Assembly (NCBI RefSeq): GCF_002920895.1
Contig: NZ_PQVG01000001.1
Location: 434,001-498,000 of the forward strand
Direction of reading: 5' to 3'
DNA from: Flavobacterium alvei
Lineage (GTDB): Bacteria; Bacteroidota; Bacteroidia; Flavobacteriales; Flavobacteriaceae
DNA length: 64,000 bases
Shown here in pieces: positions 1-64,000 of this stretch. The notes under the pieces were generated by a model, which was not told the origin of the DNA, searched no databases, and saw only the letters and a program-made list of their open reading frames with translations. The position numbers and the translations under genes were made by a program. Within the stretch, counting starts at the first letter, position 1; every line of letters starts with the position of its first letter.

Positions 1-305
1 TTTTTGGATTGTTCGTATAAAAATTCGGGATAGGAATAAATTTTCAGTCCCAATTCTTGTGCTTTCAATAATTCGGGATTGTCAGCTTTGGCGTGCATTC
101 CGAGAATTACGGCTTCGATATCTTGGGTGATTTTTTCGGGAAACCAACCCAGTTCTGCTGGCAAAATTCCTTTTTTAGCCAAACGGGATTTCGATGGTTC
201 AAAAATGGCATCGTCACTTCCCGTAACTTGATATCCTTTGTTGTGTAATGCCAAAGCCAAATTGTGCATTGCGCTGCCGCCAATGGCGATAAAATGAGTT
301 CTCAT
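1..305 (-). CDS. mpl: UDP-N-acetylmuramate:L-Ala-gamma-D-Glu-meso-DAP ligase, N-terminal part (cut by window edge)
   Basis: The reverse strand opens at an ATG at 305 and stays open to base 1, so only about 101 N-terminal residues are present. The start MRTHFIAIGGSAMHNLALAL, followed by a GSDDAIFEPSKSRL stretch, is the Rossmann-like N-terminal domain of Mur ligases; MHNLA-type starts are characteristic of Mpl rather than MurC. Mpl re-attaches recycled tripeptide to UDP-MurNAc in the cytoplasm. The central ATP-binding domain lies outside the window, so Mpl against MurC rests on the N-terminus alone. Confidence 0.8.
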   Translation of the reverse strand, partial: MRTHFIAIGGSAMHNLALALHNKGYQVTGSDDAIFEPSKSRLAKKGILPAELGWFPEKITQDIEAVILGMHAKADNPELLKAQELGLKIYSYPEFLYEQSK

Positions 306-356
306 ACTAATATTTTTCCAATTATTAAATTCCAATTATTCGAAATTGGATGTAGA

Positions 357-1046
357 TTATTTTTTGTCGAATTGCTGTTTTAAATCGGCCGCCTTCTTGG
401 GGTCTTTTAATTTCTTCAAATATAAATTATATAAAACTTGAAACGTAACTTTTGATTTACCAATTTCATTGGCTTTGATATAATTTTTTTCGGCAGCGGT
501 ATATCTTTCAAAATATTCGTCGATTTGACCTCGGGACAAATAACCATCCACAGGAGATAATTTCATCAACTCATTCGAATATTTAATTGCTTTTGTCTCG
601 CTTCCGCCCACAATTCCGGGCAATTGGAGGTATAACATTACCAATGCCCAACGTGCTTCGATGTGTTTTGGATTCAATTCTATGGCTTTTTCGAAGGAGG
701 ATTTGACTTCGCCAATCATTCCGAGTGCCTTGAACTTGTTGGATTCTTTGGCTTTCATTCCCAGTACGCCGCCGTATTTAAAATAATAATTGGCTTCGGA
801 AGGTTTTAATTGTTTTAGTTTTTTATAGTAGCCAATGGCTTTGTCCCAAGATTTTTCGTGACCCGCAATGTCTCCCAAATATTCTATCGTTTTTAGATGA
901 GAGGGATTTTGTTTTAAAAAACTTTCGAAAACGGGTTGCGCTTGCTCATATTTTCCGGCGTCGAATAATTTTTCGGCCTTGCTGTAATCGGATTGCGACC
1001 AAATTAATAGCGGAAATAGTAAAAAGAAAGAGATCAGTTTTTTCAT
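357..1046 (-). CDS. Exported tetratricopeptide-repeat protein
   Basis: The 229-residue protein starts with a signal peptide (MKKLISFFLLFPLLIWSQ) followed by helical repeats of TPR type: residues about 21-55 (AEKLFDAGKYEQAQPVFESF), 56-90 (GDIAGHEKSWDKAIGYYKKL) and 110-145 (SSFEKAIELNPKHIEARWAL). Such proteins are periplasmic scaffolds without catalytic residues. It lies 51 bp downstream of the mpl start on the same strand and so upstream of mpl in transcription order; the two may share a transcript. No specific partner can be read from the sequence. Confidence 0.8.
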   Translation of the reverse strand: MKKLISFFLLFPLLIWSQSDYSKAEKLFDAGKYEQAQPVFESFLKQNPSHLKTIEYLGDIAGHEKSWDKAIGYYKKLKQLKPSEANYYFKYGGVLGMKAKESNKFKALGMIGEVKSSFEKAIELNPKHIEARWALVMLYLQLPGIVGGSETKAIKYSNELMKLSPVDGYLSRGQIDEYFERYTAAEKNYIKANEIGKSKVTFQVLYNLYLKKLKDPKKAADLKQQFDKK

Positions 1047-1174
1047 TTTTCAAAAATAAGAAAATACAGGAATTTTCGTTAGCTTTTAAGTAAAAATTAG
1101 TACTTTTAAAAAATAATTGACAAGCATTCCAACCTTTTTCAAATAATTGCCCTCTACTTATATAAAACCAAAAT

Positions 1175-4100
1175 ATGAAAAATATCTTATTTGCCTTCCT
1201 TCTAATTTCAACTTCTTTTTATGCTCAAAATTATGAGAAAAACTGGAATAAAGTAATCAAAAATGAAAATAACGGCAAAATTAAATCGGCGAATGCCATC
1301 GTTGCCAAAATCCACAAAAAAGCGGTTGCCGACAAAAACGAAGTGCAAATCATCAAGTGTTTTTTCTACGAATCGAAATATTTGCAAGTGGTTGACGAAA
1401 ATGCGCAAACCAAAATCATAAATAATTTAAAAACAGAAATCAATCGAGCTTCCATCCCATCGAAAGCGATTTTGAATTTGGTTTATGCGAAGTGTTTGAG
1501 TGATTATTATGGTAAAAATCAATATTCTATTCGACTAAGAACGCAAACCGATTCTATAAACAGCAATTTTCTGACTTGGGCAGAAAAAGATTTCGAGAAA
1601 CAAATTCAAATCACATATGACAAATCATTGGAAAATGAAGCAATTTTATCAAAAACATCCTTGACAAACTACGAAGCTATTTTTGATTTTTTGACATTAG
1701 AAAAATTTCAAAAAATGAGTTTATTGGATTATTTGCTAAAAGAAAACATACTCGTTTATACTGCAAAAATAAAGTATTGGGAAATTCAAAAAAAGGATTT
1801 TACTTTATACGAAAAACAACTTTTAGGGAAATCGGCAGATTTTACAAAATTGAATTTCGATTTTGTGAAATCAGAAAATCTAAAAAAGTTACTTGTTTTG
1901 TTTCAAAAAACAGAAATTCATACTCCAACAGCCGAAAACCAATTGGAACGCCTAAAATTTTGTTCCAACCATATTCTAAAATCCGATGAAGACTTTTTAA
2001 AATCTTTGAATCTTCTTCAAAAAGAATCTAAAGACATTATCTTAACTCAAAAAATTCAATTCGAGAAAGCTACAATTTATACCAAATTAGCTTCTAAAGA
2101 AAATCATCCTGATTATAATATAAAAGCAATTTCGGTTTTGGATAGCACTACCAATGTTAAAAACAATTCCAATACCTACAATTTGGCATTACAAAAAAAA
2201 CAAGAAATTAAGACAAAATCGATAACGATACAACTTCAAAAACAATTGTATAACAAGGAGAATTCTCGTTCTTTTATTAGTTATCGAAATGTTGAAAACC
2301 TCAAAGTTTCATTCTATAAAATCAGTCAAAAAACAGCGGTTTCCTTTGTGCATACCTTGACCACAAACGACAGCATTGCCAATGCCATTACCACTAAAAA
2401 CAAAGCAATTTCGTCATTTGAACATCAATTGACCAACAAAAATGATTATTTCGAATATACTACAGAAATTGCTTTGCCGCAATTAGCGACAGGAAGTTAT
2501 TTGGTGTATTTTGAAAGTAATTCTGACGCAAAAGACACCAAAGCATTTGCGTATGAAACCATTACAGTTTCCGATTTTTCGGTTTTGGCTTGGCAAAAAG
2601 ACAAAGAAGAATACTATCAAGTTGTAAATCGTAAAACAGGAAAACCAATGGAAAATGTATCCATACAATCGCCTACATTTTCTATAAAAACGCTAAAAAA
2701 TGGTGTAGCCATTTATAAAAGACCCGATAATAAAAACGATTACAACTACAGATATGAAACCCTAAAATTATCTTCCGAAGGCGATTCGCTACAAATCAAC
2801 AAAAATTACATAAATTTTTATTCTGATTACTCAAAAGACAATGATGATTTAACTGGAAGAGTCGAGTTTTATTTAGACAGAGCCATTTATCGTCCAGGAC
2901 AAAAGGTGTATTATAAAGGAATTGCGTATCAAAAAATTCATAACAAAAGCAGTATTGTTCCTAAAACGTCTTTCAAAATTACGTTGAAAGATGCCAATTA
3001 TCAATCGTTTAAAGAGTTTGATGTTACAACCAATGAATTTGGTTCGTTTTCGGGCGAATTTGTTTTACCCAAAACAGGATTAACGGGTGAATTTAGAATA
3101 GAAGCAGAAGAACCCGATGATTATGAAAAAGACACTGTTTATAACAAAATAAAAGACGAACATCCTTTTTGGGATAACATAGACTTTGATAATTCTGAAA
3201 TTAGTTTCAAAGTTGAAGAATACAAACGACCAAAATTTGAAGTAGTTTTCGAACCAAAAAAAGAAACGTTTCAAATCAATCAAGCAGTTAAAGCAAAAGG
3301 AACTGCCAAAGCTTTTGCGGGAAGCAATATTTCTGATGCCAAAGTAACCTACACCGTTACGCGATTTGTAAATTATTACCGAAATTTCTACGGCAATGAA
3401 GAAAGTGAAGTGATGGTTACTGGCGAAACCAAAACCGATGCTTCGGGAAATTTTAGCATCGATTTTATGGCAAAACCCACCGAAAATGCCAACAAAGAGC
3501 AATTGCCTGTTTTTAATTATCGAATTAAAACCTCAGTAACAGACCTTAATGGCGAAACACATTCAGCAGAAACTACTGTAAAAGTAGGTTATCATGATTT
3601 GATTCTGAATGCAACTATTCCGAGTAAGATTGAAACCAAAAACAACAATGAAATTACCCTAAAAAGCACCAATCTTAACGGAGAATTTTTGGCAACCAAA
3701 GGCGAAATAAAATTGTATTATGTTTGTCCTTTTTCTAATAAATTCAAAAATAGAATTTTTCCATTACCCGAAATAGAATCGATTTCTAAATCCGATTTCG
3801 AACGATTATTTCCTTTTGAAAACAACGAAAAACCACTTGATAAGAACCATTTAGAAACTTTGGTGTTTTCCAAAAAAATCAATACTGCAACGGATAAAAA
3901 ACTGGTTTTAGATTTTATTTCCAATTACAAATCAGGAGATTACAAAATCGTATTTTCCTCCAAAGATAGCTTTGACAATCCGATTGAAACTACTACCGAT
4001 TTTGAGCTAACACAAAGCAAAGATCTTCTAAACACTAGCAAACTATTTACTATTGAACAAGTCAATGAAGATGCCAAAAAGGATGGCTTTGCAGTACTAA

Positions 4101-7100
4101 AAATAAGCAGTACTATTCCTGAACTTTACATCACAATCACTGGAAATTATAAAAACGACGTTTTTTATGAAGAAAATATTCAATTAAAAAACAACCAAGT
4201 GCTTATTAAAATTCCACTGCAAAATGAATTTGAAAAAAGTGTAAAAATAGGTTTTCAAAGCATTTTTGAAAATCAGAATTTTGAAGAAGAATTAGAAGTC
4301 ATTCTCAAAAAAGAAGAGCCCAAATCAGAATTCATTGTAGAAAGTTTTAGAAACAAAATCCAACCCGGAAGTAACGAAAACTGGTCGTTTCAGTTAAACG
4401 CTTCAAATACAAAAAAAGAAGCCGAAGTTTTAGCCTCGATGTACGACAGTTCTCTAGATCAATTTACAAGACGAGACTGGAATAGTTTACGATTCTACGA
4501 AAATGAAGAGAATAGCGTTGACTTCAAATCAAATTTAGGGTTTGATAAAACATACAGCCCTATTCGGAATTTGAATTCCTTTGCAAATAAAATGGAATAT
4601 AGTGACGAGAGTACTAAATTACTTTGGTTTGGTTTTAATTTTATTAATTACAACTCCACCGATTTACAAAATCAGTACAAAAAATCATTAACCAAAAAAG
4701 CTAAAAAGCCATTGAACACCAATTTAATTTCAGGTTTTGTTATGGATAGTTACAAACTTCATATTCCCGGAGCAAATGTAACTGTAAATGGAACTCAACG
4801 TGGTGTATCTACCGATTTTGATGGTTATTATGAAATAGAAGCAGCTGTTGGAGAAGAATTAACCTTTTCTGTTATTGGATTTGAATCTAAAAAAATATCC
4901 ATAAAAACTAAAGTGATTGATGTACAATTAAAAGAAACTACTAATAATTTACAGGAAATAGTTGTTATGGGTTACGGAACGCAAAAAAAATCTTCTTTAA
5001 CTGGAGCTGTTATGAAAGACAAAAATATTGGATCCGAAAAAATTACAATAAATGATGCCCTTCAAGGAAAAGTTGCAGGAGTTAACATAACTGTTAATGG
5101 GAAATCTGAAAATAATTCAAATATTAAAATCCGAGGAGCTAATTCTATTTCAGGAAGCGAGCCTCTTTATATTGTTGATGGAGTCCAAATAACCGAAGAA
5201 CAATTTAAATTAATTTCTCCCACAGATATTGTTTCAATCGATGTTCTAAAAGATTCACAAGCTACTGCATTATACGGAAGCAAAGCAGCGAACGGTGTTG
5301 TTGTCATCACAACCAAAAAAGCTTTGGAAGCCTTAACCCAAGTAAAAGCGAGAAAAAATCTATCAGAAACGGCTTTCTTTTTCCCAAATCTAAAAACAGA
5401 TGCGAAAGGAAAACTGAGTTTCAATTTCACTTCGCCTGAAGCTTTGACCGCTTGGAAACTACGTTTAATGGCACACAACAAAGATGCTGTTACTGGTTAT
5501 TTGGAAAAAAGTGTCATTACCCAAAAAGAGTTAATGGTTACACCAAACTTCCCAAGATTTTTCAGGGAAAAAGATTCGATTGTCATTACTGCAAAAGTGG
5601 CGAATATGACCAACGAAGCTAAAACAGGAATAGCTGTTTTACAGTTTTTTGATGCAACCACAATGCAACCCATTGATGCGAAAATGTTGAATGTAAAAAA
5701 CATCAAAAACTTTACTATTCCCGCATTCGGGAACACAACTGCCCAATGGAGAATTACTATTCCCGAAGGATTGCAAGGCGTTCAGTATAAAGTTTTGGCC
5801 AAAGCCGGCAATTTCTCCGATGGAGAAGAAAACATCCTTCCCGTTTTGACCAATAATATGCTCGTGACCGAAAGTATTCCGATTTGGGTTCGAGAAAACT
5901 CCAAGAAAGAATACACTTTCGAGAACCTGAAAAACAACACTTCAACCTCTTTACGAAATCATCAATTTACGTTGGAGTACACTTCGAATCCAACTTGGTT
6001 AGCCATTCAATCTCTGCCGTATTTGATGGAATACGAACACGAATGTGCCGAACAAACTTTTGCTCGTTTTTATGCCAATGCTTTGGCTTCGGAAATTATT
6101 TCCAGTAATCCGAAAATCGCCAGTCTTTTCGAAACTTGGAGAAAAAACGGAAAACTCAATTCAAAACTCGAAGAAAACGAAGAACTAAAATCGATGATTC
6201 TTGCCGAAACACCTTGGCTGAACGATGCTCAAAACGAAGACGAGAAAAAGAAAAATCTAGCCTTGCTTTTCGATTTAGAAAAAATGAAAAGTTCACAGGA
6301 AGCCACTTTCGACAAACTGAAACAAAAACAAAAACCATCAGGAGGTTTTGCTTGGTTTGACGGAAGCGAGGAAAGTGAATACATTACAAGACATATTTTG
6401 GCAGGCTTGGGGCATCTTTCCAAACTCACTAAAGACGAAAACAATGCTGCCAAAATCAAGGAAATTGCCACAACTGGAGTTCCGTTTATGGATGCAAAAT
6501 TTTTAGAAAATTATAAAAACACGACCAAAAACTGGAAGAAAACCGATAAGTTGATTTGGTTCAATCCGTATTCCGATTTGCATTATTTATACACCCGAGG
6601 TTTTTATTTGGAAAATTATCCACTTTCGGATACTTTGAAAAAAGCAACTAAATTGTATCTTGAAGCTGCCAAAAAAGATTGGCTGACCTATTCTTTATAC
6701 GAAAAAGGATTGGCTGCTTTGACTTTACATCGCTTTGGTGAAAAAGACGCAGCCAAGAAAATCATCGAAAGCCTGAAAGAAACGGCTTCCAACAATGAAG
6801 ATTGGGGAATGTATTGGATTGCCAACAAAGCAGGCTGGTATTGGTATCAAGCTCCGATAGAAACCCAAGCTTTATTAATTGAGGCTTTCGCCGAAGTGAC
6901 GAACGACACCAAATCGGTCGATGCAATGAAAGTTTGGTTGCTGAAAAACAAACAAACCAAAAACTGGCCCACCACCAAATCGACCACCGAAGCTATTTAT
7001 GCTTTATTGTTGCAAGGAACGAATTGGTTGAGCGTAAAAGACAACACCATTATCAAAATTGGCGACCAAAAAATCCTGACCAAAAAACTATCCGAAAACG

Positions 7101-7690
7101 AAAAAGAAGCCGAAACAGGTTATGTAAAACTAAACTGGAAAGCCGACGAAATCAAGAAAGAAATGGCAACTATTGTTGTTGAAAACAAATCGAAAGTTCC
7201 CGGTTTTGGAGGAGTTTATTGGCAATATTTTGAAGATTTGGATAAAATTAAAACCAATTCAGGAGCCGTTTTATCGGTTTCCAAAGAATTGTATCTCAAG
7301 AAAAGCACACTAAAAGGCGAAGAATTGCAAAAAATAACTACCAAAAACAGTTTGAAAATTGGCGATTTAGTTACCGTTCGATTAGTTATCACTTCCAAAG
7401 AAGATATGGAATTTGTACATCTCAAAGATATGCGTGCTTCCTGTTTTGAACCTGTAGATGTATTGTCGAGTTTCGAATACAAAGCGGGATTGGGTTTTTA
7501 TAAAAGCACAAAAGACGCCGCAACACATTTCTTTTTTGACACCATCAACAAAGGAACTTATGTCTTAGAATACGACATTCAAGTAAACAATTTGGGCGAT
7601 TTCTCTAACGGAATTACGACTATCGAAAGTATGTATGCACCAGAATTCAGCAGTCATACTAAAGGCATTCGAGTGAATGTGAAGGAATAA
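1175..7690 (+). CDS. Alpha-2-macroglobulin family protein with inserted carboxypeptidase-regulatory and TonB-receptor plug domains
   Basis: This 2171-residue exported protein begins with a signal peptide ending near Ala17-Gln18. Residues about 550-1150 hold macroglobulin (MG) beta-sandwich domains (for example RAIYRPGQKVYYKGI). A thioester motif CAEQ lies at Cys1624-Gln1627, as in protease-trapping bacterial alpha-2-macroglobulins, and the helical thioester domain follows. Between the MG domains and the A2M domain (which restarts near residue 1395 with NLSETAFFFP) sits an extra block: a CarboxypepD_reg-like domain at about 1186-1262 and a SusC-type plug at about 1263-1382 (VVMGYGTQ, PLYIVDGVQI, ATALYGSKAANGVVVITTKK). 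No outer-membrane barrel follows the plug. The reading frame is continuous. A cell-surface or periplasmic role against foreign proteases is inferred from the family; the role of the plug is unknown. Confidence 0.88.
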   Translation: MKNILFAFLLISTSFYAQNYEKNWNKVIKNENNGKIKSANAIVAKIHKKAVADKNEVQIIKCFFYESKYLQVVDENAQTKIINNLKTEINRASIPSKAILNLVYAKCLSDYYGKNQYSIRLRTQTDSINSNFLTWAEKDFEKQIQITYDKSLENEAILSKTSLTNYEAIFDFLTLEKFQKMSLLDYLLKENILVYTAKIKYWEIQKKDFTLYEKQLLGKSADFTKLNFDFVKSENLKKLLVLFQKTEIHTPTAENQLERLKFCSNHILKSDEDFLKSLNLLQKESKDIILTQKIQFEKATIYTKLASKENHPDYNIKAISVLDSTTNVKNNSNTYNLALQKKQEIKTKSITIQLQKQLYNKENSRSFISYRNVENLKVSFYKISQKTAVSFVHTLTTNDSIANAITTKNKAISSFEHQLTNKNDYFEYTTEIALPQLATGSYLVYFESNSDAKDTKAFAYETITVSDFSVLAWQKDKEEYYQVVNRKTGKPMENVSIQSPTFSIKTLKNGVAIYKRPDNKNDYNYRYETLKLSSEGDSLQINKNYINFYSDYSKDNDDLTGRVEFYLDRAIYRPGQKVYYKGIAYQKIHNKSSIVPKTSFKITLKDANYQSFKEFDVTTNEFGSFSGEFVLPKTGLTGEFRIEAEEPDDYEKDTVYNKIKDEHPFWDNIDFDNSEISFKVEEYKRPKFEVVFEPKKETFQINQAVKAKGTAKAFAGSNISDAKVTYTVTRFVNYYRNFYGNEESEVMVTGETKTDASGNFSIDFMAKPTENANKEQLPVFNYRIKTSVTDLNGETHSAETTVKVGYHDLILNATIPSKIETKNNNEITLKSTNLNGEFLATKGEIKLYYVCPFSNKFKNRIFPLPEIESISKSDFERLFPFENNEKPLDKNHLETLVFSKKINTATDKKLVLDFISNYKSGDYKIVFSSKDSFDNPIETTTDFELTQSKDLLNTSKLFTIEQVNEDAKKDGFAVLKISSTIPELYITITGNYKNDVFYEENIQLKNNQVLIKIPLQNEFEKSVKIGFQSIFENQNFEEELEVILKKEEPKSEFIVESFRNKIQPGSNENWSFQLNASNTKKEAEVLASMYDSSLDQFTRRDWNSLRFYENEENSVDFKSNLGFDKTYSPIRNLNSFANKMEYSDESTKLLWFGFNFINYNSTDLQNQYKKSLTKKAKKPLNTNLISGFVMDSYKLHIPGANVTVNGTQRGVSTDFDGYYEIEAAVGEELTFSVIGFESKKISIKTKVIDVQLKETTNNLQEIVVMGYGTQKKSSLTGAVMKDKNIGSEKITINDALQGKVAGVNITVNGKSENNSNIKIRGANSISGSEPLYIVDGVQITEEQFKLISPTDIVSIDVLKDSQATALYGSKAANGVVVITTKKALEALTQVKARKNLSETAFFFPNLKTDAKGKLSFNFTSPEALTAWKLRLMAHNKDAVTGYLEKSVITQKELMVTPNFPRFFREKDSIVITAKVANMTNEAKTGIAVLQFFDATTMQPIDAKMLNVKNIKNFTIPAFGNTTAQWRITIPEGLQGVQYKVLAKAGNFSDGEENILPVLTNNMLVTESIPIWVRENSKKEYTFENLKNNTSTSLRNHQFTLEYTSNPTWLAIQSLPYLMEYEHECAEQTFARFYANALASEIISSNPKIASLFETWRKNGKLNSKLEENEELKSMILAETPWLNDAQNEDEKKKNLALLFDLEKMKSSQEATFDKLKQKQKPSGGFAWFDGSEESEYITRHILAGLGHLSKLTKDENNAAKIKEIATTGVPFMDAKFLENYKNTTKNWKKTDKLIWFNPYSDLHYLYTRGFYLENYPLSDTLKKATKLYLEAAKKDWLTYSLYEKGLAALTLHRFGEKDAAKKIIESLKETASNNEDWGMYWIANKAGWYWYQAPIETQALLIEAFAEVTNDTKSVDAMKVWLLKNKQTKNWPTTKSTTEAIYALLLQGTNWLSVKDNTIIKIGDQKILTKKLSENEKEAETGYVKLNWKADEIKKEMATIVVENKSKVPGFGGVYWQYFEDLDKIKTNSGAVLSVSKELYLKKSTLKGEELQKITTKNSLKIGDLVTVRLVITSKEDMEFVHLKDMRASCFEPVDVLSSFEYKAGLGFYKSTKDAATHFFFDTINKGTYVLEYDIQVNNLGDFSNGITTIESMYAPEFSSHTKGIRVNVKE

Positions 7691-7708
7691 AACCTTCATC
7701 CAATAAAC

Positions 7709-7743
7709 AAATCCATCTCGTTAGATTTTAACGAGATGGATTT
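7709..7743 (+). terminator. Rho-independent terminator after the A2M gene
   Basis: A perfect 15-bp stem (7709-7723 with 7729-7743) around a 5-base loop is followed by a run of T. It starts 18 bases past the A2M stop codon and separates it from the phosphatase gene. Confidence 0.85.
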
Positions 7744-7816
7744 TTTATTTGCAATAATCATAACACTAAATCAACATTCACATAACACTTGCCTCCTACT
7801 TTCGTAAAAACTTTTT

Positions 7817-8632
7817 ATGAAAAGAAAGAGAAAATTACCTTTAGTAGTCATAAGCGATATTCACCTTGGCACTTACGGCTGTCACGCCAAAGAATTACTG
7901 CAATATTTAAAATCAATCCATCCACAGACCCTGGTTTTGAACGGCGATATTATCGATATGTGGAATTTCAGCAAAAGCTATTTTCCTGCTGCACATATGG
8001 AAGTTTTGCGATACATCATCAAGATGTCCAATTTAGGAACGCGAGTAATTTACATTACCGGAAACCACGACGAAGCCTTGCGTAAATACTCCGATTTTAT
8101 TCTTGGAAATCTGGAATTGGTTGACAAATTAATTTTGGACTTAGACGGAAAAAAAACTTGGATATTCCACGGTGATGTTTTCGATTCTTCCACAAAAGGC
8201 TATGCCAAAATATTAGCCAAATTAGGCGGAAAAGGGTATGATTTATTAATTTTAATCAACAGTTTTATCAATTGGGTTTTGGTTGCTTGTGGAAGAGAAA
8301 AGAGAAGTTTTTCCAAAACCATCAAAAATAGCGTAAAAAAAGCAGTTTCTTTTGTTTCGAATTTTGAAACTACAGCCGCCGAAATTGCTATCGAAAAAAA
8401 ATACAGCTATGTCGTTTGCGGACACATTCATATGCCACAAAAAAAAGTGGTAAAAAACCAGCACGGAGAAGTTTTGTACTTGAACAGTGGTGATTGGATC
8501 GAAAACCTGACCGCATTAGAATACAAGAAAGAAAAATGGAAAATTTATCAGTATAAAAAATCAGATTTCTCGCAATTGGAACCAAAAGAAGAAGTGGTTT
8601 ATAATGATATTGTTTCCAAAATTTTATCCTAA
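7817..8632 (+). CDS. LpxH-like metallophosphoesterase (UDP-2,3-diacylglucosamine diphosphatase family)
   Basis: The 271-residue protein carries the complete metal-binding set of calcineurin-like phosphoesterases: Asp14 and His16 (SDIHLG), Asp44 and Asp47 (NGDIID), Asn83-His84-Asp85 (GNHDEAL) and His203/His205 (GHIH). The layout and length match the COG2908 family, in which LpxH splits UDP-2,3-diacylglucosamine into lipid X and UMP in lipid A synthesis. A glycosyltransferase gene follows 98 bp downstream on the same strand, in keeping with an envelope role. A second LpxH-type paralogue elsewhere in the genome cannot be excluded, so the exact substrate is uncertain. Confidence 0.75.
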   Translation: MKRKRKLPLVVISDIHLGTYGCHAKELLQYLKSIHPQTLVLNGDIIDMWNFSKSYFPAAHMEVLRYIIKMSNLGTRVIYITGNHDEALRKYSDFILGNLELVDKLILDLDGKKTWIFHGDVFDSSTKGYAKILAKLGGKGYDLLILINSFINWVLVACGREKRSFSKTIKNSVKKAVSFVSNFETTAAEIAIEKKYSYVVCGHIHMPQKKVVKNQHGEVLYLNSGDWIENLTALEYKKEKWKIYQYKKSDFSQLEPKEEVVYNDIVSKILS

Positions 8633-8657
8633 AAGTTTAGTGTTTATAAAAATGTAA

Positions 8658-8716
8658 ACCGCAAATTCGCAAATTAAAAGAACAAAAACAGCAAAAAAAG
8701 TTTGCGAATTTGCGGT
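8658..8716. repeat. Intergenic inverted repeat, 16-bp perfect arms
   Basis: ACCGCAAATTCGCAAA at 8658-8673 is repeated in perfect inverted form at 8701-8716, with a 27-base loop. It fills the gap between the phosphatase and the glycosyltransferase. No T-run follows the right arm, so it is not a classical terminator. It belongs to the word-like intergenic repeats seen elsewhere in this window. Confidence 0.8.
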
Positions 8717-8730
8717 AAAATCTAAATGAT

Positions 8731-9720
8731 ATGAAAATATTTTATGCCATACAAGCCACAGGCAACGGACATATTAGCAGAGCGACTCAATTGTATCCTT
8801 ATTTACAGCAATTTGGTGAAGTAGATTTCTTTTTGAGCGGCAACAATGCGAGTTTGGATATTAATTTGCCCATAAAATTCAGAAGTGCGGGTTGCAGCTT
8901 GCATTACAGCAAATGTGGCGGTTTGAATTATTGGGATATTGTAAAAAACATTCGCCCTCACCAAATCTACAAAGATGCTACTGCCTTGCCTTTGAAAAAT
9001 TATGATATAATTATCAACGACTTTGATTCGGTTACTGCTTTGGCGTGCAAAATGCAAAAAGTGCATTCGGTGCAATTTGGTCATCAAGCCAGTTTTGTTT
9101 CAGAACACACACCAAGACCTGAAAAACGTAGCCTTATGGGCGAAATGATTCTCAAGCATTATGCGCCTTCTCCCAAACATATTGGTTTGCATTTCGAAAA
9201 TTATGATTCCTTTATTCATCCGCCTGTTATCAAAGATGAAATCACACAAGCCGAACCCAAAGATTTAAAACACATCACGGTTTATTTGCCTTCATTCCAA
9301 AAAGATTGTTTGGAAAAAGCGTTTCATAAACTCTCGGATGTGGAATTTCATTGGTTTTTGAATGATGTTCCAACCAAACATAAAGTGGGAAACATTACTT
9401 ATTTCCCTGTCAATCAAAAGTTGTTTAACGAGAGCTTAATTAATTGTCACGGTATTATTACTGGTGGCGGATTTGAAACTCCTGCCGAAGCTTTATACCT
9501 TCGAAAAAAAGTATTGAGCATTCCTATTCGAGATCATTATGAACAAGAATGTAATGCGGCTGCCTTAAAGAAAATGGGCGTTCCTGTGGTGTATGAAGTG
9601 AGTAATGATTTTGATTTGATCATAGAAACTTGGCTCAACTCACCTATAATTTATCCGAAAATGCAGGCTAATAATATCAATGAAACCTTGCAGTTTTTGT
9701 TTGATACTTATCGGGATTAG
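8731..9720 (+). CDS. GT-B glycosyltransferase (MurG/UGT-like)
   Basis: This 329-residue protein opens with MKIFYAIQATGNGHISRA, the glycine-rich first beta-alpha turn of GT-B glycosyltransferases that act on nucleotide sugars. The C-terminal half has the donor-binding signature GIITGGGFETPAEAL followed by a conserved Pro and QECNA (about residues 249-285). No signal peptide or membrane segment is visible, so it is cytoplasmic or membrane-associated. It follows an LpxH-like gene, which suggests glycolipid or envelope polymer synthesis; acceptor and donor cannot be told. Confidence 0.75.
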   Translation: MKIFYAIQATGNGHISRATQLYPYLQQFGEVDFFLSGNNASLDINLPIKFRSAGCSLHYSKCGGLNYWDIVKNIRPHQIYKDATALPLKNYDIIINDFDSVTALACKMQKVHSVQFGHQASFVSEHTPRPEKRSLMGEMILKHYAPSPKHIGLHFENYDSFIHPPVIKDEITQAEPKDLKHITVYLPSFQKDCLEKAFHKLSDVEFHWFLNDVPTKHKVGNITYFPVNQKLFNESLINCHGIITGGGFETPAEALYLRKKVLSIPIRDHYEQECNAAALKKMGVPVVYEVSNDFDLIIETWLNSPIIYPKMQANNINETLQFLFDTYRD

Positions 9721-9842
9721 AATGATTTTTGGAGAAAAATACTCATAAATACTCTTTCCTCAGTGGAAGATAAAAAACCCAAAAGCGATTAAATTCCCAC
9801 TAAAAAAACTTATTTCATATTAATTTAATTTCCATAAAAAAA

Positions 9843-9875
9843 TGCCCTCAAATAGCAGCTTACTTTTTGAGGGCA
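9843..9875 (-). terminator. Terminator downstream of the S46 peptidase
   Basis: Ten-base arms (9843-9852 and 9866-9875, TGCCCTCAAA and its complement) form a hairpin. An A-run to its left becomes a T-run on the minus strand. It lies 27 bases past the stop of the peptidase gene. Confidence 0.8.
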
Positions 9876-9901
9876 GTTTAAAATATATGTTGGTTTTAAC
9901 T

Positions 9902-12064
9902 TTATTTCAAGTTTTCTCCCGCAATGGTCATTTCGTCAACGATGTGTTTTGCACCAGCATATTTGTCTATCAGCCAAAGCACATACCGAATATCAACACT
10001 GATGGTTCTTTGTAATTTTTTGTCAAAAATAACATCTCCAGCCATAGCTTCAATGTTTCCATCAAAGGCAATTCCTATCAATTCCCCTTTTCCATTGAGT
10101 ACTGGAGAACCTGAATTTCCTCCTGTTATGTCATTATCACTCAAGAAATTTATTGGCATATATCCATTTTTATCAGCATATTTCCCAAAATCTTTTGCCT
10201 TATTTAATTCTAATAATCGAGCTGGCAAATCAAATTCTTCGTCTCCTGCTTTATACTTTTTGACCAATCCTGTCATAGTTGTATAATTATTAACCTTGGC
10301 ATCGTTGCGTGGATCTTTAGGCAAAGCATTTACTTTTCCGTATGACAATCTCAAAGTAGAATTGGCATCAGGATATTGAATAGAATTTATTTTAGATTCT
10401 CGCAAACCTTCTACCAAGTTGCGGTAGGCTTTCTCAAAATTATCATCCATTTGCTGCTGATCTTCTGATTTTGCTCTTACTTTTGTAAGTAAATCATTGG
10501 AGAGCACATAAAGTGGATCAGCACTAATTGCCTCTGGCTTTGGGTTATTCAAAAAAGCCAAAACAGTTTCTTTTGATGCAAAAATACTTTTGAAAACTGC
10601 CTCATTAACCACTGTGGCAAAATCGCCTTTATTGTCTTCTTTCAATTTTGAAATCATTGGCGAAAGTCCGAATTCAGCCCCTTTCGAAGTGTATAAATTC
10701 AGTTGAGCTATCAAAACATCTTTCTCTAATGGAGCATAAAACTTTCCGTAAACCGACTCAATCAAAGCGTTAATTTTCGGAAGTACCTCAGCCCTTTTGG
10801 CTTCATTTTCATTAAAATAATACAGTAATGAGTTTCCTAAATTAGCTGGAGCAGAGCCATAAGTAGCTGTTCGCATCAATTGCGAAAGGTAATTATCGTG
10901 ACGTGCTTTCAAATTGGTTTTGGCATAATAGTCATTTATTGTCGCCACCACTTGACCATATTTAGCTTTATTCTCCGATTTATTGGCCCAATCATTAAAT
11001 TTAGATTCCTCTATAGTTTTAGTTTCTACCGTTCCTGATTTAGTCAAAGCATCAATCATTCCTTGACGATTTTTCCAATAATTGGCAGTCGAAGCATATT
11101 TTGAGGCATATTGCAAACTTACTGTTTCGTCCTTATCCATATAAACTTTCATCCTGTCCATTCCCATTTTTGCTCCTTCAACCCAAGCAGGATATGCAAA
11201 ATTCACATTTTGATTAATTCCATTGGCTGGCATCCAACGATTAGTTCTACCTGGATAACCCAAAATCATTGCGAAATCATTTTCTTCAACACCTTTCAAA
11301 CTTATTGGTAAATAATGTTTGGGTTTCAAAGGCAAATTGTCTTTTGAATATTCGGCTGGATTTCCGTTTTTATCGGCATACACTCTAAACATCGAAAAAT
11401 CGCCAGTATGACGTGGCCATTCCCAATTGTCAGTGTCGCCACCAAACTTTCCGATGCTTTCTGGAGGTGTTCCTACTAATCGCACATCTTTATAATCTTG
11501 GTAAACAAAATAATAGTATTCATTTCCTTGAAAGAAAGGACGAACCGAAACGGTGTATTTTCCACCTTCGCTGTTTTCTTTTTCAATCAGCGCTATCTCT
11601 TGTTGGATTACTTTATTTCGATCTGTTTCAGACATTTTATCATTGACTTTTAACAAAATTCTTTTCGAAACATCATCCATTCGAACGAAAAAACGAACGT
11701 ATAAGGACTTGGGTTTCATTTCTGCCCTTTTGTCTTTTGCCCAAAAACCGTCTTTCAAATAGTTTTGTTCGGCTGTAGAAAGTTCTGCTATTGCACTATA
11801 TCCGCAATGATGATTGGTCAAAACCAAACCTTCTTTCGAAACGATTTCGGCTGTACATCCGCCATTAAATTGTACTATAGCGTCTTTCAAACTACTGTGG
11901 TTAATGCTGTAAATTTCTTCGGATGTCAATTGCAATCCCATTTTTTCCATATCACGGTGGTTCAAACGTTCGATAAACATTAAAAACCACATTCCCTCAT
12001 CGGCTTTAACTGAATTTGGTAACAGCAATATTCCAGCGATTAAGGCAAAAATAAATTTTTTCAT
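9902..12064 (-). CDS. S46 family dipeptidyl peptidase, DPP7-like
   Basis: The 720-residue protein has a signal peptide expected to be cut after Ala21, giving the DEGMWF mature N-terminus typical of S46 exopeptidases. The catalytic triad blocks are present: His86 in TNHHCGY, Asp in RHTGDFSMFR, and Ser651 in GGNSGSP. These periplasmic enzymes release dipeptides from oligopeptides and feed amino-acid catabolism. The residue that sets P1 specificity is Gly669 (IAFDGN); in DPP11, which prefers acidic P1, this position is Arg, so a DPP7-like preference for hydrophobic P1 is inferred. A TAnnTTTG-like box lies at 12159-12166 on the minus strand. The gene appears to be monocistronic, with its own terminator. 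Confidence 0.92.
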   Translation of the reverse strand: MKKFIFALIAGILLLPNSVKADEGMWFLMFIERLNHRDMEKMGLQLTSEEIYSINHSSLKDAIVQFNGGCTAEIVSKEGLVLTNHHCGYSAIAELSTAEQNYLKDGFWAKDKRAEMKPKSLYVRFFVRMDDVSKRILLKVNDKMSETDRNKVIQQEIALIEKENSEGGKYTVSVRPFFQGNEYYYFVYQDYKDVRLVGTPPESIGKFGGDTDNWEWPRHTGDFSMFRVYADKNGNPAEYSKDNLPLKPKHYLPISLKGVEENDFAMILGYPGRTNRWMPANGINQNVNFAYPAWVEGAKMGMDRMKVYMDKDETVSLQYASKYASTANYWKNRQGMIDALTKSGTVETKTIEESKFNDWANKSENKAKYGQVVATINDYYAKTNLKARHDNYLSQLMRTATYGSAPANLGNSLLYYFNENEAKRAEVLPKINALIESVYGKFYAPLEKDVLIAQLNLYTSKGAEFGLSPMISKLKEDNKGDFATVVNEAVFKSIFASKETVLAFLNNPKPEAISADPLYVLSNDLLTKVRAKSEDQQQMDDNFEKAYRNLVEGLRESKINSIQYPDANSTLRLSYGKVNALPKDPRNDAKVNNYTTMTGLVKKYKAGDEEFDLPARLLELNKAKDFGKYADKNGYMPINFLSDNDITGGNSGSPVLNGKGELIGIAFDGNIEAMAGDVIFDKKLQRTISVDIRYVLWLIDKYAGAKHIVDEMTIAGENLK

Positions 12065-12293
12065 TTTTTAATTTATAAAGGGTTACTTGAAAACTGGCTG
12101 AACCTATAAAAAAATGTTTTTTTATTCAAAACCAGAATATTCACTAAAAATAGTATCGCAAAAGTAATGATGTTTAAGGATTTGATAAAATATTTGAAGA
12201 AATATTCCAAAAAATTTAAGACAAAACAGCTTTTTAAAATAAAAAAAGGTACCCTATTTCTAGAACACCTTATTATATAAAAAAGATAAACCT

Positions 12294-13295
12294 TTAATCA
12301 TTCAACATTTTCCAAAGCTTGTCTTTCAAATCTTGTAAACCTTGTTGAGCAACTGAGGAAATAAACATATATGGAATGTCTTTAAACTCTTTGTCCAATT
12401 GTATTTTCAATTCGGCTTTGAGTTCGTCGTCTAGCATATCACATTTTGAAATCACTAACAAACGCTCTTTATCCAACATTTCGGGATTGTATTTTGTCAA
12501 TTCGTTTACCAAAATATCGTATTCTTCTTTGATATTTGGAGTATCAACAGGAACCAAAAATAGCAAAGTCGAATTACGCTCGATATGTCTCAAGAAATAA
12601 TGTCCCAACCCTTTTCCTTCGGCTGCACCTTCAATAATTCCAGGGATATCGGCGATTACAAATGATTGAAAATCTCGGTAAGCTACAATCCCCAAATTGG
12701 GTTTTAAAGTGGTAAACGGATAATCGGCAATTTTGGGTTTTGCTGAAGTCAAAACCGACAATAAAGTTGATTTCCCTGCATTTGGGAAACCTACTAATCC
12801 TACGTCAGCCAAAACTTTAAGTTCCAAAATCACGTCCATTTCTAAACCGGGCAAACCGGGCTGAGCATATCTTGGTGTTTGATTAGTAGAACTACGAAAA
12901 TGCCAGTTTCCTAAACCTCCTTTTCCTCCTTGACACAGAATCTTTTTCTCACCGTCTTCGGTAATTTCGAATAATGTTTCTCCGGTTTCTTTGTCTTTTA
13001 CAACAGTTCCTAATGGCACTTCGATGTATTTGTCTTCTCCATCGGCACCCGTACTTCTGTCTCCTCCTCCATCGCCACCATGACCTGCCTTGACGTGACG
13101 GGCAAATTTCAAATGAAATAAGGTCCACAGTCCTTTGTTTCCAACCAAAACAACGTGTCCTCCACGACCTCCATCTCCTCCATCAGGACCTCCATACTGG
13201 ATAAACTTTTCTCTATGCAAATGCGTAGATCCTTTTCCGCCTTTACCGGAAGAAACAAATATTTTTACGTAATCTACAAAATTTCCTTCTGTCAT
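12294..13295 (-). CDS. obgE: Obg/CgtA family GTPase
   Basis: The 333-residue protein has the glycine-rich Obg fold at residues 1-160 ([23 protein letters not shown]) and a G domain with P-loop GFPNAGKS (169-176), DIPG (216-219) and SKCD (283-286). It lacks the C-terminal OCT domain, as is usual in Bacteroidota. Obg is an essential GTPase that binds the 50S subunit and links ribosome assembly to nutrient state. It lies downstream of the CBS-domain protein, adk and hpt on the same strand. Confidence 0.96.
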
Positions 13296-13303
13296 TTTTT
13301 TTT

Positions 13304-13366
13304 GGTTTTGGGTCTTGGGTTCTAGGTATTGGGTAAACTAAAACCCAGAACCCAAGACCCAAAACC
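13304..13366. repeat. Intergenic inverted repeat, 20-bp perfect arms
   Basis: GGTTTTGGGTCTTGGGTTCT at 13304-13323 is repeated in perfect inverted form at 13347-13366. It fills almost the whole gap between the CBS-domain gene and obgE. The arms are built of the degenerate words TTGGG and TTCTGGG. On the plus strand a T-rich run follows, but no gene is read that way here. Confidence 0.85.
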
Positions 13367-13369
13367 TTT

Positions 13370-14641
13370 TTATTTTAAGGCTTTTACCATTACTTTATCA
13401 ATCTTCACCCCATCCATATCTAGGACTTCTAATTCAAATTTTTGCCAAACTAATTTTTCTCCTTCTTTTGGTATATGAGAAAGTTCAGTCATTATTAATC
13501 CGCTTACAGTGGTTACTTCATAATCACTAATTAGATCATCTAATTCGAAATAAGTCAAGAAATCGTGTAAGGAATAATGTCCATCAACTAACCAACTTCC
13601 ATCTTCTCTTTCGATTAACTGAAAATCGTCTTTATAAAAATCGGATGCATCTCCTACTAAAGCTTCCAAAATATCATTCAAAGTGATAATTCCTTGAAAA
13701 AAACCATATTCATCCGAAACAAAAGCATAGTGAACGCCCGAGTCTTTGAATTGCTCTAATGCCTTGTATGCCGTGGTATATTCCATCATAAAAGGCGCTT
13801 CGGTCATAATGTCGCCCAAATTAAAATCGGCTTTGTCTATAGTTGCAAATATATTTTTCAAATTGACAACACCCAGAATATCATCATGATTTTCGCCAAA
13901 AACGGGGTAAATACTATGCAATTCTTTAAGCATAAATTCCTTAACCTGTTCTTTGTTTGCATGCAACGGAAGAATAACCACTGATTTTCTGTGGGTCATC
14001 AATGAATTTATCTTGCGATCACCAATATGAAAAACACGTTCCACGATGTCTTGTTCAATTTCTTGAACTTCGCCGCCTTCAGTTCCTTCTTTGATAATTG
14101 CTTTAATTTCTTCTTCGGTAACTTTGCCATCAGCAGTAGGTTTTATATGCAAAACGTTCAATAAAAACTCGGTCGAATGGGTTAACAACCATATAAATGG
14201 AGCGGTTACAATCGAAATTACTTTCATTGGTAGAGCTACTGCTTTTGCAATAGCTTCTGGGTGATTTAATCCAATTCTTTTAGGCAATAACTCTCCTAAA
14301 ACCAAAGAGAAAAAAGTTAAAACAACCACTACAATTCCGACTCCAAGTGAAGCTGCAAAGGGTTTCAAAACTTCAAAACCGCCAACAAAATCTTGAACAT
14401 CGTGTGTAATTTTATCTCCTGAATAAATACCCGTAAGAATGCCTATTAGCGTGATTCCTATTTGAACTGTGGATAAAAATTTATTGGGAGAATTGGCCAA
14501 ATCTAATGCAACTTGGGCATTTTTATTTCCTTTTTTTGCAGCCGTTTCTAATCGATTTTTTCGCGCCGAAATCAATGCGATTTCCGACATCGAGAAAACG
14601 CCGTTGAGGATGATTAAAAAAAGAATGATTAAAATTTCCAT
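13370..14641 (-). CDS. Hemolysin/CorC-type membrane protein (DUF21-CBS-CorC_HlyC)
   Basis: The 423-residue protein has an N-terminal DUF21/CNNM membrane region with hydrophobic segments at about 1-18, 60-78, 95-125 and 130-160, then a CBS-domain pair (about 205-330, including HSIYPVFGENHDDILGVVNLK) and a C-terminal CorC_HlyC domain (about 345-423). Relatives are linked to divalent cation efflux or tolerance; the old name hemolysin is historical. It lies in a minus-strand run hpt-adk-CBS protein-obgE. The transported ion cannot be deduced from sequence. Confidence 0.9.
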   Translation of the reverse strand: MEILIILFLIILNGVFSMSEIALISARKNRLETAAKKGNKNAQVALDLANSPNKFLSTVQIGITLIGILTGIYSGDKITHDVQDFVGGFEVLKPFAASLGVGIVVVVLTFFSLVLGELLPKRIGLNHPEAIAKAVALPMKVISIVTAPFIWLLTHSTEFLLNVLHIKPTADGKVTEEEIKAIIKEGTEGGEVQEIEQDIVERVFHIGDRKINSLMTHRKSVVILPLHANKEQVKEFMLKELHSIYPVFGENHDDILGVVNLKNIFATIDKADFNLGDIMTEAPFMMEYTTAYKALEQFKDSGVHYAFVSDEYGFFQGIITLNDILEALVGDASDFYKDDFQLIEREDGSWLVDGHYSLHDFLTYFELDDLISDYEVTTVSGLIMTELSHIPKEGEKLVWQKFELEVLDMDGVKIDKVMVKALK

Positions 14642-14687
14642 TGGTTTGTTTGTTGTTTATGTTTTGCTGATACATTGGATACTACCA

Positions 14688-14710
14688 ACTATAAACTATA
14701 AACTATAAAC
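14688..14710. repeat. Short tandem word repeat (ACTATAA units)
   Basis: Three head-to-tail copies of a seven-base word fill the gap between the CBS-domain gene and adk. Copies of the same word recur at 37745-37768. Confidence 0.7.
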
Positions 14711-14713
14711 TTT

Positions 14714-15286
14714 TTATAAATTATCGATCACTTTACTTAATCGCTCCGTAATATCGGCAATAGAACCAATTCCATCTACAGCATAAAATTTATTCTGCTT
14801 AGTGTAATAGTCCATCAAAGGAGCTGTTTTTTCGTTGTATTCTTGGTAACGATTTCTAATTTTTTCTTCATCTTGATCGTCAGGTCTTCCGCTAGTTTTG
14901 CCTCTTTCTAGCAAACGAGCTACTAAAATTTCGTCGTTGGCTTCTAATGCAACTGTTGCGGTAATTTTGTCATTTTTGGTAGCCAAAAAAACATCTAAAG
15001 CTTCGGCTTGAGCAATTGTTCTTGGAAAACCATCGAATAAAAATCCTGCTGCATCTTGATTTTTTTCCACTTCGCTTTGCAACATTTTGATGGTCACTTC
15101 ATCTGGAACTAAATCGCCTTTGTCCATATAGGTTCTGGCTAATTTACCCAATTCGGTTTCATTTTTGATGTTAAATCTAAAAATATCTCCTGTTGAAAGA
15201 TGTACTAAATTGTATTTTCCTTTTAAAAACTCGGCCTGAGTTCCTTTTCCTGCTCCTGGTTTCCCAAATAAAACTATGTTAATCAT
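14714..15286 (-). CDS. adk: Adenylate kinase
   Basis: The 190-residue protein contains the P-loop GKPGAGKGTQ (8-17), the NMP-binding STGD block (about 32-35), GFPRT (about 85-89) and a short LID with RGKTSGRPDD. This is the short, zinc-free adenylate kinase form. It converts ATP and AMP to two ADP in the cytoplasm. It lies 51 bp downstream of hpt on the same strand; pairing with a purine-salvage gene makes metabolic sense. Confidence 0.97.
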   Translation of the reverse strand: MINIVLFGKPGAGKGTQAEFLKGKYNLVHLSTGDIFRFNIKNETELGKLARTYMDKGDLVPDEVTIKMLQSEVEKNQDAAGFLFDGFPRTIAQAEALDVFLATKNDKITATVALEANDEILVARLLERGKTSGRPDDQDEEKIRNRYQEYNEKTAPLMDYYTKQNKFYAVDGIGSIADITERLSKVIDNL

Positions 15287-15337
15287 TTTTAAAATTCTAA
15301 ATTGTGAGTTATGTTATTGTTTTGTTTTGTTTCTATA

Positions 15338-15868
15338 TTATTCCTTCAATTGATAAACTTCTGGTAAATTTCTACCTAAACCATCATAGTCTAAACCGAA
15401 TCCTACTATAAATTTATTAGGTATTCTGATACCAACATAATCAATTTTAATATCATTTTTTAAAGCTTCGGGCTTGAAGAAAAGAGTTGCTACTTTGAAA
15501 TGTTTTACATTTTGCTTTTTGAACAAGTCTTTTAGAGCTACCAAGGTATTGCCAGTATCAACAATATCTTCTATAATAACTACGCTTCTTCCAGACAAAT
15601 CGCGGTCTAAACCTATTAATTGCTTAACTTCATTGGTTGATGTAGTCCCTTCGTAGGATGCCATTTTAATGAAACTTACTTCGCAAGGTGATTTATAATG
15701 TTTCATAAAATCAGAAACCACCATAAAAGCACCGTTCAAAACGCCTACAAAAACTGGAACTTCGTCGGCAAAATCATCCTCAACTAAAGCAGCAATTTTT
15801 GCTATAGCGAAATCTATTTCCTGAGCAGAAATAAATGGAACAAATTGTTTATCGTGTAGTTGTATCAC
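15338..15868 (-). CDS. hpt: Hypoxanthine phosphoribosyltransferase (GTG start)
   Basis: The protein carries the PRPP-binding motif VVIIEDIVDTGNT and the C-terminal VGFGLDYDG block of hypoxanthine/guanine phosphoribosyltransferases, which salvage bases to IMP and GMP. The longest frame starts at a TTG at 15895, but that TTG is part of the -7 promoter box, so I place the start at the GTG at 15868, giving 176 residues beginning (M)IQLHDKQF. There is no in-frame ATG near the start. The leader would be about 20 bases. Gene order hpt-adk suggests one purine-salvage transcript. Confidence 0.92.
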   Translation of the reverse strand: MIQLHDKQFVPFISAQEIDFAIAKIAALVEDDFADEVPVFVGVLNGAFMVVSDFMKHYKSPCEVSFIKMASYEGTTSTNEVKQLIGLDRDLSGRSVVIIEDIVDTGNTLVALKDLFKKQNVKHFKVATLFFKPEALKNDIKIDYVGIRIPNKFIVGFGLDYDGLGRNLPEVYQLKE

Positions 15869-15892
15869 TTTTTTCGTTTTAAAAATAATTTG

Positions 15893-15926
15893 CAAATATA
15901 GGGATTTCGAAATTGAGAATTGACAA
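15893..15926 (-). promoter_or_regulatory. Bacteroidota-type promoter of hpt
   Basis: On the minus strand TTG (15926-15924) is followed by 23 bases and TATATTTG (15900-15893). This matches the TTG-N17-23-TAnnTTTG consensus of flavobacterial primary promoters. Confidence 0.75.
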
Positions 15927-16077
15927 TTGATTTCTACTTTTCAATCAAAATTAAAAAAACCAAATAAATCATTCTACTTTCTAGAAAGTCGTTGGAAAGT
16001 AAATCTTGAAGAAAATAAAATAGCACTTTCCTATTCGTCCATTATAAAGTATCTTTACCTCATCAAACTACAACTGA

Positions 16078-16143
16078 ATGAATTATTTTTCTACCGATTT
16101 TAAATTAGGATATTAGGTGGCGGACAATTGGGCAAAATGCTTT
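16078..16143 (+). pseudogene. Truncated, frameshifted duplicate of the purK 5' end
   Basis: From the ATG at 16078 the sequence matches the first 66 or so bases of purK (from 21270) almost base for base. I see two substitutions and one deleted C (GGATATTAG against GGCATATTAG), which breaks the frame. Similarity stops just after the AAAATGCTTT word. It encodes nothing useful and reads as a relic. The intact purK lies 5.2 kb away in the same orientation, past the T9SS/PID-CTERM gene pair. Confidence 0.9.
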
Positions 16144-16210
16144 AAAAATGGTCAAACAAAGAGAATAACATTCTTGCTTTGAGTCAAAAAAACTCGTAAT
16201 TTTCAAAAAA

Positions 16211-16246
16211 GCCGCCAAGACTATGACTGAACATAGTCTTGGCGGC
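16211..16246 (-). terminator. Strong terminator of the T9SS/PID-CTERM operon
   Basis: A perfect 15-bp GC-rich stem (GCCGCCAAGACTATG and its complement) with a 6-base loop is followed by a T-run on the minus strand. It lies 33 bases past the stop of the 66-residue gene. Its stem is far more GC-rich than the surroundings. Confidence 0.9.
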
Positions 16247-16279
16247 AAAAAATAATAATCTCAGATGGATTAATCCTCG

Positions 16280-16480
16280 CTATTTGCCAATTTTTGGATT
16301 GGTATCCAAAATATTTTTCTTTAATCCATAAAAAACTCCTGTTGCAAGGACAAAATAAACCCATCCATCTATTGGAGCCGCAGGAGTATCTACAACATCA
16401 TCATCAAAACCAGGCTCGGCACAATAAATTAGATTAGAAAACAAAAGTATCGTTATCAATAAAATTTTATTCTTTTTCAT
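16280..16480 (-). CDS. Small exported PID-CTERM-like protein
   Basis: The 66-residue protein has a signal peptide (residues 1-20), a short acidic linker (FDDDVVD), the motif PAAPID at 33-38, a hydrophobic segment (about 40-54, WVYFVLATGVFYG) and a basic end (LKKN). This tripartite layout is that of the PID-CTERM putative protein-sorting domain found on tiny flavobacterial proteins, as I recall the family. It starts 10 bases after the T9SS protein gene, on the same strand, so the two are co-transcribed. What processes the signal is not known, and no exosortase gene is in this window. Confidence 0.75.
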   Translation of the reverse strand: MKKNKILLITILLFSNLIYCAEPGFDDDVVDTPAAPIDGWVYFVLATGVFYGLKKNILDTNPKIGK

Positions 16481-16490
16481 ACAACTAAAA

Positions 16491-19400
16491 TTAGTTTATT
16501 AGTATTTTTTTAGTTTCTTTTTGTCCATTTTGTTTGATTTCAACACTATACACGCCTTTATCAACAGATTTTGGGATTTCAATTTTCAGGTTATTAGAAT
16601 TTACATTTGAAACTGTAAATGGAATTCTCTGACCCAACAAATTGAACACCTCAATCTCCATTCCTTGAGTGCTATTTGGAGAGCTGATAACGAACCACCC
16701 TTCTTTGACTGGATTCGGATATACTTTTAATTCCGATTCCAATTCCAGAGATTTATTAGATAAAGAAGATTGTGTTTTGAATACTACATTAAATCGACTT
16801 GAGGCAGTTGACTGTACATCTGTACCCACCACTGAATAATTATATGCAACAGCACCATCTGCTGGAATTTCGGTGTACGCTTGTGTATATTTATCATACA
16901 AAAACGGATACAGACCACCAATATTTTTTGCTTTGGCAACAATAGTGTAATTAGTATTGCGGTATTGATTGACATACAATGGAATCACTTCTTCAGCTTG
17001 AGGCAAATCTCGACGCTCTATACTCAACAAAGAACCATTATTGTTTGTTGCAAAATTTTCATCGAGATTAGTGAATTTATCAGCATCATAGCCATCCACT
17101 TCATTGTTTTGGCCAGATTCAAATTGAACCAACAAAGCATCTGAAAGATTTGCAGAGTTCGCAAAAGCACTAGCCTCATATAACTCCAACTTCAAACTTG
17201 ACGCCACATCTGCCTTTCTAAACACATTAACATTGCTAGTGCTTGTTTGTTTATGGGACTCTTGAAAACTAAGTGAAGTCGAACCTGCAAAATCTGTTTT
17301 TACAAAACAACTCTGCCAAGGTTGCAAGTATTTAGTTGCCGAAGATGTAGCAATAGATTTGTCTCCAGTGCCAACATCAACAGAAACGTAACCACCTCTG
17401 ACATTAAAAGTTGGATCCCATATATAATAAAAAACCTTATTTAAATTTGTTGATGCCTGTAGTACTTGGTTCATATCAACGGGTGATTGATATGGATTTC
17501 CTATAAAATTATATCCACCTGCAGTTGAACTAAGATCAGTTATTACTTTGGTTCCTGTATACAGATTCCCATTAGCTCTTAATGTAGTGTTGGTTGGTGT
17601 TGGTGTATTTGTATTTAAATTAATACTTCTATCCCCTCTAATCATTATCCTATAAGGAACACCTGCACCCAATACATTTACATCAGTATTAGATATAGAA
17701 GACGACCAAAGACCTGTACTGTTAACAAAAGTAAACATAGAAGGATTTGTAGTCAGAGTGGCATCAAAACCATTTTCTCCAGAAACAGAACCTGTTATAT
17801 GTGTTCCATATCCAGGATTTGGATTGCTATTTGAACTTGTAGTCCCATTATTTACTCCTTCCTGCCAATTTGTGCGAATACTTGTTGTAGTCGTAACTGG
17901 TGATGCCAGAAAACGAAATGCCCTACGTGCTGGAATAAATCGTTCGACCGTTACTGCTCCATTTATAACTCCAGTTACAGGCGCAACGACAGCTGTTGTA
18001 TTCAAGTCACTTTTAAAAGTTATTTGATTTCCTGTATTAAATGTCCCTGCAGTCACTGTTAATATTCCTTTCAAACTTAATGCATTTCCTAAAGTTACGC
18101 TTCCTAAAGAAGTTCTATTCAACGTAAGGTTGTTTAGTACATTTGAAGTTCCTAAACTTGCCTGATCCATATAAAAAGTACCCGCATTTCCTGTTCCAGT
18201 GAATACCAGACTTGAACTAACGCCTCCAGTCAACAAACCACTGGAAACTCCATTCCCTGAAATTGCTCCATTGATGGTAAGTGTTTTTCCGTTTAAATTT
18301 AATTTTTTGGTTGTGTTATTAAAATTAATGCCAGCCACTGTTCTATTTTGATCTAAATAACAATCATTATTGGCAGCAGCATCATAAGAAATATCCGCTC
18401 CTGACAATGGGACAAAACTTCCTGTCCAATTTGATGCCGTATTAAAATCAGTACTTGTTGTTCCTTTCCAAACTGCAGCAGTTACATCAAATGTTGCAGT
18501 CCCTTTTGTAGAAGGATCATCAGAATTAATAGCAGACAAAGAAACACTTGTAGCCGGAGTCCCCATAGCCACACTATACGAAGCCAGCACCCCATTTACA
18601 AACACAGCAGTGGTTCCACCTCCCAAAAGCATACTCGTTGTACTACTCAAAACAACTGTACCATTAAAGCCCGTAAACACGCTACCAGTACAATTTGGAC
18701 CATCCATAGCAGTAATTTTAATATTGAAAGTCTCTCCCGATTTCTTTGCAGTTATTGCATTTCCAGAAGTATCCGTGATACAAAAACTAGCTACACCTAC
18801 AACAGGAACTGAATTAGACAAAATACTTTCCACCCCAGTGCTTACATTAGTATTAGTAGCCGTAATGACAGCACCTTTGTATAATTGTCCTGAAGCAATA
18901 CCACTAAGTGTCCAACTCGCCGTTGCGTTAAGAATCGTGCCTATTGAACTACCATCAACATATACCGTCAACGTGATTCCTGTTCCCAGACCTCCAGTAC
19001 CACTAATACTACTTGCTCCTGCTTGATAAGAAGTTCCCGAAACTATTGGTGCAGTAGGTGCTGATGCCGCCACGGTTATTGAACCAGAGCTAGAACTAGT
19101 TGTCTCTCCAGAAGCTTTTGCAGTTACCGTAAGAACATCTCCTGTTGTCAATGCCAAACCAGAAATCGACCAGTTGCCATAGGCATCCACTGTAGTCGAC
19201 CCTAACAGTGTCGCTCCTTTGTATAGATATATTATAGTCCCAGCACTTTCTGTACTAGTTCCCGAAACCGTTTTCCCCGATCCTGCAGTATAGGTTCCCG
19301 AGATAATTGGTGCCGTTGATGGGCTTGACAAAATACTAACAGTTACGCTGGTAGAAATGTCCGAAAGTAAATAACTTACTGTTGCTGATTGTGCTCTTGC

Positions 19401-21053
19401 AATCACAACATCTCCTTCAACAAATCCAGTGTAACTAAAAGTGTAGGATGCATTAGAAGCGATAGTAGAAGTGGTTCTTGCCACCTCATAACCATTAATA
19501 TATAAAATTAAATAAGACGCACTTGAATCTGTATTTGTAACCTGAACCGTTCGTGCAACAGTTGGTGAGGCCAAAATTGTAGTAGTAACCATTGTGGGTG
19601 TGGCTGTTTTAGTACTACCACTTCCTGAAGTTTTCATCCCAACATTTGAATATGCCGACACACAACCATTATAAGTGGCGGTAGCATAAATATTCATTCC
19701 ATTGAAAGTGCTTTGTGAAGTAGTTACTGTAAAAGACCAAGTTCCGTTAGTACCAACATACACAGAAGCTGTGGCTGGAATTTCATTAAATGTATTTGTT
19801 GCTGATTGTTCCCATAATCTGATTTGAACCGTACTGGGCGTAATTGTTCCACTTACAGGAGACCAACTTCCGGTAACAAGCTGGGAACCATTAGTTCTTA
19901 CCAAAGCTGTTGGCGAAGGAGTAAAACAAATTGCAGCAACATTTACCGTAACACCAGCAGAGGCTGCCGATAAATCTTTTCCAGAAGTTTGTGCTTTGGC
20001 AGTAATAACATCTCCTGCAACTAACCCACTTATTCCTGTTAATGTCCAAGAATTTGAAGTTACAGTTGCGGTACCAATAGACGTTCCATTTTTATATACT
20101 GTTATTATTGAACCATTTATTTCTGCGCTTGTGCCCGAAATACTTGTACTTGAAGCTGTAATATTGCTATTAACCACAGGAGCCAAAGTAGTAGGATTTC
20201 CAAAACTTCCTCCCTCAGTCAACAATGTCAATGAAATAGCTGGAAAACTGGAAATTAAAGCGTTTGCAATGGCTGTTGGATTATTACTATACAACTTGTC
20301 ATTAACACCATTATAATCTGATTTGGTTCCTGTAATACCACTTCCAGCTGAACTAATTGTTGCTGCTGCAATTCTAACTGGCTGTGCACTCAACCCTAAA
20401 GCACTATATGGAATAAAAAAATCATAAAAATAATCTGCGTCTCCTCCCACTGTTGTTAAAGCAATGGAGCGTTGTGTGTAATTTTCATTACTAAAATTAA
20501 TAGAAGATGTAATTCCGCCTGCTGCACCTGAAAAGGTATTTATGACTATTGCATTCGAACTTCCCGTGTTCAGAACGACCTCTCTCTCATAACCTGGATT
20601 TTTCGGATCAGTATATTGTGAACCAAAAGTTCCATCCGTATCCATTAAAAGAGAATACCCTTTTGATGATGTTGAGGCTCCTCCTAAACGAAACCTGATA
20701 ATTAAATAATCAATACCTCCAACAGTCTTATAGAGAATATAACAAGATTGATTGCTGTTTTCTCCAACACTAACAATATCAGTTGCTCCTCCAGAACCAC
20801 CTGTAGTCAAATCTCCAGTAGGCTCCACTCCTATTATTGGTAAAGGTATCATCTTAAGTTCGGATGCAGAACCATAATCTGTCCCACTAAATCCAGCCGT
20901 TGTTAACGAGACATATCCATCTCCATTAGGGTCCAGTACGCTTTTTCCCAATGCATCTCCAGCAGGTTTATAAATCAACCCTTTGGTTTGTGAGTAACTA
21001 ATGCAGGCAAAAAATAAAAGTAAAATTAAAACATAGCGTCTAAATAAATTCAT
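16491..21053 (-). CDS. Large T9SS-secreted surface protein with bacterial Ig-like repeats
   Basis: The 1520-residue protein has a signal peptide (residues 1-21), an N-terminal beta-rich domain (about 25-275), then Ig-like modules of about 85-90 residues from about 280 to 730 with recurring GTS, GxWSISGL and GDVITAKA words. A filamentous region with WKGTTSTDFNTASNW follows. It ends in a type A T9SS sorting domain beginning LKVYPNPVKEGWFV and closing with KKILIN. Such proteins cross the outer membrane by type IX secretion and are anchored or released as adhesins. No catalytic residues are recognised. It is co-transcribed with the PID-CTERM-like gene and seems to be an insertion next to purK. 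Confidence 0.9.
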   Translation of the reverse strand: MNLFRRYVLILLLFFACISYSQTKGLIYKPAGDALGKSVLDPNGDGYVSLTTAGFSGTDYGSASELKMIPLPIIGVEPTGDLTTGGSGGATDIVSVGENSNQSCYILYKTVGGIDYLIIRFRLGGASTSSKGYSLLMDTDGTFGSQYTDPKNPGYEREVVLNTGSSNAIVINTFSGAAGGITSSINFSNENYTQRSIALTTVGGDADYFYDFFIPYSALGLSAQPVRIAAATISSAGSGITGTKSDYNGVNDKLYSNNPTAIANALISSFPAISLTLLTEGGSFGNPTTLAPVVNSNITASSTSISGTSAEINGSIITVYKNGTSIGTATVTSNSWTLTGISGLVAGDVITAKAQTSGKDLSAASAGVTVNVAAICFTPSPTALVRTNGSQLVTGSWSPVSGTITPSTVQIRLWEQSATNTFNEIPATASVYVGTNGTWSFTVTTSQSTFNGMNIYATATYNGCVSAYSNVGMKTSGSGSTKTATPTMVTTTILASPTVARTVQVTNTDSSASYLILYINGYEVARTTSTIASNASYTFSYTGFVEGDVVIARAQSATVSYLLSDISTSVTVSILSSPSTAPIISGTYTAGSGKTVSGTSTESAGTIIYLYKGATLLGSTTVDAYGNWSISGLALTTGDVLTVTAKASGETTSSSSGSITVAASAPTAPIVSGTSYQAGASSISGTGGLGTGITLTVYVDGSSIGTILNATASWTLSGIASGQLYKGAVITATNTNVSTGVESILSNSVPVVGVASFCITDTSGNAITAKKSGETFNIKITAMDGPNCTGSVFTGFNGTVVLSSTTSMLLGGGTTAVFVNGVLASYSVAMGTPATSVSLSAINSDDPSTKGTATFDVTAAVWKGTTSTDFNTASNWTGSFVPLSGADISYDAAANNDCYLDQNRTVAGINFNNTTKKLNLNGKTLTINGAISGNGVSSGLLTGGVSSSLVFTGTGNAGTFYMDQASLGTSNVLNNLTLNRTSLGSVTLGNALSLKGILTVTAGTFNTGNQITFKSDLNTTAVVAPVTGVINGAVTVERFIPARRAFRFLASPVTTTTSIRTNWQEGVNNGTTSSNSNPNPGYGTHITGSVSGENGFDATLTTNPSMFTFVNSTGLWSSSISNTDVNVLGAGVPYRIMIRGDRSINLNTNTPTPTNTTLRANGNLYTGTKVITDLSSTAGGYNFIGNPYQSPVDMNQVLQASTNLNKVFYYIWDPTFNVRGGYVSVDVGTGDKSIATSSATKYLQPWQSCFVKTDFAGSTSLSFQESHKQTSTSNVNVFRKADVASSLKLELYEASAFANSANLSDALLVQFESGQNNEVDGYDADKFTNLDENFATNNNGSLLSIERRDLPQAEEVIPLYVNQYRNTNYTIVAKAKNIGGLYPFLYDKYTQAYTEIPADGAVAYNYSVVGTDVQSTASSRFNVVFKTQSSLSNKSLELESELKVYPNPVKEGWFVISSPNSTQGMEIEVFNLLGQRIPFTVSNVNSNNLKIEIPKSVDKGVYSVEIKQNGQKETKKILIN

Positions 21054-21218
21054 ATGATTATCAATTAAGGGGCATTCGTGTTAAGCAAATACTAATTTTT
21101 ATATAAAAATAAGCAAAATTACGAATTTAAAGCATATATATTTAGTCAAAATAATTAACAATCCTAAACAACACATCACATAGTAAAAAGCAGAAGTATT
21201 CATTAATAAATTATTATT

Positions 21219-21226
21219 TACATTTG
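21219..21226 (+). promoter_or_regulatory. Promoter -7 box of purK
   Basis: TACATTTG matches the TAnnTTTG consensus and lies 43 bases before the purK ATG. I find no clear TTG at the expected upstream spacing. Confidence 0.5.
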
Positions 21227-21269
21227 CAAAATCTATGTGTCCCATAAACAGATTATAAACAATCACACA

Positions 21270-22415
21270 ATGAATTATTTTTCTTCCGATTTTAAATTAG
21301 GCATATTAGGTGGCGGGCAATTGGGCAAAATGCTTTTGTCTGACACCAGAAAATTCGATATTCAAACCTACATTTTGGACCCAAGTGATGAAGCTCCTTG
21401 CAAAATCTCCTGCAATCAATTCTTCAAAGGCGATTTGATGGATTTTGACACCGTTTATAATTTTGGTAAAAAAGTCGATATTTTGACTTTTGAAATTGAA
21501 TTGGTCAATTTAGAAGCGTTGGAAAAATTAGAAAACGAAGGTTTGCCTGTATATCCATCACCAAAAACGCTCCGTTTGATTCAGAACAAAGGCGTTCAAA
21601 AAGAATTTTATTCCCAACATAACATTCCAACTGCTCCTTTTGAAAAGTTTTCCAATTTAGAAAATCTGAAATCTGAAATCAGCAATCTAAAATTGCCATT
21701 CGTATGGAAATGTACTGAATTTGGTTATGATGGCAATGGTGTGAAAGTCGTGCGTCAAGCATCGGATTTAGACAATTTGCCAAATGTAGAATGCATTGCA
21801 GAAGAAATGATTCCTTTCAAAAACGAATTGGCCGTAATCGTTTGTCGCAATCCATCAGGCGAAATCAAAACCTATCCTGTGGTAGAAATGGAGTTTCATC
21901 CCGAAGCCAATCAGGTAGAATATGTTATCTGCCCAGCTCGTATCGACGAAAAAGTAGCCGAAAAAGCCAGAGCTATTGCCTTGACTGTTTCTCAAAAATT
22001 CAATCAGGTCGGACTTTTAGCTGTAGAAATGTTTCAGACCGAAAACGACGAAATCTTGGTAAACGAAGTAGCTCCTCGCCCACACAATTCAGGTCATTAT
22101 TCTATTGAAGCTAGTTATACTTCGCAATTTGAAAACCATTTGCGAGCTATTCTTGATTTACCTTTAGGGAATACTGAAAGCAAAGTAGCCGGAATTATGG
22201 TCAATCTTACTGGTGCCGAAGGTTTTTCGGGAGACGTAATTTATGAAAACATCGAAACTATTTTAGGTTGGAATGGTGTTACGCCACACATCTACGGAAA
22301 AAAACAAACTCGCCCTTTCCGAAAAATGGGACACGTTACCATAGTAAATGACGATATCACTGTAGCACGAAAAATTGCTGAAGATGTGAAGAACACTATA
22401 AGAGTGATTGCATAA
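21270..22415 (+). CDS. purK: 5-(carboxyamino)imidazole ribonucleotide synthase
   Basis: PurK uses ATP and bicarbonate to make N5-CAIR in purine synthesis. The protein has the N-terminal LGILGGGQLGKML motif, a central ATP-grasp domain (FVWKCTEFGYDGNGVKV) and NEVAPRPHNSGH near the C-terminus. A longer frame starts at a GTG at 21237, but I use the ATG at 21270 (381 residues) because MNYFSSDFKLG is the family start and the relic copy at 16078 starts at the same ATG. purE follows after a small ORF, so both steps are co-expressed. Confidence 0.95.
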   Translation: MNYFSSDFKLGILGGGQLGKMLLSDTRKFDIQTYILDPSDEAPCKISCNQFFKGDLMDFDTVYNFGKKVDILTFEIELVNLEALEKLENEGLPVYPSPKTLRLIQNKGVQKEFYSQHNIPTAPFEKFSNLENLKSEISNLKLPFVWKCTEFGYDGNGVKVVRQASDLDNLPNVECIAEEMIPFKNELAVIVCRNPSGEIKTYPVVEMEFHPEANQVEYVICPARIDEKVAEKARAIALTVSQKFNQVGLLAVEMFQTENDEILVNEVAPRPHNSGHYSIEASYTSQFENHLRAILDLPLGNTESKVAGIMVNLTGAEGFSGDVIYENIETILGWNGVTPHIYGKKQTRPFRKMGHVTIVNDDITVARKIAEDVKNTIRVIA

Positions 22416-22622
22416 ATGGATATACTAGATTTTATTATAAATTTATTAAATCTAAATGATTCAGAAAATCTTATAAAGAAAAAATGGAATATTTTCACTG
22501 ATAAAAACGAATATCTTGGAGAAAAAATAATCAGCTTTTTTTCTTCCATTTTATTAATTGCACTTTATCTATTTCTAATAGCATTTACAATCTATATAAT
22601 CTATTATTTATTTTTTAAATAA
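22416..22622 (+). CDS. Small membrane protein between purK and purE, unknown function
   Basis: The ATG directly abuts the purK stop codon with no base between them, which suggests translational coupling. The 68-residue product has an amphipathic, charged N-terminal half (about 1-40) and one strong hydrophobic segment at about 42-66 (SSILLIALYLFLIAFTIYII). I do not recognise a family. The gene is even more AT-rich than its neighbours. It could be a chance frame, but the tight junction and 16-base gap to purE argue that it is real. Confidence 0.55.
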   Translation: MDILDFIINLLNLNDSENLIKKKWNIFTDKNEYLGEKIISFFSSILLIALYLFLIAFTIYIIYYLFFK

Positions 22623-22638
22623 AAAACAATAAAAACAA

Positions 22639-23124
22639 ATGAGCAAAGTAGCCGTAATAATGGGAAGCATATCCGATATGCCCGTAATGCAAGAAGCGAT
22701 TGACATCCTAAAAGGATTTGATATAGAAACCGAAGTCGATATTGTTTCGGCACACAGAACACCTGAAAAATTGTTTGATTTCAGTAAAAACGCCCACACA
22801 CGAGGTATTTCGGTTATTATTGCCGGAGCTGGCGGAGCGGCACATTTACCAGGAATGGTAGCCTCAATGTCGCCACTTCCCGTAATTGGAGTCCCTGTAA
22901 AATCAAGCAATTCTATTGATGGTTGGGATTCGGTTTTGTCTATTTTGCAAATGCCAGGTGGTGTTCCTGTTGCCACTGTGGCTTTGAACGGCTCAAAAAA
23001 TGCAGGGATTTTAGCAGCTCAAATTATTGGCAGCTCGGACAAATGTGTTTTAGACAAAATCATTGCCTATAAGGAAGGATTGAAAATGGCGGTCAATAAA
23101 GCTGCCGAAGGATTGAAAAAATAA
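22639..23124 (+). CDS. purE: N5-carboxyaminoimidazole ribonucleotide mutase
   Basis: The 161-residue protein has the class I PurE motifs: MGSISDMPVM (9-18), SAHRTPE (about 39-45) and GAGGAAHLPGM (about 64-74). It moves the carboxyl group of N5-CAIR to C4, the step after PurK. Its place in the purK operon supports the two-step bacterial route. Length is normal for the family. Confidence 0.96.
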   Translation: MSKVAVIMGSISDMPVMQEAIDILKGFDIETEVDIVSAHRTPEKLFDFSKNAHTRGISVIIAGAGGAAHLPGMVASMSPLPVIGVPVKSSNSIDGWDSVLSILQMPGGVPVATVALNGSKNAGILAAQIIGSSDKCVLDKIIAYKEGLKMAVNKAAEGLKK

Positions 23125-23128
23125 AAAC

Positions 23129-23239
23129 ATTTCACGAAGATTCACAAAGAACACACCAAGATTCGCAAAGAATAAAATAGAACTTATTTAAAAAAACTTT
23201 GTGTGCCTCTGTGATTTTCTTTGTGAATCTTTGCGTAAC
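23129..23239. repeat. Large imperfect inverted repeat of CACAAAG-type words
   Basis: The purE to M3-peptidase gap is nearly filled by two imperfect arms made of words like TTCACAAAG and TTCGCAAAG. A 15-bp core AAGATTCACAAAGAA at 23137-23151 is matched exactly in inverted form at 23217-23231. No T-run follows directly. Confidence 0.75.
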
Positions 23240-23253
23240 AAAACAATATAATT

Positions 23254-25281
23254 ATGAGCATCTTAACTCAAAAATTCAACACCAAATATGATACAGCTCC
23301 ATTTTCTCAAATAAAAATGGAAGACTACCAACCTGCTTTTATCGAAAACATCGCTGCAGCAAAAGCAGAAATTGATGCTATCATCAATAATCCTGAAGCT
23401 CCGACTTTCAAAAACACCATCGAAGCTTTGGAATTTTCGGGTAATGCTTTGGATCGTTTATCATCTATTTTCTTTAACCTGAATTCGGCAGAAACCAGTG
23501 ACGAAATGCAGAAAATCGCTCAAGAAGTTTCGCCTTTATTAACTGAATTTAGTAATGACATTACACTTAACGAAGACTTGTTCAAAAGAATAAAAACCGT
23601 TTACGAGCAAAAAGACAGCTTGAATTTATCTCCAGAACAAGCTATGTTATTGGACAAAAAATTCAAAAGTTTCTCCCGAAACGGAGCTTTACTTTCGGAA
23701 GATAAAAAATTAAAACTTCGTGAAATAGACACGGAATTAGCGAAACTAAAATTGACTTTTGGAGAAAATGTTTTAGCAGAAACCAACAACTACCAATTGC
23801 ATATTACCAATGAAGCAGACCTAAAAGGACTTCCAGAAGGAACCATTGAAGCCGCAAAATCATTGGCAAAAAGCAAAGAGTTGGAAGGGTGGATTTTTAC
23901 GTTGGATTTTCCAAGTTATATTCCTTTTGTTACCTATGCCGACAACCGCGAACTGCGAAAAGAAATGGCTATCGCTGCAGGTAAAAAAGCATTTCAAGGA
24001 AACGAATTCGACAACAAGGAAATCACCTTGAAGATTGCCAAATTACGTTTCGAAAGAGCTAATTTATTAGGATATGAAACGCATTCTCATTTTGTTTTAG
24101 AAGAAAGAATGGCACAGAATCCAGACAAAGTAAAATCGTTTTTGAATGATTTATTAGCCAAAGCCAAACCAGCAGCTCAAAGAGAATTTGCAGAATTGAG
24201 CGCTTTCGCCAAAGAGTTGGATGGAATTGATCATTTAGAGAAATGGGACGGTGCCTATTATTCCGAAAAATTGAAACAAAAATTATTCAATTTGGATGAT
24301 GAAAAGTTGAAACCTTACTTTCAGTTAGAAAACGTTTTGAATGGTGCTTTTACTATTGCTGGAAAATTATACGGATTGACTTTTACCGAAGTGTTTGACA
24401 TTGAAAAATACCACGAAGAAGTAACTACTTATGAAGTGAAAGACGAATTTGGCGAACTGGTTTCTATTTTTTATGCCGATTTCTTTCCAAGAAAAGGAAA
24501 ACGAAATGGCGCTTGGATGACTTCTTTCAAATCGCAATCTATAAAAGATGGTGTAAACGAAAGACCGCATATTTCTAACGTTTGTAATTTTACGAAACCT
24601 ACCGAAACCAAACCGTCTTTGCTGACTTTTAACGAAGTAACAACGCTGTTCCACGAATTTGGTCACGGATTGCACGGAATGTTGGCGAATACGACTTACC
24701 CAAGTTTATCTGGAACATCGGTATATTGGGATTTTGTGGAATTGCCAAGCCAGGTAATGGAAAACTGGTGCTACGAACCAGAAGCTTTGGCATTATTTGC
24801 GAAACATTATCAAACGGGTGAAATTATACCGCAGGAATATGTAGAAAAAATCAAGGAAAGTGCCAGTTTTCAGGAAGGAATGGCGACTTTGCGTCAATTG
24901 AGTTTTGGCTTATTGGATATGGCTTTCCATAGCAACAATCCAACCGAAATAAAAGACATCAAAGCGTTTGAAAAAACCGCTTTTGAAGGAACAACTTTAT
25001 ATCCTGATGTAGCCGAAAATTGTATGTCAGTTTCCTTCTCTCATATTTTTCAGGGCGGATATTCTTCTGGCTATTACAGCTACAAATGGGCTGAAGTTCT
25101 CGATGCCGATGCTTTTGAATATTTTCAACAAGAAGGCATTTTCAATAAAGAAGTGGCTACCAAATTCAAAGACAACATCCTTTCAAAAGGAGGGACTGAA
25201 TTGCCGATGGAATTGTACAAACGTTTTAGAGGACAAGAACCAAAACCAGATGCTTTATTGAAAAGAGCTGGGTTGATATAA
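23254..25281 (+). CDS. dcp: M3 family zinc metallopeptidase (Dcp/OpdA type)
   Basis: The 675-residue protein holds the zinc site HEFGH at His467-His471 with the third ligand Glu496 (FVELPSQ) 25 residues on, the usual spacing for M3 peptidases. Its length matches dipeptidyl carboxypeptidase and oligopeptidase A. No signal peptide is visible, so it probably cleaves short peptides in the cytoplasm. Dcp or OpdA cannot be told apart by eye. It sits 130 bp after purE, separated by an inverted repeat, so it may have its own promoter. Confidence 0.92.
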   Translation: MSILTQKFNTKYDTAPFSQIKMEDYQPAFIENIAAAKAEIDAIINNPEAPTFKNTIEALEFSGNALDRLSSIFFNLNSAETSDEMQKIAQEVSPLLTEFSNDITLNEDLFKRIKTVYEQKDSLNLSPEQAMLLDKKFKSFSRNGALLSEDKKLKLREIDTELAKLKLTFGENVLAETNNYQLHITNEADLKGLPEGTIEAAKSLAKSKELEGWIFTLDFPSYIPFVTYADNRELRKEMAIAAGKKAFQGNEFDNKEITLKIAKLRFERANLLGYETHSHFVLEERMAQNPDKVKSFLNDLLAKAKPAAQREFAELSAFAKELDGIDHLEKWDGAYYSEKLKQKLFNLDDEKLKPYFQLENVLNGAFTIAGKLYGLTFTEVFDIEKYHEEVTTYEVKDEFGELVSIFYADFFPRKGKRNGAWMTSFKSQSIKDGVNERPHISNVCNFTKPTETKPSLLTFNEVTTLFHEFGHGLHGMLANTTYPSLSGTSVYWDFVELPSQVMENWCYEPEALALFAKHYQTGEIIPQEYVEKIKESASFQEGMATLRQLSFGLLDMAFHSNNPTEIKDIKAFEKTAFEGTTLYPDVAENCMSVSFSHIFQGGYSSGYYSYKWAEVLDADAFEYFQQEGIFNKEVATKFKDNILSKGGTELPMELYKRFRGQEPKPDALLKRAGLI

Positions 25282-25296
25282 TTAAATTTTCAAAAT

Positions 25297-25785
25297 ATGA
25301 AAAAATTAGTTTTATTATTACTCACTGTAATTATTTGTAGCTGTAAATCGGGTGCTCAAAATGATTTTGACACTATAATTCACTATTCAATTACTGATGA
25401 GAAAGCTTTACAAAATGAAAACAACAATTCATTCAACAAATTATATAGCGGATTAGAGGCTCCAAAATCAATTGAAAAAGACTTTGAAAAAAAATTAATT
25501 TCGTATGGTTATGTAAAAACAATTGTCCCAAAAGACAAAATATCAACAATATGTAAAACCATTTCAAATGATATTAATTTAAAATATCACGAAGTTGCTT
25601 GTATTCCAATGTATAGAGATATATTAATATTTCAAAAAGACAATAAAACGAAAGCCATTTTAAAAATTTGTTTTGAATGCGGAATGAATGATCTTTCAGG
25701 GAAATTTGAGAGTAATTTCAATTATAAAGTCCCTAATATTATGAGTAATTACTATCCTTTACATAAAATCCTTTATAACGAATAA
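25297..25785 (+). CDS. Predicted lipoprotein, unknown function
   Basis: The 162-residue protein begins with a lipoprotein signal (MKKLVLLLLTVIICSCKSG) whose lipobox Cys is at about residue 16. The rest is a mixed polar sequence with two further Cys (ICFECG) near residue 130 and no domain I recognise. It starts 15 bases after the M3 peptidase stop, so the two are probably co-transcribed. Confidence 0.7.
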   Translation: MKKLVLLLLTVIICSCKSGAQNDFDTIIHYSITDEKALQNENNNSFNKLYSGLEAPKSIEKDFEKKLISYGYVKTIVPKDKISTICKTISNDINLKYHEVACIPMYRDILIFQKDNKTKAILKICFECGMNDLSGKFESNFNYKVPNIMSNYYPLHKILYNE

Positions 25786-26175
25786 AAAACAGCTTACACT
25801 TGCTTTCATCTAGCATAATTGATTTATAAAGAACTAAATTAAATACTTTGCAAAAGAGAAGCAGGTTTACTAAAAAGATTGCAGAGTCAGGATTTTAGAA
25901 TGCCGATAGAAACCGAAGTAGCAATGCTTCGGTTTTTTTATATCTAAAATATTTCTTATTTTTTTGTAACAATTAATAAGTGTTTCCGTATAATAAGAGA
26001 TTTTATACCATAACGATATTCTAAAATAAAACAAAGCTGTTGTAACTTCAGGAGGAATTTAAAATTTCATATACAAATTTGAATTCATAAACTTAACAAA
26101 AGGAAATTACGCTATTTTTCTATGGTCATTATTTATAAAAATCAAACACATTAACAATCAATAAACTATTTAATA
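25786..26175. other. Gene-free stretch upstream of the flotillin gene
   Basis: This 390-base stretch holds no ORF of note. It contains a partial promoter-like pair (TTG at 25819 and TACTTTG at 25844), a hairpin terminator (25910-25937), and then AT-rich DNA up to the flotillin start, which must hold the flotillin promoter. A short RNA from about 25855 to the terminator is possible but unproven. Confidence 0.5.
25910..25940 (+). terminator. Terminator upstream of flotillin gene, copy 1 of a 31-bp repeat
   Basis: Arms AACCGAAG and CTTCGGTT enclose TAGCAATG and are followed by seven T. The same 31 bases recur without change at 28124-28154, past the flotillin gene. Confidence 0.8.
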
Positions 26176-28083
26176 ATGACAACAATTCTAGATTTTTGGT
26201 GGGTAATTTTACTTGTATTATCCATTGTTCTTTACAAATTTGTTTTAAGAGTTTTCTTTGGGATGGTAATTGTTCCTGAAGACAGAATTGGTTTAGTAAC
26301 CAAAAAATTTGTGTTATTTGGATCAGATAAATCCTTACCTGACGGAAGGATTATAGCGACCAAAGGAGAAGCTGGTTTCCAAGCTAAAACACTAGCTCCT
26401 GGATTATATTGGGCAATGTGGCCTTGGCAATATTCTGTAAATATGACCCCTTTTACAATTATTCCAGAAGGAAATATTGGATTGATATTAAGCAAAGATG
26501 GAGTCGAAATTCCAACAGGTCGAATTCTTGCTCAAAAAGTAAACTCAGACAATTTTCAAGATGCCACTTTGTTTCTAGATAATGGCGGACAAAAAGGGCG
26601 ACAATCTGCCTTTATCACAACGGGATCTTATCGTATTAATACTTATTTATTTGAAGTTGTAGTAGCTCCACAAATAGTCATCTCAGAAAATATGGTGGGA
26701 ATTGTAACCGCAATGGATGGCGAACCTATTCCAATTGGACAAATTGCAGGGAAATTTGCTGAAAATCATAACAATTTTCAAGATTTTGACCAATTTTTGA
26801 AAAATGGAGGAAATCGTGGATTGCAGCCACAAGTAATGTTGGCAGGTTCCTATTACATCAACTCTTGGGCAATTCAAATCGAGCAAACCCCTATGACCGA
26901 TGTACCTATTGGTTATGTAGGAGTTGTGATTTCCTATATTGGCGAAGACGGAAAAGATGTAACTGGAGATACTTTCAAACACGGAAATATTGTTTCAAAA
27001 GGGCAACGTGGCGTTTGGATGGAACCTTTCGGTCCAGGAAAATATGCGCTTAATAAATACACTACAAAACTAGAACCTGTTCCTACAACGAACTTGGTTT
27101 TGAATTGGGCTAACGCACGCAGCGAATCTCACGATTTAGATAAAAATCTATCCACGATTACAGTTCGTTCTAAAGATGGTTTCCCTTTTAATTTAGATGT
27201 TGCACAAATTATACACGTCCCAGCTAATGAGGCTCCAAAAGTAATTGCTCGTTTTGGAAGTATGACCAATCTAGTATCACAAGTTTTGGAACCAACCATT
27301 GGTAACTATTTTAGAAACTCGGCACAAGATAGTGATGTAATTTCATTCTTAAGCACTCGAAAAGAACGTCAAGAATCAGCAAAAAAACACATCAAAGCAG
27401 TTTTAGACGAATATAACGTGAATGCTGTTGACACCTTAATTGGTGATATCGTGCCACCAGATTCTTTAATGAAGACATTGACCGATAGAAAAATTGCCGA
27501 GGAAGAACAAAAAACCTATCAAACACAAAGAATGGCACAAGAACAACGCCAAGGTGTTGAAAAAGAAACCGCCATTGCCGATATGCAAAAGGAAATTGTA
27601 AAAGCCTCTCAAAGTGTAGAAATTGCTCAACGAACTGCCGACGCAACCGTTAAAAAAGCCGAAGGAGATGCAACCAGTTTAAAATTGAATGTAAATGCAG
27701 AAGCCGAAGCTACTAAAATGCGTGCCAATGCCGAGGCAGAAGCAACCAAAGCTAGAGCAGGAGCCCAAGCCGAAGCAACCAAACTGAATGCCAGTGCAGA
27801 AGCTGAAAAAATTTCAAAAACAGGTTTGGCCGAAGCTGAGAAAATTATGGCAATTGGTAAATCTACTGCCGAAGCTTATCAGTTGCAAGTTTCTGCAATG
27901 GGTGGCGATAACTTTACCAAATATAAAATTACAGAAGAAATTGGAAAGGGCAACATTAAAGTGATTCCAGATGTTTTAATTTCAGGAAATTCAGGCTCCG
28001 ATGGTGGAATTAGTGGTCTTTTAGGGATGAAACTAATGGAAATGATGGATACCAAAAACGAAAAACAAGAACCTAAAAAATAA
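26176..28083 (+). CDS. Flotillin-like SPFH/band 7 membrane protein
   Basis: The 635-residue protein has one N-terminal membrane segment (about 8-30), then repeated beta modules with the words PEDRIGLVTKK (35-45), PEGNIGLILSKDG (about 96-108), SENMVGIVTAMDG (about 171-183) and PIGYVGVVISYIG, an SPFH domain (about 290-440) and a long Ala/Glu-rich coiled coil (about 455-585, repeats of AEAEATK). Flotillin-like scaffolds oligomerise in membrane microdomains. It is flanked by identical terminators, so it is a single-gene unit. The tandem N-terminal modules are more than the single one of classical flotillin. Confidence 0.85.
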   Translation: MTTILDFWWVILLVLSIVLYKFVLRVFFGMVIVPEDRIGLVTKKFVLFGSDKSLPDGRIIATKGEAGFQAKTLAPGLYWAMWPWQYSVNMTPFTIIPEGNIGLILSKDGVEIPTGRILAQKVNSDNFQDATLFLDNGGQKGRQSAFITTGSYRINTYLFEVVVAPQIVISENMVGIVTAMDGEPIPIGQIAGKFAENHNNFQDFDQFLKNGGNRGLQPQVMLAGSYYINSWAIQIEQTPMTDVPIGYVGVVISYIGEDGKDVTGDTFKHGNIVSKGQRGVWMEPFGPGKYALNKYTTKLEPVPTTNLVLNWANARSESHDLDKNLSTITVRSKDGFPFNLDVAQIIHVPANEAPKVIARFGSMTNLVSQVLEPTIGNYFRNSAQDSDVISFLSTRKERQESAKKHIKAVLDEYNVNAVDTLIGDIVPPDSLMKTLTDRKIAEEEQKTYQTQRMAQEQRQGVEKETAIADMQKEIVKASQSVEIAQRTADATVKKAEGDATSLKLNVNAEAEATKMRANAEAEATKARAGAQAEATKLNASAEAEKISKTGLAEAEKIMAIGKSTAEAYQLQVSAMGGDNFTKYKITEEIGKGNIKVIPDVLISGNSGSDGGISGLLGMKLMEMMDTKNEKQEPKK

Positions 28084-28123
28084 TTTTTTTAGAATTTAGT
28101 CCCGAATTTCGGGAGCAGATGTA

Positions 28124-28154
28124 AAACCGAAGTAGCAATGCTTCGGTTTTTTTA
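28124..28154 (+). terminator. Terminator downstream of flotillin gene, copy 2 of a 31-bp repeat
   Basis: This is the exact duplicate of the hairpin and T-run at 25910-25940, beginning 40 bases after the flotillin stop. A second short hairpin (CCCGAATTTCGGG, 28101-28113) precedes it. Confidence 0.85.
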
Positions 28155-28158
28155 AAAC

Positions 28159-28184
28159 AAACTTTCATTTATTTTTGAAAGTTT
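28159..28184. promoter_or_regulatory. Palindromic operator 1, upstream of the GbsR/MarR gene
   Basis: AAACTTTCA (28159-28167) and TGAAAGTTT (28176-28184) form perfect 9-bp arms with an 8-base spacer. It overlaps the TTG element of the regulator promoter. The same arms and spacing recur at 28733-28758, so this is probably the binding site of the adjacent regulator. Confidence 0.75.
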
Positions 28185-28205
28185 AAAAACTTTTACTTAC
28201 ATTTG
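28175..28205 (+). promoter_or_regulatory. Promoter of the GbsR/MarR regulator gene
   Basis: TTG (28175-28177), 20 bases, then TACATTTG (28198-28205) match the flavobacterial consensus. The ATG follows only four bases later, so the transcript may be leaderless. Confidence 0.75.
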
Positions 28206-28209
28206 CTAT

Positions 28210-28713
28210 ATGGAATTCAAAGAAGCAAAAAATAAGTTTGTACAAACCTGGGGAGCATTAGGCTCGCAATGGGGCATTAACAAAACTATGGCGCAAATTC
28301 ACGCTTTGTTGATGGTGTCTAACGAAGCTGTTTCTATGGAAGAAGTAATGGAAGAATTGCAAATTTCCCGTGGCAATGCCAGTATGAATTTGAGAGCTTT
28401 GATGGATTGGGGCATTGTCTATAAAGAATATAAAGCAGGCGAAAGAAGAGAGTTTTTTACAGCCGAAAAAGATTTAGACGAATTGGCCGTAAAAATCGCC
28501 AGAGAAAGAAGCAAAAGAGAAATTAAACCAGCGCTAAAAATTTTAAAAGAAGTTTCATCGATTCAGTCTAATAATACTGCTGAAGAAACTCAGTTTATTG
28601 AGCAAACTACCAAACTTTACGATTTTGTTTTGAAAGCTGATAATGTTTTGGATAAAATTACCGAATACAAAGACAATTGGCTTACCAAATTAGTGGTTAA
28701 GTTTATGAAATAG
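28210..28713 (+). CDS. GbsR/MarR family transcriptional regulator
   Basis: The 167-residue protein has a winged-helix domain (about 10-100) with the recognition-helix region MEELQISRGNASMNLRAL and the wing YKAGERREFF, as in GbsR-like regulators. It probably binds the two matching palindromes, one overlapping its own promoter (auto-repression) and one just past its stop, before the DUF2071 gene. The ligand is unknown. The short distance from the -7 box fits a leaderless mRNA; no nearer alternative start looks better. Confidence 0.88.
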   Translation: MEFKEAKNKFVQTWGALGSQWGINKTMAQIHALLMVSNEAVSMEEVMEELQISRGNASMNLRALMDWGIVYKEYKAGERREFFTAEKDLDELAVKIARERSKREIKPALKILKEVSSIQSNNTAEETQFIEQTTKLYDFVLKADNVLDKITEYKDNWLTKLVVKFMK

Positions 28714-28732
28714 AATTAAAAAAATTTAACCA

Positions 28733-28758
28733 AAACTTTCATTTTTTTCTGAAAGTTT
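28733..28758. promoter_or_regulatory. Palindromic operator 2, upstream of the DUF2071 operon
   Basis: AAACTTTCA (28733-28741) and TGAAAGTTT (28750-28758) have the same 9-bp arms and 8-base spacer as operator 1. It lies 15 bases before the DUF2071 start, where a bound repressor would block transcription start or elongation. Confidence 0.75.
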
Positions 28759-28773
28759 AAAACATAAAGAACT

Positions 28774-29484
28774 ATGAGCTTTTTAACCGCCGAATGGAAA
28801 AACTTAGCCTTAATCAATTATGAAATTGATGCTAAACTATTAAAAAAACACCTCCCAAAAGGAACAGAAATTGATTTATGGAATAACAAATGTTATGTAA
28901 GTTTAGTTGGTTTTATGTTTAACAATGTGAAATTAATCGGGTTTAAAATTCCGTTTCACAGCAATTTTGAAGAAGTAAATTTGAGATTCTATGTAAAACG
29001 CTTCGAGAATGGAGAATGGAAACGCGGTGTTGCTTTTATTAAAGAAATTGTGCCGAAGCCAGCCTTAACTTTTGTAGCAAATACTATTTACAAAGAGCAT
29101 TATCAAACGATGCCTATGAAACATTCTGCCACTGAAAATAAAAATTCAATTGATTTTGTTTATCAATGGAAAAACAATAATGAGTGGAATTCAATTTTAG
29201 TAGCAACAGAAAAAAACAGCATTGAAATTGATCATAATTCTGAAGCTGAATTCATCACAGAGCACTATTTTGGTTATACAAAAACAAATAAAAACATCAC
29301 TTTTGAATATGAAGTAAAACACCCAAGATGGCAACAATTACAAGTCGTCAGCTACAAAATTGATGTTGACTTTGAAAATGTGTACGGTAATGACTTTGTT
29401 TTTCTTCAAAACCTGGAACCAACTTCTGTCATCCTTGCAAAAGGCTCTACCGTAACAGTTGAAAATAAAAAGAAATTATTATGA
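28774..29484 (+). CDS. DUF2071 (YqjF-like) family protein
   Basis: The 236-residue protein matches the DUF2071/YqjF pattern: an N-terminal AEWKNLALINYEID with LLKKHLPKGTEID, the central VSLVGFMFNNVK, and NLRFYVK (about 69-75). No enzyme activity is established for this family. It has no signal peptide. It is the first gene after operator 2 and its stop overlaps the next start by four bases (ATGA), so a five-gene operon under GbsR control is inferred. Confidence 0.8.
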   Translation: MSFLTAEWKNLALINYEIDAKLLKKHLPKGTEIDLWNNKCYVSLVGFMFNNVKLIGFKIPFHSNFEEVNLRFYVKRFENGEWKRGVAFIKEIVPKPALTFVANTIYKEHYQTMPMKHSATENKNSIDFVYQWKNNNEWNSILVATEKNSIEIDHNSEAEFITEHYFGYTKTNKNITFEYEVKHPRWQQLQVVSYKIDVDFENVYGNDFVFLQNLEPTSVILAKGSTVTVENKKKLL

Positions 29485-29828
29485 ACCTCAACATCATCGG
29501 CTATTTCATTTACCTAGCCATCACGGTTTTCATTATTCTAAAAGTGGGTAAAATCTGCTACACTAATGGCAATGTTTATGTAGCTGAATTAATCCCAAAT
29601 CACAAAGAAATCTGCCAAAAAATAAATCAGGTTTTGTTACTGGCGTATTATCTACTCAACATTGGGTATTGCGCAATGACTTTGATTTCGTGGGAGAAAA
29701 TAATTTCGATTAATCAACTCATTGAAACCATTGCAATAAAAACAGCAATTATCATTTTTATCATTTCGATATTACATTACGGGAACATTATAATCATTAC
29801 CAAATACATTCAAAAATTAATCAAATAA
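29481..29828 (+). CDS. Four-helix membrane protein, unknown function (paralogue 1)
   Basis: This 115-residue protein has hydrophobic segments at about 5-24, 50-68, 83-102. It overlaps the DUF2071 gene by 4 bases. It resembles the next gene product: GYFIYLAITVFIILK against GYAIYLPIALLLTYY, and YLLNIGYCAMTL against YLLNIGFALMIL. The pair looks like a tandem duplication. No family is recognised. Confidence 0.7.
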   Translation: MNLNIIGYFIYLAITVFIILKVGKICYTNGNVYVAELIPNHKEICQKINQVLLLAYYLLNIGYCAMTLISWEKIISINQLIETIAIKTAIIIFIISILHYGNIIIITKYIQKLIK

Positions 29829-29844
29829 TATTAAAAATAACATT

Positions 29845-30231
29845 ATGGAAACTACAAAAATTCTTATCGGCTACGCCATCTATTTACCAATTGCATTATT
29901 ACTAACCTATTATGTTTCTAAAACACTTTTTAAAAACGGAAAAATATTTATGCTCGACATTTTCAAAGGCAGAGAAGATATAGCACAAGCCACCAACAAA
30001 CTCTTCGAAACTGGGTTTTATTTACTCAACATTGGGTTTGCTTTGATGATTCTCGAAATTCAATTATACAATAACAACTATCAGGAATTAATCGAAAAAT
30101 TAAGTTACAAAATTGGCGGATTTTCTATTTATCTTGGACTGATGTTGTTCTTTAATTTATACTTTTTTTTTAGAGGAAAAAGAAAAGCCAAAGAAACTCA
30201 AACCACAGATAGATTAGTATTTAAAGCCTAA
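29845..30231 (+). CDS. Membrane protein, unknown function (paralogue 2)
   Basis: The 128-residue protein has hydrophobic segments at about 6-25, 52-70 and 90-112 and a basic C-terminal tail (RGKRKAKE). It is a diverged paralogue of the preceding gene, 16 bases downstream. The pair could form a heteromeric membrane complex, which is inference only. Confidence 0.7.
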   Translation: METTKILIGYAIYLPIALLLTYYVSKTLFKNGKIFMLDIFKGREDIAQATNKLFETGFYLLNIGFALMILEIQLYNNNYQELIEKLSYKIGGFSIYLGLMLFFNLYFFFRGKRKAKETQTTDRLVFKA

Positions 30232-30233
30232 TT

Positions 30234-30271
30234 ACCTAACAAACCAATCAGGTTTCAAAAACCTGTTAGGT
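30234..30271. repeat. Intergenic inverted repeat (ACCTAACA type)
   Basis: ACCTAACA at 30234-30241 and TGTTAGGT at 30264-30271 are outer arms; an inner hairpin CAGGTTT-loop-AAACCTG lies at 30249-30265. It looks like a damaged copy of the ACCTAACAGGTTT-type palindrome I recall from other Bacteroidota intergenic regions. Confidence 0.6.
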
Positions 30272-30286
30272 TTAACATCCGACAAA

Positions 30287-31249
30287 ATGAACAAACTCAT
30301 TATCGCAGCAGGAACTGGATTTTTAGGTCAAAGTCTGCTGGATCACTTTAAAGATAAATTTGACAAAATCGTCATTCTTACTCGTGGAAAGAACAGAACG
30401 GAGGGCAGTATAAAATACGTCAATTGGAATGCAAAAACGCTAACCGGCTGGGAAACTGAATTAGAAAATGCGACAGTTTTAGTAAACCTTGCAGGAAAAT
30501 CAGTTGATTGTCGCTATACCAAAGAGAACAAAAAAGAAATTTTATTATCTCGAATTGAAAGCACCAAGATTTTAAATAAAGCCGTTTTAAAATGCTTAAA
30601 TCCCCCAAAACATTGGCTGAATTCATCAACATCTACCATTTATAGGTTTTCATTAGACAAAGAAATGGATGAAGTTAATGGCGAAATTGGCAATGATTTC
30701 TCGATGAATGTGGCTCAATCTTGGGAGAAAGCTTTTTTTAAAACTGAAACTCCCAAAACCATAAAAACAACTTTACGAACTTCTATAGTTTTAGGAAAAA
30801 ACGGAGGAGCTTTTATTCCGTTAAAGACTTTGACAAAACTCGGCTTTGGTGGAAAACAAGGAAAAGGCAATCAATTTATCAGTTGGATTCACGAAGTAGA
30901 TTTTGCCAGAGCCATTGATTTTATAATTGAAAAAGAAATGACTGGAGTTGTCAATATTGTTTCTCCAAAACCAATTCTAAATTTTAATTTTATGAAAAAA
31001 CTACGAAAAGCAGTTGGTTTTCCTTTTGGTATTCCAATTAATACTTTTTTGTTGAAAATTGGATCTTTTTTCATTCGAACAGAAGCCGAATTGGTTCTAA
31101 AAAGTAGAAATGTGATTCCGAAAAGACTTTTAGAAAATGGATTCCAATTCAAGTTCGGAAATATTGATGCTGCTTTTCAAAATTTATTAAAAAATGACAA
31201 CAATCCATCTCACAACAAAAATAAAAGCCACAAAACAAATCGTTTTTGA
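30287..31249 (+). CDS. TIGR01777 family epimerase/SDR-like protein
   Basis: The 320-residue protein has an N-terminal NAD(P)-binding motif (IIAAGTGFLGQSL, 4-16), the VNLAGKSVDCRYT block typical of TIGR01777, a C-terminal DUF1731-like end (NVIPKRLLENGFQFKF) and RTSIVLGKNGGAF. Reaction unknown. Its last 18 residues (from NDNNPSHNK) run 56 bases into the next gene and look like a read-through tail after loss of the normal stop. The next gene, SRPBCC-like, is a common partner of this family. Confidence 0.85.
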   Translation: MNKLIIAAGTGFLGQSLLDHFKDKFDKIVILTRGKNRTEGSIKYVNWNAKTLTGWETELENATVLVNLAGKSVDCRYTKENKKEILLSRIESTKILNKAVLKCLNPPKHWLNSSTSTIYRFSLDKEMDEVNGEIGNDFSMNVAQSWEKAFFKTETPKTIKTTLRTSIVLGKNGGAFIPLKTLTKLGFGGKQGKGNQFISWIHEVDFARAIDFIIEKEMTGVVNIVSPKPILNFNFMKKLRKAVGFPFGIPINTFLLKIGSFFIRTEAELVLKSRNVIPKRLLENGFQFKFGNIDAAFQNLLKNDNNPSHNKNKSHKTNRF

Positions 31250-31646
31250 TGTTTCCAGAAACATTGATATTCATCAGCAATCTGCAAGCAAATCAAATGA
31301 AATCGCCATTGCTGGTGTAACTTCTGGATTGATAAATCTAAACGAAACCGTAACTTGGAAAGGAAAACACTTTGGATTTTATTTAACTCATAAAAGCCGA
31401 ATTACAGTAATGGATTTATACAGCTATTTTGTGGACGAAATGGAAGAAGGTAAATTCAAAACCTTCAAGCACGAACATTTTTTTGAAGAAAAAAACAGAC
31501 TTACCATAATGACAGACCAACTGCAATATGAAACTCCGTTTGGTATTTTTGGGAAATTATTTGATTATTTGTTTTTGAAAAAACATTTGACACAATTTAT
31601 TTTGGAAAGAAATAAAATATTGAAAGTTATAGCGGAAAATAGTTGA
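31194..31646 (+). CDS. SRPBCC/START-like family protein
   Basis: The 150-residue protein has the helix-grip pattern of SRPBCC ligand-binding proteins: an N-terminal strand IHLTTKIKATKQIVFDVS, a long middle of alternating strands (VTWKGKHFGFYLTHKSRITV) and a C-terminal helix (FDYLFLKKHLTQFILERN). It overlaps the TIGR01777 gene by 56 bases in another frame and ends the operon. Ligand unknown. Confidence 0.82.
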   Translation: MTTIHLTTKIKATKQIVFDVSRNIDIHQQSASKSNEIAIAGVTSGLINLNETVTWKGKHFGFYLTHKSRITVMDLYSYFVDEMEEGKFKTFKHEHFFEEKNRLTIMTDQLQYETPFGIFGKLFDYLFLKKHLTQFILERNKILKVIAENS

Positions 31647-31650
31647 AAAT

Positions 31651-32466
31651 TTAAAAAACTAAAACCAACCACCACCACAAAATAGGCACACTTTCTACCC
31701 AAAAAGAAGTGTAATATTTGGAACGTTTCTCATTCACAAAAAACAAAAACAAAGTGACAATAACAGCAATAGCAATAACCAAAAGTAAGTACTCAATAGT
31801 ACCATTGAAATTACTATTGAAAAATTCTAAAACACAAAAAATCATCAACAAAATATATCCCAAATTTTTAGTCCGCTTCACTCCTATTTGCTGAGGAACA
31901 GTTTTCAAATGTGGGTCATCTTTTGCTAAATCAATTATTTCAAAAATCAATATCAATACAAAAATCAATATAAACCGTTGGATACATTTAAGATAAAAAT
32001 CGGAAGTAATTGAAATTCCTGAATCCAGAATTGGCAAAACAACTGTTACTCCAACCCAGCACAGCGCCACAATATAAATTTTTACGCCAGCCCAATTTCG
32101 AGCATTTTTTCTATTTGGAAAGAAAGGAAGTGTATATAATAATGTTAGAATAAAAACTACAACAGAAACGATTTGCGTAATACGTTGCAATTGTAAAAAA
32201 CAAAAAACAGCTACGAGCAACGACAAAAAACTCAGAATTAGAATTAATTTCAGTTTTAGTCCAATTTTATTTTTGGCTCTGGCCAAACCTTCATATTTCA
32301 CAAAGTTATAACCCAAAACAGATCCGAAAAAACCAAAATAACCAATCCAATCATCTCCTATAATATGAAACATATTTTGAGTCATCATTATCAAAGATAG
32401 ACAAGACAAACCCACGTGAATACTGCCGTCTATATAAAAATCGAAAACTTTTCTTAGAATCCTCAT
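31651..32466 (-). CDS. UbiA-like polytopic membrane protein
   Basis: The 271-residue protein has about eight hydrophobic segments. The loop DLAKDDPHLKTVPQQIGVKRT (split DLAKDD, then HLKTVPQQIG) resembles the second aspartate-rich motif of UbiA prenyltransferases. The first motif, normally NDxxDxxxD, appears here as GYNFVKYEGLARAK and is degenerate. It may be a diverged or non-catalytic member. It faces the GbsR-controlled operon tail to tail with a 4-base gap. Confidence 0.6.
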   Translation of the reverse strand: MRILRKVFDFYIDGSIHVGLSCLSLIMMTQNMFHIIGDDWIGYFGFFGSVLGYNFVKYEGLARAKNKIGLKLKLILILSFLSLLVAVFCFLQLQRITQIVSVVVFILTLLYTLPFFPNRKNARNWAGVKIYIVALCWVGVTVVLPILDSGISITSDFYLKCIQRFILIFVLILIFEIIDLAKDDPHLKTVPQQIGVKRTKNLGYILLMIFCVLEFFNSNFNGTIEYLLLVIAIAVIVTLFLFFVNEKRSKYYTSFWVESVPILWWWLVLVF

Positions 32467-32563
32467 TTTACAAAAATAACAAAACTGTTAACAAGACAGG
32501 GTTTTAGTTGAAAAATTCCTAAAAATCAATCCCTTTAGCTCCTTTTTTTCTGATATTTCTCCG

Positions 32564-32571
32564 TAAATTTG
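32564..32571 (+). promoter_or_regulatory. Promoter -7 box of gcvP
   Basis: TAAATTTG fits TAnnTTTG and lies 30 bases before the ATG at 32602. No clear TTG is seen at proper spacing. Confidence 0.5.
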
Positions 32572-32601
32572 CGGCTCAAAAAACAACACTTTTATCACTA
32601 C

Positions 32602-35451
32602 ATGAAAACAGATGCTTTTGCTTTAAGACATATTGGGCCGAGAGAAAACGATATTCAACATATGTTGAAAACCATTGGAGTTGAATCTATCGAACAACTG
32701 ATTTACGAAACGCTTCCTGATGATATTCGCCTAAAAGAACCACTAGATTTAGACCCAGCGATGACTGAATATGAGTATTCAAACCATATTCAACATTTGG
32801 GCAATAAAAATAAAATGTTCCAATCCTATATTGGTTTAGGCTACAATCAGGCTATTGTTCCTGCTGTTATTCAGAGAAATATTTTTGAAAATCCGGGTTG
32901 GTACACCGCTTACACACCCTATCAAGCCGAAATTGCACAAGGTCGATTAGAAGCTATTTTGAATTTCCAAACGATGGTTATTGAATTGACAGGAATGGAA
33001 ATTGCCAACGCTTCTTTATTGGACGAAGGAACAGCTGCAGCCGAAGCTATGGCGTTGTTATTTGACGTTCGTTCTCGTGATCAAAAGAAAAATAACATCA
33101 ATAAATTCTTCGTATCAGAAGAGATTTTACCACAAACTTTATCGGTTTTAGAAACTCGTTCAACTCCAATCGGAATAGAATTGGTTGTTGGAAACCACGA
33201 AACTTTTGATTTTTCTTCAGAGTTTTTTGGAGCCATCCTTCAATATCCGGGCAAATTTGGACAAGTTCACGACTATACTAATTTTATTGCCAATGCAAAA
33301 AACAACGAAATAAAAGTAGCCGTTGCTGCCGATATTTTAAGTCTAGCAAAACTAACTCCTCCGGGAGAAATGGGAGCAGCTGTTGTAGTAGGAACCACGC
33401 AACGTTTCGGAATTCCGTTGGGTTATGGCGGACCACATGCTGCTTATTTTGCCACAAAAGACGAATACAAAAGAAGTATGCCAGGAAGAATTATTGGCGT
33501 AACAATAGATACCGACGGAAATCGTGCGCTTCGAATGGCTTTAGGAACACGTGAACAACACATAAAACGAGAAAAAGCAACTTCAAATATCTGTACAGCC
33601 CAAGTTTTATTAGCCGTAATGGCTGGAATGTATGTAGTGTATCACGGACCAAAAGGCTTGAGATATATTGCCAATAAAATCCATTCATTGGCTGCAACTT
33701 TGTCAAACGAATTAGGAAAATTAGGTTTCGAGCAAACCAACTCCGCTTTCTTTGACACCATTGTTGTAAAAGCCGATGCCAAAAAAGTAAAAACAATAGC
33801 AGAACAAAACGAAATTAATTTCTACTATATTGACGAAAATACAGTTTCCATTTCTTTGAACGAAACTACAAGTATTCCCGATTTGAATAAAATTATTTCT
33901 GTTTTCGCTTCTGCAAATAATACTCAGGCAACAGCAATAGAAACTTTAACAGAAACCAATCATTTTCCTGCTAATTTAGAAAGAACTTCTACATTTTTGG
34001 AATATGATATTTTCAACAAACACCATTCCGAAACCGATTTGATGCGTTATATCAAAAAACTAGAACGCAAAGATTTATCCCTAAATCACTCGATGATTTC
34101 GTTAGGTTCTTGTACCATGAAATTGAATGCTGCAGCCGAAATGTTGCCATTAAGCAATGCCAATTGGAACAACATTCACCCTTTTGCTCCATTAGATCAA
34201 GTGCAAGGGTATCAAGAAATGTTGTCAAAACTCGAACAACAATTAAACGTAATTACTGGTTTTGCAGGAACTACTTTGCAACCCAACTCAGGTGCGCAAG
34301 GCGAATATGCTGGACTTATGGTGATTCGTGCGTATCATCAATCTCGTGGTGACCACCATAGAAATGTTGCGCTTATTCCTTCATCAGCACACGGAACAAA
34401 TCCTGCTTCGGCAGCAATGGCAGGAATGAAAATAATTGTAACTAAAACACTAGAAAACGGAAATATCGACGTGGAAGATTTACGTCAAAAAGCTATCGAA
34501 TACAAAGACGATTTGTCTTGTTTAATGGTTACTTATCCTTCGACTCACGGTGTTTTTGAAAGTGCTATCCAAGAAATTACAAAAATTATTCACGAAAACG
34601 GTGGTCAAGTCTATATGGACGGAGCCAATATGAATGCACAAGTTGGATTAACAAATCCAGCAACCATTGGAGCTGACGTTTGCCACTTGAATTTACATAA
34701 AACATTCGCCATTCCTCACGGTGGTGGTGGACCAGGTGTTGGCCCTATTTGTGTAGCGAAACATTTAGTTCCGTTTTTACCAACAAATCCAGTAGTTTCA
34801 ACTGGTGGCGAAAATGCTATTTCTGCTATTTCTGCTGCTCCTTGGGGTTCGGCTTTGGTTTGCTTAATTTCTTACGGTTATATTTCGATGTTGGGTGCCG
34901 AAGGTTTAAAAAGCTCTACTGAACACGCCATTTTGAATGCCAATTATATTAAAGAAAAATTAAACGGACATTACGACACTCTATATTCTGGAGAAATGGG
35001 TCGTGCAGCTCACGAAATGATCTTAGAATGTCGCCCTTTCAAACAAAAAGGTATCGAAGTAACTGATATTGCCAAACGTTTGATGGATTACGGTTTTCAT
35101 GCACCAACGGTATCTTTCCCAGTTGCTGGCACCTTGATGATTGAACCTACTGAAAGCGAAAATCTAGAAGAATTAGACCGTTTTTGTGACGCAATGATTT
35201 CTATCAGAGAAGAAATTGAAGCTTCGACATTAGAAGATAAAAACAACGTCTTGAAAAATGCTCCACACACTTTAGGAATGCTTACTGCCGATGTTTGGAA
35301 CTTTCCTTACACCAGAGAACAAGCTGCTTTCCCATTAGATTATATTGCAGAAAACAAATTCTGGCCAACCGTTCGTAGAGCCGATGACGCTTATGGAGAC
35401 AGAAACTTGGTTTGTAGTTGCGCGCCGATTGAGGCTTACGTAGAAAATTAA
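32602..35451 (+). CDS. gcvP: Glycine dehydrogenase (aminomethyl-transferring), P protein
   Basis: The P protein decarboxylates glycine with PLP and hands the aminomethyl group to lipoyl-GcvH. The start [17 protein letters not shown] and two homologous halves are typical of the one-chain form; the PLP lysine is Lys700 in [15 protein letters not shown]. An upstream TTG extends the frame by 11 codons but overlaps the -7 box, so I use the ATG at 32602 (949 residues). No other gcv gene is adjacent. Confidence 0.96.
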
Positions 35452-35470
35452 AAACTTCAATGATTCATAT

Positions 35471-35504
35471 AAAAAATGCCTCGTATTTTTACGAGGCATT
35501 TTTT
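35471..35504. terminator. Bidirectional terminator between gcvP and the convergent gene
   Basis: A 14-bp stem (AAAAAATGCCTCGT and its complement) with a 6-base loop has A and T runs on both sides, so it can serve both converging genes. The core ATGCCTCG recurs in the terminator at 57306. Confidence 0.85.
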
Positions 35505-35524
35505 GTTTTTCATTTAATAGAAAA

Positions 35525-36055
35525 CTAATATTTGTATGCTATTCCTTTTCTAATAGCTTGTACTGCACCAAATGAAACTCCATTGGCCCCAGATTCATTA
35601 ATATCTTTATCGGCTGTCATAAATACAAACGGGCATCCCAATTTTGCAGCTTCCATCTTGAGTTTTTTATCAGCTTTTGAATCTCCTGTGTTTCCGGTGT
35701 GCATGTTGATAAACGCAGTTTTACCTTTAATTTCACCAACTTTTTTTAATCCAGCTATATATGATTTGTCTTCAAGAATTATAACTTTATCCCAATCATT
35801 TTCTCCATTGACAACAATTTTTTCAGTAACTTCTTCTACTCGTCCACTTTTTCCATAGACAATTTTTTCTATGGCATATTTTCCAATAGAGTTCTCTGCA
35901 TCTTCTCCGTCATATTTATAAACAACAACGTATTCGTCAACACGAATAACCTTCCCTTTTACAATTTCTCCATTATGTTTTGTAATTACATCTACTTGAG
36001 CATAAATTGAACCTGAAAACATAGCAATTGCAAACAATAAAATAATTTTCTTCAT
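35525..36055 (-). CDS. Exported protein, unknown function
   Basis: The 176-residue protein has a signal peptide (cut near Ala19-Gln20), then a strand-rich stretch (VDVITKHNGEIVKGKVIRV, VVVYKYDGED) common in flavobacterial periplasmic proteins, and a C-terminal part with DKKLKMEAAKLGCPFVFMTA. No catalytic motif is recognised. It is convergent with gcvP and divergent from the truncated haemoglobin gene. Confidence 0.65.
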   Translation of the reverse strand: MKKIILLFAIAMFSGSIYAQVDVITKHNGEIVKGKVIRVDEYVVVYKYDGEDAENSIGKYAIEKIVYGKSGRVEEVTEKIVVNGENDWDKVIILEDKSYIAGLKKVGEIKGKTAFINMHTGNTGDSKADKKLKMEAAKLGCPFVFMTADKDINESGANGVSFGAVQAIRKGIAYKY

Positions 36056-36137
36056 TTTTATTTTTTTTTAAATTAGACACAAATATACAAAACAAATCTT
36101 ACACAAATAAAAATTAATAGCTAAATTTACACCCATT

Positions 36138-36500
36138 ATGACAGACATTCAAACACGCGAGGATTTACATTTATTAATGAGCGAATTCTACAAAAAATTA
36201 CTTGGCGATAGTAAAATCAGTTTTATATTTACCCAAATAGCAAAAATAGATTTAGAACCTCATTTATTAGACTTAGTCGATTTTTGGGAACAAATCCTTT
36301 TTGACAGGGGTAGTTACCAAAAAAATGTGATGCAAATTCATTTGGATTTAAATCAACAATCAAAACTTTCTGAAGAACATTTTGCTATTTGGCTCCATTA
36401 TTTCAACACCACAATTGACAAAAATTTTGCAGGTCAAATTGCCGAAAATATGAAAACAAGAGCCCTTTCGATTGCAACAGTGATGAAAATAAAAATGTAG
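36138..36500 (+). CDS. Group III truncated haemoglobin
   Basis: The 120-residue protein fits the group III 2-over-2 globin fold: N-terminal helix REDLHLLMSEFYKK, the central DLVDFWEQILF, the proximal His68 in MQIHLDL, then HFAIWLHYFNTTID and an AENMKTRALSIATVM end helix. It would bind haem and oxygen or NO in the cytoplasm. A TAAATTTA box (36122-36129) just before the ATG may be its promoter. Neighbouring genes give no further clue. Confidence 0.88.
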   Translation: MTDIQTREDLHLLMSEFYKKLLGDSKISFIFTQIAKIDLEPHLLDLVDFWEQILFDRGSYQKNVMQIHLDLNQQSKLSEEHFAIWLHYFNTTIDKNFAGQIAENMKTRALSIATVMKIKM

Positions 36501-36564
36501 CGTTTTGTTGTTTTTAGCAACATATCATCAGAAATTTGCTAAAATACACACTTTTCAATAATTA

Positions 36565-36576
36565 TATGCGCGCATA
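36565..36576. repeat. 12-bp palindrome TATGCGCGCATA
   Basis: A perfect, GC-cored palindrome lies in otherwise very AT-rich DNA, 67 bases before the ketoacyl-synthase gene. It could be a regulator half-site pair or chance. Confidence 0.4.
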
Positions 36577-36642
36577 GTATATTTTATCTGAAAATCTCAA
36601 TTATTATCTATAATTTAGCATGATATTATTTATTTATTTACA

Positions 36643-37701
36643 ATGAAAATTAAAATAACAGGTGTAGGGAGTTACATTCCCGAAATTCAAGTTGCCAATT
36701 CTGATTTTGACAAACATGTGTTTTTGAATGAAGATGGTAGTTCATTTGGATATCCAAATGAAATTGTAATCAAAAAATTTAAAAGCATCACAGGAATAGA
36801 CCAAAGACGATATGCTGCCCCAGACCAATGTTCCTCTGATTTAGCTTTTTTAGCTTCGCAAAAAGCGATTGAAAATGCAGGTATTGATCCCGAAACTATA
36901 GATTATATTATTTTTGCTCACAATTTTGGTGATGTAAAATCAGGAACCACTCAATCGGATATAATTCCAAGTTTGGCCACACGCGTCAAACATAAATTAC
37001 AAATAAAAAATCCAAAATGTGTTGCCTATGACATCCTTTTTGGCTGTCCTGGCTGGGTTGAAGGCGTGATGCAAGCCAATGCTTTTATCCTTTCGGGTAT
37101 GGCAAAACGTTGCTTGGTTATTGGAGCCGAAACACTTTCCAGAGTTGTTGATGATCATGATAGAGATTCTATGATTTATTCTGATGGTGCTGGAGCCACA
37201 ATTATTGAAGCATCAGATGACGAAACAGGAATGTTGTCTTACGAAAGTGCCACTTTCGCCAATGATGAAGCAGGCTATTTATTTTTTGGAAAATCATACA
37301 ATCCAGATTTAGCCTCAGACACAAAATACATAAAAATGTTTGGTCGAAAAATTTACGAATTTGCCTTAAGCAATGTACCCGCAGCAATGAAAAGTTGCCT
37401 CGACAAAAGCGGATTAGACATAGACGATGTAAAGAAAATCCTAATTCACCAAGCCAACGAAAAAATGGACGAAGCCATCATTCACCGTTTTTACAAATTA
37501 TACGGCAAAACCCCTCCTGAAAACATTATGCCAATGAGCATTCACGATTTAGGAAATAGTAGTGTGGCAACCGTACCAACACTTTACGACCTTATTTTGC
37601 AAGGAAAATTAGAAAATCACGAAATCAATAAAGGAGATATTTTAATTTTTGCATCGGTTGGTGCTGGGATGAATATCAATGCTTTTGTTTATAGATATTA
37701 A
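36643..37701 (+). CDS. 3-oxoacyl-ACP synthase III family protein (FabH-like)
   Basis: The 352-residue protein has the catalytic triad of the KAS III family: Cys135 (FGCPGW), His269 (IHQAN) and Asn305 (LGNSSVATVP). It condenses an acyl-CoA or acyl-ACP with malonyl-ACP, or acts as an acyltransferase of specialised lipids. It leads a plus-strand run with a methyltransferase, a glycosyltransferase and an Mla-like transporter. This context suggests a specialised envelope lipid rather than housekeeping FabH. Confidence 0.88.
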   Translation: MKIKITGVGSYIPEIQVANSDFDKHVFLNEDGSSFGYPNEIVIKKFKSITGIDQRRYAAPDQCSSDLAFLASQKAIENAGIDPETIDYIIFAHNFGDVKSGTTQSDIIPSLATRVKHKLQIKNPKCVAYDILFGCPGWVEGVMQANAFILSGMAKRCLVIGAETLSRVVDDHDRDSMIYSDGAGATIIEASDDETGMLSYESATFANDEAGYLFFGKSYNPDLASDTKYIKMFGRKIYEFALSNVPAAMKSCLDKSGLDIDDVKKILIHQANEKMDEAIIHRFYKLYGKTPPENIMPMSIHDLGNSSVATVPTLYDLILQGKLENHEINKGDILIFASVGAGMNINAFVYRY

Positions 37702-37704
37702 AAA

Positions 37705-37773
37705 GTTTGTGGTTTATGGCTTTTTGTTCGTGGTTTTAACACAACTATAAACCATAAACTATAAACTACAAAC
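37705..37773. repeat. Imperfect inverted repeat of GTTTATGG/ACTATAAAC words
   Basis: GTTTGTGGTTTATGG at 37705-37719 is partly matched in inverted form by CTATAAACTACAAAC at 37759-37773 and by an ACCATAAAC word between. It fills the gap between the ketoacyl synthase and the methyltransferase. Confidence 0.65.
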
Positions 37774-37781
37774 ATCACTTT

Positions 37782-38312
37782 ATGTACGAAAAAACATTTC
37801 CCAATAAAAGATTCAAACACACTTTAGAATTTTTACAAAAACACATTTCGACTTCCGAAATTATTTTCGATTTAGGTGTTCCTAATCCTTTTTCGAAAAT
37901 AATGATCGAAAACGGATATACTGTAAAAAACACTACTGGCGAAGATATTGACAACAATCAAACGGCATTGCAAAACGAAAGCTACACTGTTTTTACAGCT
38001 TTCGAAATCTTTGAACATTTATTGAATCCTTACACGGTTTTAGAAAATGTAAAATGTGACAAATTGCTAATTTCAATTCCATTGCGTTTGTGGTTTTCAT
38101 CAGCTTATCGCAGTAAAACCGATATGTGGGACAGACATTACCACGAATTTGAAGATTGGCAATTAGACTGGTTGTTGGAAAAAACCGGTTGGAAAATCAT
38201 CGACAGAGAAAAATTTACACATCCTGTAAAGAAAATTGGTTTTCGTCCCTTGTTGCGATTTTTTACGCCGAGGTATTATATCGTTTATGCAGTTAAAGAA
38301 AAAAGAGAATAG
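37782..38312 (+). CDS. Class I SAM-dependent methyltransferase-like protein
   Basis: The 176-residue protein resembles small class I methyltransferases: a motif I-like stretch IIFDLGVPNPFSKIM (about 28-42), EDIDNNQ, FEIFEHLLNPYTVLENV and LISIPLRLWF. Motif I lacks the standard GxGxG, so SAM binding is weakly supported. It lies between the ketoacyl synthase and the GT2 gene, 24 bases upstream of the latter. Confidence 0.7.
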   Translation: MYEKTFPNKRFKHTLEFLQKHISTSEIIFDLGVPNPFSKIMIENGYTVKNTTGEDIDNNQTALQNESYTVFTAFEIFEHLLNPYTVLENVKCDKLLISIPLRLWFSSAYRSKTDMWDRHYHEFEDWQLDWLLEKTGWKIIDREKFTHPVKKIGFRPLLRFFTPRYYIVYAVKEKRE

Positions 38313-38335
38313 AGCAAAGAAAAAAGAATACACTT

Positions 38336-39184
38336 ATGCGTTATTACATCATTGCACCTGCCTACAACGAAGAAGCATTTATACAGCTAACATTAGACAG
38401 TCTAGTCAATCAAACAGTTTTGCCTAGCAAATTAATCATCGTCAATGACAATTCCACAGATAAAACTGCCGAAATAGTTAGCTCTTATTCTCAAAAACAT
38501 CCTTGGATTCAATTGGTAAACAAAACTTCCGAAAACATCCATTTACCTGGAAGCAAAGTCATTCAGGCTTTCCAGAAAGGATTCGAAACCTTGGATGAAA
38601 ATTATGATTTGATTGTAAAAATTGATTCCGATTTAATTTTTCCAGCAAATTATTTCGAAACGATTATCAAACATTTTCAATCCGATGAACGAATTGGAAT
38701 GGCTGGCGGATTTTGTTATATCGAAAAAAATGGCAATTGGATTCTGGAAAATCTAACGGATAAAGATCACATTCGAGGCGCATTGAAAGCGTATCGCGCA
38801 GCAACTTTCAAACAAATTGGTGGCTTAAAACCAGCTATGGGCTGGGATACTGTTGATGAGCTACTTTGCAAATACTACAATTGGAAAGTAGTTACCGACG
38901 AAAGTTTGCACGTAAAACACCTGAAACCAACGGGTGCTAACTACAACAAAACGGCTCGTTATAAACAAGGAGAGGCCTTTTATACCTTGGGCTATGGATT
39001 TTTTATTACCGCAATTGCATCGGCTAAATTGGCAATGATGAAGAAAAAACCTTTACTTTTTTTAGATTACATTCAAGGGTTTTGGAAAGCTAAAACTTCC
39101 AAAAAACCAATGTTAGTTAATCCCGAACAAGCCAAATTCATAAGAAACTATCGTTTGCAGAAAATGAAGGAGAAATTGTTTTAA
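38336..39184 (+). CDS. Glycosyltransferase family 2
   Basis: The 282-residue protein has the GT-A signature: YYIIAPAYNEEAFI at the N-terminus, VNDNSTDKT (about 36-44) and the metal-binding IDSDLIFP (about 98-105), plus MGWDTVDELLC as the acceptor-side block. It transfers a sugar from a nucleotide donor, probably on the inner face of the membrane. The operon context suggests an envelope glycolipid. Confidence 0.88.
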   Translation: MRYYIIAPAYNEEAFIQLTLDSLVNQTVLPSKLIIVNDNSTDKTAEIVSSYSQKHPWIQLVNKTSENIHLPGSKVIQAFQKGFETLDENYDLIVKIDSDLIFPANYFETIIKHFQSDERIGMAGGFCYIEKNGNWILENLTDKDHIRGALKAYRAATFKQIGGLKPAMGWDTVDELLCKYYNWKVVTDESLHVKHLKPTGANYNKTARYKQGEAFYTLGYGFFITAIASAKLAMMKKKPLLFLDYIQGFWKAKTSKKPMLVNPEQAKFIRNYRLQKMKEKLF

Positions 39185-39189
39185 GTTAA

Positions 39190-39222
39190 AACTCATAACT
39201 CATAACTTATAACTCACAACTT
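39190..39222. repeat. Tandem word repeat (AACTCATAACTCATAACT type)
   Basis: Five near-identical 8-base words (CATAACTC, TATAACTC, CACAACTT) lie head to tail between the GT2 and permease genes. Confidence 0.6.
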
Positions 39223-39251
39223 CTTAGTATTTTTGACAATATTTAAAAATT

Positions 39252-39998
39252 ATGATGCTTCTTCGCTATTTATCCCAAATCGGAAAATACTTCTTGATGT
39301 GGAAAGAAATTTTCAGCAAACAAACCAAATGGTCTGTAATGAGAGGGCTCATCTTCAAGGAAATTGATGACTTAATTATTGACTCCTTAGGAATAGTGGC
39401 TTTCATTTCCTTCTTTGTAGGCGGTGTTGTTTCTATTCAAACCGCATTAAATTTAAATAACCCTTTGATTCCCAAAACTCTTATTGGTTATGCCACACGA
39501 GAATCGGTAATTCTAGAGTTTGCACCAACTTTTATTTCGGTAATTATGGCTGGAAAAATGGGTTCCTTTATTACATCAAGTATTGGGTCTATGCGAGTAA
39601 CCGAACAAATAGATGCCTTAGAAGTTATGGGAGTAAACTCCTTAAATTATTTGGTTTTCCCCAAACTAATTGCTGTTCTTTTGTATCCATTCGTAATTGG
39701 GATTAGTATGTTTCTGGGCGTTTTTGGTGGGTATATTGCAGCAGTTTACGGTGGGTTTGGTGCTAGTTCAGATTTTATCGATGGTTTACAAATTAATTTC
39801 GAACCTTTTCACGTTACCTATGCCTTTATTAAAACTTTCATTTTTGGAATATTACTAGCGTCTATTCCTGCTTTTCACGGCTATTATATGAAAGGTGGCG
39901 CACTTGAAGTAGGGAAAGCAAGTACCGTTGCCTTTGTTTGGACATCGGTTTTAATTATTTTAGTGAATTATATACTAACACAATTACTTTTAACCTAA
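39252..39998 (+). CDS. MlaE-family ABC transporter permease
   Basis: The 248-residue protein matches the MlaE permease family: FVGGVVSIQTALNL, the conserved ESVILEFAPTFISVIMAGKMG and SIGSMRVTEQIDALEVMGV, with about five membrane segments. MlaFE-type systems move phospholipids between inner and outer membranes. Its stop overlaps the ATP-binding gene start by one base (TAATG). No MlaD-type substrate protein is in the window. Confidence 0.93.
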   Translation: MMLLRYLSQIGKYFLMWKEIFSKQTKWSVMRGLIFKEIDDLIIDSLGIVAFISFFVGGVVSIQTALNLNNPLIPKTLIGYATRESVILEFAPTFISVIMAGKMGSFITSSIGSMRVTEQIDALEVMGVNSLNYLVFPKLIAVLLYPFVIGISMFLGVFGGYIAAVYGGFGASSDFIDGLQINFEPFHVTYAFIKTFIFGILLASIPAFHGYYMKGGALEVGKASTVAFVWTSVLIILVNYILTQLLLT

Positions 39999-40759
39999 TG
40001 ATAGAAATTAAAAACATAGAAAAATCATTTGGTGAAACCAAAATTCTTAAAGGCGTTTCTACAATTTTTGAAGCTGGAAAAACGAATTTAATTATTGGGC
40101 AAAGTGGTTCAGGGAAAACCGTTTTATTGAAATCACTACTCGGAATTCACACTCCTGAAGTAGGAACAATTTCTTTTGATGGCAGAATATATTCCGACCT
40201 CAACTCGGATGAAAAACGCGAATTGCGAACCGAAATAGGAATGCTTTTTCAAGGAAGCGCCCTTTTTGACTCGATGACCGTATCTGAAAATGTTGGATTT
40301 CCATTAAAAATGTTCACAAACGACAACAAAAAAAAGATACAAGAGCGTGTTGATTTTGTTTTAGAAAGAGTCGCTTTAGTTGGCGCTCATAATAAATTAC
40401 CCTCCGAAATATCGGGAGGAATGCAAAAGCGGGTTGCCATCGCTAGAGCCATTGTGAACAATCCAAAATATCTTTTTTGTGACGAACCCAACTCAGGTTT
40501 AGACCCAAACACGGCAACTCTAATTGATAATCTTATCCGAGAAATTACCGAAGAGTATAACATCACGACAGTAATCAACACCCACGATATGAATTCTGTG
40601 ATGGAAATTGGCGAAAAAATTGTCTTTCTTAAAAATGGTTTAAAAGAATGGGAAGGCACAAAAGAAGAAATTTTCAGAACAGACAACGAAGCTGTTGTTG
40701 ACTTCGTTTATTCTTCAAATTTGTTCAAAAAAGTCAGAGAAGCTTATTTGAAGGAATAA
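39998..40759 (+). CDS. MlaF-like ABC transporter ATP-binding protein
   Basis: The protein has Walker A GQSGSGKT (34-41), signature ISGGMQKR and Walker B LFCDEPNSGLDP. The longer frame starts at a GTG-type codon further upstream inside the permease gene; I use the ATG at 39998, giving 253 residues beginning MIEIKNIEKSFGETK. It powers the adjacent MlaE-like permease. A terminator follows six bases past the stop. Confidence 0.93.
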   Translation: MIEIKNIEKSFGETKILKGVSTIFEAGKTNLIIGQSGSGKTVLLKSLLGIHTPEVGTISFDGRIYSDLNSDEKRELRTEIGMLFQGSALFDSMTVSENVGFPLKMFTNDNKKKIQERVDFVLERVALVGAHNKLPSEISGGMQKRVAIARAIVNNPKYLFCDEPNSGLDPNTATLIDNLIREITEEYNITTVINTHDMNSVMEIGEKIVFLKNGLKEWEGTKEEIFRTDNEAVVDFVYSSNLFKKVREAYLKE

Positions 40760-40764
40760 AAAAA

Positions 40765-40796
40765 GTTCTATCTAAATATTTTTTTTTAGATAGAAC
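40765..40796 (+). terminator. Terminator of the envelope-lipid operon
   Basis: A 12-bp stem (GTTCTATCTAAA and its complement) with an 8-base loop is followed by a short T-run (CCGTTTTT). It ends the 36643-40759 gene run. Confidence 0.8.
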
Positions 40797-40858
40797 CCGT
40801 TTTTAAATTTGCATAGTCTTTTATACGAACTGAATACACCTATAAATGAATAACTAAA

Positions 40859-41920
40859 TTAAAGTTTATTTGCCAAAGTTGTTATTCGTTTTATATCTTG
40901 CTCTTTACTTTTAGGGTAAATAAGTAGAACTCCCTCTTTGTCCACAATAATGTAATCGTGCAAACCATCAACAACGATGATTTTATCGGCATCAGACCTG
41001 ATGATATTACCTGAGGCATTTTCTAAGACAACTTTTGCATTAATAACCCCATTTTTATTCTCATCTTTATCTAGTTTTTCGTGAAGCTGACCCCAAGTTC
41101 CCAAGTCGTTCCAATCAAAAGTAGCTGGAAGAACATAAACATTTTTGGCGCTTTCCATCACGGCATAATCAATAGAAACATTTTCGGATAAAGCATAATT
41201 CTCTTCGATGAAAGTTTTCTCGGCAGGAGTATTATAACTTTCTAAACCTTTAAGAAACAAGGCGTTCATCTGTGGTTGAAACTTTTCGAAAGCTTCAGTT
41301 ATCGATTTGGCACTCCAAATAAAAATACCACCATTCCACAAGAAATTACCGCTTTTTAAGAACGATTTTGCCGTTTCATAATCTGGTTTTTCTCGAAATT
41401 GCGATACTTTTTTGATTGGATTAGCATCGGTTTTGTCATATTCAATATATCCAAAACCAGTGTTTGGGAATGTGGGTTGAATTCCAAGTGTCATCAACGC
41501 ATTTTCATTGGCGCAAAAATCAAAGCATTGCTTTAAATTGGCTGCAAATTCATTTTCGTCTTCAATCCAGTGATCGCTTGGTGCAACAACCATAACAGCA
41601 TCTGGATTTTGTTTTTGAATTTTTAGCGAAGCATATAAAATACAAGGAGCTGTATTTCGCATGGCTGGTTCTAACAAAACTTGCTCTTGTTTTACCAATG
41701 GCAATTGCTCCAATACAATAGCATTGTATTTTTCATTGGTTAAAACCAATATATTTTCCACTGGAATCAATTTCGACAATCTACTGAAGGTCTTTTGGAT
41801 TAAGGTTTCCCCTGCCCCAAGCATATCGTGAAATTGTTTTGGAAATTCGGTCGTACTTACTGGCCAAAATCGAGATCCAACTCCACCAGCCATTATAATT
41901 GCGTAATAATTTTTATTCAT
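40859..41920 (-). CDS. manC: Mannose-1-phosphate guanylyltransferase
   Basis: The 353-residue protein has the pyrophosphorylase signature AIIMAGGVGSRFWP (8-21) and FPKQF, and the VVAPSDHWI block. It makes GDP-mannose from mannose-1-phosphate and GTP in the cytoplasm, for envelope polysaccharides. It lacks the cupin domain of the bifunctional ManC form. A consensus promoter lies 41 bases upstream. Confidence 0.93.
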   Translation of the reverse strand: MNKNYYAIIMAGGVGSRFWPVSTTEFPKQFHDMLGAGETLIQKTFSRLSKLIPVENILVLTNEKYNAIVLEQLPLVKQEQVLLEPAMRNTAPCILYASLKIQKQNPDAVMVVAPSDHWIEDENEFAANLKQCFDFCANENALMTLGIQPTFPNTGFGYIEYDKTDANPIKKVSQFREKPDYETAKSFLKSGNFLWNGGIFIWSAKSITEAFEKFQPQMNALFLKGLESYNTPAEKTFIEENYALSENVSIDYAVMESAKNVYVLPATFDWNDLGTWGQLHEKLDKDENKNGVINAKVVLENASGNIIRSDADKIIVVDGLHDYIIVDKEGVLLIYPKSKEQDIKRITTLANKL

Positions 41921-41960
41921 TTTTTATATCTTTATTTAATAAATATCAATCTTTTGGCTA

Positions 41961-41989
41961 CAAATGTATTTATTATAATCTAAATCAAA
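41961..41989 (-). promoter_or_regulatory. Bacteroidota-type promoter of manC
   Basis: On the minus strand TTTG (41989-41986), 17 bases, then TACATTTG (41968-41961) match the consensus and lie 41 bases before the ATG. Confidence 0.75.
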
Positions 41990-42052
41990 GCATCAAAAAC
42001 ACAATTGAGTTTTGTCTTTCGTTAAAATGCATTTTTTTACGTTCAACTAACA

Positions 42053-42655
42053 TTATCCTGGAATTATTTCGACTTCGGCATTGGCATTAAACAAGAATAA
42101 TCTTCCAGTATTTACTTCAATACATTCATATCGTTTGGTTCGAAGTCCATTTTTCTTAAAAATTCTTCCATTTTTAATTCGGAATAAACTGCCAGATGGT
42201 ACTTCGTGAATATAATGAATATCGGCTTTTCTTTCGTCAAATTGTTTTAATGCAAAAGCAAGTCGCGCATCGGTATCGCTGCTAGCGGTGGGATTTCTGA
42301 AATGATTAGCCACCAAGGGCAAAATCGTATTTGGAAATATTTCGGGGCGGATATAAGGAATCATCAACCGTTGAAAAGTATATTTCCACTCATTGCCGTG
42401 AGGTTTTATATTTCGTCCAAATTTTTCAAAAGCAACCAAATGCGAAATTTCGTGAATTAGCGTAATCAAAAATCGGTATTTATTCAGGTTGGCATTGACC
42501 GTAATTTCATGTTTACCTGTCAATCCTTTTCGATAATCGCCGTGACGAGTTTGCCTTTCATTCACAATTTTGAGATGCACTTGATTGGTAACAATCAGCT
42601 CAAAAACTGGTTTTACGGCGTGTTCAGGCAAGTATTTTGATAAGGTTTCGGACAA
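42053..42655 (-). CDS. SprT-like zinc metalloprotease-fold protein
   Basis: The 200-residue protein has the zinc-binding HEISH motif (His68, Glu69, His72) and a third His at 86 (KPHGNEW), as in the SprT-like family. SprT-like proteins are cytoplasmic; relatives such as Spartan cleave DNA-protein crosslinks, but the bacterial role is unclear. It is followed on the minus strand by a gap to manC. Confidence 0.85.
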   Translation of the reverse strand: MSETLSKYLPEHAVKPVFELIVTNQVHLKIVNERQTRHGDYRKGLTGKHEITVNANLNKYRFLITLIHEISHLVAFEKFGRNIKPHGNEWKYTFQRLMIPYIRPEIFPNTILPLVANHFRNPTASSDTDARLAFALKQFDERKADIHYIHEVPSGSLFRIKNGRIFKKNGLRTKRYECIEVNTGRLFLFNANAEVEIIPG

Positions 42656-42660
42656 TTGTG

Positions 42661-42704
42661 AGTTTTGGGATTTAGGATTTGGGATTTAAAAATTTGGAAT
42701 TTAA
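42661..42704. repeat. Degenerate GGATTTGGGATTT word repeat
   Basis: The SprT-like and SDR genes are separated by a run of words TTTTGGGA, TTTAGGA, TTTGGGA and TTTGGAA, much like the intergenic words in front of obgE. Confidence 0.6.
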
Positions 42705-42708
42705 GTTT

Positions 42709-43386
42709 TTACGGATTCGTGGATGAAACTTGCAGTACTTTTCCGTTGTAATATTTATTTCCAGTTAAGGCGAAGTCAAAAATATAATTGGCCATTTCAT
42801 TTGCTGAAATGGGTGCTTCATAACCTGGAAAAGCTTCTTGTAACATTTCGGTTTGAACGGCTCCAAGTGCTAAAACATTAAACGAAATTCCTCTTTCTTT
42901 GTATTCTTCTGCCAATAATTCTGACAGGGTAATTACCGCTCCTTTACTCGAACTATACGCTGCCAAACCTGCAAATTTTAAACTGCCTTGAACACCACCC
43001 ATTGAACTAATCGTAACTACGTGGCTTCCTTTTTGCAAATACGGAATACAAACCCGAGTCAAATTGGCCACTCCAAAAACGTTAACTTTATAAATATTTT
43101 CGAAATCGGTTTGGGTTAAGGTTTCAAATGGTTTGCAAATTAAACTTCCTGCGTTATGAATGATGATGTCCACATTTTTCCAAGAATTTGAAAGAAAATT
43201 TTCTACTTTGTGCATTTCGTTTTCATCGGATAAATCTATGGAAAGGCAAGTTATATTTGAATTTTCAATAAATGCTTGAGGCGTTTTTCTGGAAATGGCC
43301 AAAACCTGATGTCCAGCATTGGCAAACTGCAAAGCCAATTCATAACCAATTCCTCTTGAAGTTCCTGTGATGATAATGTTTTTCAT
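42709..43386 (-). CDS. Short-chain dehydrogenase/reductase
   Basis: The 225-residue protein has the NAD(P)-binding TGTSRGIG (7-14), NAG (78-80), Ser127/128 and the YxxxK pair Tyr144 and Lys148. It is a classical SDR of unknown substrate. It lies 53 bases upstream of the SprT-like gene on the same strand. Confidence 0.9.
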   Translation of the reverse strand: MKNIIITGTSRGIGYELALQFANAGHQVLAISRKTPQAFIENSNITCLSIDLSDENEMHKVENFLSNSWKNVDIIIHNAGSLICKPFETLTQTDFENIYKVNVFGVANLTRVCIPYLQKGSHVVTISSMGGVQGSLKFAGLAAYSSSKGAVITLSELLAEEYKERGISFNVLALGAVQTEMLQEAFPGYEAPISANEMANYIFDFALTGNKYYNGKVLQVSSTNP

Positions 43387-43483
43387 AAAGCGAAAATAAG
43401 CAAAATCTTTAAAAAAAATGATCCGAAAATTTCAAAAAAGAAGCTTTTGGACTTTTACGGCAGCGTGACTAAATGTTTTTGGT

Positions 43484-43515
43484 CACAGATTTTCACAGAT
43501 TTAAAAAAAACAGAT
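43484..43515. repeat. CACAGATTTT word repeat
   Basis: Two copies of CACAGATT followed by an A-run and a third CAGAT word lie between the LysE-like and SDR genes. The type recurs in other flavobacterial intergenic DNA as I recall it. Confidence 0.5.
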
Positions 43516-43554
43516 AGAATTAACACCTACTCTCTCCGAAAATAGTTCTTAAAT

Positions 43555-44205
43555 TTAATTCCTTTTGGCCCTAAAATATTTTTTATACACTTTATATGCT
43601 TGAAAAACTGCGAGTGCTATAAAAAACAAAGGGATCACAATTGGTACAATATATTTTGAAAAAGAAAATGTGATTTTGGAAAACGAATCCAACAGAAGTA
43701 TGGCGGACAGCATCCCAAAAAAAGTTCCTATTACTATTCCTGATATATAATAATATTTAAGCTTATTGACCAATGAGATAGAATTGGCATTCAGTAAATA
43801 CAAATTCCAACCTACCCAAAAAGGTATTTGAAGAAAATTAAATCCGCACAAAACCATCCCAATTAAAAAAGGAGAATAGTGAACATAATTGGCTAAATAA
43901 TTATTTTCTTCTAAGGTTAGATTGGAGTTTGCATAAAATAAATAAGCCAACAACAGAAAGAAAAAAACGGCGAAAAAATTAATCAACTTCATTAATTTTT
44001 GATTTTCAACTAATTGATTGGCAAAAATAACGGTCAAATAAATTACGAATGCCTCGACTAAAATTACTCCGAACAAATAATAAACCAATGCATTTATGCC
44101 TAATGTAGTAAAAACTTCTACCCCAATAATATTCAAATAACCAAGAGGCAATGAACCTATAAAGCTTACTAAAAAACCAAAAAAAATATTTTTTAATGCT
44201 TTCAT
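43555..44205 (-). CDS. LysE-like polytopic membrane protein
   Basis: The 216-residue protein has about six hydrophobic segments. The N-terminal GFLVSFIGSLPLGYLNIIGVEVF resembles the first loop of LysE/RhtB exporters (split: SLPLGYLNIIGVE). It ends with a basic tail (KKYFRAKRN). It is the last gene of the nine-gene operon, 3 bases after the ATP-grasp gene. Substrate unknown. Confidence 0.65.
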   Translation of the reverse strand: MKALKNIFFGFLVSFIGSLPLGYLNIIGVEVFTTLGINALVYYLFGVILVEAFVIYLTVIFANQLVENQKLMKLINFFAVFFFLLLAYLFYANSNLTLEENNYLANYVHYSPFLIGMVLCGFNFLQIPFWVGWNLYLLNANSISLVNKLKYYYISGIVIGTFFGMLSAILLLDSFSKITFSFSKYIVPIVIPLFFIALAVFQAYKVYKKYFRAKRN

Positions 44206-44208
44206 TTA

Positions 44209-45243
44209 TTAAAAATTAAGAATCTTTTTGTTTTGCTCCAAATGCAATCGATATTCTTGCATTCCTTCTTTGTGTGACAAATAGGGAATTGCTTTTTTGT
44301 GATTTTGAACACTAATTTTATACATATAAGTGATGTGTCGTGCCAGTTCTTTCCAAGCAAAAAACAAGGAATTTTTGGGATCATAAATATGTGTGGGTTC
44401 GCTTGCTGCTCCATTTAATTCTACAATTTGAAAGCTGTCGCCTTTTTCTAATTCCTCAAAAGTATTGTACATTACATCCATTCTTCCAAAATAAAAACCT
44501 GGAATTTTAAGGCAGATTTCATTTAGAGTTTGGGTCAGTTTTGGCGTAATCCAATGACTTATATCTATAAACTTTGCGCCACGAGCGTGATTGCCATACG
44601 GAACCAAATTTAGTTTTTCGCCTTTGGGCAAAATGGCAAACAATTGTTTTCCGTATTCCTGTTTCAAAACTTTCAACTGCAATTCATAACGTGGATTTTT
44701 CTTGATTAATTCTTCGGCAGTCGAAACACCATCTCCTTCAATAATCAAGAATTCTTTAGCTACAATTCCAGTTATTCTGCCTGCTTTTTCATTTGGATAA
44801 CGTATATAAAAAATTCCCACTTCATTTGGATACGGAATTAAATCTTGCACTAAAAAATCAAAATTGGCTTTGCCCAAATAGTCTTTTAATTCACTAAACG
44901 ATGAGATTTTTTTTACCGCTGAACCACGCAAGCCTATATCTGGTTTGGCGATAAAAGGAAAATGAATTTTATTTTCTGCAATACTTCTTTCTACTATTTC
45001 AACTGCGGTTTTTTCTTTGATTAAAATTGTTTTGGGATAATATTGCTGCGGAATCAAATCATAAATAGCTTTTTTGCTTTCCATTATAAAACCTCCGTTT
45101 TTTATAGTTGGATTGGACGCATTAAAGAAAAAAATAGATCTTGCCTTAAAGGCATAATAAACCCAAAGAAAATAAATAGGAATATACAAAACCTGAAAAG
45201 GCCAATACTCCCAATGGGTTAGTTTATGAAAAAATAATTTCAT
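44209..45243 (-). CDS. ATP-grasp family protein with N-terminal membrane segment
   Basis: The 344-residue protein has a hydrophobic segment at about 17-33 and an ATP-grasp fold: FPFIAKPDIGLRGSAVKKI (about 91-109), FDFLVQDLIPYPNEVGIFY and a C-terminal GRMDVMYN with QIVELNGAASEP as the metal-binding end. It resembles D-Ala-D-Ala ligase-like or carbamoyl-phosphate-like enzymes that join an acid to an amine. Substrate unknown. It is tightly packed in the nine-gene operon. Confidence 0.78.
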   Translation of the reverse strand: MKLFFHKLTHWEYWPFQVLYIPIYFLWVYYAFKARSIFFFNASNPTIKNGGFIMESKKAIYDLIPQQYYPKTILIKEKTAVEIVERSIAENKIHFPFIAKPDIGLRGSAVKKISSFSELKDYLGKANFDFLVQDLIPYPNEVGIFYIRYPNEKAGRITGIVAKEFLIIEGDGVSTAEELIKKNPRYELQLKVLKQEYGKQLFAILPKGEKLNLVPYGNHARGAKFIDISHWITPKLTQTLNEICLKIPGFYFGRMDVMYNTFEELEKGDSFQIVELNGAASEPTHIYDPKNSLFFAWKELARHITYMYKISVQNHKKAIPYLSHKEGMQEYRLHLEQNKKILNF

Positions 45244-45254
45244 CTGTTAATTTA

Positions 45255-45965
45255 TTAAATACTAATAAAAGCGGTTGAAAATTCCTGTTCGGCAATTAAA
45301 TCGCGATAATCAATAACGCTTTTGTTTCTTTTAATGGTTACTTGAGTAATACTCACTGTTTTTAAAACATTTTCTCGATTGATAATCAAGCCATTTTCAG
45401 AATCATCCCCTGATGTGTTTTGATGAAAATCGAGCATATCTGAAGCGGCAACAGTTGTTTTGTTTTTCAAAAAATCAGCAAACCAATCCGAACGTTTTTT
45501 TCTGATTGCTTCAGGATATAAAGTAACTGACGACCAAATATAATTTTGTGATTCGTCTAACTGAGTCGTTCTTTTTTTGGAACCATCCCAAATCAGTTCA
45601 TAGAGTGCTTTGTCTTGATATAAAACCAAAGTAAAAGGTTCAATGTTTTCGAGATTGATCTGCTTCCAAAATTCTTTAGGTGAGTCTGAAGCTATTATAT
45701 CCAAAGCAATTAATCCACGACTTTTCCTATACGAAAGATGAACTTCATGTTTGATGATTCCTCCATTCAACACTACCAAAACCGTTCCATTCGCATCTGC
45801 AACAAACCAGGTTCCTCCTGCTTTCTGATCTTTGGGATACATTAGATTTTTACCGTTAAACGTATAGCTTTGGGGTAGAATGGCACTTGGGCGAATCACT
45901 TTTTCATCCCGATTAGAAGTGATTATTACCTCATCATTATTACGTACAAAACTTACTGTACACAT
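45255..45965 (-). CDS. NRDE (TANGO2-like) family protein
   Basis: The 236-residue protein begins MCTVSFV with Cys2 and has the name-giving NRDE at about 18-21 (SNRDEKVIRP), then GGTWFVADANG. The eukaryotic relative TANGO2 is linked to haem or lipid handling; the bacterial function is unproven. Its start overlaps the DinB gene by 13 bases. Cys2 right after Met fits the family, so the overlap is probably real. Confidence 0.85.
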   Translation of the reverse strand: MCTVSFVRNNDEVIITSNRDEKVIRPSAILPQSYTFNGKNLMYPKDQKAGGTWFVADANGTVLVVLNGGIIKHEVHLSYRKSRGLIALDIIASDSPKEFWKQINLENIEPFTLVLYQDKALYELIWDGSKKRTTQLDESQNYIWSSVTLYPEAIRKKRSDWFADFLKNKTTVAASDMLDFHQNTSGDDSENGLIINRENVLKTVSITQVTIKRNKSVIDYRDLIAEQEFSTAFISI

Positions 45966-46441
45966 TGTTTTCTGTATTCTATGGTGGAGCGAGCCACACC
46001 AAAATTTTCATTTATTAAAATATTTTCATATTGCAAAACAGCCACTTTTATCAATGCCTGATGATGAATGCAATGTTCTAAATTATACAGCAGTTCTCTG
46101 TAATAATTGCTTTGAATCCTTAGAACAAGTCCGTTTATCACTTGTTCTAAATAGATTGTTTTGTCTTCATTTTGAAGACCTATTTTTACATCAAAAATAC
46201 ATTGCTTTGCAAATACTGATTCTGTTTGAATGCGCTGATTTCGTTCTCGATTATCATAATTCAATAGTCCAGAAGCATAACTATTTTGAAGACATTGAAA
46301 CATTTCGATAATGTGTCGCGTATGCTCGCCAATGGTTGAATTACTTAACGCTTTACAAGATTTAGAATAATCAGTATCAGACAATTGATCTAACAAATTA
46401 GTTAACTCGTCTAAACTTTGATGTATGGATTGTATCAACAT
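45953..46441 (-). CDS. DinB/YfiT-like family protein
   Basis: The 162-residue protein has the four-helix DinB-like pattern with metal-type histidines: IGEHTRHIIEMF (about 37-48) and LYNLEHCIHHQALI (about 124-137). Many members are thiol-dependent transferases. It lies 2 bases after the DoxX gene and overlaps the NRDE gene by 13. Confidence 0.82.
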   Translation of the reverse strand: MLIQSIHQSLDELTNLLDQLSDTDYSKSCKALSNSTIGEHTRHIIEMFQCLQNSYASGLLNYDNRERNQRIQTESVFAKQCIFDVKIGLQNEDKTIYLEQVINGLVLRIQSNYYRELLYNLEHCIHHQALIKVAVLQYENILINENFGVARSTIEYRKQCVQ

Positions 46442-46443
46442 AA

Positions 46444-46830
46444 TTATTTTATTTTTAGAAAGTTAAACACTTTATATCTATCCAAATAAAGCAGCACTAA
46501 ACAACATATGAATGTAATTAAAGCCAGCGCAAAAAGAAATCCTCCATCTCCCTGAACTTCAACCCCTAAAACAAATATATGCGAAAAAATGGCACCAATC
46601 ATAACTCCACAACCGCCCAAAGCACCAAGCCAGGTTGTTTTTGGAATTAAAAGCAATATGGCTACAATTAATTCGGCAATTCCAGAACCTATTCGTCCAT
46701 AAGGTTCTATACCTAAGGTAGAAAATATATAAATACTTTCGGGTGCTGCCGTAAATTTGAAATACAAAGTTTGCACTAAAATTACCGAAGCCACTATTCT
46801 TAAAATCCAGGTTATTTGATTTTTTTTCAT
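46444..46830 (-). CDS. DoxX family membrane protein
   Basis: The 128-residue protein has four hydrophobic segments and the DoxX pattern FKFTAAPESIYIFSTLGIEP near the start (split: YFKFTAAPE, STLGIEP) and GIAELIVAILLLIP. DoxX relatives are linked to redox and quinone or sulfur chemistry. It is 7 bases after the YHS gene. Confidence 0.82.
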   Translation of the reverse strand: MKKNQITWILRIVASVILVQTLYFKFTAAPESIYIFSTLGIEPYGRIGSGIAELIVAILLLIPKTTWLGALGGCGVMIGAIFSHIFVLGVEVQGDGGFLFALALITFICCLVLLYLDRYKVFNFLKIK

Positions 46831-46837
46831 CGCTTTA

Positions 46838-47299
46838 CTATTTATAAATTTTTCTCCAGTTGTTTTCTGCTTTAGCTTTCAAATTAGCTTCATTTTTATT
46901 CCAGTTTTTCAACGTATTATTAAAAAATGCATTGTAAAATAAATAGAGTTTTCCGTCCATAATTTTAAAAGTTTCGGGGTTTATTTCGACTTTATCGCCT
47001 GAATCACCCATTGCAAAAGCACACCAACCGCCAAATTGTGGTTCAAAATTTGCCGGATTTTTTAGAAAAACAGCTTTATTTTCGGCTGATGAAAATTTAT
47101 ATACAACTCCCATATAAGAAGCCGTCAATTCATTTTTTCCTTTTACTGCTTTGTTTTGTTTAAAATAAGCCACAGGATCGTAGCCTTGAATGGCCACTTT
47201 ATTTTCTAAATTAAATTGCGCTATTCTTTTAGCGTCATTTTGCGAAAAACTGGTTAAGGAAATCAATCCTAACATAACAACGAGGAATACTTTTTTCAT
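46838..47299 (-). CDS. Exported YHS-domain protein
   Basis: The 153-residue protein has a signal peptide (cut near Ser19-Gln20) and a YHS-type domain: VAIQGYDPVAYF (about 35-46), VYKFSSAENKAVFLKNP and EPQFGGWCAFAMG with one Cys. YHS domains are thought to bind metals, often copper. It is exported to the periplasm. Neighbouring DoxX and redoxin genes suggest a redox or metal role. Confidence 0.88.
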   Translation of the reverse strand: MKKVFLVVMLGLISLTSFSQNDAKRIAQFNLENKVAIQGYDPVAYFKQNKAVKGKNELTASYMGVVYKFSSAENKAVFLKNPANFEPQFGGWCAFAMGDSGDKVEINPETFKIMDGKLYLFYNAFFNNTLKNWNKNEANLKAKAENNWRKIYK

Positions 47300-47311
47300 A
47301 ATCTATGAAAC

Positions 47312-48211
47312 TTAAAATGAATATTTATATAAAATTCCGGCAACAAAACTTCGAGTCAATCCGTCTGGACGCACTTCACGGACTACAAATGGAGTGGCTA
47401 ACGAAAGCTCAATCCCATTTTGCTTATTGATGTCATAAGCAGTAATCAGATTTCCATTTATGGTCAGCCCATCCGAACCAGCAATGGTTTCTCTTTTTCC
47501 AAAAATATTTTCAAAACTATCTTCTCCTAAATGATAAATAAACAACAGATTGGGTTTAATGGTAAATTTATTATTAGTTGTTTTTATCGAATAAGTAGCT
47601 CTTAACAACGCATCGGGTTTGCGTTCAAACAAATTTGTCGAAGGAAAATCATCTGGTCCGCTATATTCTTTGAAATACGAGTTTTTATTCGAATTGATTA
47701 CCGGAATTTGGACAGCGCCATTAAAATCCCATTTCTTGTAATGCAGATTTGTTCCCAAAAACAAGTCCATCGTTCCTAAACTGGATTGGTAATCCATTGG
47801 CAAAGAATAGCCGTTAATTTTAAGATTAGAGGAATTAAAAGGAAATTTCAAACCCACAAGTGTGCTCCACTGCTTTTTATTCTTTTCTTTAAAAGTATAA
47901 TTTCCAATTAAATAAGCATCACCAAATTGGCTCTTTGTTCCAAAACTTCCTTTTGCCGCGGAAAAAGCAACCTTGGAAGTAAAAGAATAGTGTTCGTTAA
48001 AACGTTTGGTATAACTAATATAAGGAGAAAAATATTTCACATCCGATTCTCCTGCTCCAAGAATGGCAGCTACTTCAATAGTATTTCTAAATTCTTTTTC
48101 ATTAGATTGAAAAGCGTGATTAATAGAACACAAACCAGCATCACTACAACCTTGTGCAAACGAAAAATTCACAATTAAAGCAAACGAAACAATAAAAAAT
48201 ATCTTTTTCAT
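47312..48211 (-). CDS. Outer-membrane beta-barrel-like protein with CxxxxxC motif
   Basis: The 299-residue protein has a signal peptide, then GCSDAGLCSINHAF just after it, and alternating strands (NTIEVAAILGAGESDV, FSPYISYTKRF, YSFTSKVAF, STLVGLKFP) ending in YKYSF, an aromatic C-terminus usual for outer-membrane barrels. The two Cys in CSDAGLC near the mature N-terminus are unusual and could bind a metal. Function unknown. Confidence 0.7.
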   Translation of the reverse strand: MKKIFFIVSFALIVNFSFAQGCSDAGLCSINHAFQSNEKEFRNTIEVAAILGAGESDVKYFSPYISYTKRFNEHYSFTSKVAFSAAKGSFGTKSQFGDAYLIGNYTFKEKNKKQWSTLVGLKFPFNSSNLKINGYSLPMDYQSSLGTMDLFLGTNLHYKKWDFNGAVQIPVINSNKNSYFKEYSGPDDFPSTNLFERKPDALLRATYSIKTTNNKFTIKPNLLFIYHLGEDSFENIFGKRETIAGSDGLTINGNLITAYDINKQNGIELSLATPFVVREVRPDGLTRSFVAGILYKYSF

Positions 48212-48221
48212 AGTTCTAGAT

Positions 48222-48641
48222 TTAATTTTGAATTAATGATGCAACCGCAAACAAATGATTGTATTGCTGGCAATTAATGAGTACGTATTTATAATCGGAA
48301 ATAATAACCGATTCCGGGATTGAATAAATCATAGCTGGATTTAGATTTCCCAAATTAACAAATTCTGTGGGAGTACTTGTTTTAGATAGATACACTTTCA
48401 AATCAGGACCATCGGAAATAGAAAAATTTTCTAATTTTAATTTGTATTGATTTGCTTCGAAATAAATTTTCACTCCACCAGCCACTGATATTCCTGATGT
48501 TGGCACAAAATCTCCCTGACTTTTTAGAATTGAAATTGGAGAAACTGGTGCTGGAGCAATAGTATTGCTTGTTAAATCGCCCTGCACTTCACAAGAACAT
48601 ATGATGACAAACAATCCGAATACTAAAAATACAGTTCTCAT
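48222..48641 (-). CDS. DM13-domain lipoprotein
   Basis: The 139-residue protein has a lipoprotein signal with Cys17 (VIICSCEV) and a DM13 domain (SQGDFVPTSGISVAGGVKIY, about 41-60; ISDGPDLKVYLSK). DM13 is predicted to be a redox or haem-related extracellular domain. It is a lipid-anchored protein 6 bases after the redoxin gene. Confidence 0.82.
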   Translation of the reverse strand: MRTVFLVFGLFVIICSCEVQGDLTSNTIAPAPVSPISILKSQGDFVPTSGISVAGGVKIYFEANQYKLKLENFSISDGPDLKVYLSKTSTPTEFVNLGNLNPAMIYSIPESVIISDYKYVLINCQQYNHLFAVASLIQN

Positions 48642-48647
48642 CTTGAT

Positions 48648-49244
48648 TTATTTTAAATTTTTTAAAACTGGCACTAACAAATCCGATGTTATTCGATGTT
48701 TGAAATCGGGTGAAATATATTCGAAAAGTATATCTGAATCTTCATTAACCACAAAAACTGCTGGAACTGGCAAAAAACTAGAGTTAACTCCATTTGAATT
48801 TACGTTAATAACTGATTTATAGTTTTCTGGAACTTCAAAAGCAATCCCTACCGCTTTGATTAATTCACCTTTGGAATCCGAAAGCAAAGTATATTTTATT
48901 TTATCTTTTTCTTTAGTAATTTTTAAATTTTCAGGAGCATCTGGACTTACTGCAATAATTTGAAATCCTAAATCGATGATTTGGTTTTCGGCTTCAGACA
49001 GTGCAGACAAATGCATATTACAATAGGGACACCAACCGCCACGGTAAAAAATCAAGACAGTTTTTTTATCGTTAAGCAAATCAGAAATCTTTACATCAGC
49101 ATTTTCAGAAGATTTTAAACTAAGGTTTGGGATTTTCTCTCCTATCAATAAAGGAGATATATCCGTTGCGACTTTAGGAAGTGCATTTTGAGCATTGGTG
49201 ACAAAACTCACTATTACGAGTAGAATAAAAAGTGTTTTTTTCAT
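48648..49244 (-). CDS. Exported peroxiredoxin-like/AhpC-TSA redoxin
   Basis: The 198-residue protein has a signal peptide and a thioredoxin-fold redoxin domain with FYRGGWCPYCNMHLSALSEAE (split: GGWCPYC, then NMHLSAL), a CxxC active site at about residues 71-74. It is a periplasmic thiol-disulfide or peroxide-reducing enzyme. It starts the nine-gene operon; an inverted repeat lies just before it. Confidence 0.88.
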   Translation of the reverse strand: MKKTLFILLVIVSFVTNAQNALPKVATDISPLLIGEKIPNLSLKSSENADVKISDLLNDKKTVLIFYRGGWCPYCNMHLSALSEAENQIIDLGFQIIAVSPDAPENLKITKEKDKIKYTLLSDSKGELIKAVGIAFEVPENYKSVINVNSNGVNSSFLPVPAVFVVNEDSDILFEYISPDFKHRITSDLLVPVLKNLK

Positions 49245-49253
49245 AGTTTCAAG

Positions 49254-49280
49254 TTTTACATTTTTAATAACAATGTAAAA
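49254..49280. promoter_or_regulatory. Inverted repeat before the redoxin operon, possible operator
   Basis: TTTTACATT (49254-49262) and AATGTAAAA (49272-49280) are perfect 9-bp arms with a 9-base spacer, starting 10 bases before the redoxin ATG. It could be a regulator site or a hairpin; the AraC and Crp/Fnr genes nearby are candidates. Confidence 0.5.
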
Positions 49281-49341
49281 TTACTTCAATATGAAAAAAC
49301 GAATTGTCGGCTAATTTACAGTTTGAGCAAAATAGTTACTT

Positions 49342-50229
49342 TTAACTGGAAGCTCTGGCAAAACCCACCGTATCGCGATACATTTGGGGTGAAACATAAG
49401 CATTGGTTTTAAAAAAACGGCTAAAATAATGCTCATCGTTATAACCCAATTCAAAGGCGATTTCTTTGACCGGCTTATTGGTAAGATATAGTTCTCTTTT
49501 GGCTTCAATAATAATCCGCTCGGCAATTAAATTAGTAAGCGTTTTGTTGAAATGATTTTTGGTAATTTTTGCTAATGCCTTGGGAGTAATATGCAGCAAA
49601 TCGGCATAATCTCTTGCTGTGTGTTTTGTTTTGAAATGAATTTCTATGTAATTTTTTAGATTTTGAAGTATAAAAGGCTCTTTATCTGAAACGTCCAACA
49701 ACACCTCTGGATGCTGTTCTTTCTTAAGACGAGATGCTGTTATTAAAAATATTTTTAAATAAGAAATCAAAAGTTCGTACTGTGCCAATGCCGTATTTTG
49801 CATCTCGACTTTCATTTGTTCTAAAACCATTTCCAAAGTTGTTTTCGAAACTTCATCAAGAGTAATATAGGGTGGCTGATATATATTATTAAACAAAACA
49901 CCATTGCAGGCTACCTCTTGATGATGCTTAATTATGCAAAAAAAATCGGGATGAAACCGAATCACGACACCCTCTATCGAATTGTTTGGCTCAATCATAA
50001 ATGGCTGATAAGGTGCGAACGAGAGCAATTGATTTTCGACAAAATCATATTCTGAAAAATCAACTTTAACGGTACCTTTTCCTTTTTTAATCCAAATCAA
50101 AGAATAATAGTTTACTCTTTGAATTTGATCAAAATGAGTATTATCCATAAAAGAAAACAGCTTAAAAGCAAGATTTCCATTTTGTGGATTTATTAAGGTA
50201 AAGTCGGACTGATTTATCATAGAATTCAA
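49342..50229 (-). CDS. AraC family transcriptional regulator
   Basis: The 295-residue protein has an N-terminal cupin-like sensing domain (about 5-160) and a C-terminal AraC DNA-binding domain with LTNKPVKEIAFELGYNDEHYFSRFFK (split: EIAFELGYNDEHYFSRFF). It starts 14 bases after the pyridoxamine-oxidase-like gene on the same strand. Whether MNSMINQ or the inner Met4 is the start cannot be told. It may control its own operon or the redoxin operon. Confidence 0.9.
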   Translation of the reverse strand: MNSMINQSDFTLINPQNGNLAFKLFSFMDNTHFDQIQRVNYYSLIWIKKGKGTVKVDFSEYDFVENQLLSFAPYQPFMIEPNNSIEGVVIRFHPDFFCIIKHHQEVACNGVLFNNIYQPPYITLDEVSKTTLEMVLEQMKVEMQNTALAQYELLISYLKIFLITASRLKKEQHPEVLLDVSDKEPFILQNLKNYIEIHFKTKHTARDYADLLHITPKALAKITKNHFNKTLTNLIAERIIIEAKRELYLTNKPVKEIAFELGYNDEHYFSRFFKTNAYVSPQMYRDTVGFARASS

Positions 50230-50243
50230 ATTTTACAACCTAT

Positions 50244-50873
50244 TTAGCTTAAACCTGATGCTTTCAATTTATTTTTAAGACTCTCTATTTCTTCTTCTAA
50301 TTTTGAAATGTATTGAAATTTTGGTTCAAAAGCTATTTGTATTTCTTCAACAGTAAAACGGGGTTTGATATGTTGTGGACAATTCCAATCAAAAGCCTCA
50401 ATATGAAAAAGGATTATTCGCTCCGGACGAAACTCATATTCACCTAAATCGAGTTTAGCCAGCAGTTGAGGATTATCTTTGAGCTCAGCAATTTCGGCTT
50501 TAGCAAAAATTTTCAATCTCGCCCTTGCTGGATAATCCACCAAAATTAATGCTGCATTATTATTAGTCGCAAAATTACCAACAGATATGTATTGTTTGTT
50601 TCCTGAAAAATCAATGAAACCAATAGTATCTTTATCCAAGACTTTCAAGAAGCCTTTAGGACCGCCACGATGCTGAATATATGGATAGTTTTTTTCGCCA
50701 ATGGAAGCCAAATAAAAACTATCCCGATTGGCTATAAAACCCATTTCATTTTCGGACAAACCATCAATGACATTGAATTTTTCCATTCTTTCATATCCCT
50801 TTCGGCTGCCGTGTTCTTCCTGCAGCTTCTTAACAGCATCCGAAAATGCTATTTCGGCAAAATTTTTAGCCAT
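50244..50873 (-). CDS. Pyridoxamine 5'-phosphate oxidase-like flavoprotein family
   Basis: The 209-residue protein belongs to the split-barrel PNPOx-like family: NEMGFIANRDSFYLASIGE, YPYIQHRGGPKGFLKVLD and the C-terminal IEAFDWNCPQHIKPRF. FMN- or F420-dependent reduction or peroxide defence is inferred from the family; substrate unknown. It lies 5 bases from the DUF1348 gene. Confidence 0.85.
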   Translation of the reverse strand: MAKNFAEIAFSDAVKKLQEEHGSRKGYERMEKFNVIDGLSENEMGFIANRDSFYLASIGEKNYPYIQHRGGPKGFLKVLDKDTIGFIDFSGNKQYISVGNFATNNNAALILVDYPARARLKIFAKAEIAELKDNPQLLAKLDLGEYEFRPERIILFHIEAFDWNCPQHIKPRFTVEEIQIAFEPKFQYISKLEEEIESLKNKLKASGLS

Positions 50874-50878
50874 AACAA

Positions 50879-51301
50879 TTATTTTAATTTTCTATCCTTT
50901 TCTTCAATTGGCAAATCATTAATACTGGCAAATCTTTTTTGCATCAGGCCATTTTCATCAAACTCCCAATTTTCATTTCCATACGCTCTGAACCATTGGC
51001 CTTCTTGATTTTGATATTCATATTCAAACCGAACAGCAATTCTGTTTTCGCGAAAACCCCAAAGTTCCTTTTTAAGCTTATAATTTTTCTCTTTATCAAA
51101 TTTTCCTTTTAAAAAAACAACTACCTCATCTCTGCCATTTATAAAATCCGTTCTGTTTCGCCATTCGGTATTTATGGTATAGGCTTTAGAAATACGATCT
51201 GGATCTTTACTATTCCAGGCATCTTCTGCTAGTTGCACTTTTTGCAAAGCTGTTTCCAAACTGAATGGAGGCAACGGAAATTTTTGTTCAATTGTATTCA
51301 T
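50879..51301 (-). CDS. DUF1348 / nuclear transport factor 2-like protein
   Basis: The 140-residue protein has the NTF2-like fold with [16 protein letters not shown] (about 27-42), [14 protein letters not shown] and [23 protein letters not shown] (split into short blocks). Function is unknown; cone-shaped fold suggests small-ligand binding. It heads the DUF1348, PNPOx-like, AraC run. Confidence 0.82.
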
Positions 51302-51327
51302 ATTTCATTGTTTAAGAGTTAAAAAAA

Positions 51328-51354
51328 CAAACCAACCCAAATTGAATTGGTTTG
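51328..51354 (-). terminator. Terminator after the carboxymuconolactone decarboxylase-like gene
   Basis: Arms CAAACCAA (51328-51335) and TTGGTTTG (51347-51354) give an 8-bp stem followed by a T-run on the minus strand. Confidence 0.75.
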
Positions 51355-51366
51355 CCAATTTACAAA

Positions 51367-51897
51367 TTAAAGCGCTGGAGCTAATGGAAAATCTACAGGT
51401 ATCTGAGTTAGATTATGCAAATAATTCATCGCCGTTTTATCGCTTATTTGAAGAATTAAATCCACCAGATTTTCGTTGTTATATCCTTGCGAGAAAAAAG
51501 CATCTACTTTGTCTGAGCTTGCTTTTCCTTTATTTTCAGTAACATCAGCGGCTAATTGTACCAAAGCATTTAATTTAGTATCCGAAGATTTCCCTTTTCT
51601 GATATCTAGCAATTGATCTTCTGAAAACCCGTTCATTTTTCCTAAAACCAAATGAGCGCTTTGGCAATACACACATCCGTTAACTTGGCTTACAATTAAA
51701 TTTACTGCTTCTTTCTCTTTATTAGACAAAGATGTTTTGGCGTTTTGATAGGCTAAAAATCGCTCTAAACCGTTTTTAGAATACCCAATTGTGGCATACA
51801 AATTAGGAACAAATCCTAATGCCTTTTGCAAATTATCAAAAACTAATTGATTGTTTTCTGAAACTTCTTCTCTTGCTGGAACTGTAAATGTTGTCAT
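51367..51897 (-). CDS. Carboxymuconolactone decarboxylase/AhpD-like protein
   Basis: The protein has the AhpD-type active site CVYCQSAH (CxxC plus His, in NGCVYCQSAHLVLG). I use the ATG at 51897 (176 residues, MTTFTVPARE); a longer frame to 52005 has no family support in its first 36 residues. AhpD-like proteins are thiol-based peroxidases or alkylhydroperoxidase partners. It lies between the Crp/Fnr regulator and the DUF1348 operon. Confidence 0.88.
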   Translation of the reverse strand: MTTFTVPAREEVSENNQLVFDNLQKALGFVPNLYATIGYSKNGLERFLAYQNAKTSLSNKEKEAVNLIVSQVNGCVYCQSAHLVLGKMNGFSEDQLLDIRKGKSSDTKLNALVQLAADVTENKGKASSDKVDAFFSQGYNNENLVDLILQISDKTAMNYLHNLTQIPVDFPLAPAL

Positions 51898-52039
51898 TTT
51901 TGTTTTGTTTAAAATTGCTTGTCGATATTGACAGTGCAAAGATGCGACGGCCTTCAAACAATATAAATGGACAATTAACGTGGCTTGATGGACAATTTTC
52001 CCCAAGTGAATATTTTCTCCAAAATCCTGTCAGGATAAG

Positions 52040-52717
52040 TTATAGTTGGGTTATATCAGCAATGATAATTTCTTTTCTGTTATACATTATAAGATTATTG
52101 GCTTCCATTTCATTCAGTAATTGAGTTGCGGTTTGCCTTGAAGTACAAATAATCTGGGCAATATCATTTTGGGTTAAATAATTACCAATAGTAACCGAAT
52201 TCCCTTCTCTGACTCCTTCTTTTTCTGCCCAATCCTTCAGGAATTGGTACAATCTGGTTTTGGCATCTTTAGAAATTAAATTGGCATAACTGTTTTTGAT
52301 GCGCTTCATTTTCAGCCCCACAAACTTGGTATAGGAAAGTGCCAAGGTGGGATTTCTTAGCAATAAATCTTCAAAATCAGACATCAGAAAACTGCAAATA
52401 GTCACATCATCCGAAAGTACTTTTGCATATTCATTGGCTTTATCATCTGTTTCCAAAGTTAATTCGCCAAATAAATCCCCTTTCTGAATAATGTCTTTTA
52501 TAGTTTCATTTCCATCTTCATCAACGGCTACAATTTTGATATTTCCTTTTTTGAGCAAAAAAATACGAGGCACATCGGAAGAAGAGAAATAAATAATTTC
52601 TCCTTTTGATGCTTTTTTAAAACCAGTGATAATGCACAATTGTTTGATTTGCGACATACTCAATGTCCAAAACAATTTGTGGTCTCGTAAATACCAGTAT
52701 TTTAATTCTTCATACAT
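52040..52717 (-). CDS. Crp/Fnr family transcriptional regulator
   Basis: The protein has an N-terminal cyclic-nucleotide-binding-like domain (EIIYFSSSDVPRIFLLKKGN, about 41-60) and a C-terminal winged helix with QNDIAQIICTSRQTATQLLN (about 184-203). The start at 52717 (225 residues, MYEELKYW) fits the family; the longer frame to 52771 does not. No Cys cluster for FeS binding is seen. It may control the AhpD-like gene downstream. Confidence 0.9.
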   Translation of the reverse strand: MYEELKYWYLRDHKLFWTLSMSQIKQLCIITGFKKASKGEIIYFSSSDVPRIFLLKKGNIKIVAVDEDGNETIKDIIQKGDLFGELTLETDDKANEYAKVLSDDVTICSFLMSDFEDLLLRNPTLALSYTKFVGLKMKRIKNSYANLISKDAKTRLYQFLKDWAEKEGVREGNSVTIGNYLTQNDIAQIICTSRQTATQLLNEMEANNLIMYNRKEIIIADITQL

Positions 52718-52754
52718 AAGATTGCGTCGATAATGTGTAAAAGTAAATAAAAAA

Positions 52755-52783
52755 CCCTTCAAAATTTTCAACTCTGAAGGGTA
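52755..52783 (-). terminator. Terminator after the acyl-CoA dehydrogenase gene
   Basis: Eight-base arms (52755-52762 and 52776-52783, ACCCTTCA and its complement) are followed by a T-run on the minus strand, past the acyl-CoA dehydrogenase stop. Confidence 0.75.
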
Positions 52784-52804
52784 TTATAAATTAATACTTT
52801 CAAT

Positions 52805-53947
52805 CTAGTGAGCAATAATACTTCGTGAAATCACGATTTTCTGGATTTCGGAAGTCCCTTCATAAATTTGGGTAATCTTGGCATCACGCATCAATCGCTC
52901 TACGTGGTATTCGCGAACATAACCGTTTCCTCCGTGAATCTGCACAGCTTCAATTGTAGTATCCATAGCGGTTTGCGATGCAAAAAGTTTGGACATTGCC
53001 CCACTAATGTCATAATTATGATGATGATCTTTATCCCAAGCTGCCTTCAAACAAAGATGACGAGCAGCTTCAATATTGACAAACATATCGGCTAATTTGA
53101 ATGCGATTGCTTGATGGTTACAAATTTCTGTGCCAAAGGATTTTCTTTCTTTTGAATATTTTAATGCTAGTTCATAAGCTCCAGAAGCGATTCCCAATGC
53201 CTGAGAAGCAATCCCAATTCTTCCTCCAGCCAAAGTTTTCATTGCAAATTTGAAACCGAAACCTTCCTCTCCAATTCTGTTTTCTTTAGGTACTTTTACA
53301 TCATTAAATTGCAATGAATGTGTATCAGAACCACGAATTCCCATTTTATGCTCTTTCGGTCCAACGGTAAATCCCGGCATATCTTTGGTCATAATCAACG
53401 CATTAATTCCTTTGCTTCTTTTCTCGACATTGGTTTGGGCAATGACAATATAAAACGAAGCTGTATTCCCGTTAGTAATCCAATTTTTTGTTCCGTTTAC
53501 CAAATAATAATCGCCCATATCGATAGCGGTTGTTTTTTGCGAAGTGGCATCGCTACCAGCTTCGGGTTCGCTCAAACAAAAAGCACCGTGAATTTGACCC
53601 GATGCCAAAAGTGGCAACCAATGTTGTTTTTGTTCTTCGGTTCCAAATTCCTGCAATCCCCAACAAACAAGAGAATTATTGACAGACATCACCACCGAAG
53701 CTGAAGCATCAATTTTAGAAATTTCTTCCATTGCCAAAACATACGAAATTGTATCAAGACCGCTTCCGCCGTATTTTGGATCGACCATCATTCCCATAAA
53801 ACCGAGCTCTCCCATTTTTTTGATTTGTTCAGCTGGAAAAATTTGCTTTTCGTCTCTTTCAATTACACCAGGCAAAAGTTCGTTTTGGGCAAAATCTCTG
53901 GCAGCTTGTTGCACCATTAATTGCTCTTCGGCTAGATTAAAATCCAT
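52805..53947 (-). CDS. Acyl-CoA dehydrogenase
   Basis: The 380-residue flavoprotein has the acyl-CoA dehydrogenase signatures CLSEPEAGSDA (about 133-143), the FAD-binding RMGIRGSDTH region and the catalytic base Glu363 in QIYEGTSEIQ. It oxidises acyl-CoA in fatty-acid or amino-acid breakdown. The Glu position in the C-terminus is that of the short-chain class; substrate not determined. Confidence 0.95.
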   Translation of the reverse strand: MDFNLAEEQLMVQQAARDFAQNELLPGVIERDEKQIFPAEQIKKMGELGFMGMMVDPKYGGSGLDTISYVLAMEEISKIDASASVVMSVNNSLVCWGLQEFGTEEQKQHWLPLLASGQIHGAFCLSEPEAGSDATSQKTTAIDMGDYYLVNGTKNWITNGNTASFYIVIAQTNVEKRSKGINALIMTKDMPGFTVGPKEHKMGIRGSDTHSLQFNDVKVPKENRIGEEGFGFKFAMKTLAGGRIGIASQALGIASGAYELALKYSKERKSFGTEICNHQAIAFKLADMFVNIEAARHLCLKAAWDKDHHHNYDISGAMSKLFASQTAMDTTIEAVQIHGGNGYVREYHVERLMRDAKITQIYEGTSEIQKIVISRSIIAH

Positions 53948-54031
53948 AATTATTTAAAATAAATGACGTTATTTGTTATAAAAATACATTCAAAGATAAT
54001 TTTTTATACGGAACTATTCAATTATGATTCG

Positions 54032-54039
54032 TAAATTTG
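54032..54039 (+). promoter_or_regulatory. Promoter -7 box of anmK
   Basis: TAAATTTG fits TAnnTTTG and ends five bases before the anmK ATG at 54044, so a leaderless transcript is possible. Confidence 0.5.
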
Positions 54040-54043
54040 ACTA

Positions 54044-55132
54044 ATGAAAAAAAATTACTACAACGTTATCGGATTAATGTCAGGAACCTCGCTGGATGGA
54101 GTTGACTTATCTCATATTAAATTCCAATTAATCGATACCAAATGGACTTTTGAAATCCTAGAAAGTGAAACCATTAGCTATAGCCAAGACTGGATTGACC
54201 AACTCAAAACAGCAGTAGATTTTTCAAAAACACAGCTTGAGAAACTAAACCACGATTACACTAAACTTCTCGCTTCGATTATTTCTAATTTTATTGAAAA
54301 ACATAAAATTGAAAATCTGGATGCCGTTTGCTCTCACGGTCACACTATTTTGCATCAACCCCAAAATGGATTTACGTTACAAATAGGCAACTTGCCCGAA
54401 ATAGCAACTTTGACTCATCAAACGGTGGTTTGTGATTTTAGGGTTCAAGACGTCAAATTGGGTGGTCAAGGCGCTCCTTTAGTTCCTATTGGTGACCGAA
54501 TTTTATTTTCGGACTATGATTATTGTATTAATTTGGGTGGTTTTTCAAACATCTCTTTCGAACAAAACAGCAAACGAATTGCTTTTGATATTTCGCCTGT
54601 AAATACAGTTCTGAATTTTTATGCCAATCAATTGGGGTTGAATTATGATGACAAAGGCCAAATTTCACGAACAGGAAAAGTCAATACCAATTTGTTAAAC
54701 GAATTAAATGCCTTGGATTTTTACCAACAAACCTTCCCTAAATCATTGGGTTTTGAATTTGTAAAAGAAACTGTTTTGCCTTTAATTGAAAGTTACTCAA
54801 TTGCTGTTGAAGACAAATTATATACTTTTACAGAGCATGTGGCTTTACAAACTGCTTTGGCTTTGGATCTCTTCGAAACTCGCAAAGACAAGAAAAGTCG
54901 AATGTTAGTAACTGGCGGAGGTGCTTATAATGATTTTCTAATTGAGAGAATTCAATCCCAATTACCTGAAATTAAACTTGTTATTCCGAAGTCAAAAATA
55001 TTAGAATTCAAAGAAGCTTTAATATTTGCCTTACTTGGCGTCTTGAAATTGCGAGGCGAAATTAATGTTTTGAGCAGTGTAACAGGTGCAAAAGCAGATC
55101 ATAGTTCGGGAGAAATTTATTTCTTTACTTAG
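54044..55132 (+). CDS. anmK: Anhydro-N-acetylmuramic acid kinase
   Basis: The 362-residue protein has the AnmK start GLMSGTSLDGVDLSHI, CSHGHTILHQP and QIGNLPEIATLT, the INLGGFSNISF phosphate block and MLVTGGGAYNDF. It phosphorylates anhydroMurNAc to MurNAc-6-phosphate in cell-wall recycling, matching the mpl gene at the other end of this window. nhaA follows 13 bases later. Confidence 0.96.
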   Translation: MKKNYYNVIGLMSGTSLDGVDLSHIKFQLIDTKWTFEILESETISYSQDWIDQLKTAVDFSKTQLEKLNHDYTKLLASIISNFIEKHKIENLDAVCSHGHTILHQPQNGFTLQIGNLPEIATLTHQTVVCDFRVQDVKLGGQGAPLVPIGDRILFSDYDYCINLGGFSNISFEQNSKRIAFDISPVNTVLNFYANQLGLNYDDKGQISRTGKVNTNLLNELNALDFYQQTFPKSLGFEFVKETVLPLIESYSIAVEDKLYTFTEHVALQTALALDLFETRKDKKSRMLVTGGGAYNDFLIERIQSQLPEIKLVIPKSKILEFKEALIFALLGVLKLRGEINVLSSVTGAKADHSSGEIYFFT

Positions 55133-55145
55133 CAACTTTTAAAAA

Positions 55146-56300
55146 ATGATACAAAAAACCCGAAACATATCTTCAAAATTATTCAAAGAATTTTTAGAAA
55201 GTGAAAAAGCAGGGGGACTTATCCTAATAGCCTGCACATTGATTTCATTGGCATTGGCGAATTCTATTTTTAGTTCAGAATATATCCATTTTTGGCACAC
55301 CTCTTTTCATGGTCAACCTATAGAATATTGGATTAATGATGGATTAATGACCATTTTCTTTTTGCTGATTGGTTTAGAATTAGAAAGAGAAGTCTATCAG
55401 GGAGAATTGTCGAATATCAAAAATGCGCTTTTACCTATTTTTGGAGCCATTGGAGGAATGCTTATTCCAGCAGCCATCTATTTATATTTTAATTATGGTA
55501 CTTCAACTCAATCTGGAGCAGGAATCCCGATGGCAACCGATATTGCTTTTGCCTTAGGAATCTTATCCTTATTAGGCAATAAAGTTCCAACTTCACTAAA
55601 AATATTCCTGACTGCATTGGCGGTTATTGATGACTTGGGAGCGATTTTAGTAATTGCTTTATTTTACACTAAAACTATTTTTTGGACCAACCTTTGCATT
55701 GCAATGGGCATTTTTGTTGTCTTGTTAATTTTAAACCGAATCAAAGTAAGAAACCTAATTACTTATTTGACTTTGGGAGTTGTGATGTGGTATTTTATGC
55801 TTAATTCTGGTGTGCATGCAACAATTACTGGAGTTTTAGTAGCTTTTGCAATCCCTTTTGGAAATGGAGATAAAAAATCTACATCCTATATATTACAACA
55901 TTTTTTGCACAAACCAGTCGCATTTATCATACTTCCAGTTTTTGCATTGGCAAATACAGCCATCATTTTGGATTTGGATATGCAAGAAATTGTAACCCAG
56001 CATTACAGTATCGGAATTGCATTGGGACTTATAATTGGAAAACCTCTTGGAATTTTTACATTAAGTTTGATTGCAGTAAAATTAGGCATTTGCAAACTTC
56101 CTAGTGACCTGAATTGGACTTCTATATTTGGCGTTGGATTCTTGGGCGGAATTGGATTTACAATGTCTATTTTTGTGACCTTATTAGCTTTTGAAGATGT
56201 AAGTATAATCAATCATGCCAAAATTATAATTCTACTTTCTTCTTTACTAGCTGGAATAATTGGATTTGTCGGTTTGAAATTTGTATTAAAAACGGATTAA
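55146..56300 (+). CDS. nhaA: Na+/H+ antiporter NhaA
   Basis: The 384-residue protein has about 11-12 membrane segments and NhaA hallmarks: GGLILIACTLISLALANS, the MATDIAFALGILSLLG helix with its key Asp, and the DD pair in AVIDDLGAILVIALFY that bind Na+. It exchanges sodium for protons at the inner membrane. It follows anmK by 13 bases. Confidence 0.96.
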   Translation: MIQKTRNISSKLFKEFLESEKAGGLILIACTLISLALANSIFSSEYIHFWHTSFHGQPIEYWINDGLMTIFFLLIGLELEREVYQGELSNIKNALLPIFGAIGGMLIPAAIYLYFNYGTSTQSGAGIPMATDIAFALGILSLLGNKVPTSLKIFLTALAVIDDLGAILVIALFYTKTIFWTNLCIAMGIFVVLLILNRIKVRNLITYLTLGVVMWYFMLNSGVHATITGVLVAFAIPFGNGDKKSTSYILQHFLHKPVAFIILPVFALANTAIILDLDMQEIVTQHYSIGIALGLIIGKPLGIFTLSLIAVKLGICKLPSDLNWTSIFGVGFLGGIGFTMSIFVTLLAFEDVSIINHAKIIILLSSLLAGIIGFVGLKFVLKTD

Positions 56301-56374
56301 TACCATTTTAGTAAGCAAGCAATTTTTAGTACATTTCAACGTTTTTAAAACCAATACGCATTAACACATTAGCA

Positions 56375-57271
56375 ATGAGCACGACCATTTCTTCCGATCA
56401 AAGAAAATCAATACTAATCTCCGTTTTATTATACGGACTCTTGCTGTTGATTTTATTCTTCATTCGATTTTGGCCTCCAGCTAATCTGGAAGAATTGACT
56501 GGTGGCGGAGGTGGCGGAGGCGTTACCGTTAATTTTGGCGACAGCGATTTGGGTTCTGGAGCCAATTATAAAAGTGAGATTTTGGACATTCACAATCAAG
56601 CCAAACAAACTCCAACTCAAGCTACTCCAGACGAATCCATCTTGTCACAGGAAAATACCACAGAGGAAAGTGTCGTAATTCCGCAAAAAGAAAAGCCTCT
56701 AAAACCAACGCCTGTAGTAAAAGAAGAACCGAAACCTGTTGTAGTAGCCAAACCAAAAGTTTCAAATAATACTAATGATGCTTTGGCAAGTATTATGAAA
56801 GGCTCGAATAAAGGTGGTGATGGCGATGATAAAACAGCTGGCAACAAAGGAAAAGCCAACGGAAGTTTAAGTTCTAATGGCTATTATGGAACTGGAGGAT
56901 CTGGAGGCGGAACTGGCGGAGGTAACGGAACCGGCAACGGAATTGGAACAGGAAGCGGATACGGTGCTGGAAGTGGTGGAGGTTCTGGAAATGGAAGTGG
57001 CGGAGGTTATTCATTAGGAAATAGAAAAGCGATTTCTAAACCTGCTCCAAAATACACTTGCAATGAATCTGGAAAAGTCGTTGTAGAGGTATCTGTTGAT
57101 AGAAATGGAAGAACAACTAGTGCGATTGCTGGAGTAAAAGGTTCGACCAATACGGCAAGTTGTTTATTAGAACAAGCCAAAATTGCTGCAATGAATACAC
57201 GATGGGATGCCAGCAGCGATGCACCAGAAAAACAAGTAGGCAAGATTGTTTATAATTTCAATTTGAATTAA
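56375..57271 (+). CDS. TonB-family energy transducer (glycine-rich)
   Basis: The 298-residue protein has an N-terminal membrane segment (about 11-32), a Pro/Lys-rich linker (EEPKPVVVAKPK), a glycine-serine-rich stretch (about 160-215) and a C-terminal domain from ISKPAPKYTCNESGKV to VGKIVYNFNLN as in TonB-like proteins. It links ExbB/ExbD to outer-membrane receptors. It is convergent with exbD, not co-directional with it, an unusual arrangement. Confidence 0.85.
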   Translation: MSTTISSDQRKSILISVLLYGLLLLILFFIRFWPPANLEELTGGGGGGGVTVNFGDSDLGSGANYKSEILDIHNQAKQTPTQATPDESILSQENTTEESVVIPQKEKPLKPTPVVKEEPKPVVVAKPKVSNNTNDALASIMKGSNKGGDGDDKTAGNKGKANGSLSSNGYYGTGGSGGGTGGGNGTGNGIGTGSGYGAGSGGGSGNGSGGGYSLGNRKAISKPAPKYTCNESGKVVVEVSVDRNGRTTSAIAGVKGSTNTASCLLEQAKIAAMNTRWDASSDAPEKQVGKIVYNFNLN

Positions 57272-57305
57272 GAATAGAGATGAATTTATATAGATAAAAT
57301 AAATA

Positions 57306-57338
57306 AAAAATGCCTCGGAATGAATTCGAGGCATTTTT
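57306..57338. terminator. Bidirectional terminator between tonB and exbD
   Basis: A 12-bp stem (AAAAATGCCTCG and its complement) has A and T runs on both flanks, serving both converging genes. The stem core is the same as in the terminator at 35471. Confidence 0.85.
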
Positions 57339-57365
57339 GTTTGATAGTTTTATAGAAAATCAATA

Positions 57366-57761
57366 CTATTTCGGACTAGTAGCAATCACAAATTTCAGAT
57401 TGTTTTTTACCCCAATTTGTAAAACATCAACTAAATCTTGAACTTGTAAATTGAACGGAATCCGTACAATAACCGTTTGATCTTTTTGGGAGTTCATTTT
57501 TGACATTAAAGTTGTTTCTAATTCTTCGAAAGGAACAGGCTGCTTGTCGAGATAGAATTTCTTATCTTCGGTAACGGATAAACTAATGTATTGTTTGTTC
57601 GTTTTCTCGTTAGATTTAGCTTTAGGCAATGTCATTTTAATCACATTCGGATTCGCCAAAGTGGATATAATCAAGAAAAAAAGCAATAAGAAAAACATAA
57701 TATCACTCAACGAAGAGGTAGCAACCTCGGCGTGGAATCTTCTTTTTCGTTTTATGGACAT
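57366..57761 (-). CDS. exbD: ExbD/TolR biopolymer transport protein
   Basis: The 131-residue protein has a basic start (MSIKRKRRFHAEV), one membrane segment (about 19-37) with DIMFFLLLFFLI including the key Asp, and a periplasmic domain. It works with ExbB and TonB to use the proton motive force. It is 4 bases after the ExbB gene on the minus strand. Confidence 0.9.
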   Translation of the reverse strand: MSIKRKRRFHAEVATSSLSDIMFFLLLFFLIISTLANPNVIKMTLPKAKSNEKTNKQYISLSVTEDKKFYLDKQPVPFEELETTLMSKMNSQKDQTVIVRIPFNLQVQDLVDVLQIGVKNNLKFVIATSPK

Positions 57762-57765
57762 TGCG

Positions 57766-58461
57766 CTATGATTTTTGAATAATATTTACAAATTCTAATA
57801 TTTGCTTTTGGATTTTCAGCGCAAAATTATCAATCTTACCGTTCAATAAGTGATAAGCACTGTAAGCAATAATTCCCACGATTAAACCAGAACCACTACT
57901 AATCATTTTTTCATACAATCCGCCTGAGATATTACCAATACTGATATTTTCAGTTACTGAAATGCTGTAAAATATCTTAATAACTCCCGAAATTGTTCCG
58001 ATAAATCCTAAGGTTGGAGCAATTCCTGCAATCAATCCTAACTGTCCTAAATGTTTTTCCATTTCGCCAATTTCAATATCGGCAGCACGATCCATATTCG
58101 ATTCAATTTCAGAAATAGGTCTGCCTATTAATAAAATCCCTTCTTTTATAACATTTCCAGAAGAAGTATTATTTCTTTCTACGATAGACAATGCCCTATC
58201 CAACTTTCCAGAGTTGAGATTATCTCTCACATCTCGCATCATTAGAGAATCAATTTTAGACGCTTTTTGAATGTATAAATAACGTTCGATTACTAAATAA
58301 AATGTATAAAATAAGAGAATTGCAATTGGAATTAAGAAAAAACCTCCTTTAAAAATAAATTGTAAAACCGAGATTTCTGTGTTAGGAGCGATATTTTCGA
58401 CTACTGCACCAGTAGCAGCATTGGCAATAGTATCGGCTTGTAATTGGATTAAACTAAACAT
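57766..58461 (-). CDS. exbB: MotA/TolQ/ExbB proton channel protein
   Basis: The 231-residue protein has three membrane segments and the MotA/ExbB pattern GGFFLIPIAILLFYTFYLV, AIVERNNTSSGNVIKEGILL, GLIAGIAPTLGFIGTISGVI and SGGLYEKMISSGSGLIVGI (given in short blocks). It forms the proton channel for TonB action with ExbD. It starts the exbB-exbD unit and is divergent from folC. Confidence 0.9.
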   Translation of the reverse strand: MFSLIQLQADTIANAATGAVVENIAPNTEISVLQFIFKGGFFLIPIAILLFYTFYLVIERYLYIQKASKIDSLMMRDVRDNLNSGKLDRALSIVERNNTSSGNVIKEGILLIGRPISEIESNMDRAADIEIGEMEKHLGQLGLIAGIAPTLGFIGTISGVIKIFYSISVTENISIGNISGGLYEKMISSGSGLIVGIIAYSAYHLLNGKIDNFALKIQKQILEFVNIIQKS

Positions 58462-58585
58462 AAATTATTATTTTATTCATTAATTCTAAAAAATACTTGA
58501 AATTTGCAACCAAAGATACTTTTCGATGTACAATTAAACTAAAAAAAACGAAAATTATTTTAGTCCACCTCCTATTTAACAGAAA

Positions 58586-59827
58586 ATGAATTATCAAGAA
58601 ACCATAAACTGGATGTTTAATCAGTTGCCAATGTACCAACTTCAGGGCGCATCGGCTTACAAAAAGGATTTGACAAATGCTCATTTGCTTTCGAATCATC
58701 TTGATAATCCTGAAAAAAAACTAAAATGTATTCACGTTGCAGGAACCAACGGCAAAGGTTCTACATCGCATATGTTGGCATCGATACTTCAGGAAGCTGG
58801 TTACACCGTTGGGTTATACACTTCGCCACATTTAAAAGATTACAGAGAACGCATCAAAATTAACGGGGAGGAAATCTCGGAAGATTTTGTATGTGAATTC
58901 ATAACCAAAAACAAAGCTTTTTTTGAAGCCAATGATATGAGTTTCTTTGAAATGACTGTTGGTTTGGCTTTCGATTATTTTGCCAAAGAAAAAGTGGACA
59001 TCGCCATTATCGAGGTGGGAATGGGTGGAAGATTAGATGCAACAAATATTATCACACCACTGGTTTCAGTAATTACAAATATTGGTCTTGATCATACTCA
59101 ATTTCTAGGCAATACTCTAGAAGCGATTGCTTTTGAAAAAGCAGGAATCATCAAACCTGCAATTCCTGTTGTTATTGGAGAATACACTCCCGAAACTAAG
59201 CCTGTTTTTTTGTCCAAAGCCAATGAAAATCATTCTGAAATATACTTTGCTTCTGACTTGATTTCGCATAATTATCCATCAGATTTGATTGGAGATTATC
59301 AAAAACACAACAAAAAAACGGTTTTGCAAACCATTGCCGTAATCAACTCCCAAAAGGAATTTAAAATCTATGAAACCGACATTAAATCGGGTTTATTGAA
59401 TGTTGTACACAATACAGGACTCGAAGGGCGATGGCAACAACTAGGCGATTCACCAAAAATAATTTGCGATACAGCACACAACAAAAATGGATTGAAAATC
59501 GTGATGAAACAAATCCAAAAAGAAAAATTCGACACCTTGCACATTGTTTTGGGAGTAGTAAACGACAAAGATTTGGATGGAGTTTTACCCCTATTCCCTA
59601 CTAATGCAATTTATTATTTCTGTAAACCCAATATTCCTAGAGGCTTAGAAACAAATGTTTTACAACAAGCTGCGTTAAAACACAATCTTATTGGAGACAC
59701 ATATCCTTCTGTTGCAAGCGCTTACAGCCAATCTAAGAAAAATGCCACGGGTAATGATTTTATTTTCATTGGTGGAAGTACCTTTGTTGTCGCTGAATTG
59801 CCAATAAACAAAAGGATTTCACTTTAA
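58586..59827 (+). CDS. folC: Bifunctional folylpolyglutamate/dihydrofolate synthase
   Basis: The 413-residue protein has the Mur-ligase-like P-loop HVAGTNGKGSTSHM (about 51-64), the YTSPHLKDYRERI block and GLDHTQFLG. It adds glutamate to folates in the cytoplasm. It is divergent from exbB with 124 bases between them. Confidence 0.94.
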   Translation: MNYQETINWMFNQLPMYQLQGASAYKKDLTNAHLLSNHLDNPEKKLKCIHVAGTNGKGSTSHMLASILQEAGYTVGLYTSPHLKDYRERIKINGEEISEDFVCEFITKNKAFFEANDMSFFEMTVGLAFDYFAKEKVDIAIIEVGMGGRLDATNIITPLVSVITNIGLDHTQFLGNTLEAIAFEKAGIIKPAIPVVIGEYTPETKPVFLSKANENHSEIYFASDLISHNYPSDLIGDYQKHNKKTVLQTIAVINSQKEFKIYETDIKSGLLNVVHNTGLEGRWQQLGDSPKIICDTAHNKNGLKIVMKQIQKEKFDTLHIVLGVVNDKDLDGVLPLFPTNAIYYFCKPNIPRGLETNVLQQAALKHNLIGDTYPSVASAYSQSKKNATGNDFIFIGGSTFVVAELPINKRISL

Positions 59828-59938
59828 TACACCTTTTTTTTATAAAAAAATAGTTTAATTTAATCTAAATAAATGATTATTAATTGATTAGCTTTATGTT
59901 CTAATTTTCAATTAATTAACCATTTAAACTAGATTATT

Positions 59939-60739
59939 ATGAAAAAAAGTAGTTTTTTAGCATCGGTAATGTTAATTTTAACATTTATTTTGAGTACAAC
60001 AATTTGTGCTCAAGAAGAACAAAAACCTGTATTCATTACAGTAACAACTATGCATCGAAATCTTAATGCAGACGGAAAAGATTGGCGAAAAACAGAACAG
60101 GAATATTATGACAAGGTTACAAGTAAGAATGATTTAATCATTGGTTCCGAAATTCTGACGCATTATTATACTGCCAACAGTACTGAAATTTTACATATTT
60201 CAGTTTACAAAACCTGGGAAGACATTGAAAAATCAGCAGACGTTTCAGACGAATTAATAAAAAAAGCTTGGCCAGACGAAAAGGCTAGAAAAGAATTTTT
60301 CGACAAACAAAGAAGTTATTACACCACCATGCACTCTGACGAAATCTACACCTCTTCACCATTAGCAGGTCATAAAGAATTAAAAACCGATTCGAAAGAA
60401 CCCATGATTGTTTACATTCGAAAATCTCAATTATCTATGACTGGTCAAGGAAAAGGATTAAAAGAATTCAATGAAAAAGTAACTTTAAAAAACCCATATA
60501 TAAAAGCATACTATCCCCACCGCCATTATTGGGGAGCTGATAGTAGAGATTTTGTAGAAGCATTTTTGTTTGATTCTATGTCTGATATGGAAAAATCAAG
60601 CGATAAAGACGATGAATTAATAAAAGCAGCCTGGCCAAAAGAAGAAGACAGAAAAGCTTTTTTTGACGAAATGAGAAAATCTTTTACGGGACTTCATGGT
60701 GATTTCATCTACCACAATGAGCCCACAATGTCTAAATAA
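59939..60739 (+). CDS. Exported two-module protein, unknown function
   Basis: The 266-residue protein has a signal peptide (cut near Ala24) and two homologous modules of about 105 residues. Module 1 has EILHISVYKTWEDIEKS, SDELIKKAWPDEKARKEFFD; module 2 has FVEAFLFDSMSDMEKS, DDELIKAAWPKEEDRKAFFD, each closing with a HGDFIY or HSDEIY word. The pattern suggests a dimeric alpha/beta-barrel-like fold doubled in one chain. It is followed by a terminator, then tRNA-Val. Function unknown. Confidence 0.7.
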   Translation: MKKSSFLASVMLILTFILSTTICAQEEQKPVFITVTTMHRNLNADGKDWRKTEQEYYDKVTSKNDLIIGSEILTHYYTANSTEILHISVYKTWEDIEKSADVSDELIKKAWPDEKARKEFFDKQRSYYTTMHSDEIYTSSPLAGHKELKTDSKEPMIVYIRKSQLSMTGQGKGLKEFNEKVTLKNPYIKAYYPHRHYWGADSRDFVEAFLFDSMSDMEKSSDKDDELIKAAWPKEEDRKAFFDEMRKSFTGLHGDFIYHNEPTMSK

Positions 60740-60755
60740 CATCCAAATTAATCTA

Positions 60756-60792
60756 AAACAACTCCATTTCACTAATTGAAACGGAGTTGTTT
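60756..60792 (+). terminator. Terminator of the two-module gene
   Basis: Arms AAACAACTCC (60756-60765) and GGAGTTGTTT (60783-60792), lengthened by inner TTTC/GAAA pairs, are followed by a T-rich tail. Confidence 0.8.
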
Positions 60793-60876
60793 CTTTTAGA
60801 ACACAATCCTAATAAATTAGATTCTAAGCAAATACAAAATCACGGAAAAAAATAATGAAATTTATATGAAAAAGTT

Positions 60877-60906
60877 TTGCAAAAGCGAAAAACCTGTCTA
60901 TATTTG
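60877..60906 (+). promoter_or_regulatory. Promoter of tRNA-Val
   Basis: TTG (60877-60879), 19 bases, then TATATTTG (60899-60906) match the flavobacterial consensus, 38 bases before the tRNA. Confidence 0.8.
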
Positions 60907-60944
60907 CACTCGCAATCACGAAATGATAGCAACCTAATAAAATA

Positions 60945-61022
60945 GGGCGATTAGCTCAGCTGGTTCAGAGCACCTCGTTTACACCGAGGGGGTCGGGGGT
61001 TCGAACCCCTCATCGCCCACCA
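60945..61022 (+). tRNA. tRNA-Val (anticodon TAC)
   Basis: The cloverleaf is complete: acceptor GGGCGAT paired with ATCGCCC, D arm GCTC/GAGC, anticodon stem CCTCG/CGAGG with loop TTTACAC (anticodon TAC at 60980-60982), T arm GGGGG-TTCGAAC-CCCTC with one G-T pair. Discriminator A is followed by an encoded CCA (61020-61022). The TAC anticodon reads GTA and GTG valine codons. Confidence 0.97.
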
Positions 61023-61024
61023 AG

Positions 61025-61050
61025 AAACTTCAACAGAAATGTTGGAGTTT
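61025..61050 (+). terminator. Terminator of tRNA-Val
   Basis: AAACTTCAACA and TGTTGGAGTTT form an 11-base stem with one G-T pair and a GAAA loop, followed by a T-run, directly past the tRNA CCA. Confidence 0.85.
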
Positions 61051-61155
61051 TTTTTTGCCCAAATACTTCCACACAACTTTTATTTTAGGATTGTTTTAAA
61101 AAGTTCTAAAAAAAATGAAATATCTTCGTAAACGATTACGAAAAATCTATAAAAA

Positions 61156-62145
61156 ATGACTTACCAACCAGCAACAAACAGATATGACCAAATGGAATAT
61201 CGCAGATGTGGAAACTCAGGAATTAAACTTTCGGCTTTTTCATTAGGATTATGGCACAATTTCGGTCACAACAGTGATTTTGAAAACAGCAGAAACTTGA
61301 TAAAAACCGCTTTTGATAATGGAATTACCCATTTTGATTTGGCTAACAATTATGGCCCACCTCCTGGATCGGCAGAAGAATGTCTGGGGAAAATTTTAAA
61401 ATTAGATTTCAAAAACCACAGAGATGAAATGATTATTTCGTCGAAGGCGGGTTATACGATGTGGGATGGCCCTTATGGCGATTGGGGTTCAAAAAAATAT
61501 TTGGTTTCCAGTCTAGACCAAAGTTTAAAAAGAATGGATTTGGACTATGTAGATATTTTTTACCATCACAGACCAGACCCAGAAACGCCTTTGGAAGAAA
61601 CTATGGCAGCATTGAATTTAATTGTGCAACAAGGAAAAGCGTTGTATGTTGGTATTTCAAACTACCGACCTGCCGAAGCCGAAAAAGCGTTCAAAATATT
61701 AAAAGAAATGGGGACACCATGCCTAATTCACCAACCCAAATATTCGATGTTTGAACGTTGGGTCGAAGATGGACTTTTGGATTTGTTAGGAAAAGAACAT
61801 GTGGGTTGCATTCCGTTTTCGCCTTTGGCACAAGGATTATTAACCGATAAATATTTAAACGGAATTCCTGCTGATTCCAGAGTAGCTACAAGCGGACAAT
61901 TTCTAAACGCCAATCATATTACTCCTGAAGTATTAGAAAAAATCTACGCTTTAAACAATATTGCCAAAGAAAGAGGCCAAAAATTAGCCCAAATGGCTTT
62001 GGCTTGGATTTTACGTGACCCAAGAGTGACTTCGGTATTAATTGGTTCAAGCAAACCCGAACAAATTTTAGATTCTATCAAAGCTTTAGAAAACACGAGT
62101 TTCAGCAAAGAAGAATTAAACAATATTGATTTGATTTTAAAGTAA
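61156..62145 (+). CDS. Aldo/keto reductase (YghZ / L-glyceraldehyde-3-phosphate reductase type)
   Basis: The 329-residue protein has the aldo/keto reductase catalytic set: Asp and Tyr in FDLANNYGPPPGS, Lys in IISSKAGYT and His in FYHHRPDPET. NADPH-binding residues lie in the C-terminal VLIGSSKPEQ. The N-terminal RRCGNSGIKLSAFSLGLWHNFG is the YghZ type. It precedes the GH2 gene by 15 bases, which may place it in sugar metabolism. Confidence 0.92.
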   Translation: MTYQPATNRYDQMEYRRCGNSGIKLSAFSLGLWHNFGHNSDFENSRNLIKTAFDNGITHFDLANNYGPPPGSAEECLGKILKLDFKNHRDEMIISSKAGYTMWDGPYGDWGSKKYLVSSLDQSLKRMDLDYVDIFYHHRPDPETPLEETMAALNLIVQQGKALYVGISNYRPAEAEKAFKILKEMGTPCLIHQPKYSMFERWVEDGLLDLLGKEHVGCIPFSPLAQGLLTDKYLNGIPADSRVATSGQFLNANHITPEVLEKIYALNNIAKERGQKLAQMALAWILRDPRVTSVLIGSSKPEQILDSIKALENTSFSKEELNNIDLILK

Positions 62146-62160
62146 CAAACCCAAACAATA

Positions 62161-64000
62161 ATGAAGAATTTCAAAAAAACAGAAGCAAAACGATTTAGCT
62201 TCATACTTATTTTAGTATTTGCCACAACAGCGATCTTTTCGCAAGGGCGAAAAACAATCAATTTTGACGCCAATTGGCAATTTACAAAAGGAGAAATAGC
62301 TGGAGCCGAAAAACTTACATTTAATGACAAAACTTGGAGAACACTCGATGTTCCGCACGATTGGAGTATTGAAGGGCCTTATGATCGTGAAAATCCGTCG
62401 GCACGTGGTGGCGGTTATTTGCCAACAGGAATTGGTTGGTATCGCAAAACATTTCAATTAGACGCCGCTGATGCTAATAAAATACTAACCATAGAATTTG
62501 ATGGCGTTATGGCCAACAGCGATGTATGGATTAACGGAAACCATTTAGGAAAACGTCCGTATGGCTACATCAGTTTTACGTATGATCTTACGCCTTATTT
62601 GAACTTTGGAAAAGGAAAAACCAATGTCATAGCGGTTCGAGCTGATAATTCTGTCCAACCTGCTTCTCGTTATTATACTGGTGCTGGAATTTATCGTCAC
62701 GTACGTTTGGTAGTTGTAAATCCAACACATTTCAAACATTGGGGAACACAAATTACGACTCCAAATGCATCTGCACAAAAAGCGGTTGTGAGCGTTAAAA
62801 CTGAAATAGAAAACAAAGGAGCAGCTGGAACTTATAAACTGCAAATTGATATTGTTGACAGCAAAGGAAAAATTGTAAAATCTAGCGAAAGTCAAGAAAA
62901 TATTGCAGCCAATACAACCAGCAATTTAGCCAAAGAAATGGAGGTTCAAAATCCTAAATTATGGGATATTGAAGCACCCAATTTATATACTGTAACTACC
63001 AAATTGTATTCCGGAAAAACGCTTATTGATAATGAGACGACTACCATTGGAATCAGAAATGCTGAATTTAGAGCCGATACTGGTTTTTGGTTAAACAATA
63101 AGAATTACAAGATAAAAGGAGTTTGCTTGCATCACGATGGTGGAGCGGTTGGCGCTGCAGTTCCGCTTGGAGTTTGGAAAGAACGCTTGAAAAAATTAAA
63201 AGAAGTGGGCGTAAACGGCATTCGAACTTCACACAATCCTGTTGCTCCAGAATTTTTGGATTTATGCGATCAAATGGGATTTGTGGTGATGGACGAAACT
63301 TTCGACACTTGGACAGCGGCCAAACACAATGGCGAAAAAGGCTATAATTTAATTTTCAAAGAATGGTGGGAACAAGACACCAAAGACATGGTTTTAAGAG
63401 ACCGAAACCATCCTTCGATAGTTATTTATAGCATTGGCAACGAAGTTCACGATGACCTTAGTTATCCTGAAGGCTTTAAAACCTATAAAATGCAGGAAGA
63501 TGTTGTTAAAAAACAGGACAATACTAGACCTGTAACTATGGCACTTTTCAGACCCGCCAATTCTAAAGTTTACCTTAGTGGCTTTGCCGATCATATGGAA
63601 ATTGTGGGTCAAAATTATCGCGAAAACGAACTGATAGCTGCACACGAAGCGCATCCAACTTGGAAAGTTATTGGCACCGAAAACACTCATGTGCTTGTTC
63701 AATGGTTGGCATTGCGAGACAAGCCCTATATGGCAGGACAATTTTTATGGACGGGTTACGATTATTTAGGCGAAGCCGATTGGCCAGAAACCACTAACAA
63801 TCAAGGTTTATTTGACAGAGCCGGAAACTGGAAACAACAATCTTTGCAAAGAGACAGTTGGTGGTCTGAAGAGCCTGTGGTGCACATTGTGAGAAAATCG
63901 GATAATGCGGGAGCTGGTGTTTGGGTTGCTGATTGGACGCCGAATGATTTTGACACTTACGACAATGCCAAAGTGAATGTCTATAGCAATTGTGAGGAAG
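62161..64000 (+). CDS. Glycoside hydrolase family 2 protein, N-terminal part (cut by window edge)
   Basis: The frame opens at the ATG at 62161 and runs past base 64000; about 613 residues are seen. A signal peptide (cut near Ser23-Gln24) is followed by a sugar-binding domain, an Ig-like domain and a TIM barrel with the acid/base Glu in SIGNEV and the nucleophile Glu in VIGTENTH. Family 2 contains beta-galactosidases and beta-glucuronidases; the substrate is unsettled. Exported enzyme next to an aldo/keto reductase suggests a polysaccharide-use locus that continues outside the window. Confidence 0.9.
   Translation, partial: MKNFKKTEAKRFSFILILVFATTAIFSQGRKTINFDANWQFTKGEIAGAEKLTFNDKTWRTLDVPHDWSIEGPYDRENPSARGGGYLPTGIGWYRKTFQLDAADANKILTIEFDGVMANSDVWINGNHLGKRPYGYISFTYDLTPYLNFGKGKTNVIAVRADNSVQPASRYYTGAGIYRHVRLVVVNPTHFKHWGTQITTPNASAQKAVVSVKTEIENKGAAGTYKLQIDIVDSKGKIVKSSESQENIAANTTSNLAKEMEVQNPKLWDIEAPNLYTVTTKLYSGKTLIDNETTTIGIRNAEFRADTGFWLNNKNYKIKGVCLHHDGGAVGAAVPLGVWKERLKKLKEVGVNGIRTSHNPVAPEFLDLCDQMGFVVMDETFDTWTAAKHNGEKGYNLIFKEWWEQDTKDMVLRDRNHPSIVIYSIGNEVHDDLSYPEGFKTYKMQEDVVKKQDNTRPVTMALFRPANSKVYLSGFADHMEIVGQNYRENELIAAHEAHPTWKVIGTENTHVLVQWLALRDKPYMAGQFLWTGYDYLGEADWPETTNNQGLFDRAGNWKQQSLQRDSWWSEEPVVHIVRKSDNAGAGVWVADWTPNDFDTYDNAKVNVYSNCEE

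Follow-up and report, generated by a model that had tools for sequence, protein, structure and literature searches.

The alpha-2-macroglobulin (A2M) encoded in the window, that is, the whole 64,000-nucleotide stretch of Flavobacterium alvei DNA analysed here, carries at its predicted bait site the N-terminal extension (NTE), TonB box and plug of a SusC-type transporter. We propose, with a probability of about 0.55, that the bait is a self-decoy: a collage of segments resembling periplasm-facing envelope proteins of the cell itself. The question addressed is how bacterial macroglobulins choose proteases, and whom they defend against.

Domain anatomy of the window A2M and the site of its insert

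The gene is a single open reading frame, continuous through the insert as the sequence-only reading of this DNA had stated. Its features are as follows.

1175..7690, + strand: gene of the alpha-2-macroglobulin (2171 aa), N-terminus read by eye as a Sec signal peptide, MKNILFAFLLISTSFYAQ
2867..3127, + strand: MG2 domain, residues 565-651 (Pfam PF01835)
4313..4468, + strand: MG8-like domain, first half, residues 1047-1098 (model residues 51-102, aligned as a domain with 4rtd/4u48)
4478..5347, + strand: bait region, residues 1102-1391, between the anchors LASMYDxSLDQF and RKNLxETAFFFP, conserved in homologues
4727..4966, + strand: CarboxypepD_reg-like domain, equivalent to the SusC NTE, residues 1185-1264 (Pfam PF13715; model compared with 9hfj)
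4949..4990, + strand: TonB box and next segment LQEIVVMGYGTQKK, residues 1259-1272 (alignment to SusC; edge of a low-confidence stretch of the model)
5015..5032, + strand: KDKNIG, residues 1281-1286, identical to a stretch in the linker of the cell's own TonB (weak alone)
5015..5299, + strand: TonB-receptor plug, residues 1281-1375 (Pfam PF07715; TIGR04056/TIGR04057)
5351..5533, + strand: MG8-like domain, second half, residues 1393-1453 (model residues 397-457)
5369..5626, + strand: A2M family domain, residues 1399-1484 (Pfam PF00207)
6044..6055, + strand: thioester motif CAEQ, residues 1624-1627
7271..7645, + strand: bMG10 domain, residues 2033-2157 (Pfam PF17973)

The MG2, A2M and bMG10 domains all score above the curated Pfam cut-offs, the thioester motif noticed earlier is indeed kept, and no lipobox was seen by eye at the N-terminus. 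CarbopepD_reg_2 was detected by Pfam at residues 1185-1264 (whole-protein E 1.3e-14) and Plug at residues 1281-1375 (E 2.2e-16), the latter nearly complete at positions 13-107 of a 107-position profile. The SusC model TIGR04056 from NCBIfam covers residues 1185-1397 with its positions 3-220 only and scores 225.5 bits, below its cut-off of 368.25; because the match stops at position 220 of 981, no barrel follows the plug. The SusC signature TIGR04057 falls at residues 1351-1381. Thus, the earlier identification of a CarboxypepD_reg-like domain and a SusC-type plug without a barrel is confirmed by both databases, and all the motifs quoted for it were found in the protein. Its proposed span, 4730-5320, is close to that of the module (4727-5299) and falls short of the variable region, which is wider (about residues 1102-1391, nucleotides 4478-5347).

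In an alignment with 36 SusC-type N-terminal parts, the insert reads NTE, TonB box, plug helix ALQGKVAGV, IRG motif, PLYIVDG and YGSKAANGVVVITTK; the TonB box lies between NTE and plug, as in SusC. The window A2M thus shares these three elements, in the same order, with the SusC/RagA TonB-dependent transporters and differs from them in having no barrel, as short baits of its homologues do in having the motifs mostly permuted. Its TonB box is QEIVVMG, followed by YGTQKK; that of SusC Bt1763 is DEVVVTG, which passages of PMC7782687 describe as functional from deletion and alanine mutants. Besides the gene itself, the F. alvei genome holds 24 matches to the window A2M, all confined to its NTE-plug part; counting the insert, it has 42 plug matches in total. 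The identity of KDKNIG to the TonB linker is weak by itself: at least six shared letters also occurred in 11 of 2000 shuffles, the signal peptide of the window A2M likewise shares a 6-mer with TonB, and BLAST of the window bait against a TonB/LptD/GldJ panel gave no TonB match.

A second barrel-less SusC module is present in the same genome, in a 670-aa vWA/YfbK protein (G000:C1:211937-213946; L343:938-2947) that has an NTE, a TonB box and half a plug ahead of vWF_A/VWA/YfbK_C. By eye, two more proteins end in the C-terminal half of a plug (PLYIING/PLYIVEG ... YGEKGxxGV), one encoded immediately upstream (L343:1-972) and one of 263 aa from contig C5 (L345:402-1190); Pfam reports no Plug in either.

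The structure of residues 997-1501 was predicted from 46 sequences. The model is poor as a whole (pLDDT 64.5, pTM 0.31), and for this reason only domain matches were taken from it. This prediction, suggested earlier as a check on the insert, returned a folded NTE and a plug at moderate confidence only; the linker after the TonB box is of low confidence (pLDDT below 50 starting at residue 1257) and is modelled as disordered. SusC NTE structures rank first in a Foldseek search with the model, and its NTE superposes on that of 9hfj over 79 residues (Z 15.3, rmsd 1.7). The flanks of the insert align to residues 855-1021 of ECAM (4rtd) and 846-1012 of SaA2M (4u48), with 114 residues aligned over model residues 51-457 (rmsd 2.6-2.7, Z 12.8-12.9). 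They match one MG8 domain, which the insert would therefore split; the split is read from the model strands and the 114 aligned residues, of which the alignment table shows end residues only. Passages of PMC4498604 place the bait-region domain of ECAM within MG8, with no density for residues 923-942 and with residues 947-963 seen bound after cleavage. Since the flanks correspond to MG8, and MG8 holds the bait in ECAM, the insert is, on the model, the bait or a part standing within it, which agrees with the position proposed for it from the sequence. Downstream of the insert, the anchor RKNLSETAFFF can be aligned with RKYFPETW of human A2M (residue 732 of 6tav) below threshold, in a segment of 3.4 bits, far from significant, within a hit of E 0.019.

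The protein resembles the Type I bacterial A2Ms (E. coli YfhM/ECAM, Salmonella SaA2M), which are described in parts of PMC4498604, in its MG domains, a CxEQ thioester, a C-terminal MG10 and, by the model, a bait inside MG8. It differs from them in a bait of about 290 aa with NTE, TonB box and plug, in having no lipobox visible by eye, and in that the bait consists of pieces like those of the cell's own envelope.

Recurrence and SusC likeness of the bait in Bacteroidota

The C-terminal half of the A2M was found in 155 of 299 genomes of the family (E<=1e-20) and in 79 of 395 genomes of the phylum (E<=1e-30). For the named loci, the 80 best of 156 relatives were kept, 77 of them titled Flavobacterium and 3 Flavobacteriaceae or Flavobacteriales; after six repeats and L077, whose gene is split over two frames, were dropped, they gave 73 distinct baits. 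All 73 carry an NTE and/or a plug, and 45 carry both. The insert could in principle have been an assembly artefact in which a susC gene was joined to an A2M gene. The recurrence of the same domains at the identical site across many independent named assemblies refutes this and excludes an assembly join without reads, as the open frame had led the sequence-only reading to think.

In a wider set, the bait was defined as the segment between the two conserved anchors in fetched homologues that have both. This gave 258 segments (L261 and L262, a filler, yielded none) and, with 14 repeats removed, 244 distinct Bacteroidota baits of 103-334 aa. HMMs built from SusC assign 71 of them to a class with NTE and plug, 32 to NTE only, 37 to plug only and 104, here called short baits, to neither; the NTE and plug of the window A2M, sought in relatives, are found together in 71 of 244. 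By BLAST against 28 SusC ORFs longer than 900 aa (E<1e-3), 144 of the 244 baits match SusC. Not one of the 3614 bait-SusC alignments reaches into the barrel: with a tolerance of 15 residues, all end inside the NTE-plug part. None of 2081 control segments of the same length from the same A2Ms matches SusC. SusC itself is above cut-off in 17 of 23 genomes checked, 19 of which are phylum-only; of these 19, 13 have it.

Three SusC motifs (the TonB box, ALQGRVAGV and RIRGxxSI) were scored with PSSMs from 33 rows, two duplicate SusC rows and one outlier having been dropped, at the 99th percentile of controls. At least one of the three is found in 59 of 104 short baits versus 40 of 1280 control segments; with one short bait per genus the figures are 51 of 88 versus 30 of 1073, and shuffled baits of the full set gave 101 of 2080. 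The share varies with kinship: 41 of 59 short baits at the level of the family, 6 of 6 of the order, 11 of 22 of the class and 1 of 17 of the phylum only. The PLYVVDG motif is above control in just 1 of 104. Baits with NTE and plug keep the SusC order, the ALQGRVAGV-like motif following the TonB box in 62 of 63. Where short baits have two or three of the motifs, the order differs from that of SusC in 25 of 27, and in 13 of 14 genera the TonB box comes only after the ALQGRVAGV-like motif.

The TonB-box-like motif is above control in 67 of 71 baits with NTE and plug, in 24 of 32 with NTE only, in 39 of 104 short baits and in only 4 of 37 with plug only. These counts bear on two functional readings. 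On the first, the TonB box of the bait would bind the C-terminal domain of TonB, so that the trap would be held at energised transporters, or TonB would pull the bait. The frequency of the box in the first three classes, the disordered stretch predicted after it and the functional box of Bt1763 all suggest such docking, whereas the near absence of the box from plug-only baits speaks against it, and the baits with TonB-linker, LptD or GldJ pieces described below would need another reason; we consider it a quite unlikely explanation. The second follows the idea of the sequence-only reading that the plug is an anchor or a signal: it would dock in the barrel of a SusC protein, or an outer-membrane partner would relay a signal from it. 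Although the Pfam plug of the window A2M is nearly complete, it is modelled at moderate confidence only, and 136 of the 244 baits, close relatives of plug-bearing ones included, have no plug match. The idea of an anchor or signal is thus not supported by the sequences compared and is very improbable: a plug that is often missing, with other envelope pieces present, is more in keeping with a bait that can change than with an anchor that is conserved.

A set of 24 baits without clear SusC pieces, picked by eye, was joined and run against their 24 genomes (E<=0.01), a search that weak matches may escape; 22 of them match only A2M. The exceptions are L223, which matches many genomes, and L220, which matches receptors of its own genome at 52-53%, one of them SusC above cut-off, with the next genome at E 0.038. 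A later class check gave an NTE in L223 and a plug in L242, and a weak SusC motif is present in L218, L220, L222, L226, L230 and L247. A universal collage in every bait was rejected on these 22 of 24.

Other envelope pieces and turnover of the bait

In an unselected NCBIfam scan, the 141 NTE-less baits match only TonB-receptor families, GldJ and TraB (E<1e-3), the last two being presumably outer-membrane families as well. Pfam, at the same threshold, adds to Plug only a TSP_3 repeat in one bait, and finds Plug in 29 NTE-less baits at E<=0.05. The GldJ stretch in L027 and L034 corresponds to model positions 367-428 (E 1e-9 and 1e-10), and that in L258 is a different one (E 2e-4); the TraB match comes from L235, and a GldK stretch in L222 (E 0.016) is doubtful. 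Flavobacterium baits also contain pieces like the TonB linker (e.g., KDKKVGSETIKGDPDAVLTVDEPVG) and the N-terminal part of LptD, both proteins being identified by Pfam TonB_C and LptD_2. In BLAST against the TonB/LptD/GldJ panel (E<1e-3), which was chosen after the first matches so that its counts give extent and not discovery, TonB is matched by 32 of 244 baits, LptD by 25 and GldJ by 3, against 0 of 2081 controls. The TonB matches all come from Flavobacterium or the named set and are thus non-independent, the LptD matches include 3 baits from other genera, and the 3 GldJ baits belong to three genomes (G148, G242 and G033). The best alignment per bait falls at 116-179 of TonB, 145-267 of LptD and 326-447 of GldJ (panel-ORF numbering). 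An NTE or plug is combined with TonB and LptD pieces in 17 baits.

A control panel of 289 proteins from neighbouring genes was matched by the baits at a single protein (21 baits at E<1e-3, 11 more at E<0.01), and this protein starts, by eye, with an NTE-like segment; three control segments match other control proteins at E<=0.01. In other lineages of the phylum, the bait resembles local proteins of its own genome. The G423 bait matches its own receptors, which have an NTE and a plug of another type, in a genome without SusC above cut-off, and the G481 bait matches its own exported repeat protein (69% over 52 aa). Two baits, L203 and L212, had been tried singly before the joined run of 24, chosen as promising by eye, and both matched own proteins. 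Pieces of the types YPNPQIA...RIYDS and RGGRSNE, similar to those in the G481 A2M bait, are also present in a VIT/vWA protein of G481 (L346:843-3941).

The bait turns over fast. Different bait types occur in pairs whose C-termini are 90, 89 and 87% identical, and parsimony on the C-terminal tree counts 20 changes for the plug and 45 for the NTE, numbers that depend on the HMM threshold. Across 177 close pairs (68 loci), divergence is greater in the bait and in the N-terminal half than in the C-terminal part; the comparison of C-termini with baits and the pair comparisons both indicate fast diversification. L070 and L045 are 95% identical in the first 100 columns, 13-84% per 100 columns from column 100 through the bait and 91-100% per 100 columns after it, with the final 84 columns identical. 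This pattern suggests a cassette exchange with its border at the bait end, like allelic exchange. Of five pairs compared in this way, L093/L089 and L067/L062 resemble L070/L045, L056/L040 is milder and L049/L076 shows none of it. Trees of 71 rows (thinned) and 65 rows (a chosen subset), which compare a single capture of the SusC module with repeated capture, do not reject a single clade of A2M plugs (p-AU 0.869 and 0.288). In the 65-row tree, six A2M plugs cluster with four SusC rows (SH-aLRT 91), but three of these rows were retrieved as the top matches of one of the plugs.

In three genomes, two or three A2M copies with unlike baits lie close together: L119 (neither domain) and L025 (NTE and plug) in G177; L256 and L257 (NTE) and L258 (neither) in G033; and L160 (neither) and L259 (NTE and plug) in G179.

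Such variety might also arise without selection, if a disordered bait tolerates in-frame insertions and pieces of abundant or recombining envelope genes accumulate in it and drift. The range of bait lengths, the many possible donors among the 42 plug matches of the F. alvei genome, the greater divergence of baits than of the C-terminus and the 22 of 24 chosen baits that match nothing beyond A2M are all consistent with this. However, the SusC matches all fall in the periplasmic N-terminal part and none in the barrel, which makes up most of the gene; the best TonB and LptD matches are likewise restricted to periplasmic segments; the NCBIfam matches of NTE-less baits are to outer-membrane families only; and short SusC motifs, permuted, recur in more than half of the short baits. 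A neutral origin is thus unlikely.

The proposed self-decoy and its setting

On the self-decoy reading, the bait would imitate the flexible periplasmic segments that a damaging protease meets first. A protease in the periplasm that is able to cut exposed envelope machinery would, guided by the likeness, also cut the imitation; the cut would free the bait, the trap would change shape and the CAEQ thioester would couple the protease. Selection would keep the mimicry, and the bait would follow changing attackers through exchange of large cassettes and reshuffling of pieces; its fast turnover is as expected if it tracks such attackers. For the A2M family, passages of PMC4498604 describe bait cleavage that untethers the bait, movement of the thioester domain and coupling of the protease.

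The thioester CxEQ is present in 219 of 244 homologues. The other 25, which lack it, include 6 of the 71 forms with NTE and plug and the six short baits related at the level of the order, these last six all having a SusC motif. The six forms with NTE and plug (L052, L087, L103, L104, L191 and L194) have Ser or Gly in place of the thioester Cys, with the Gln changed too in L087, and are probably non-covalent; a thioester-less bacterial A2M that traps without coupling is described in parts of PMC5764988. Several observations count against the self-decoy: the NTE is modelled as folded and would itself be no ideal cutting site, 22 of 24 chosen baits have no match outside A2M, a SusC motif is present in only 1 of 17 phylum-only short baits although most phylum-only genomes checked have SusC, and CxEQ is missing in 25 of 244.

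A more general proposal, which we put forward tentatively and at slightly less than even odds, is that these A2Ms form a periplasmic, innate-immunity-like protease trap in Bacteroidota, with the bait as a changing panel of self (SusC, TonB, LptD, GldJ and local TonB-dependent receptors). Segments of self would be sampled and, cut short and in new order, enter the bait, and strains would swap them as large cassettes, and any protease that damages the envelope would reveal itself by cutting the panel. If this is true, the bait names the assets under attack and provides a readable list of likely protease targets for each species, and an original segment and its copy in the bait should be cut by one and the same protease.

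Two known systems invite comparison. In complement C3/C4/C5, which share the fold, a foreign domain, the anaphylatoxin, is placed near the bait site; it is a different domain, and nothing in the window A2M points to the release of a signal fragment. In plant NLRs with integrated decoys, the sensor carries a copy of an attacked host protein and diversifies fast. The analogy would be one of working only, as no proteins are in common, and the bacterial sensor would itself be the trap; judged by sequence, the baits hold copies of own-protein segments, whose originals an attacker would have to cut for the analogy to hold, and the A2M would, if the proposal is true, be a bacterial counterpart of integrated decoys. 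Among the published open-access papers listed in our search, none describes a self-like A2M bait.

The pbpC (PBP1c) gene is commonly found beside bacterial A2M genes and is not strictly defining for them. No PBP1c was recognised by eye from the first 60 residues of 12 neighbours in 27 A2M neighbourhoods, and these suggested no partner gene; by eye, the genes that recur in at least 9 of the 27 look Obg-, Mpl-, adenylate-kinase- and TPR-like. In the window, a gene that reads by eye as an S46-type dipeptidyl peptidase (9902-12064, - strand) lies near the A2M gene, and such a gene is also near the A2M in 5 of the 6 other named Flavobacterium loci listed.
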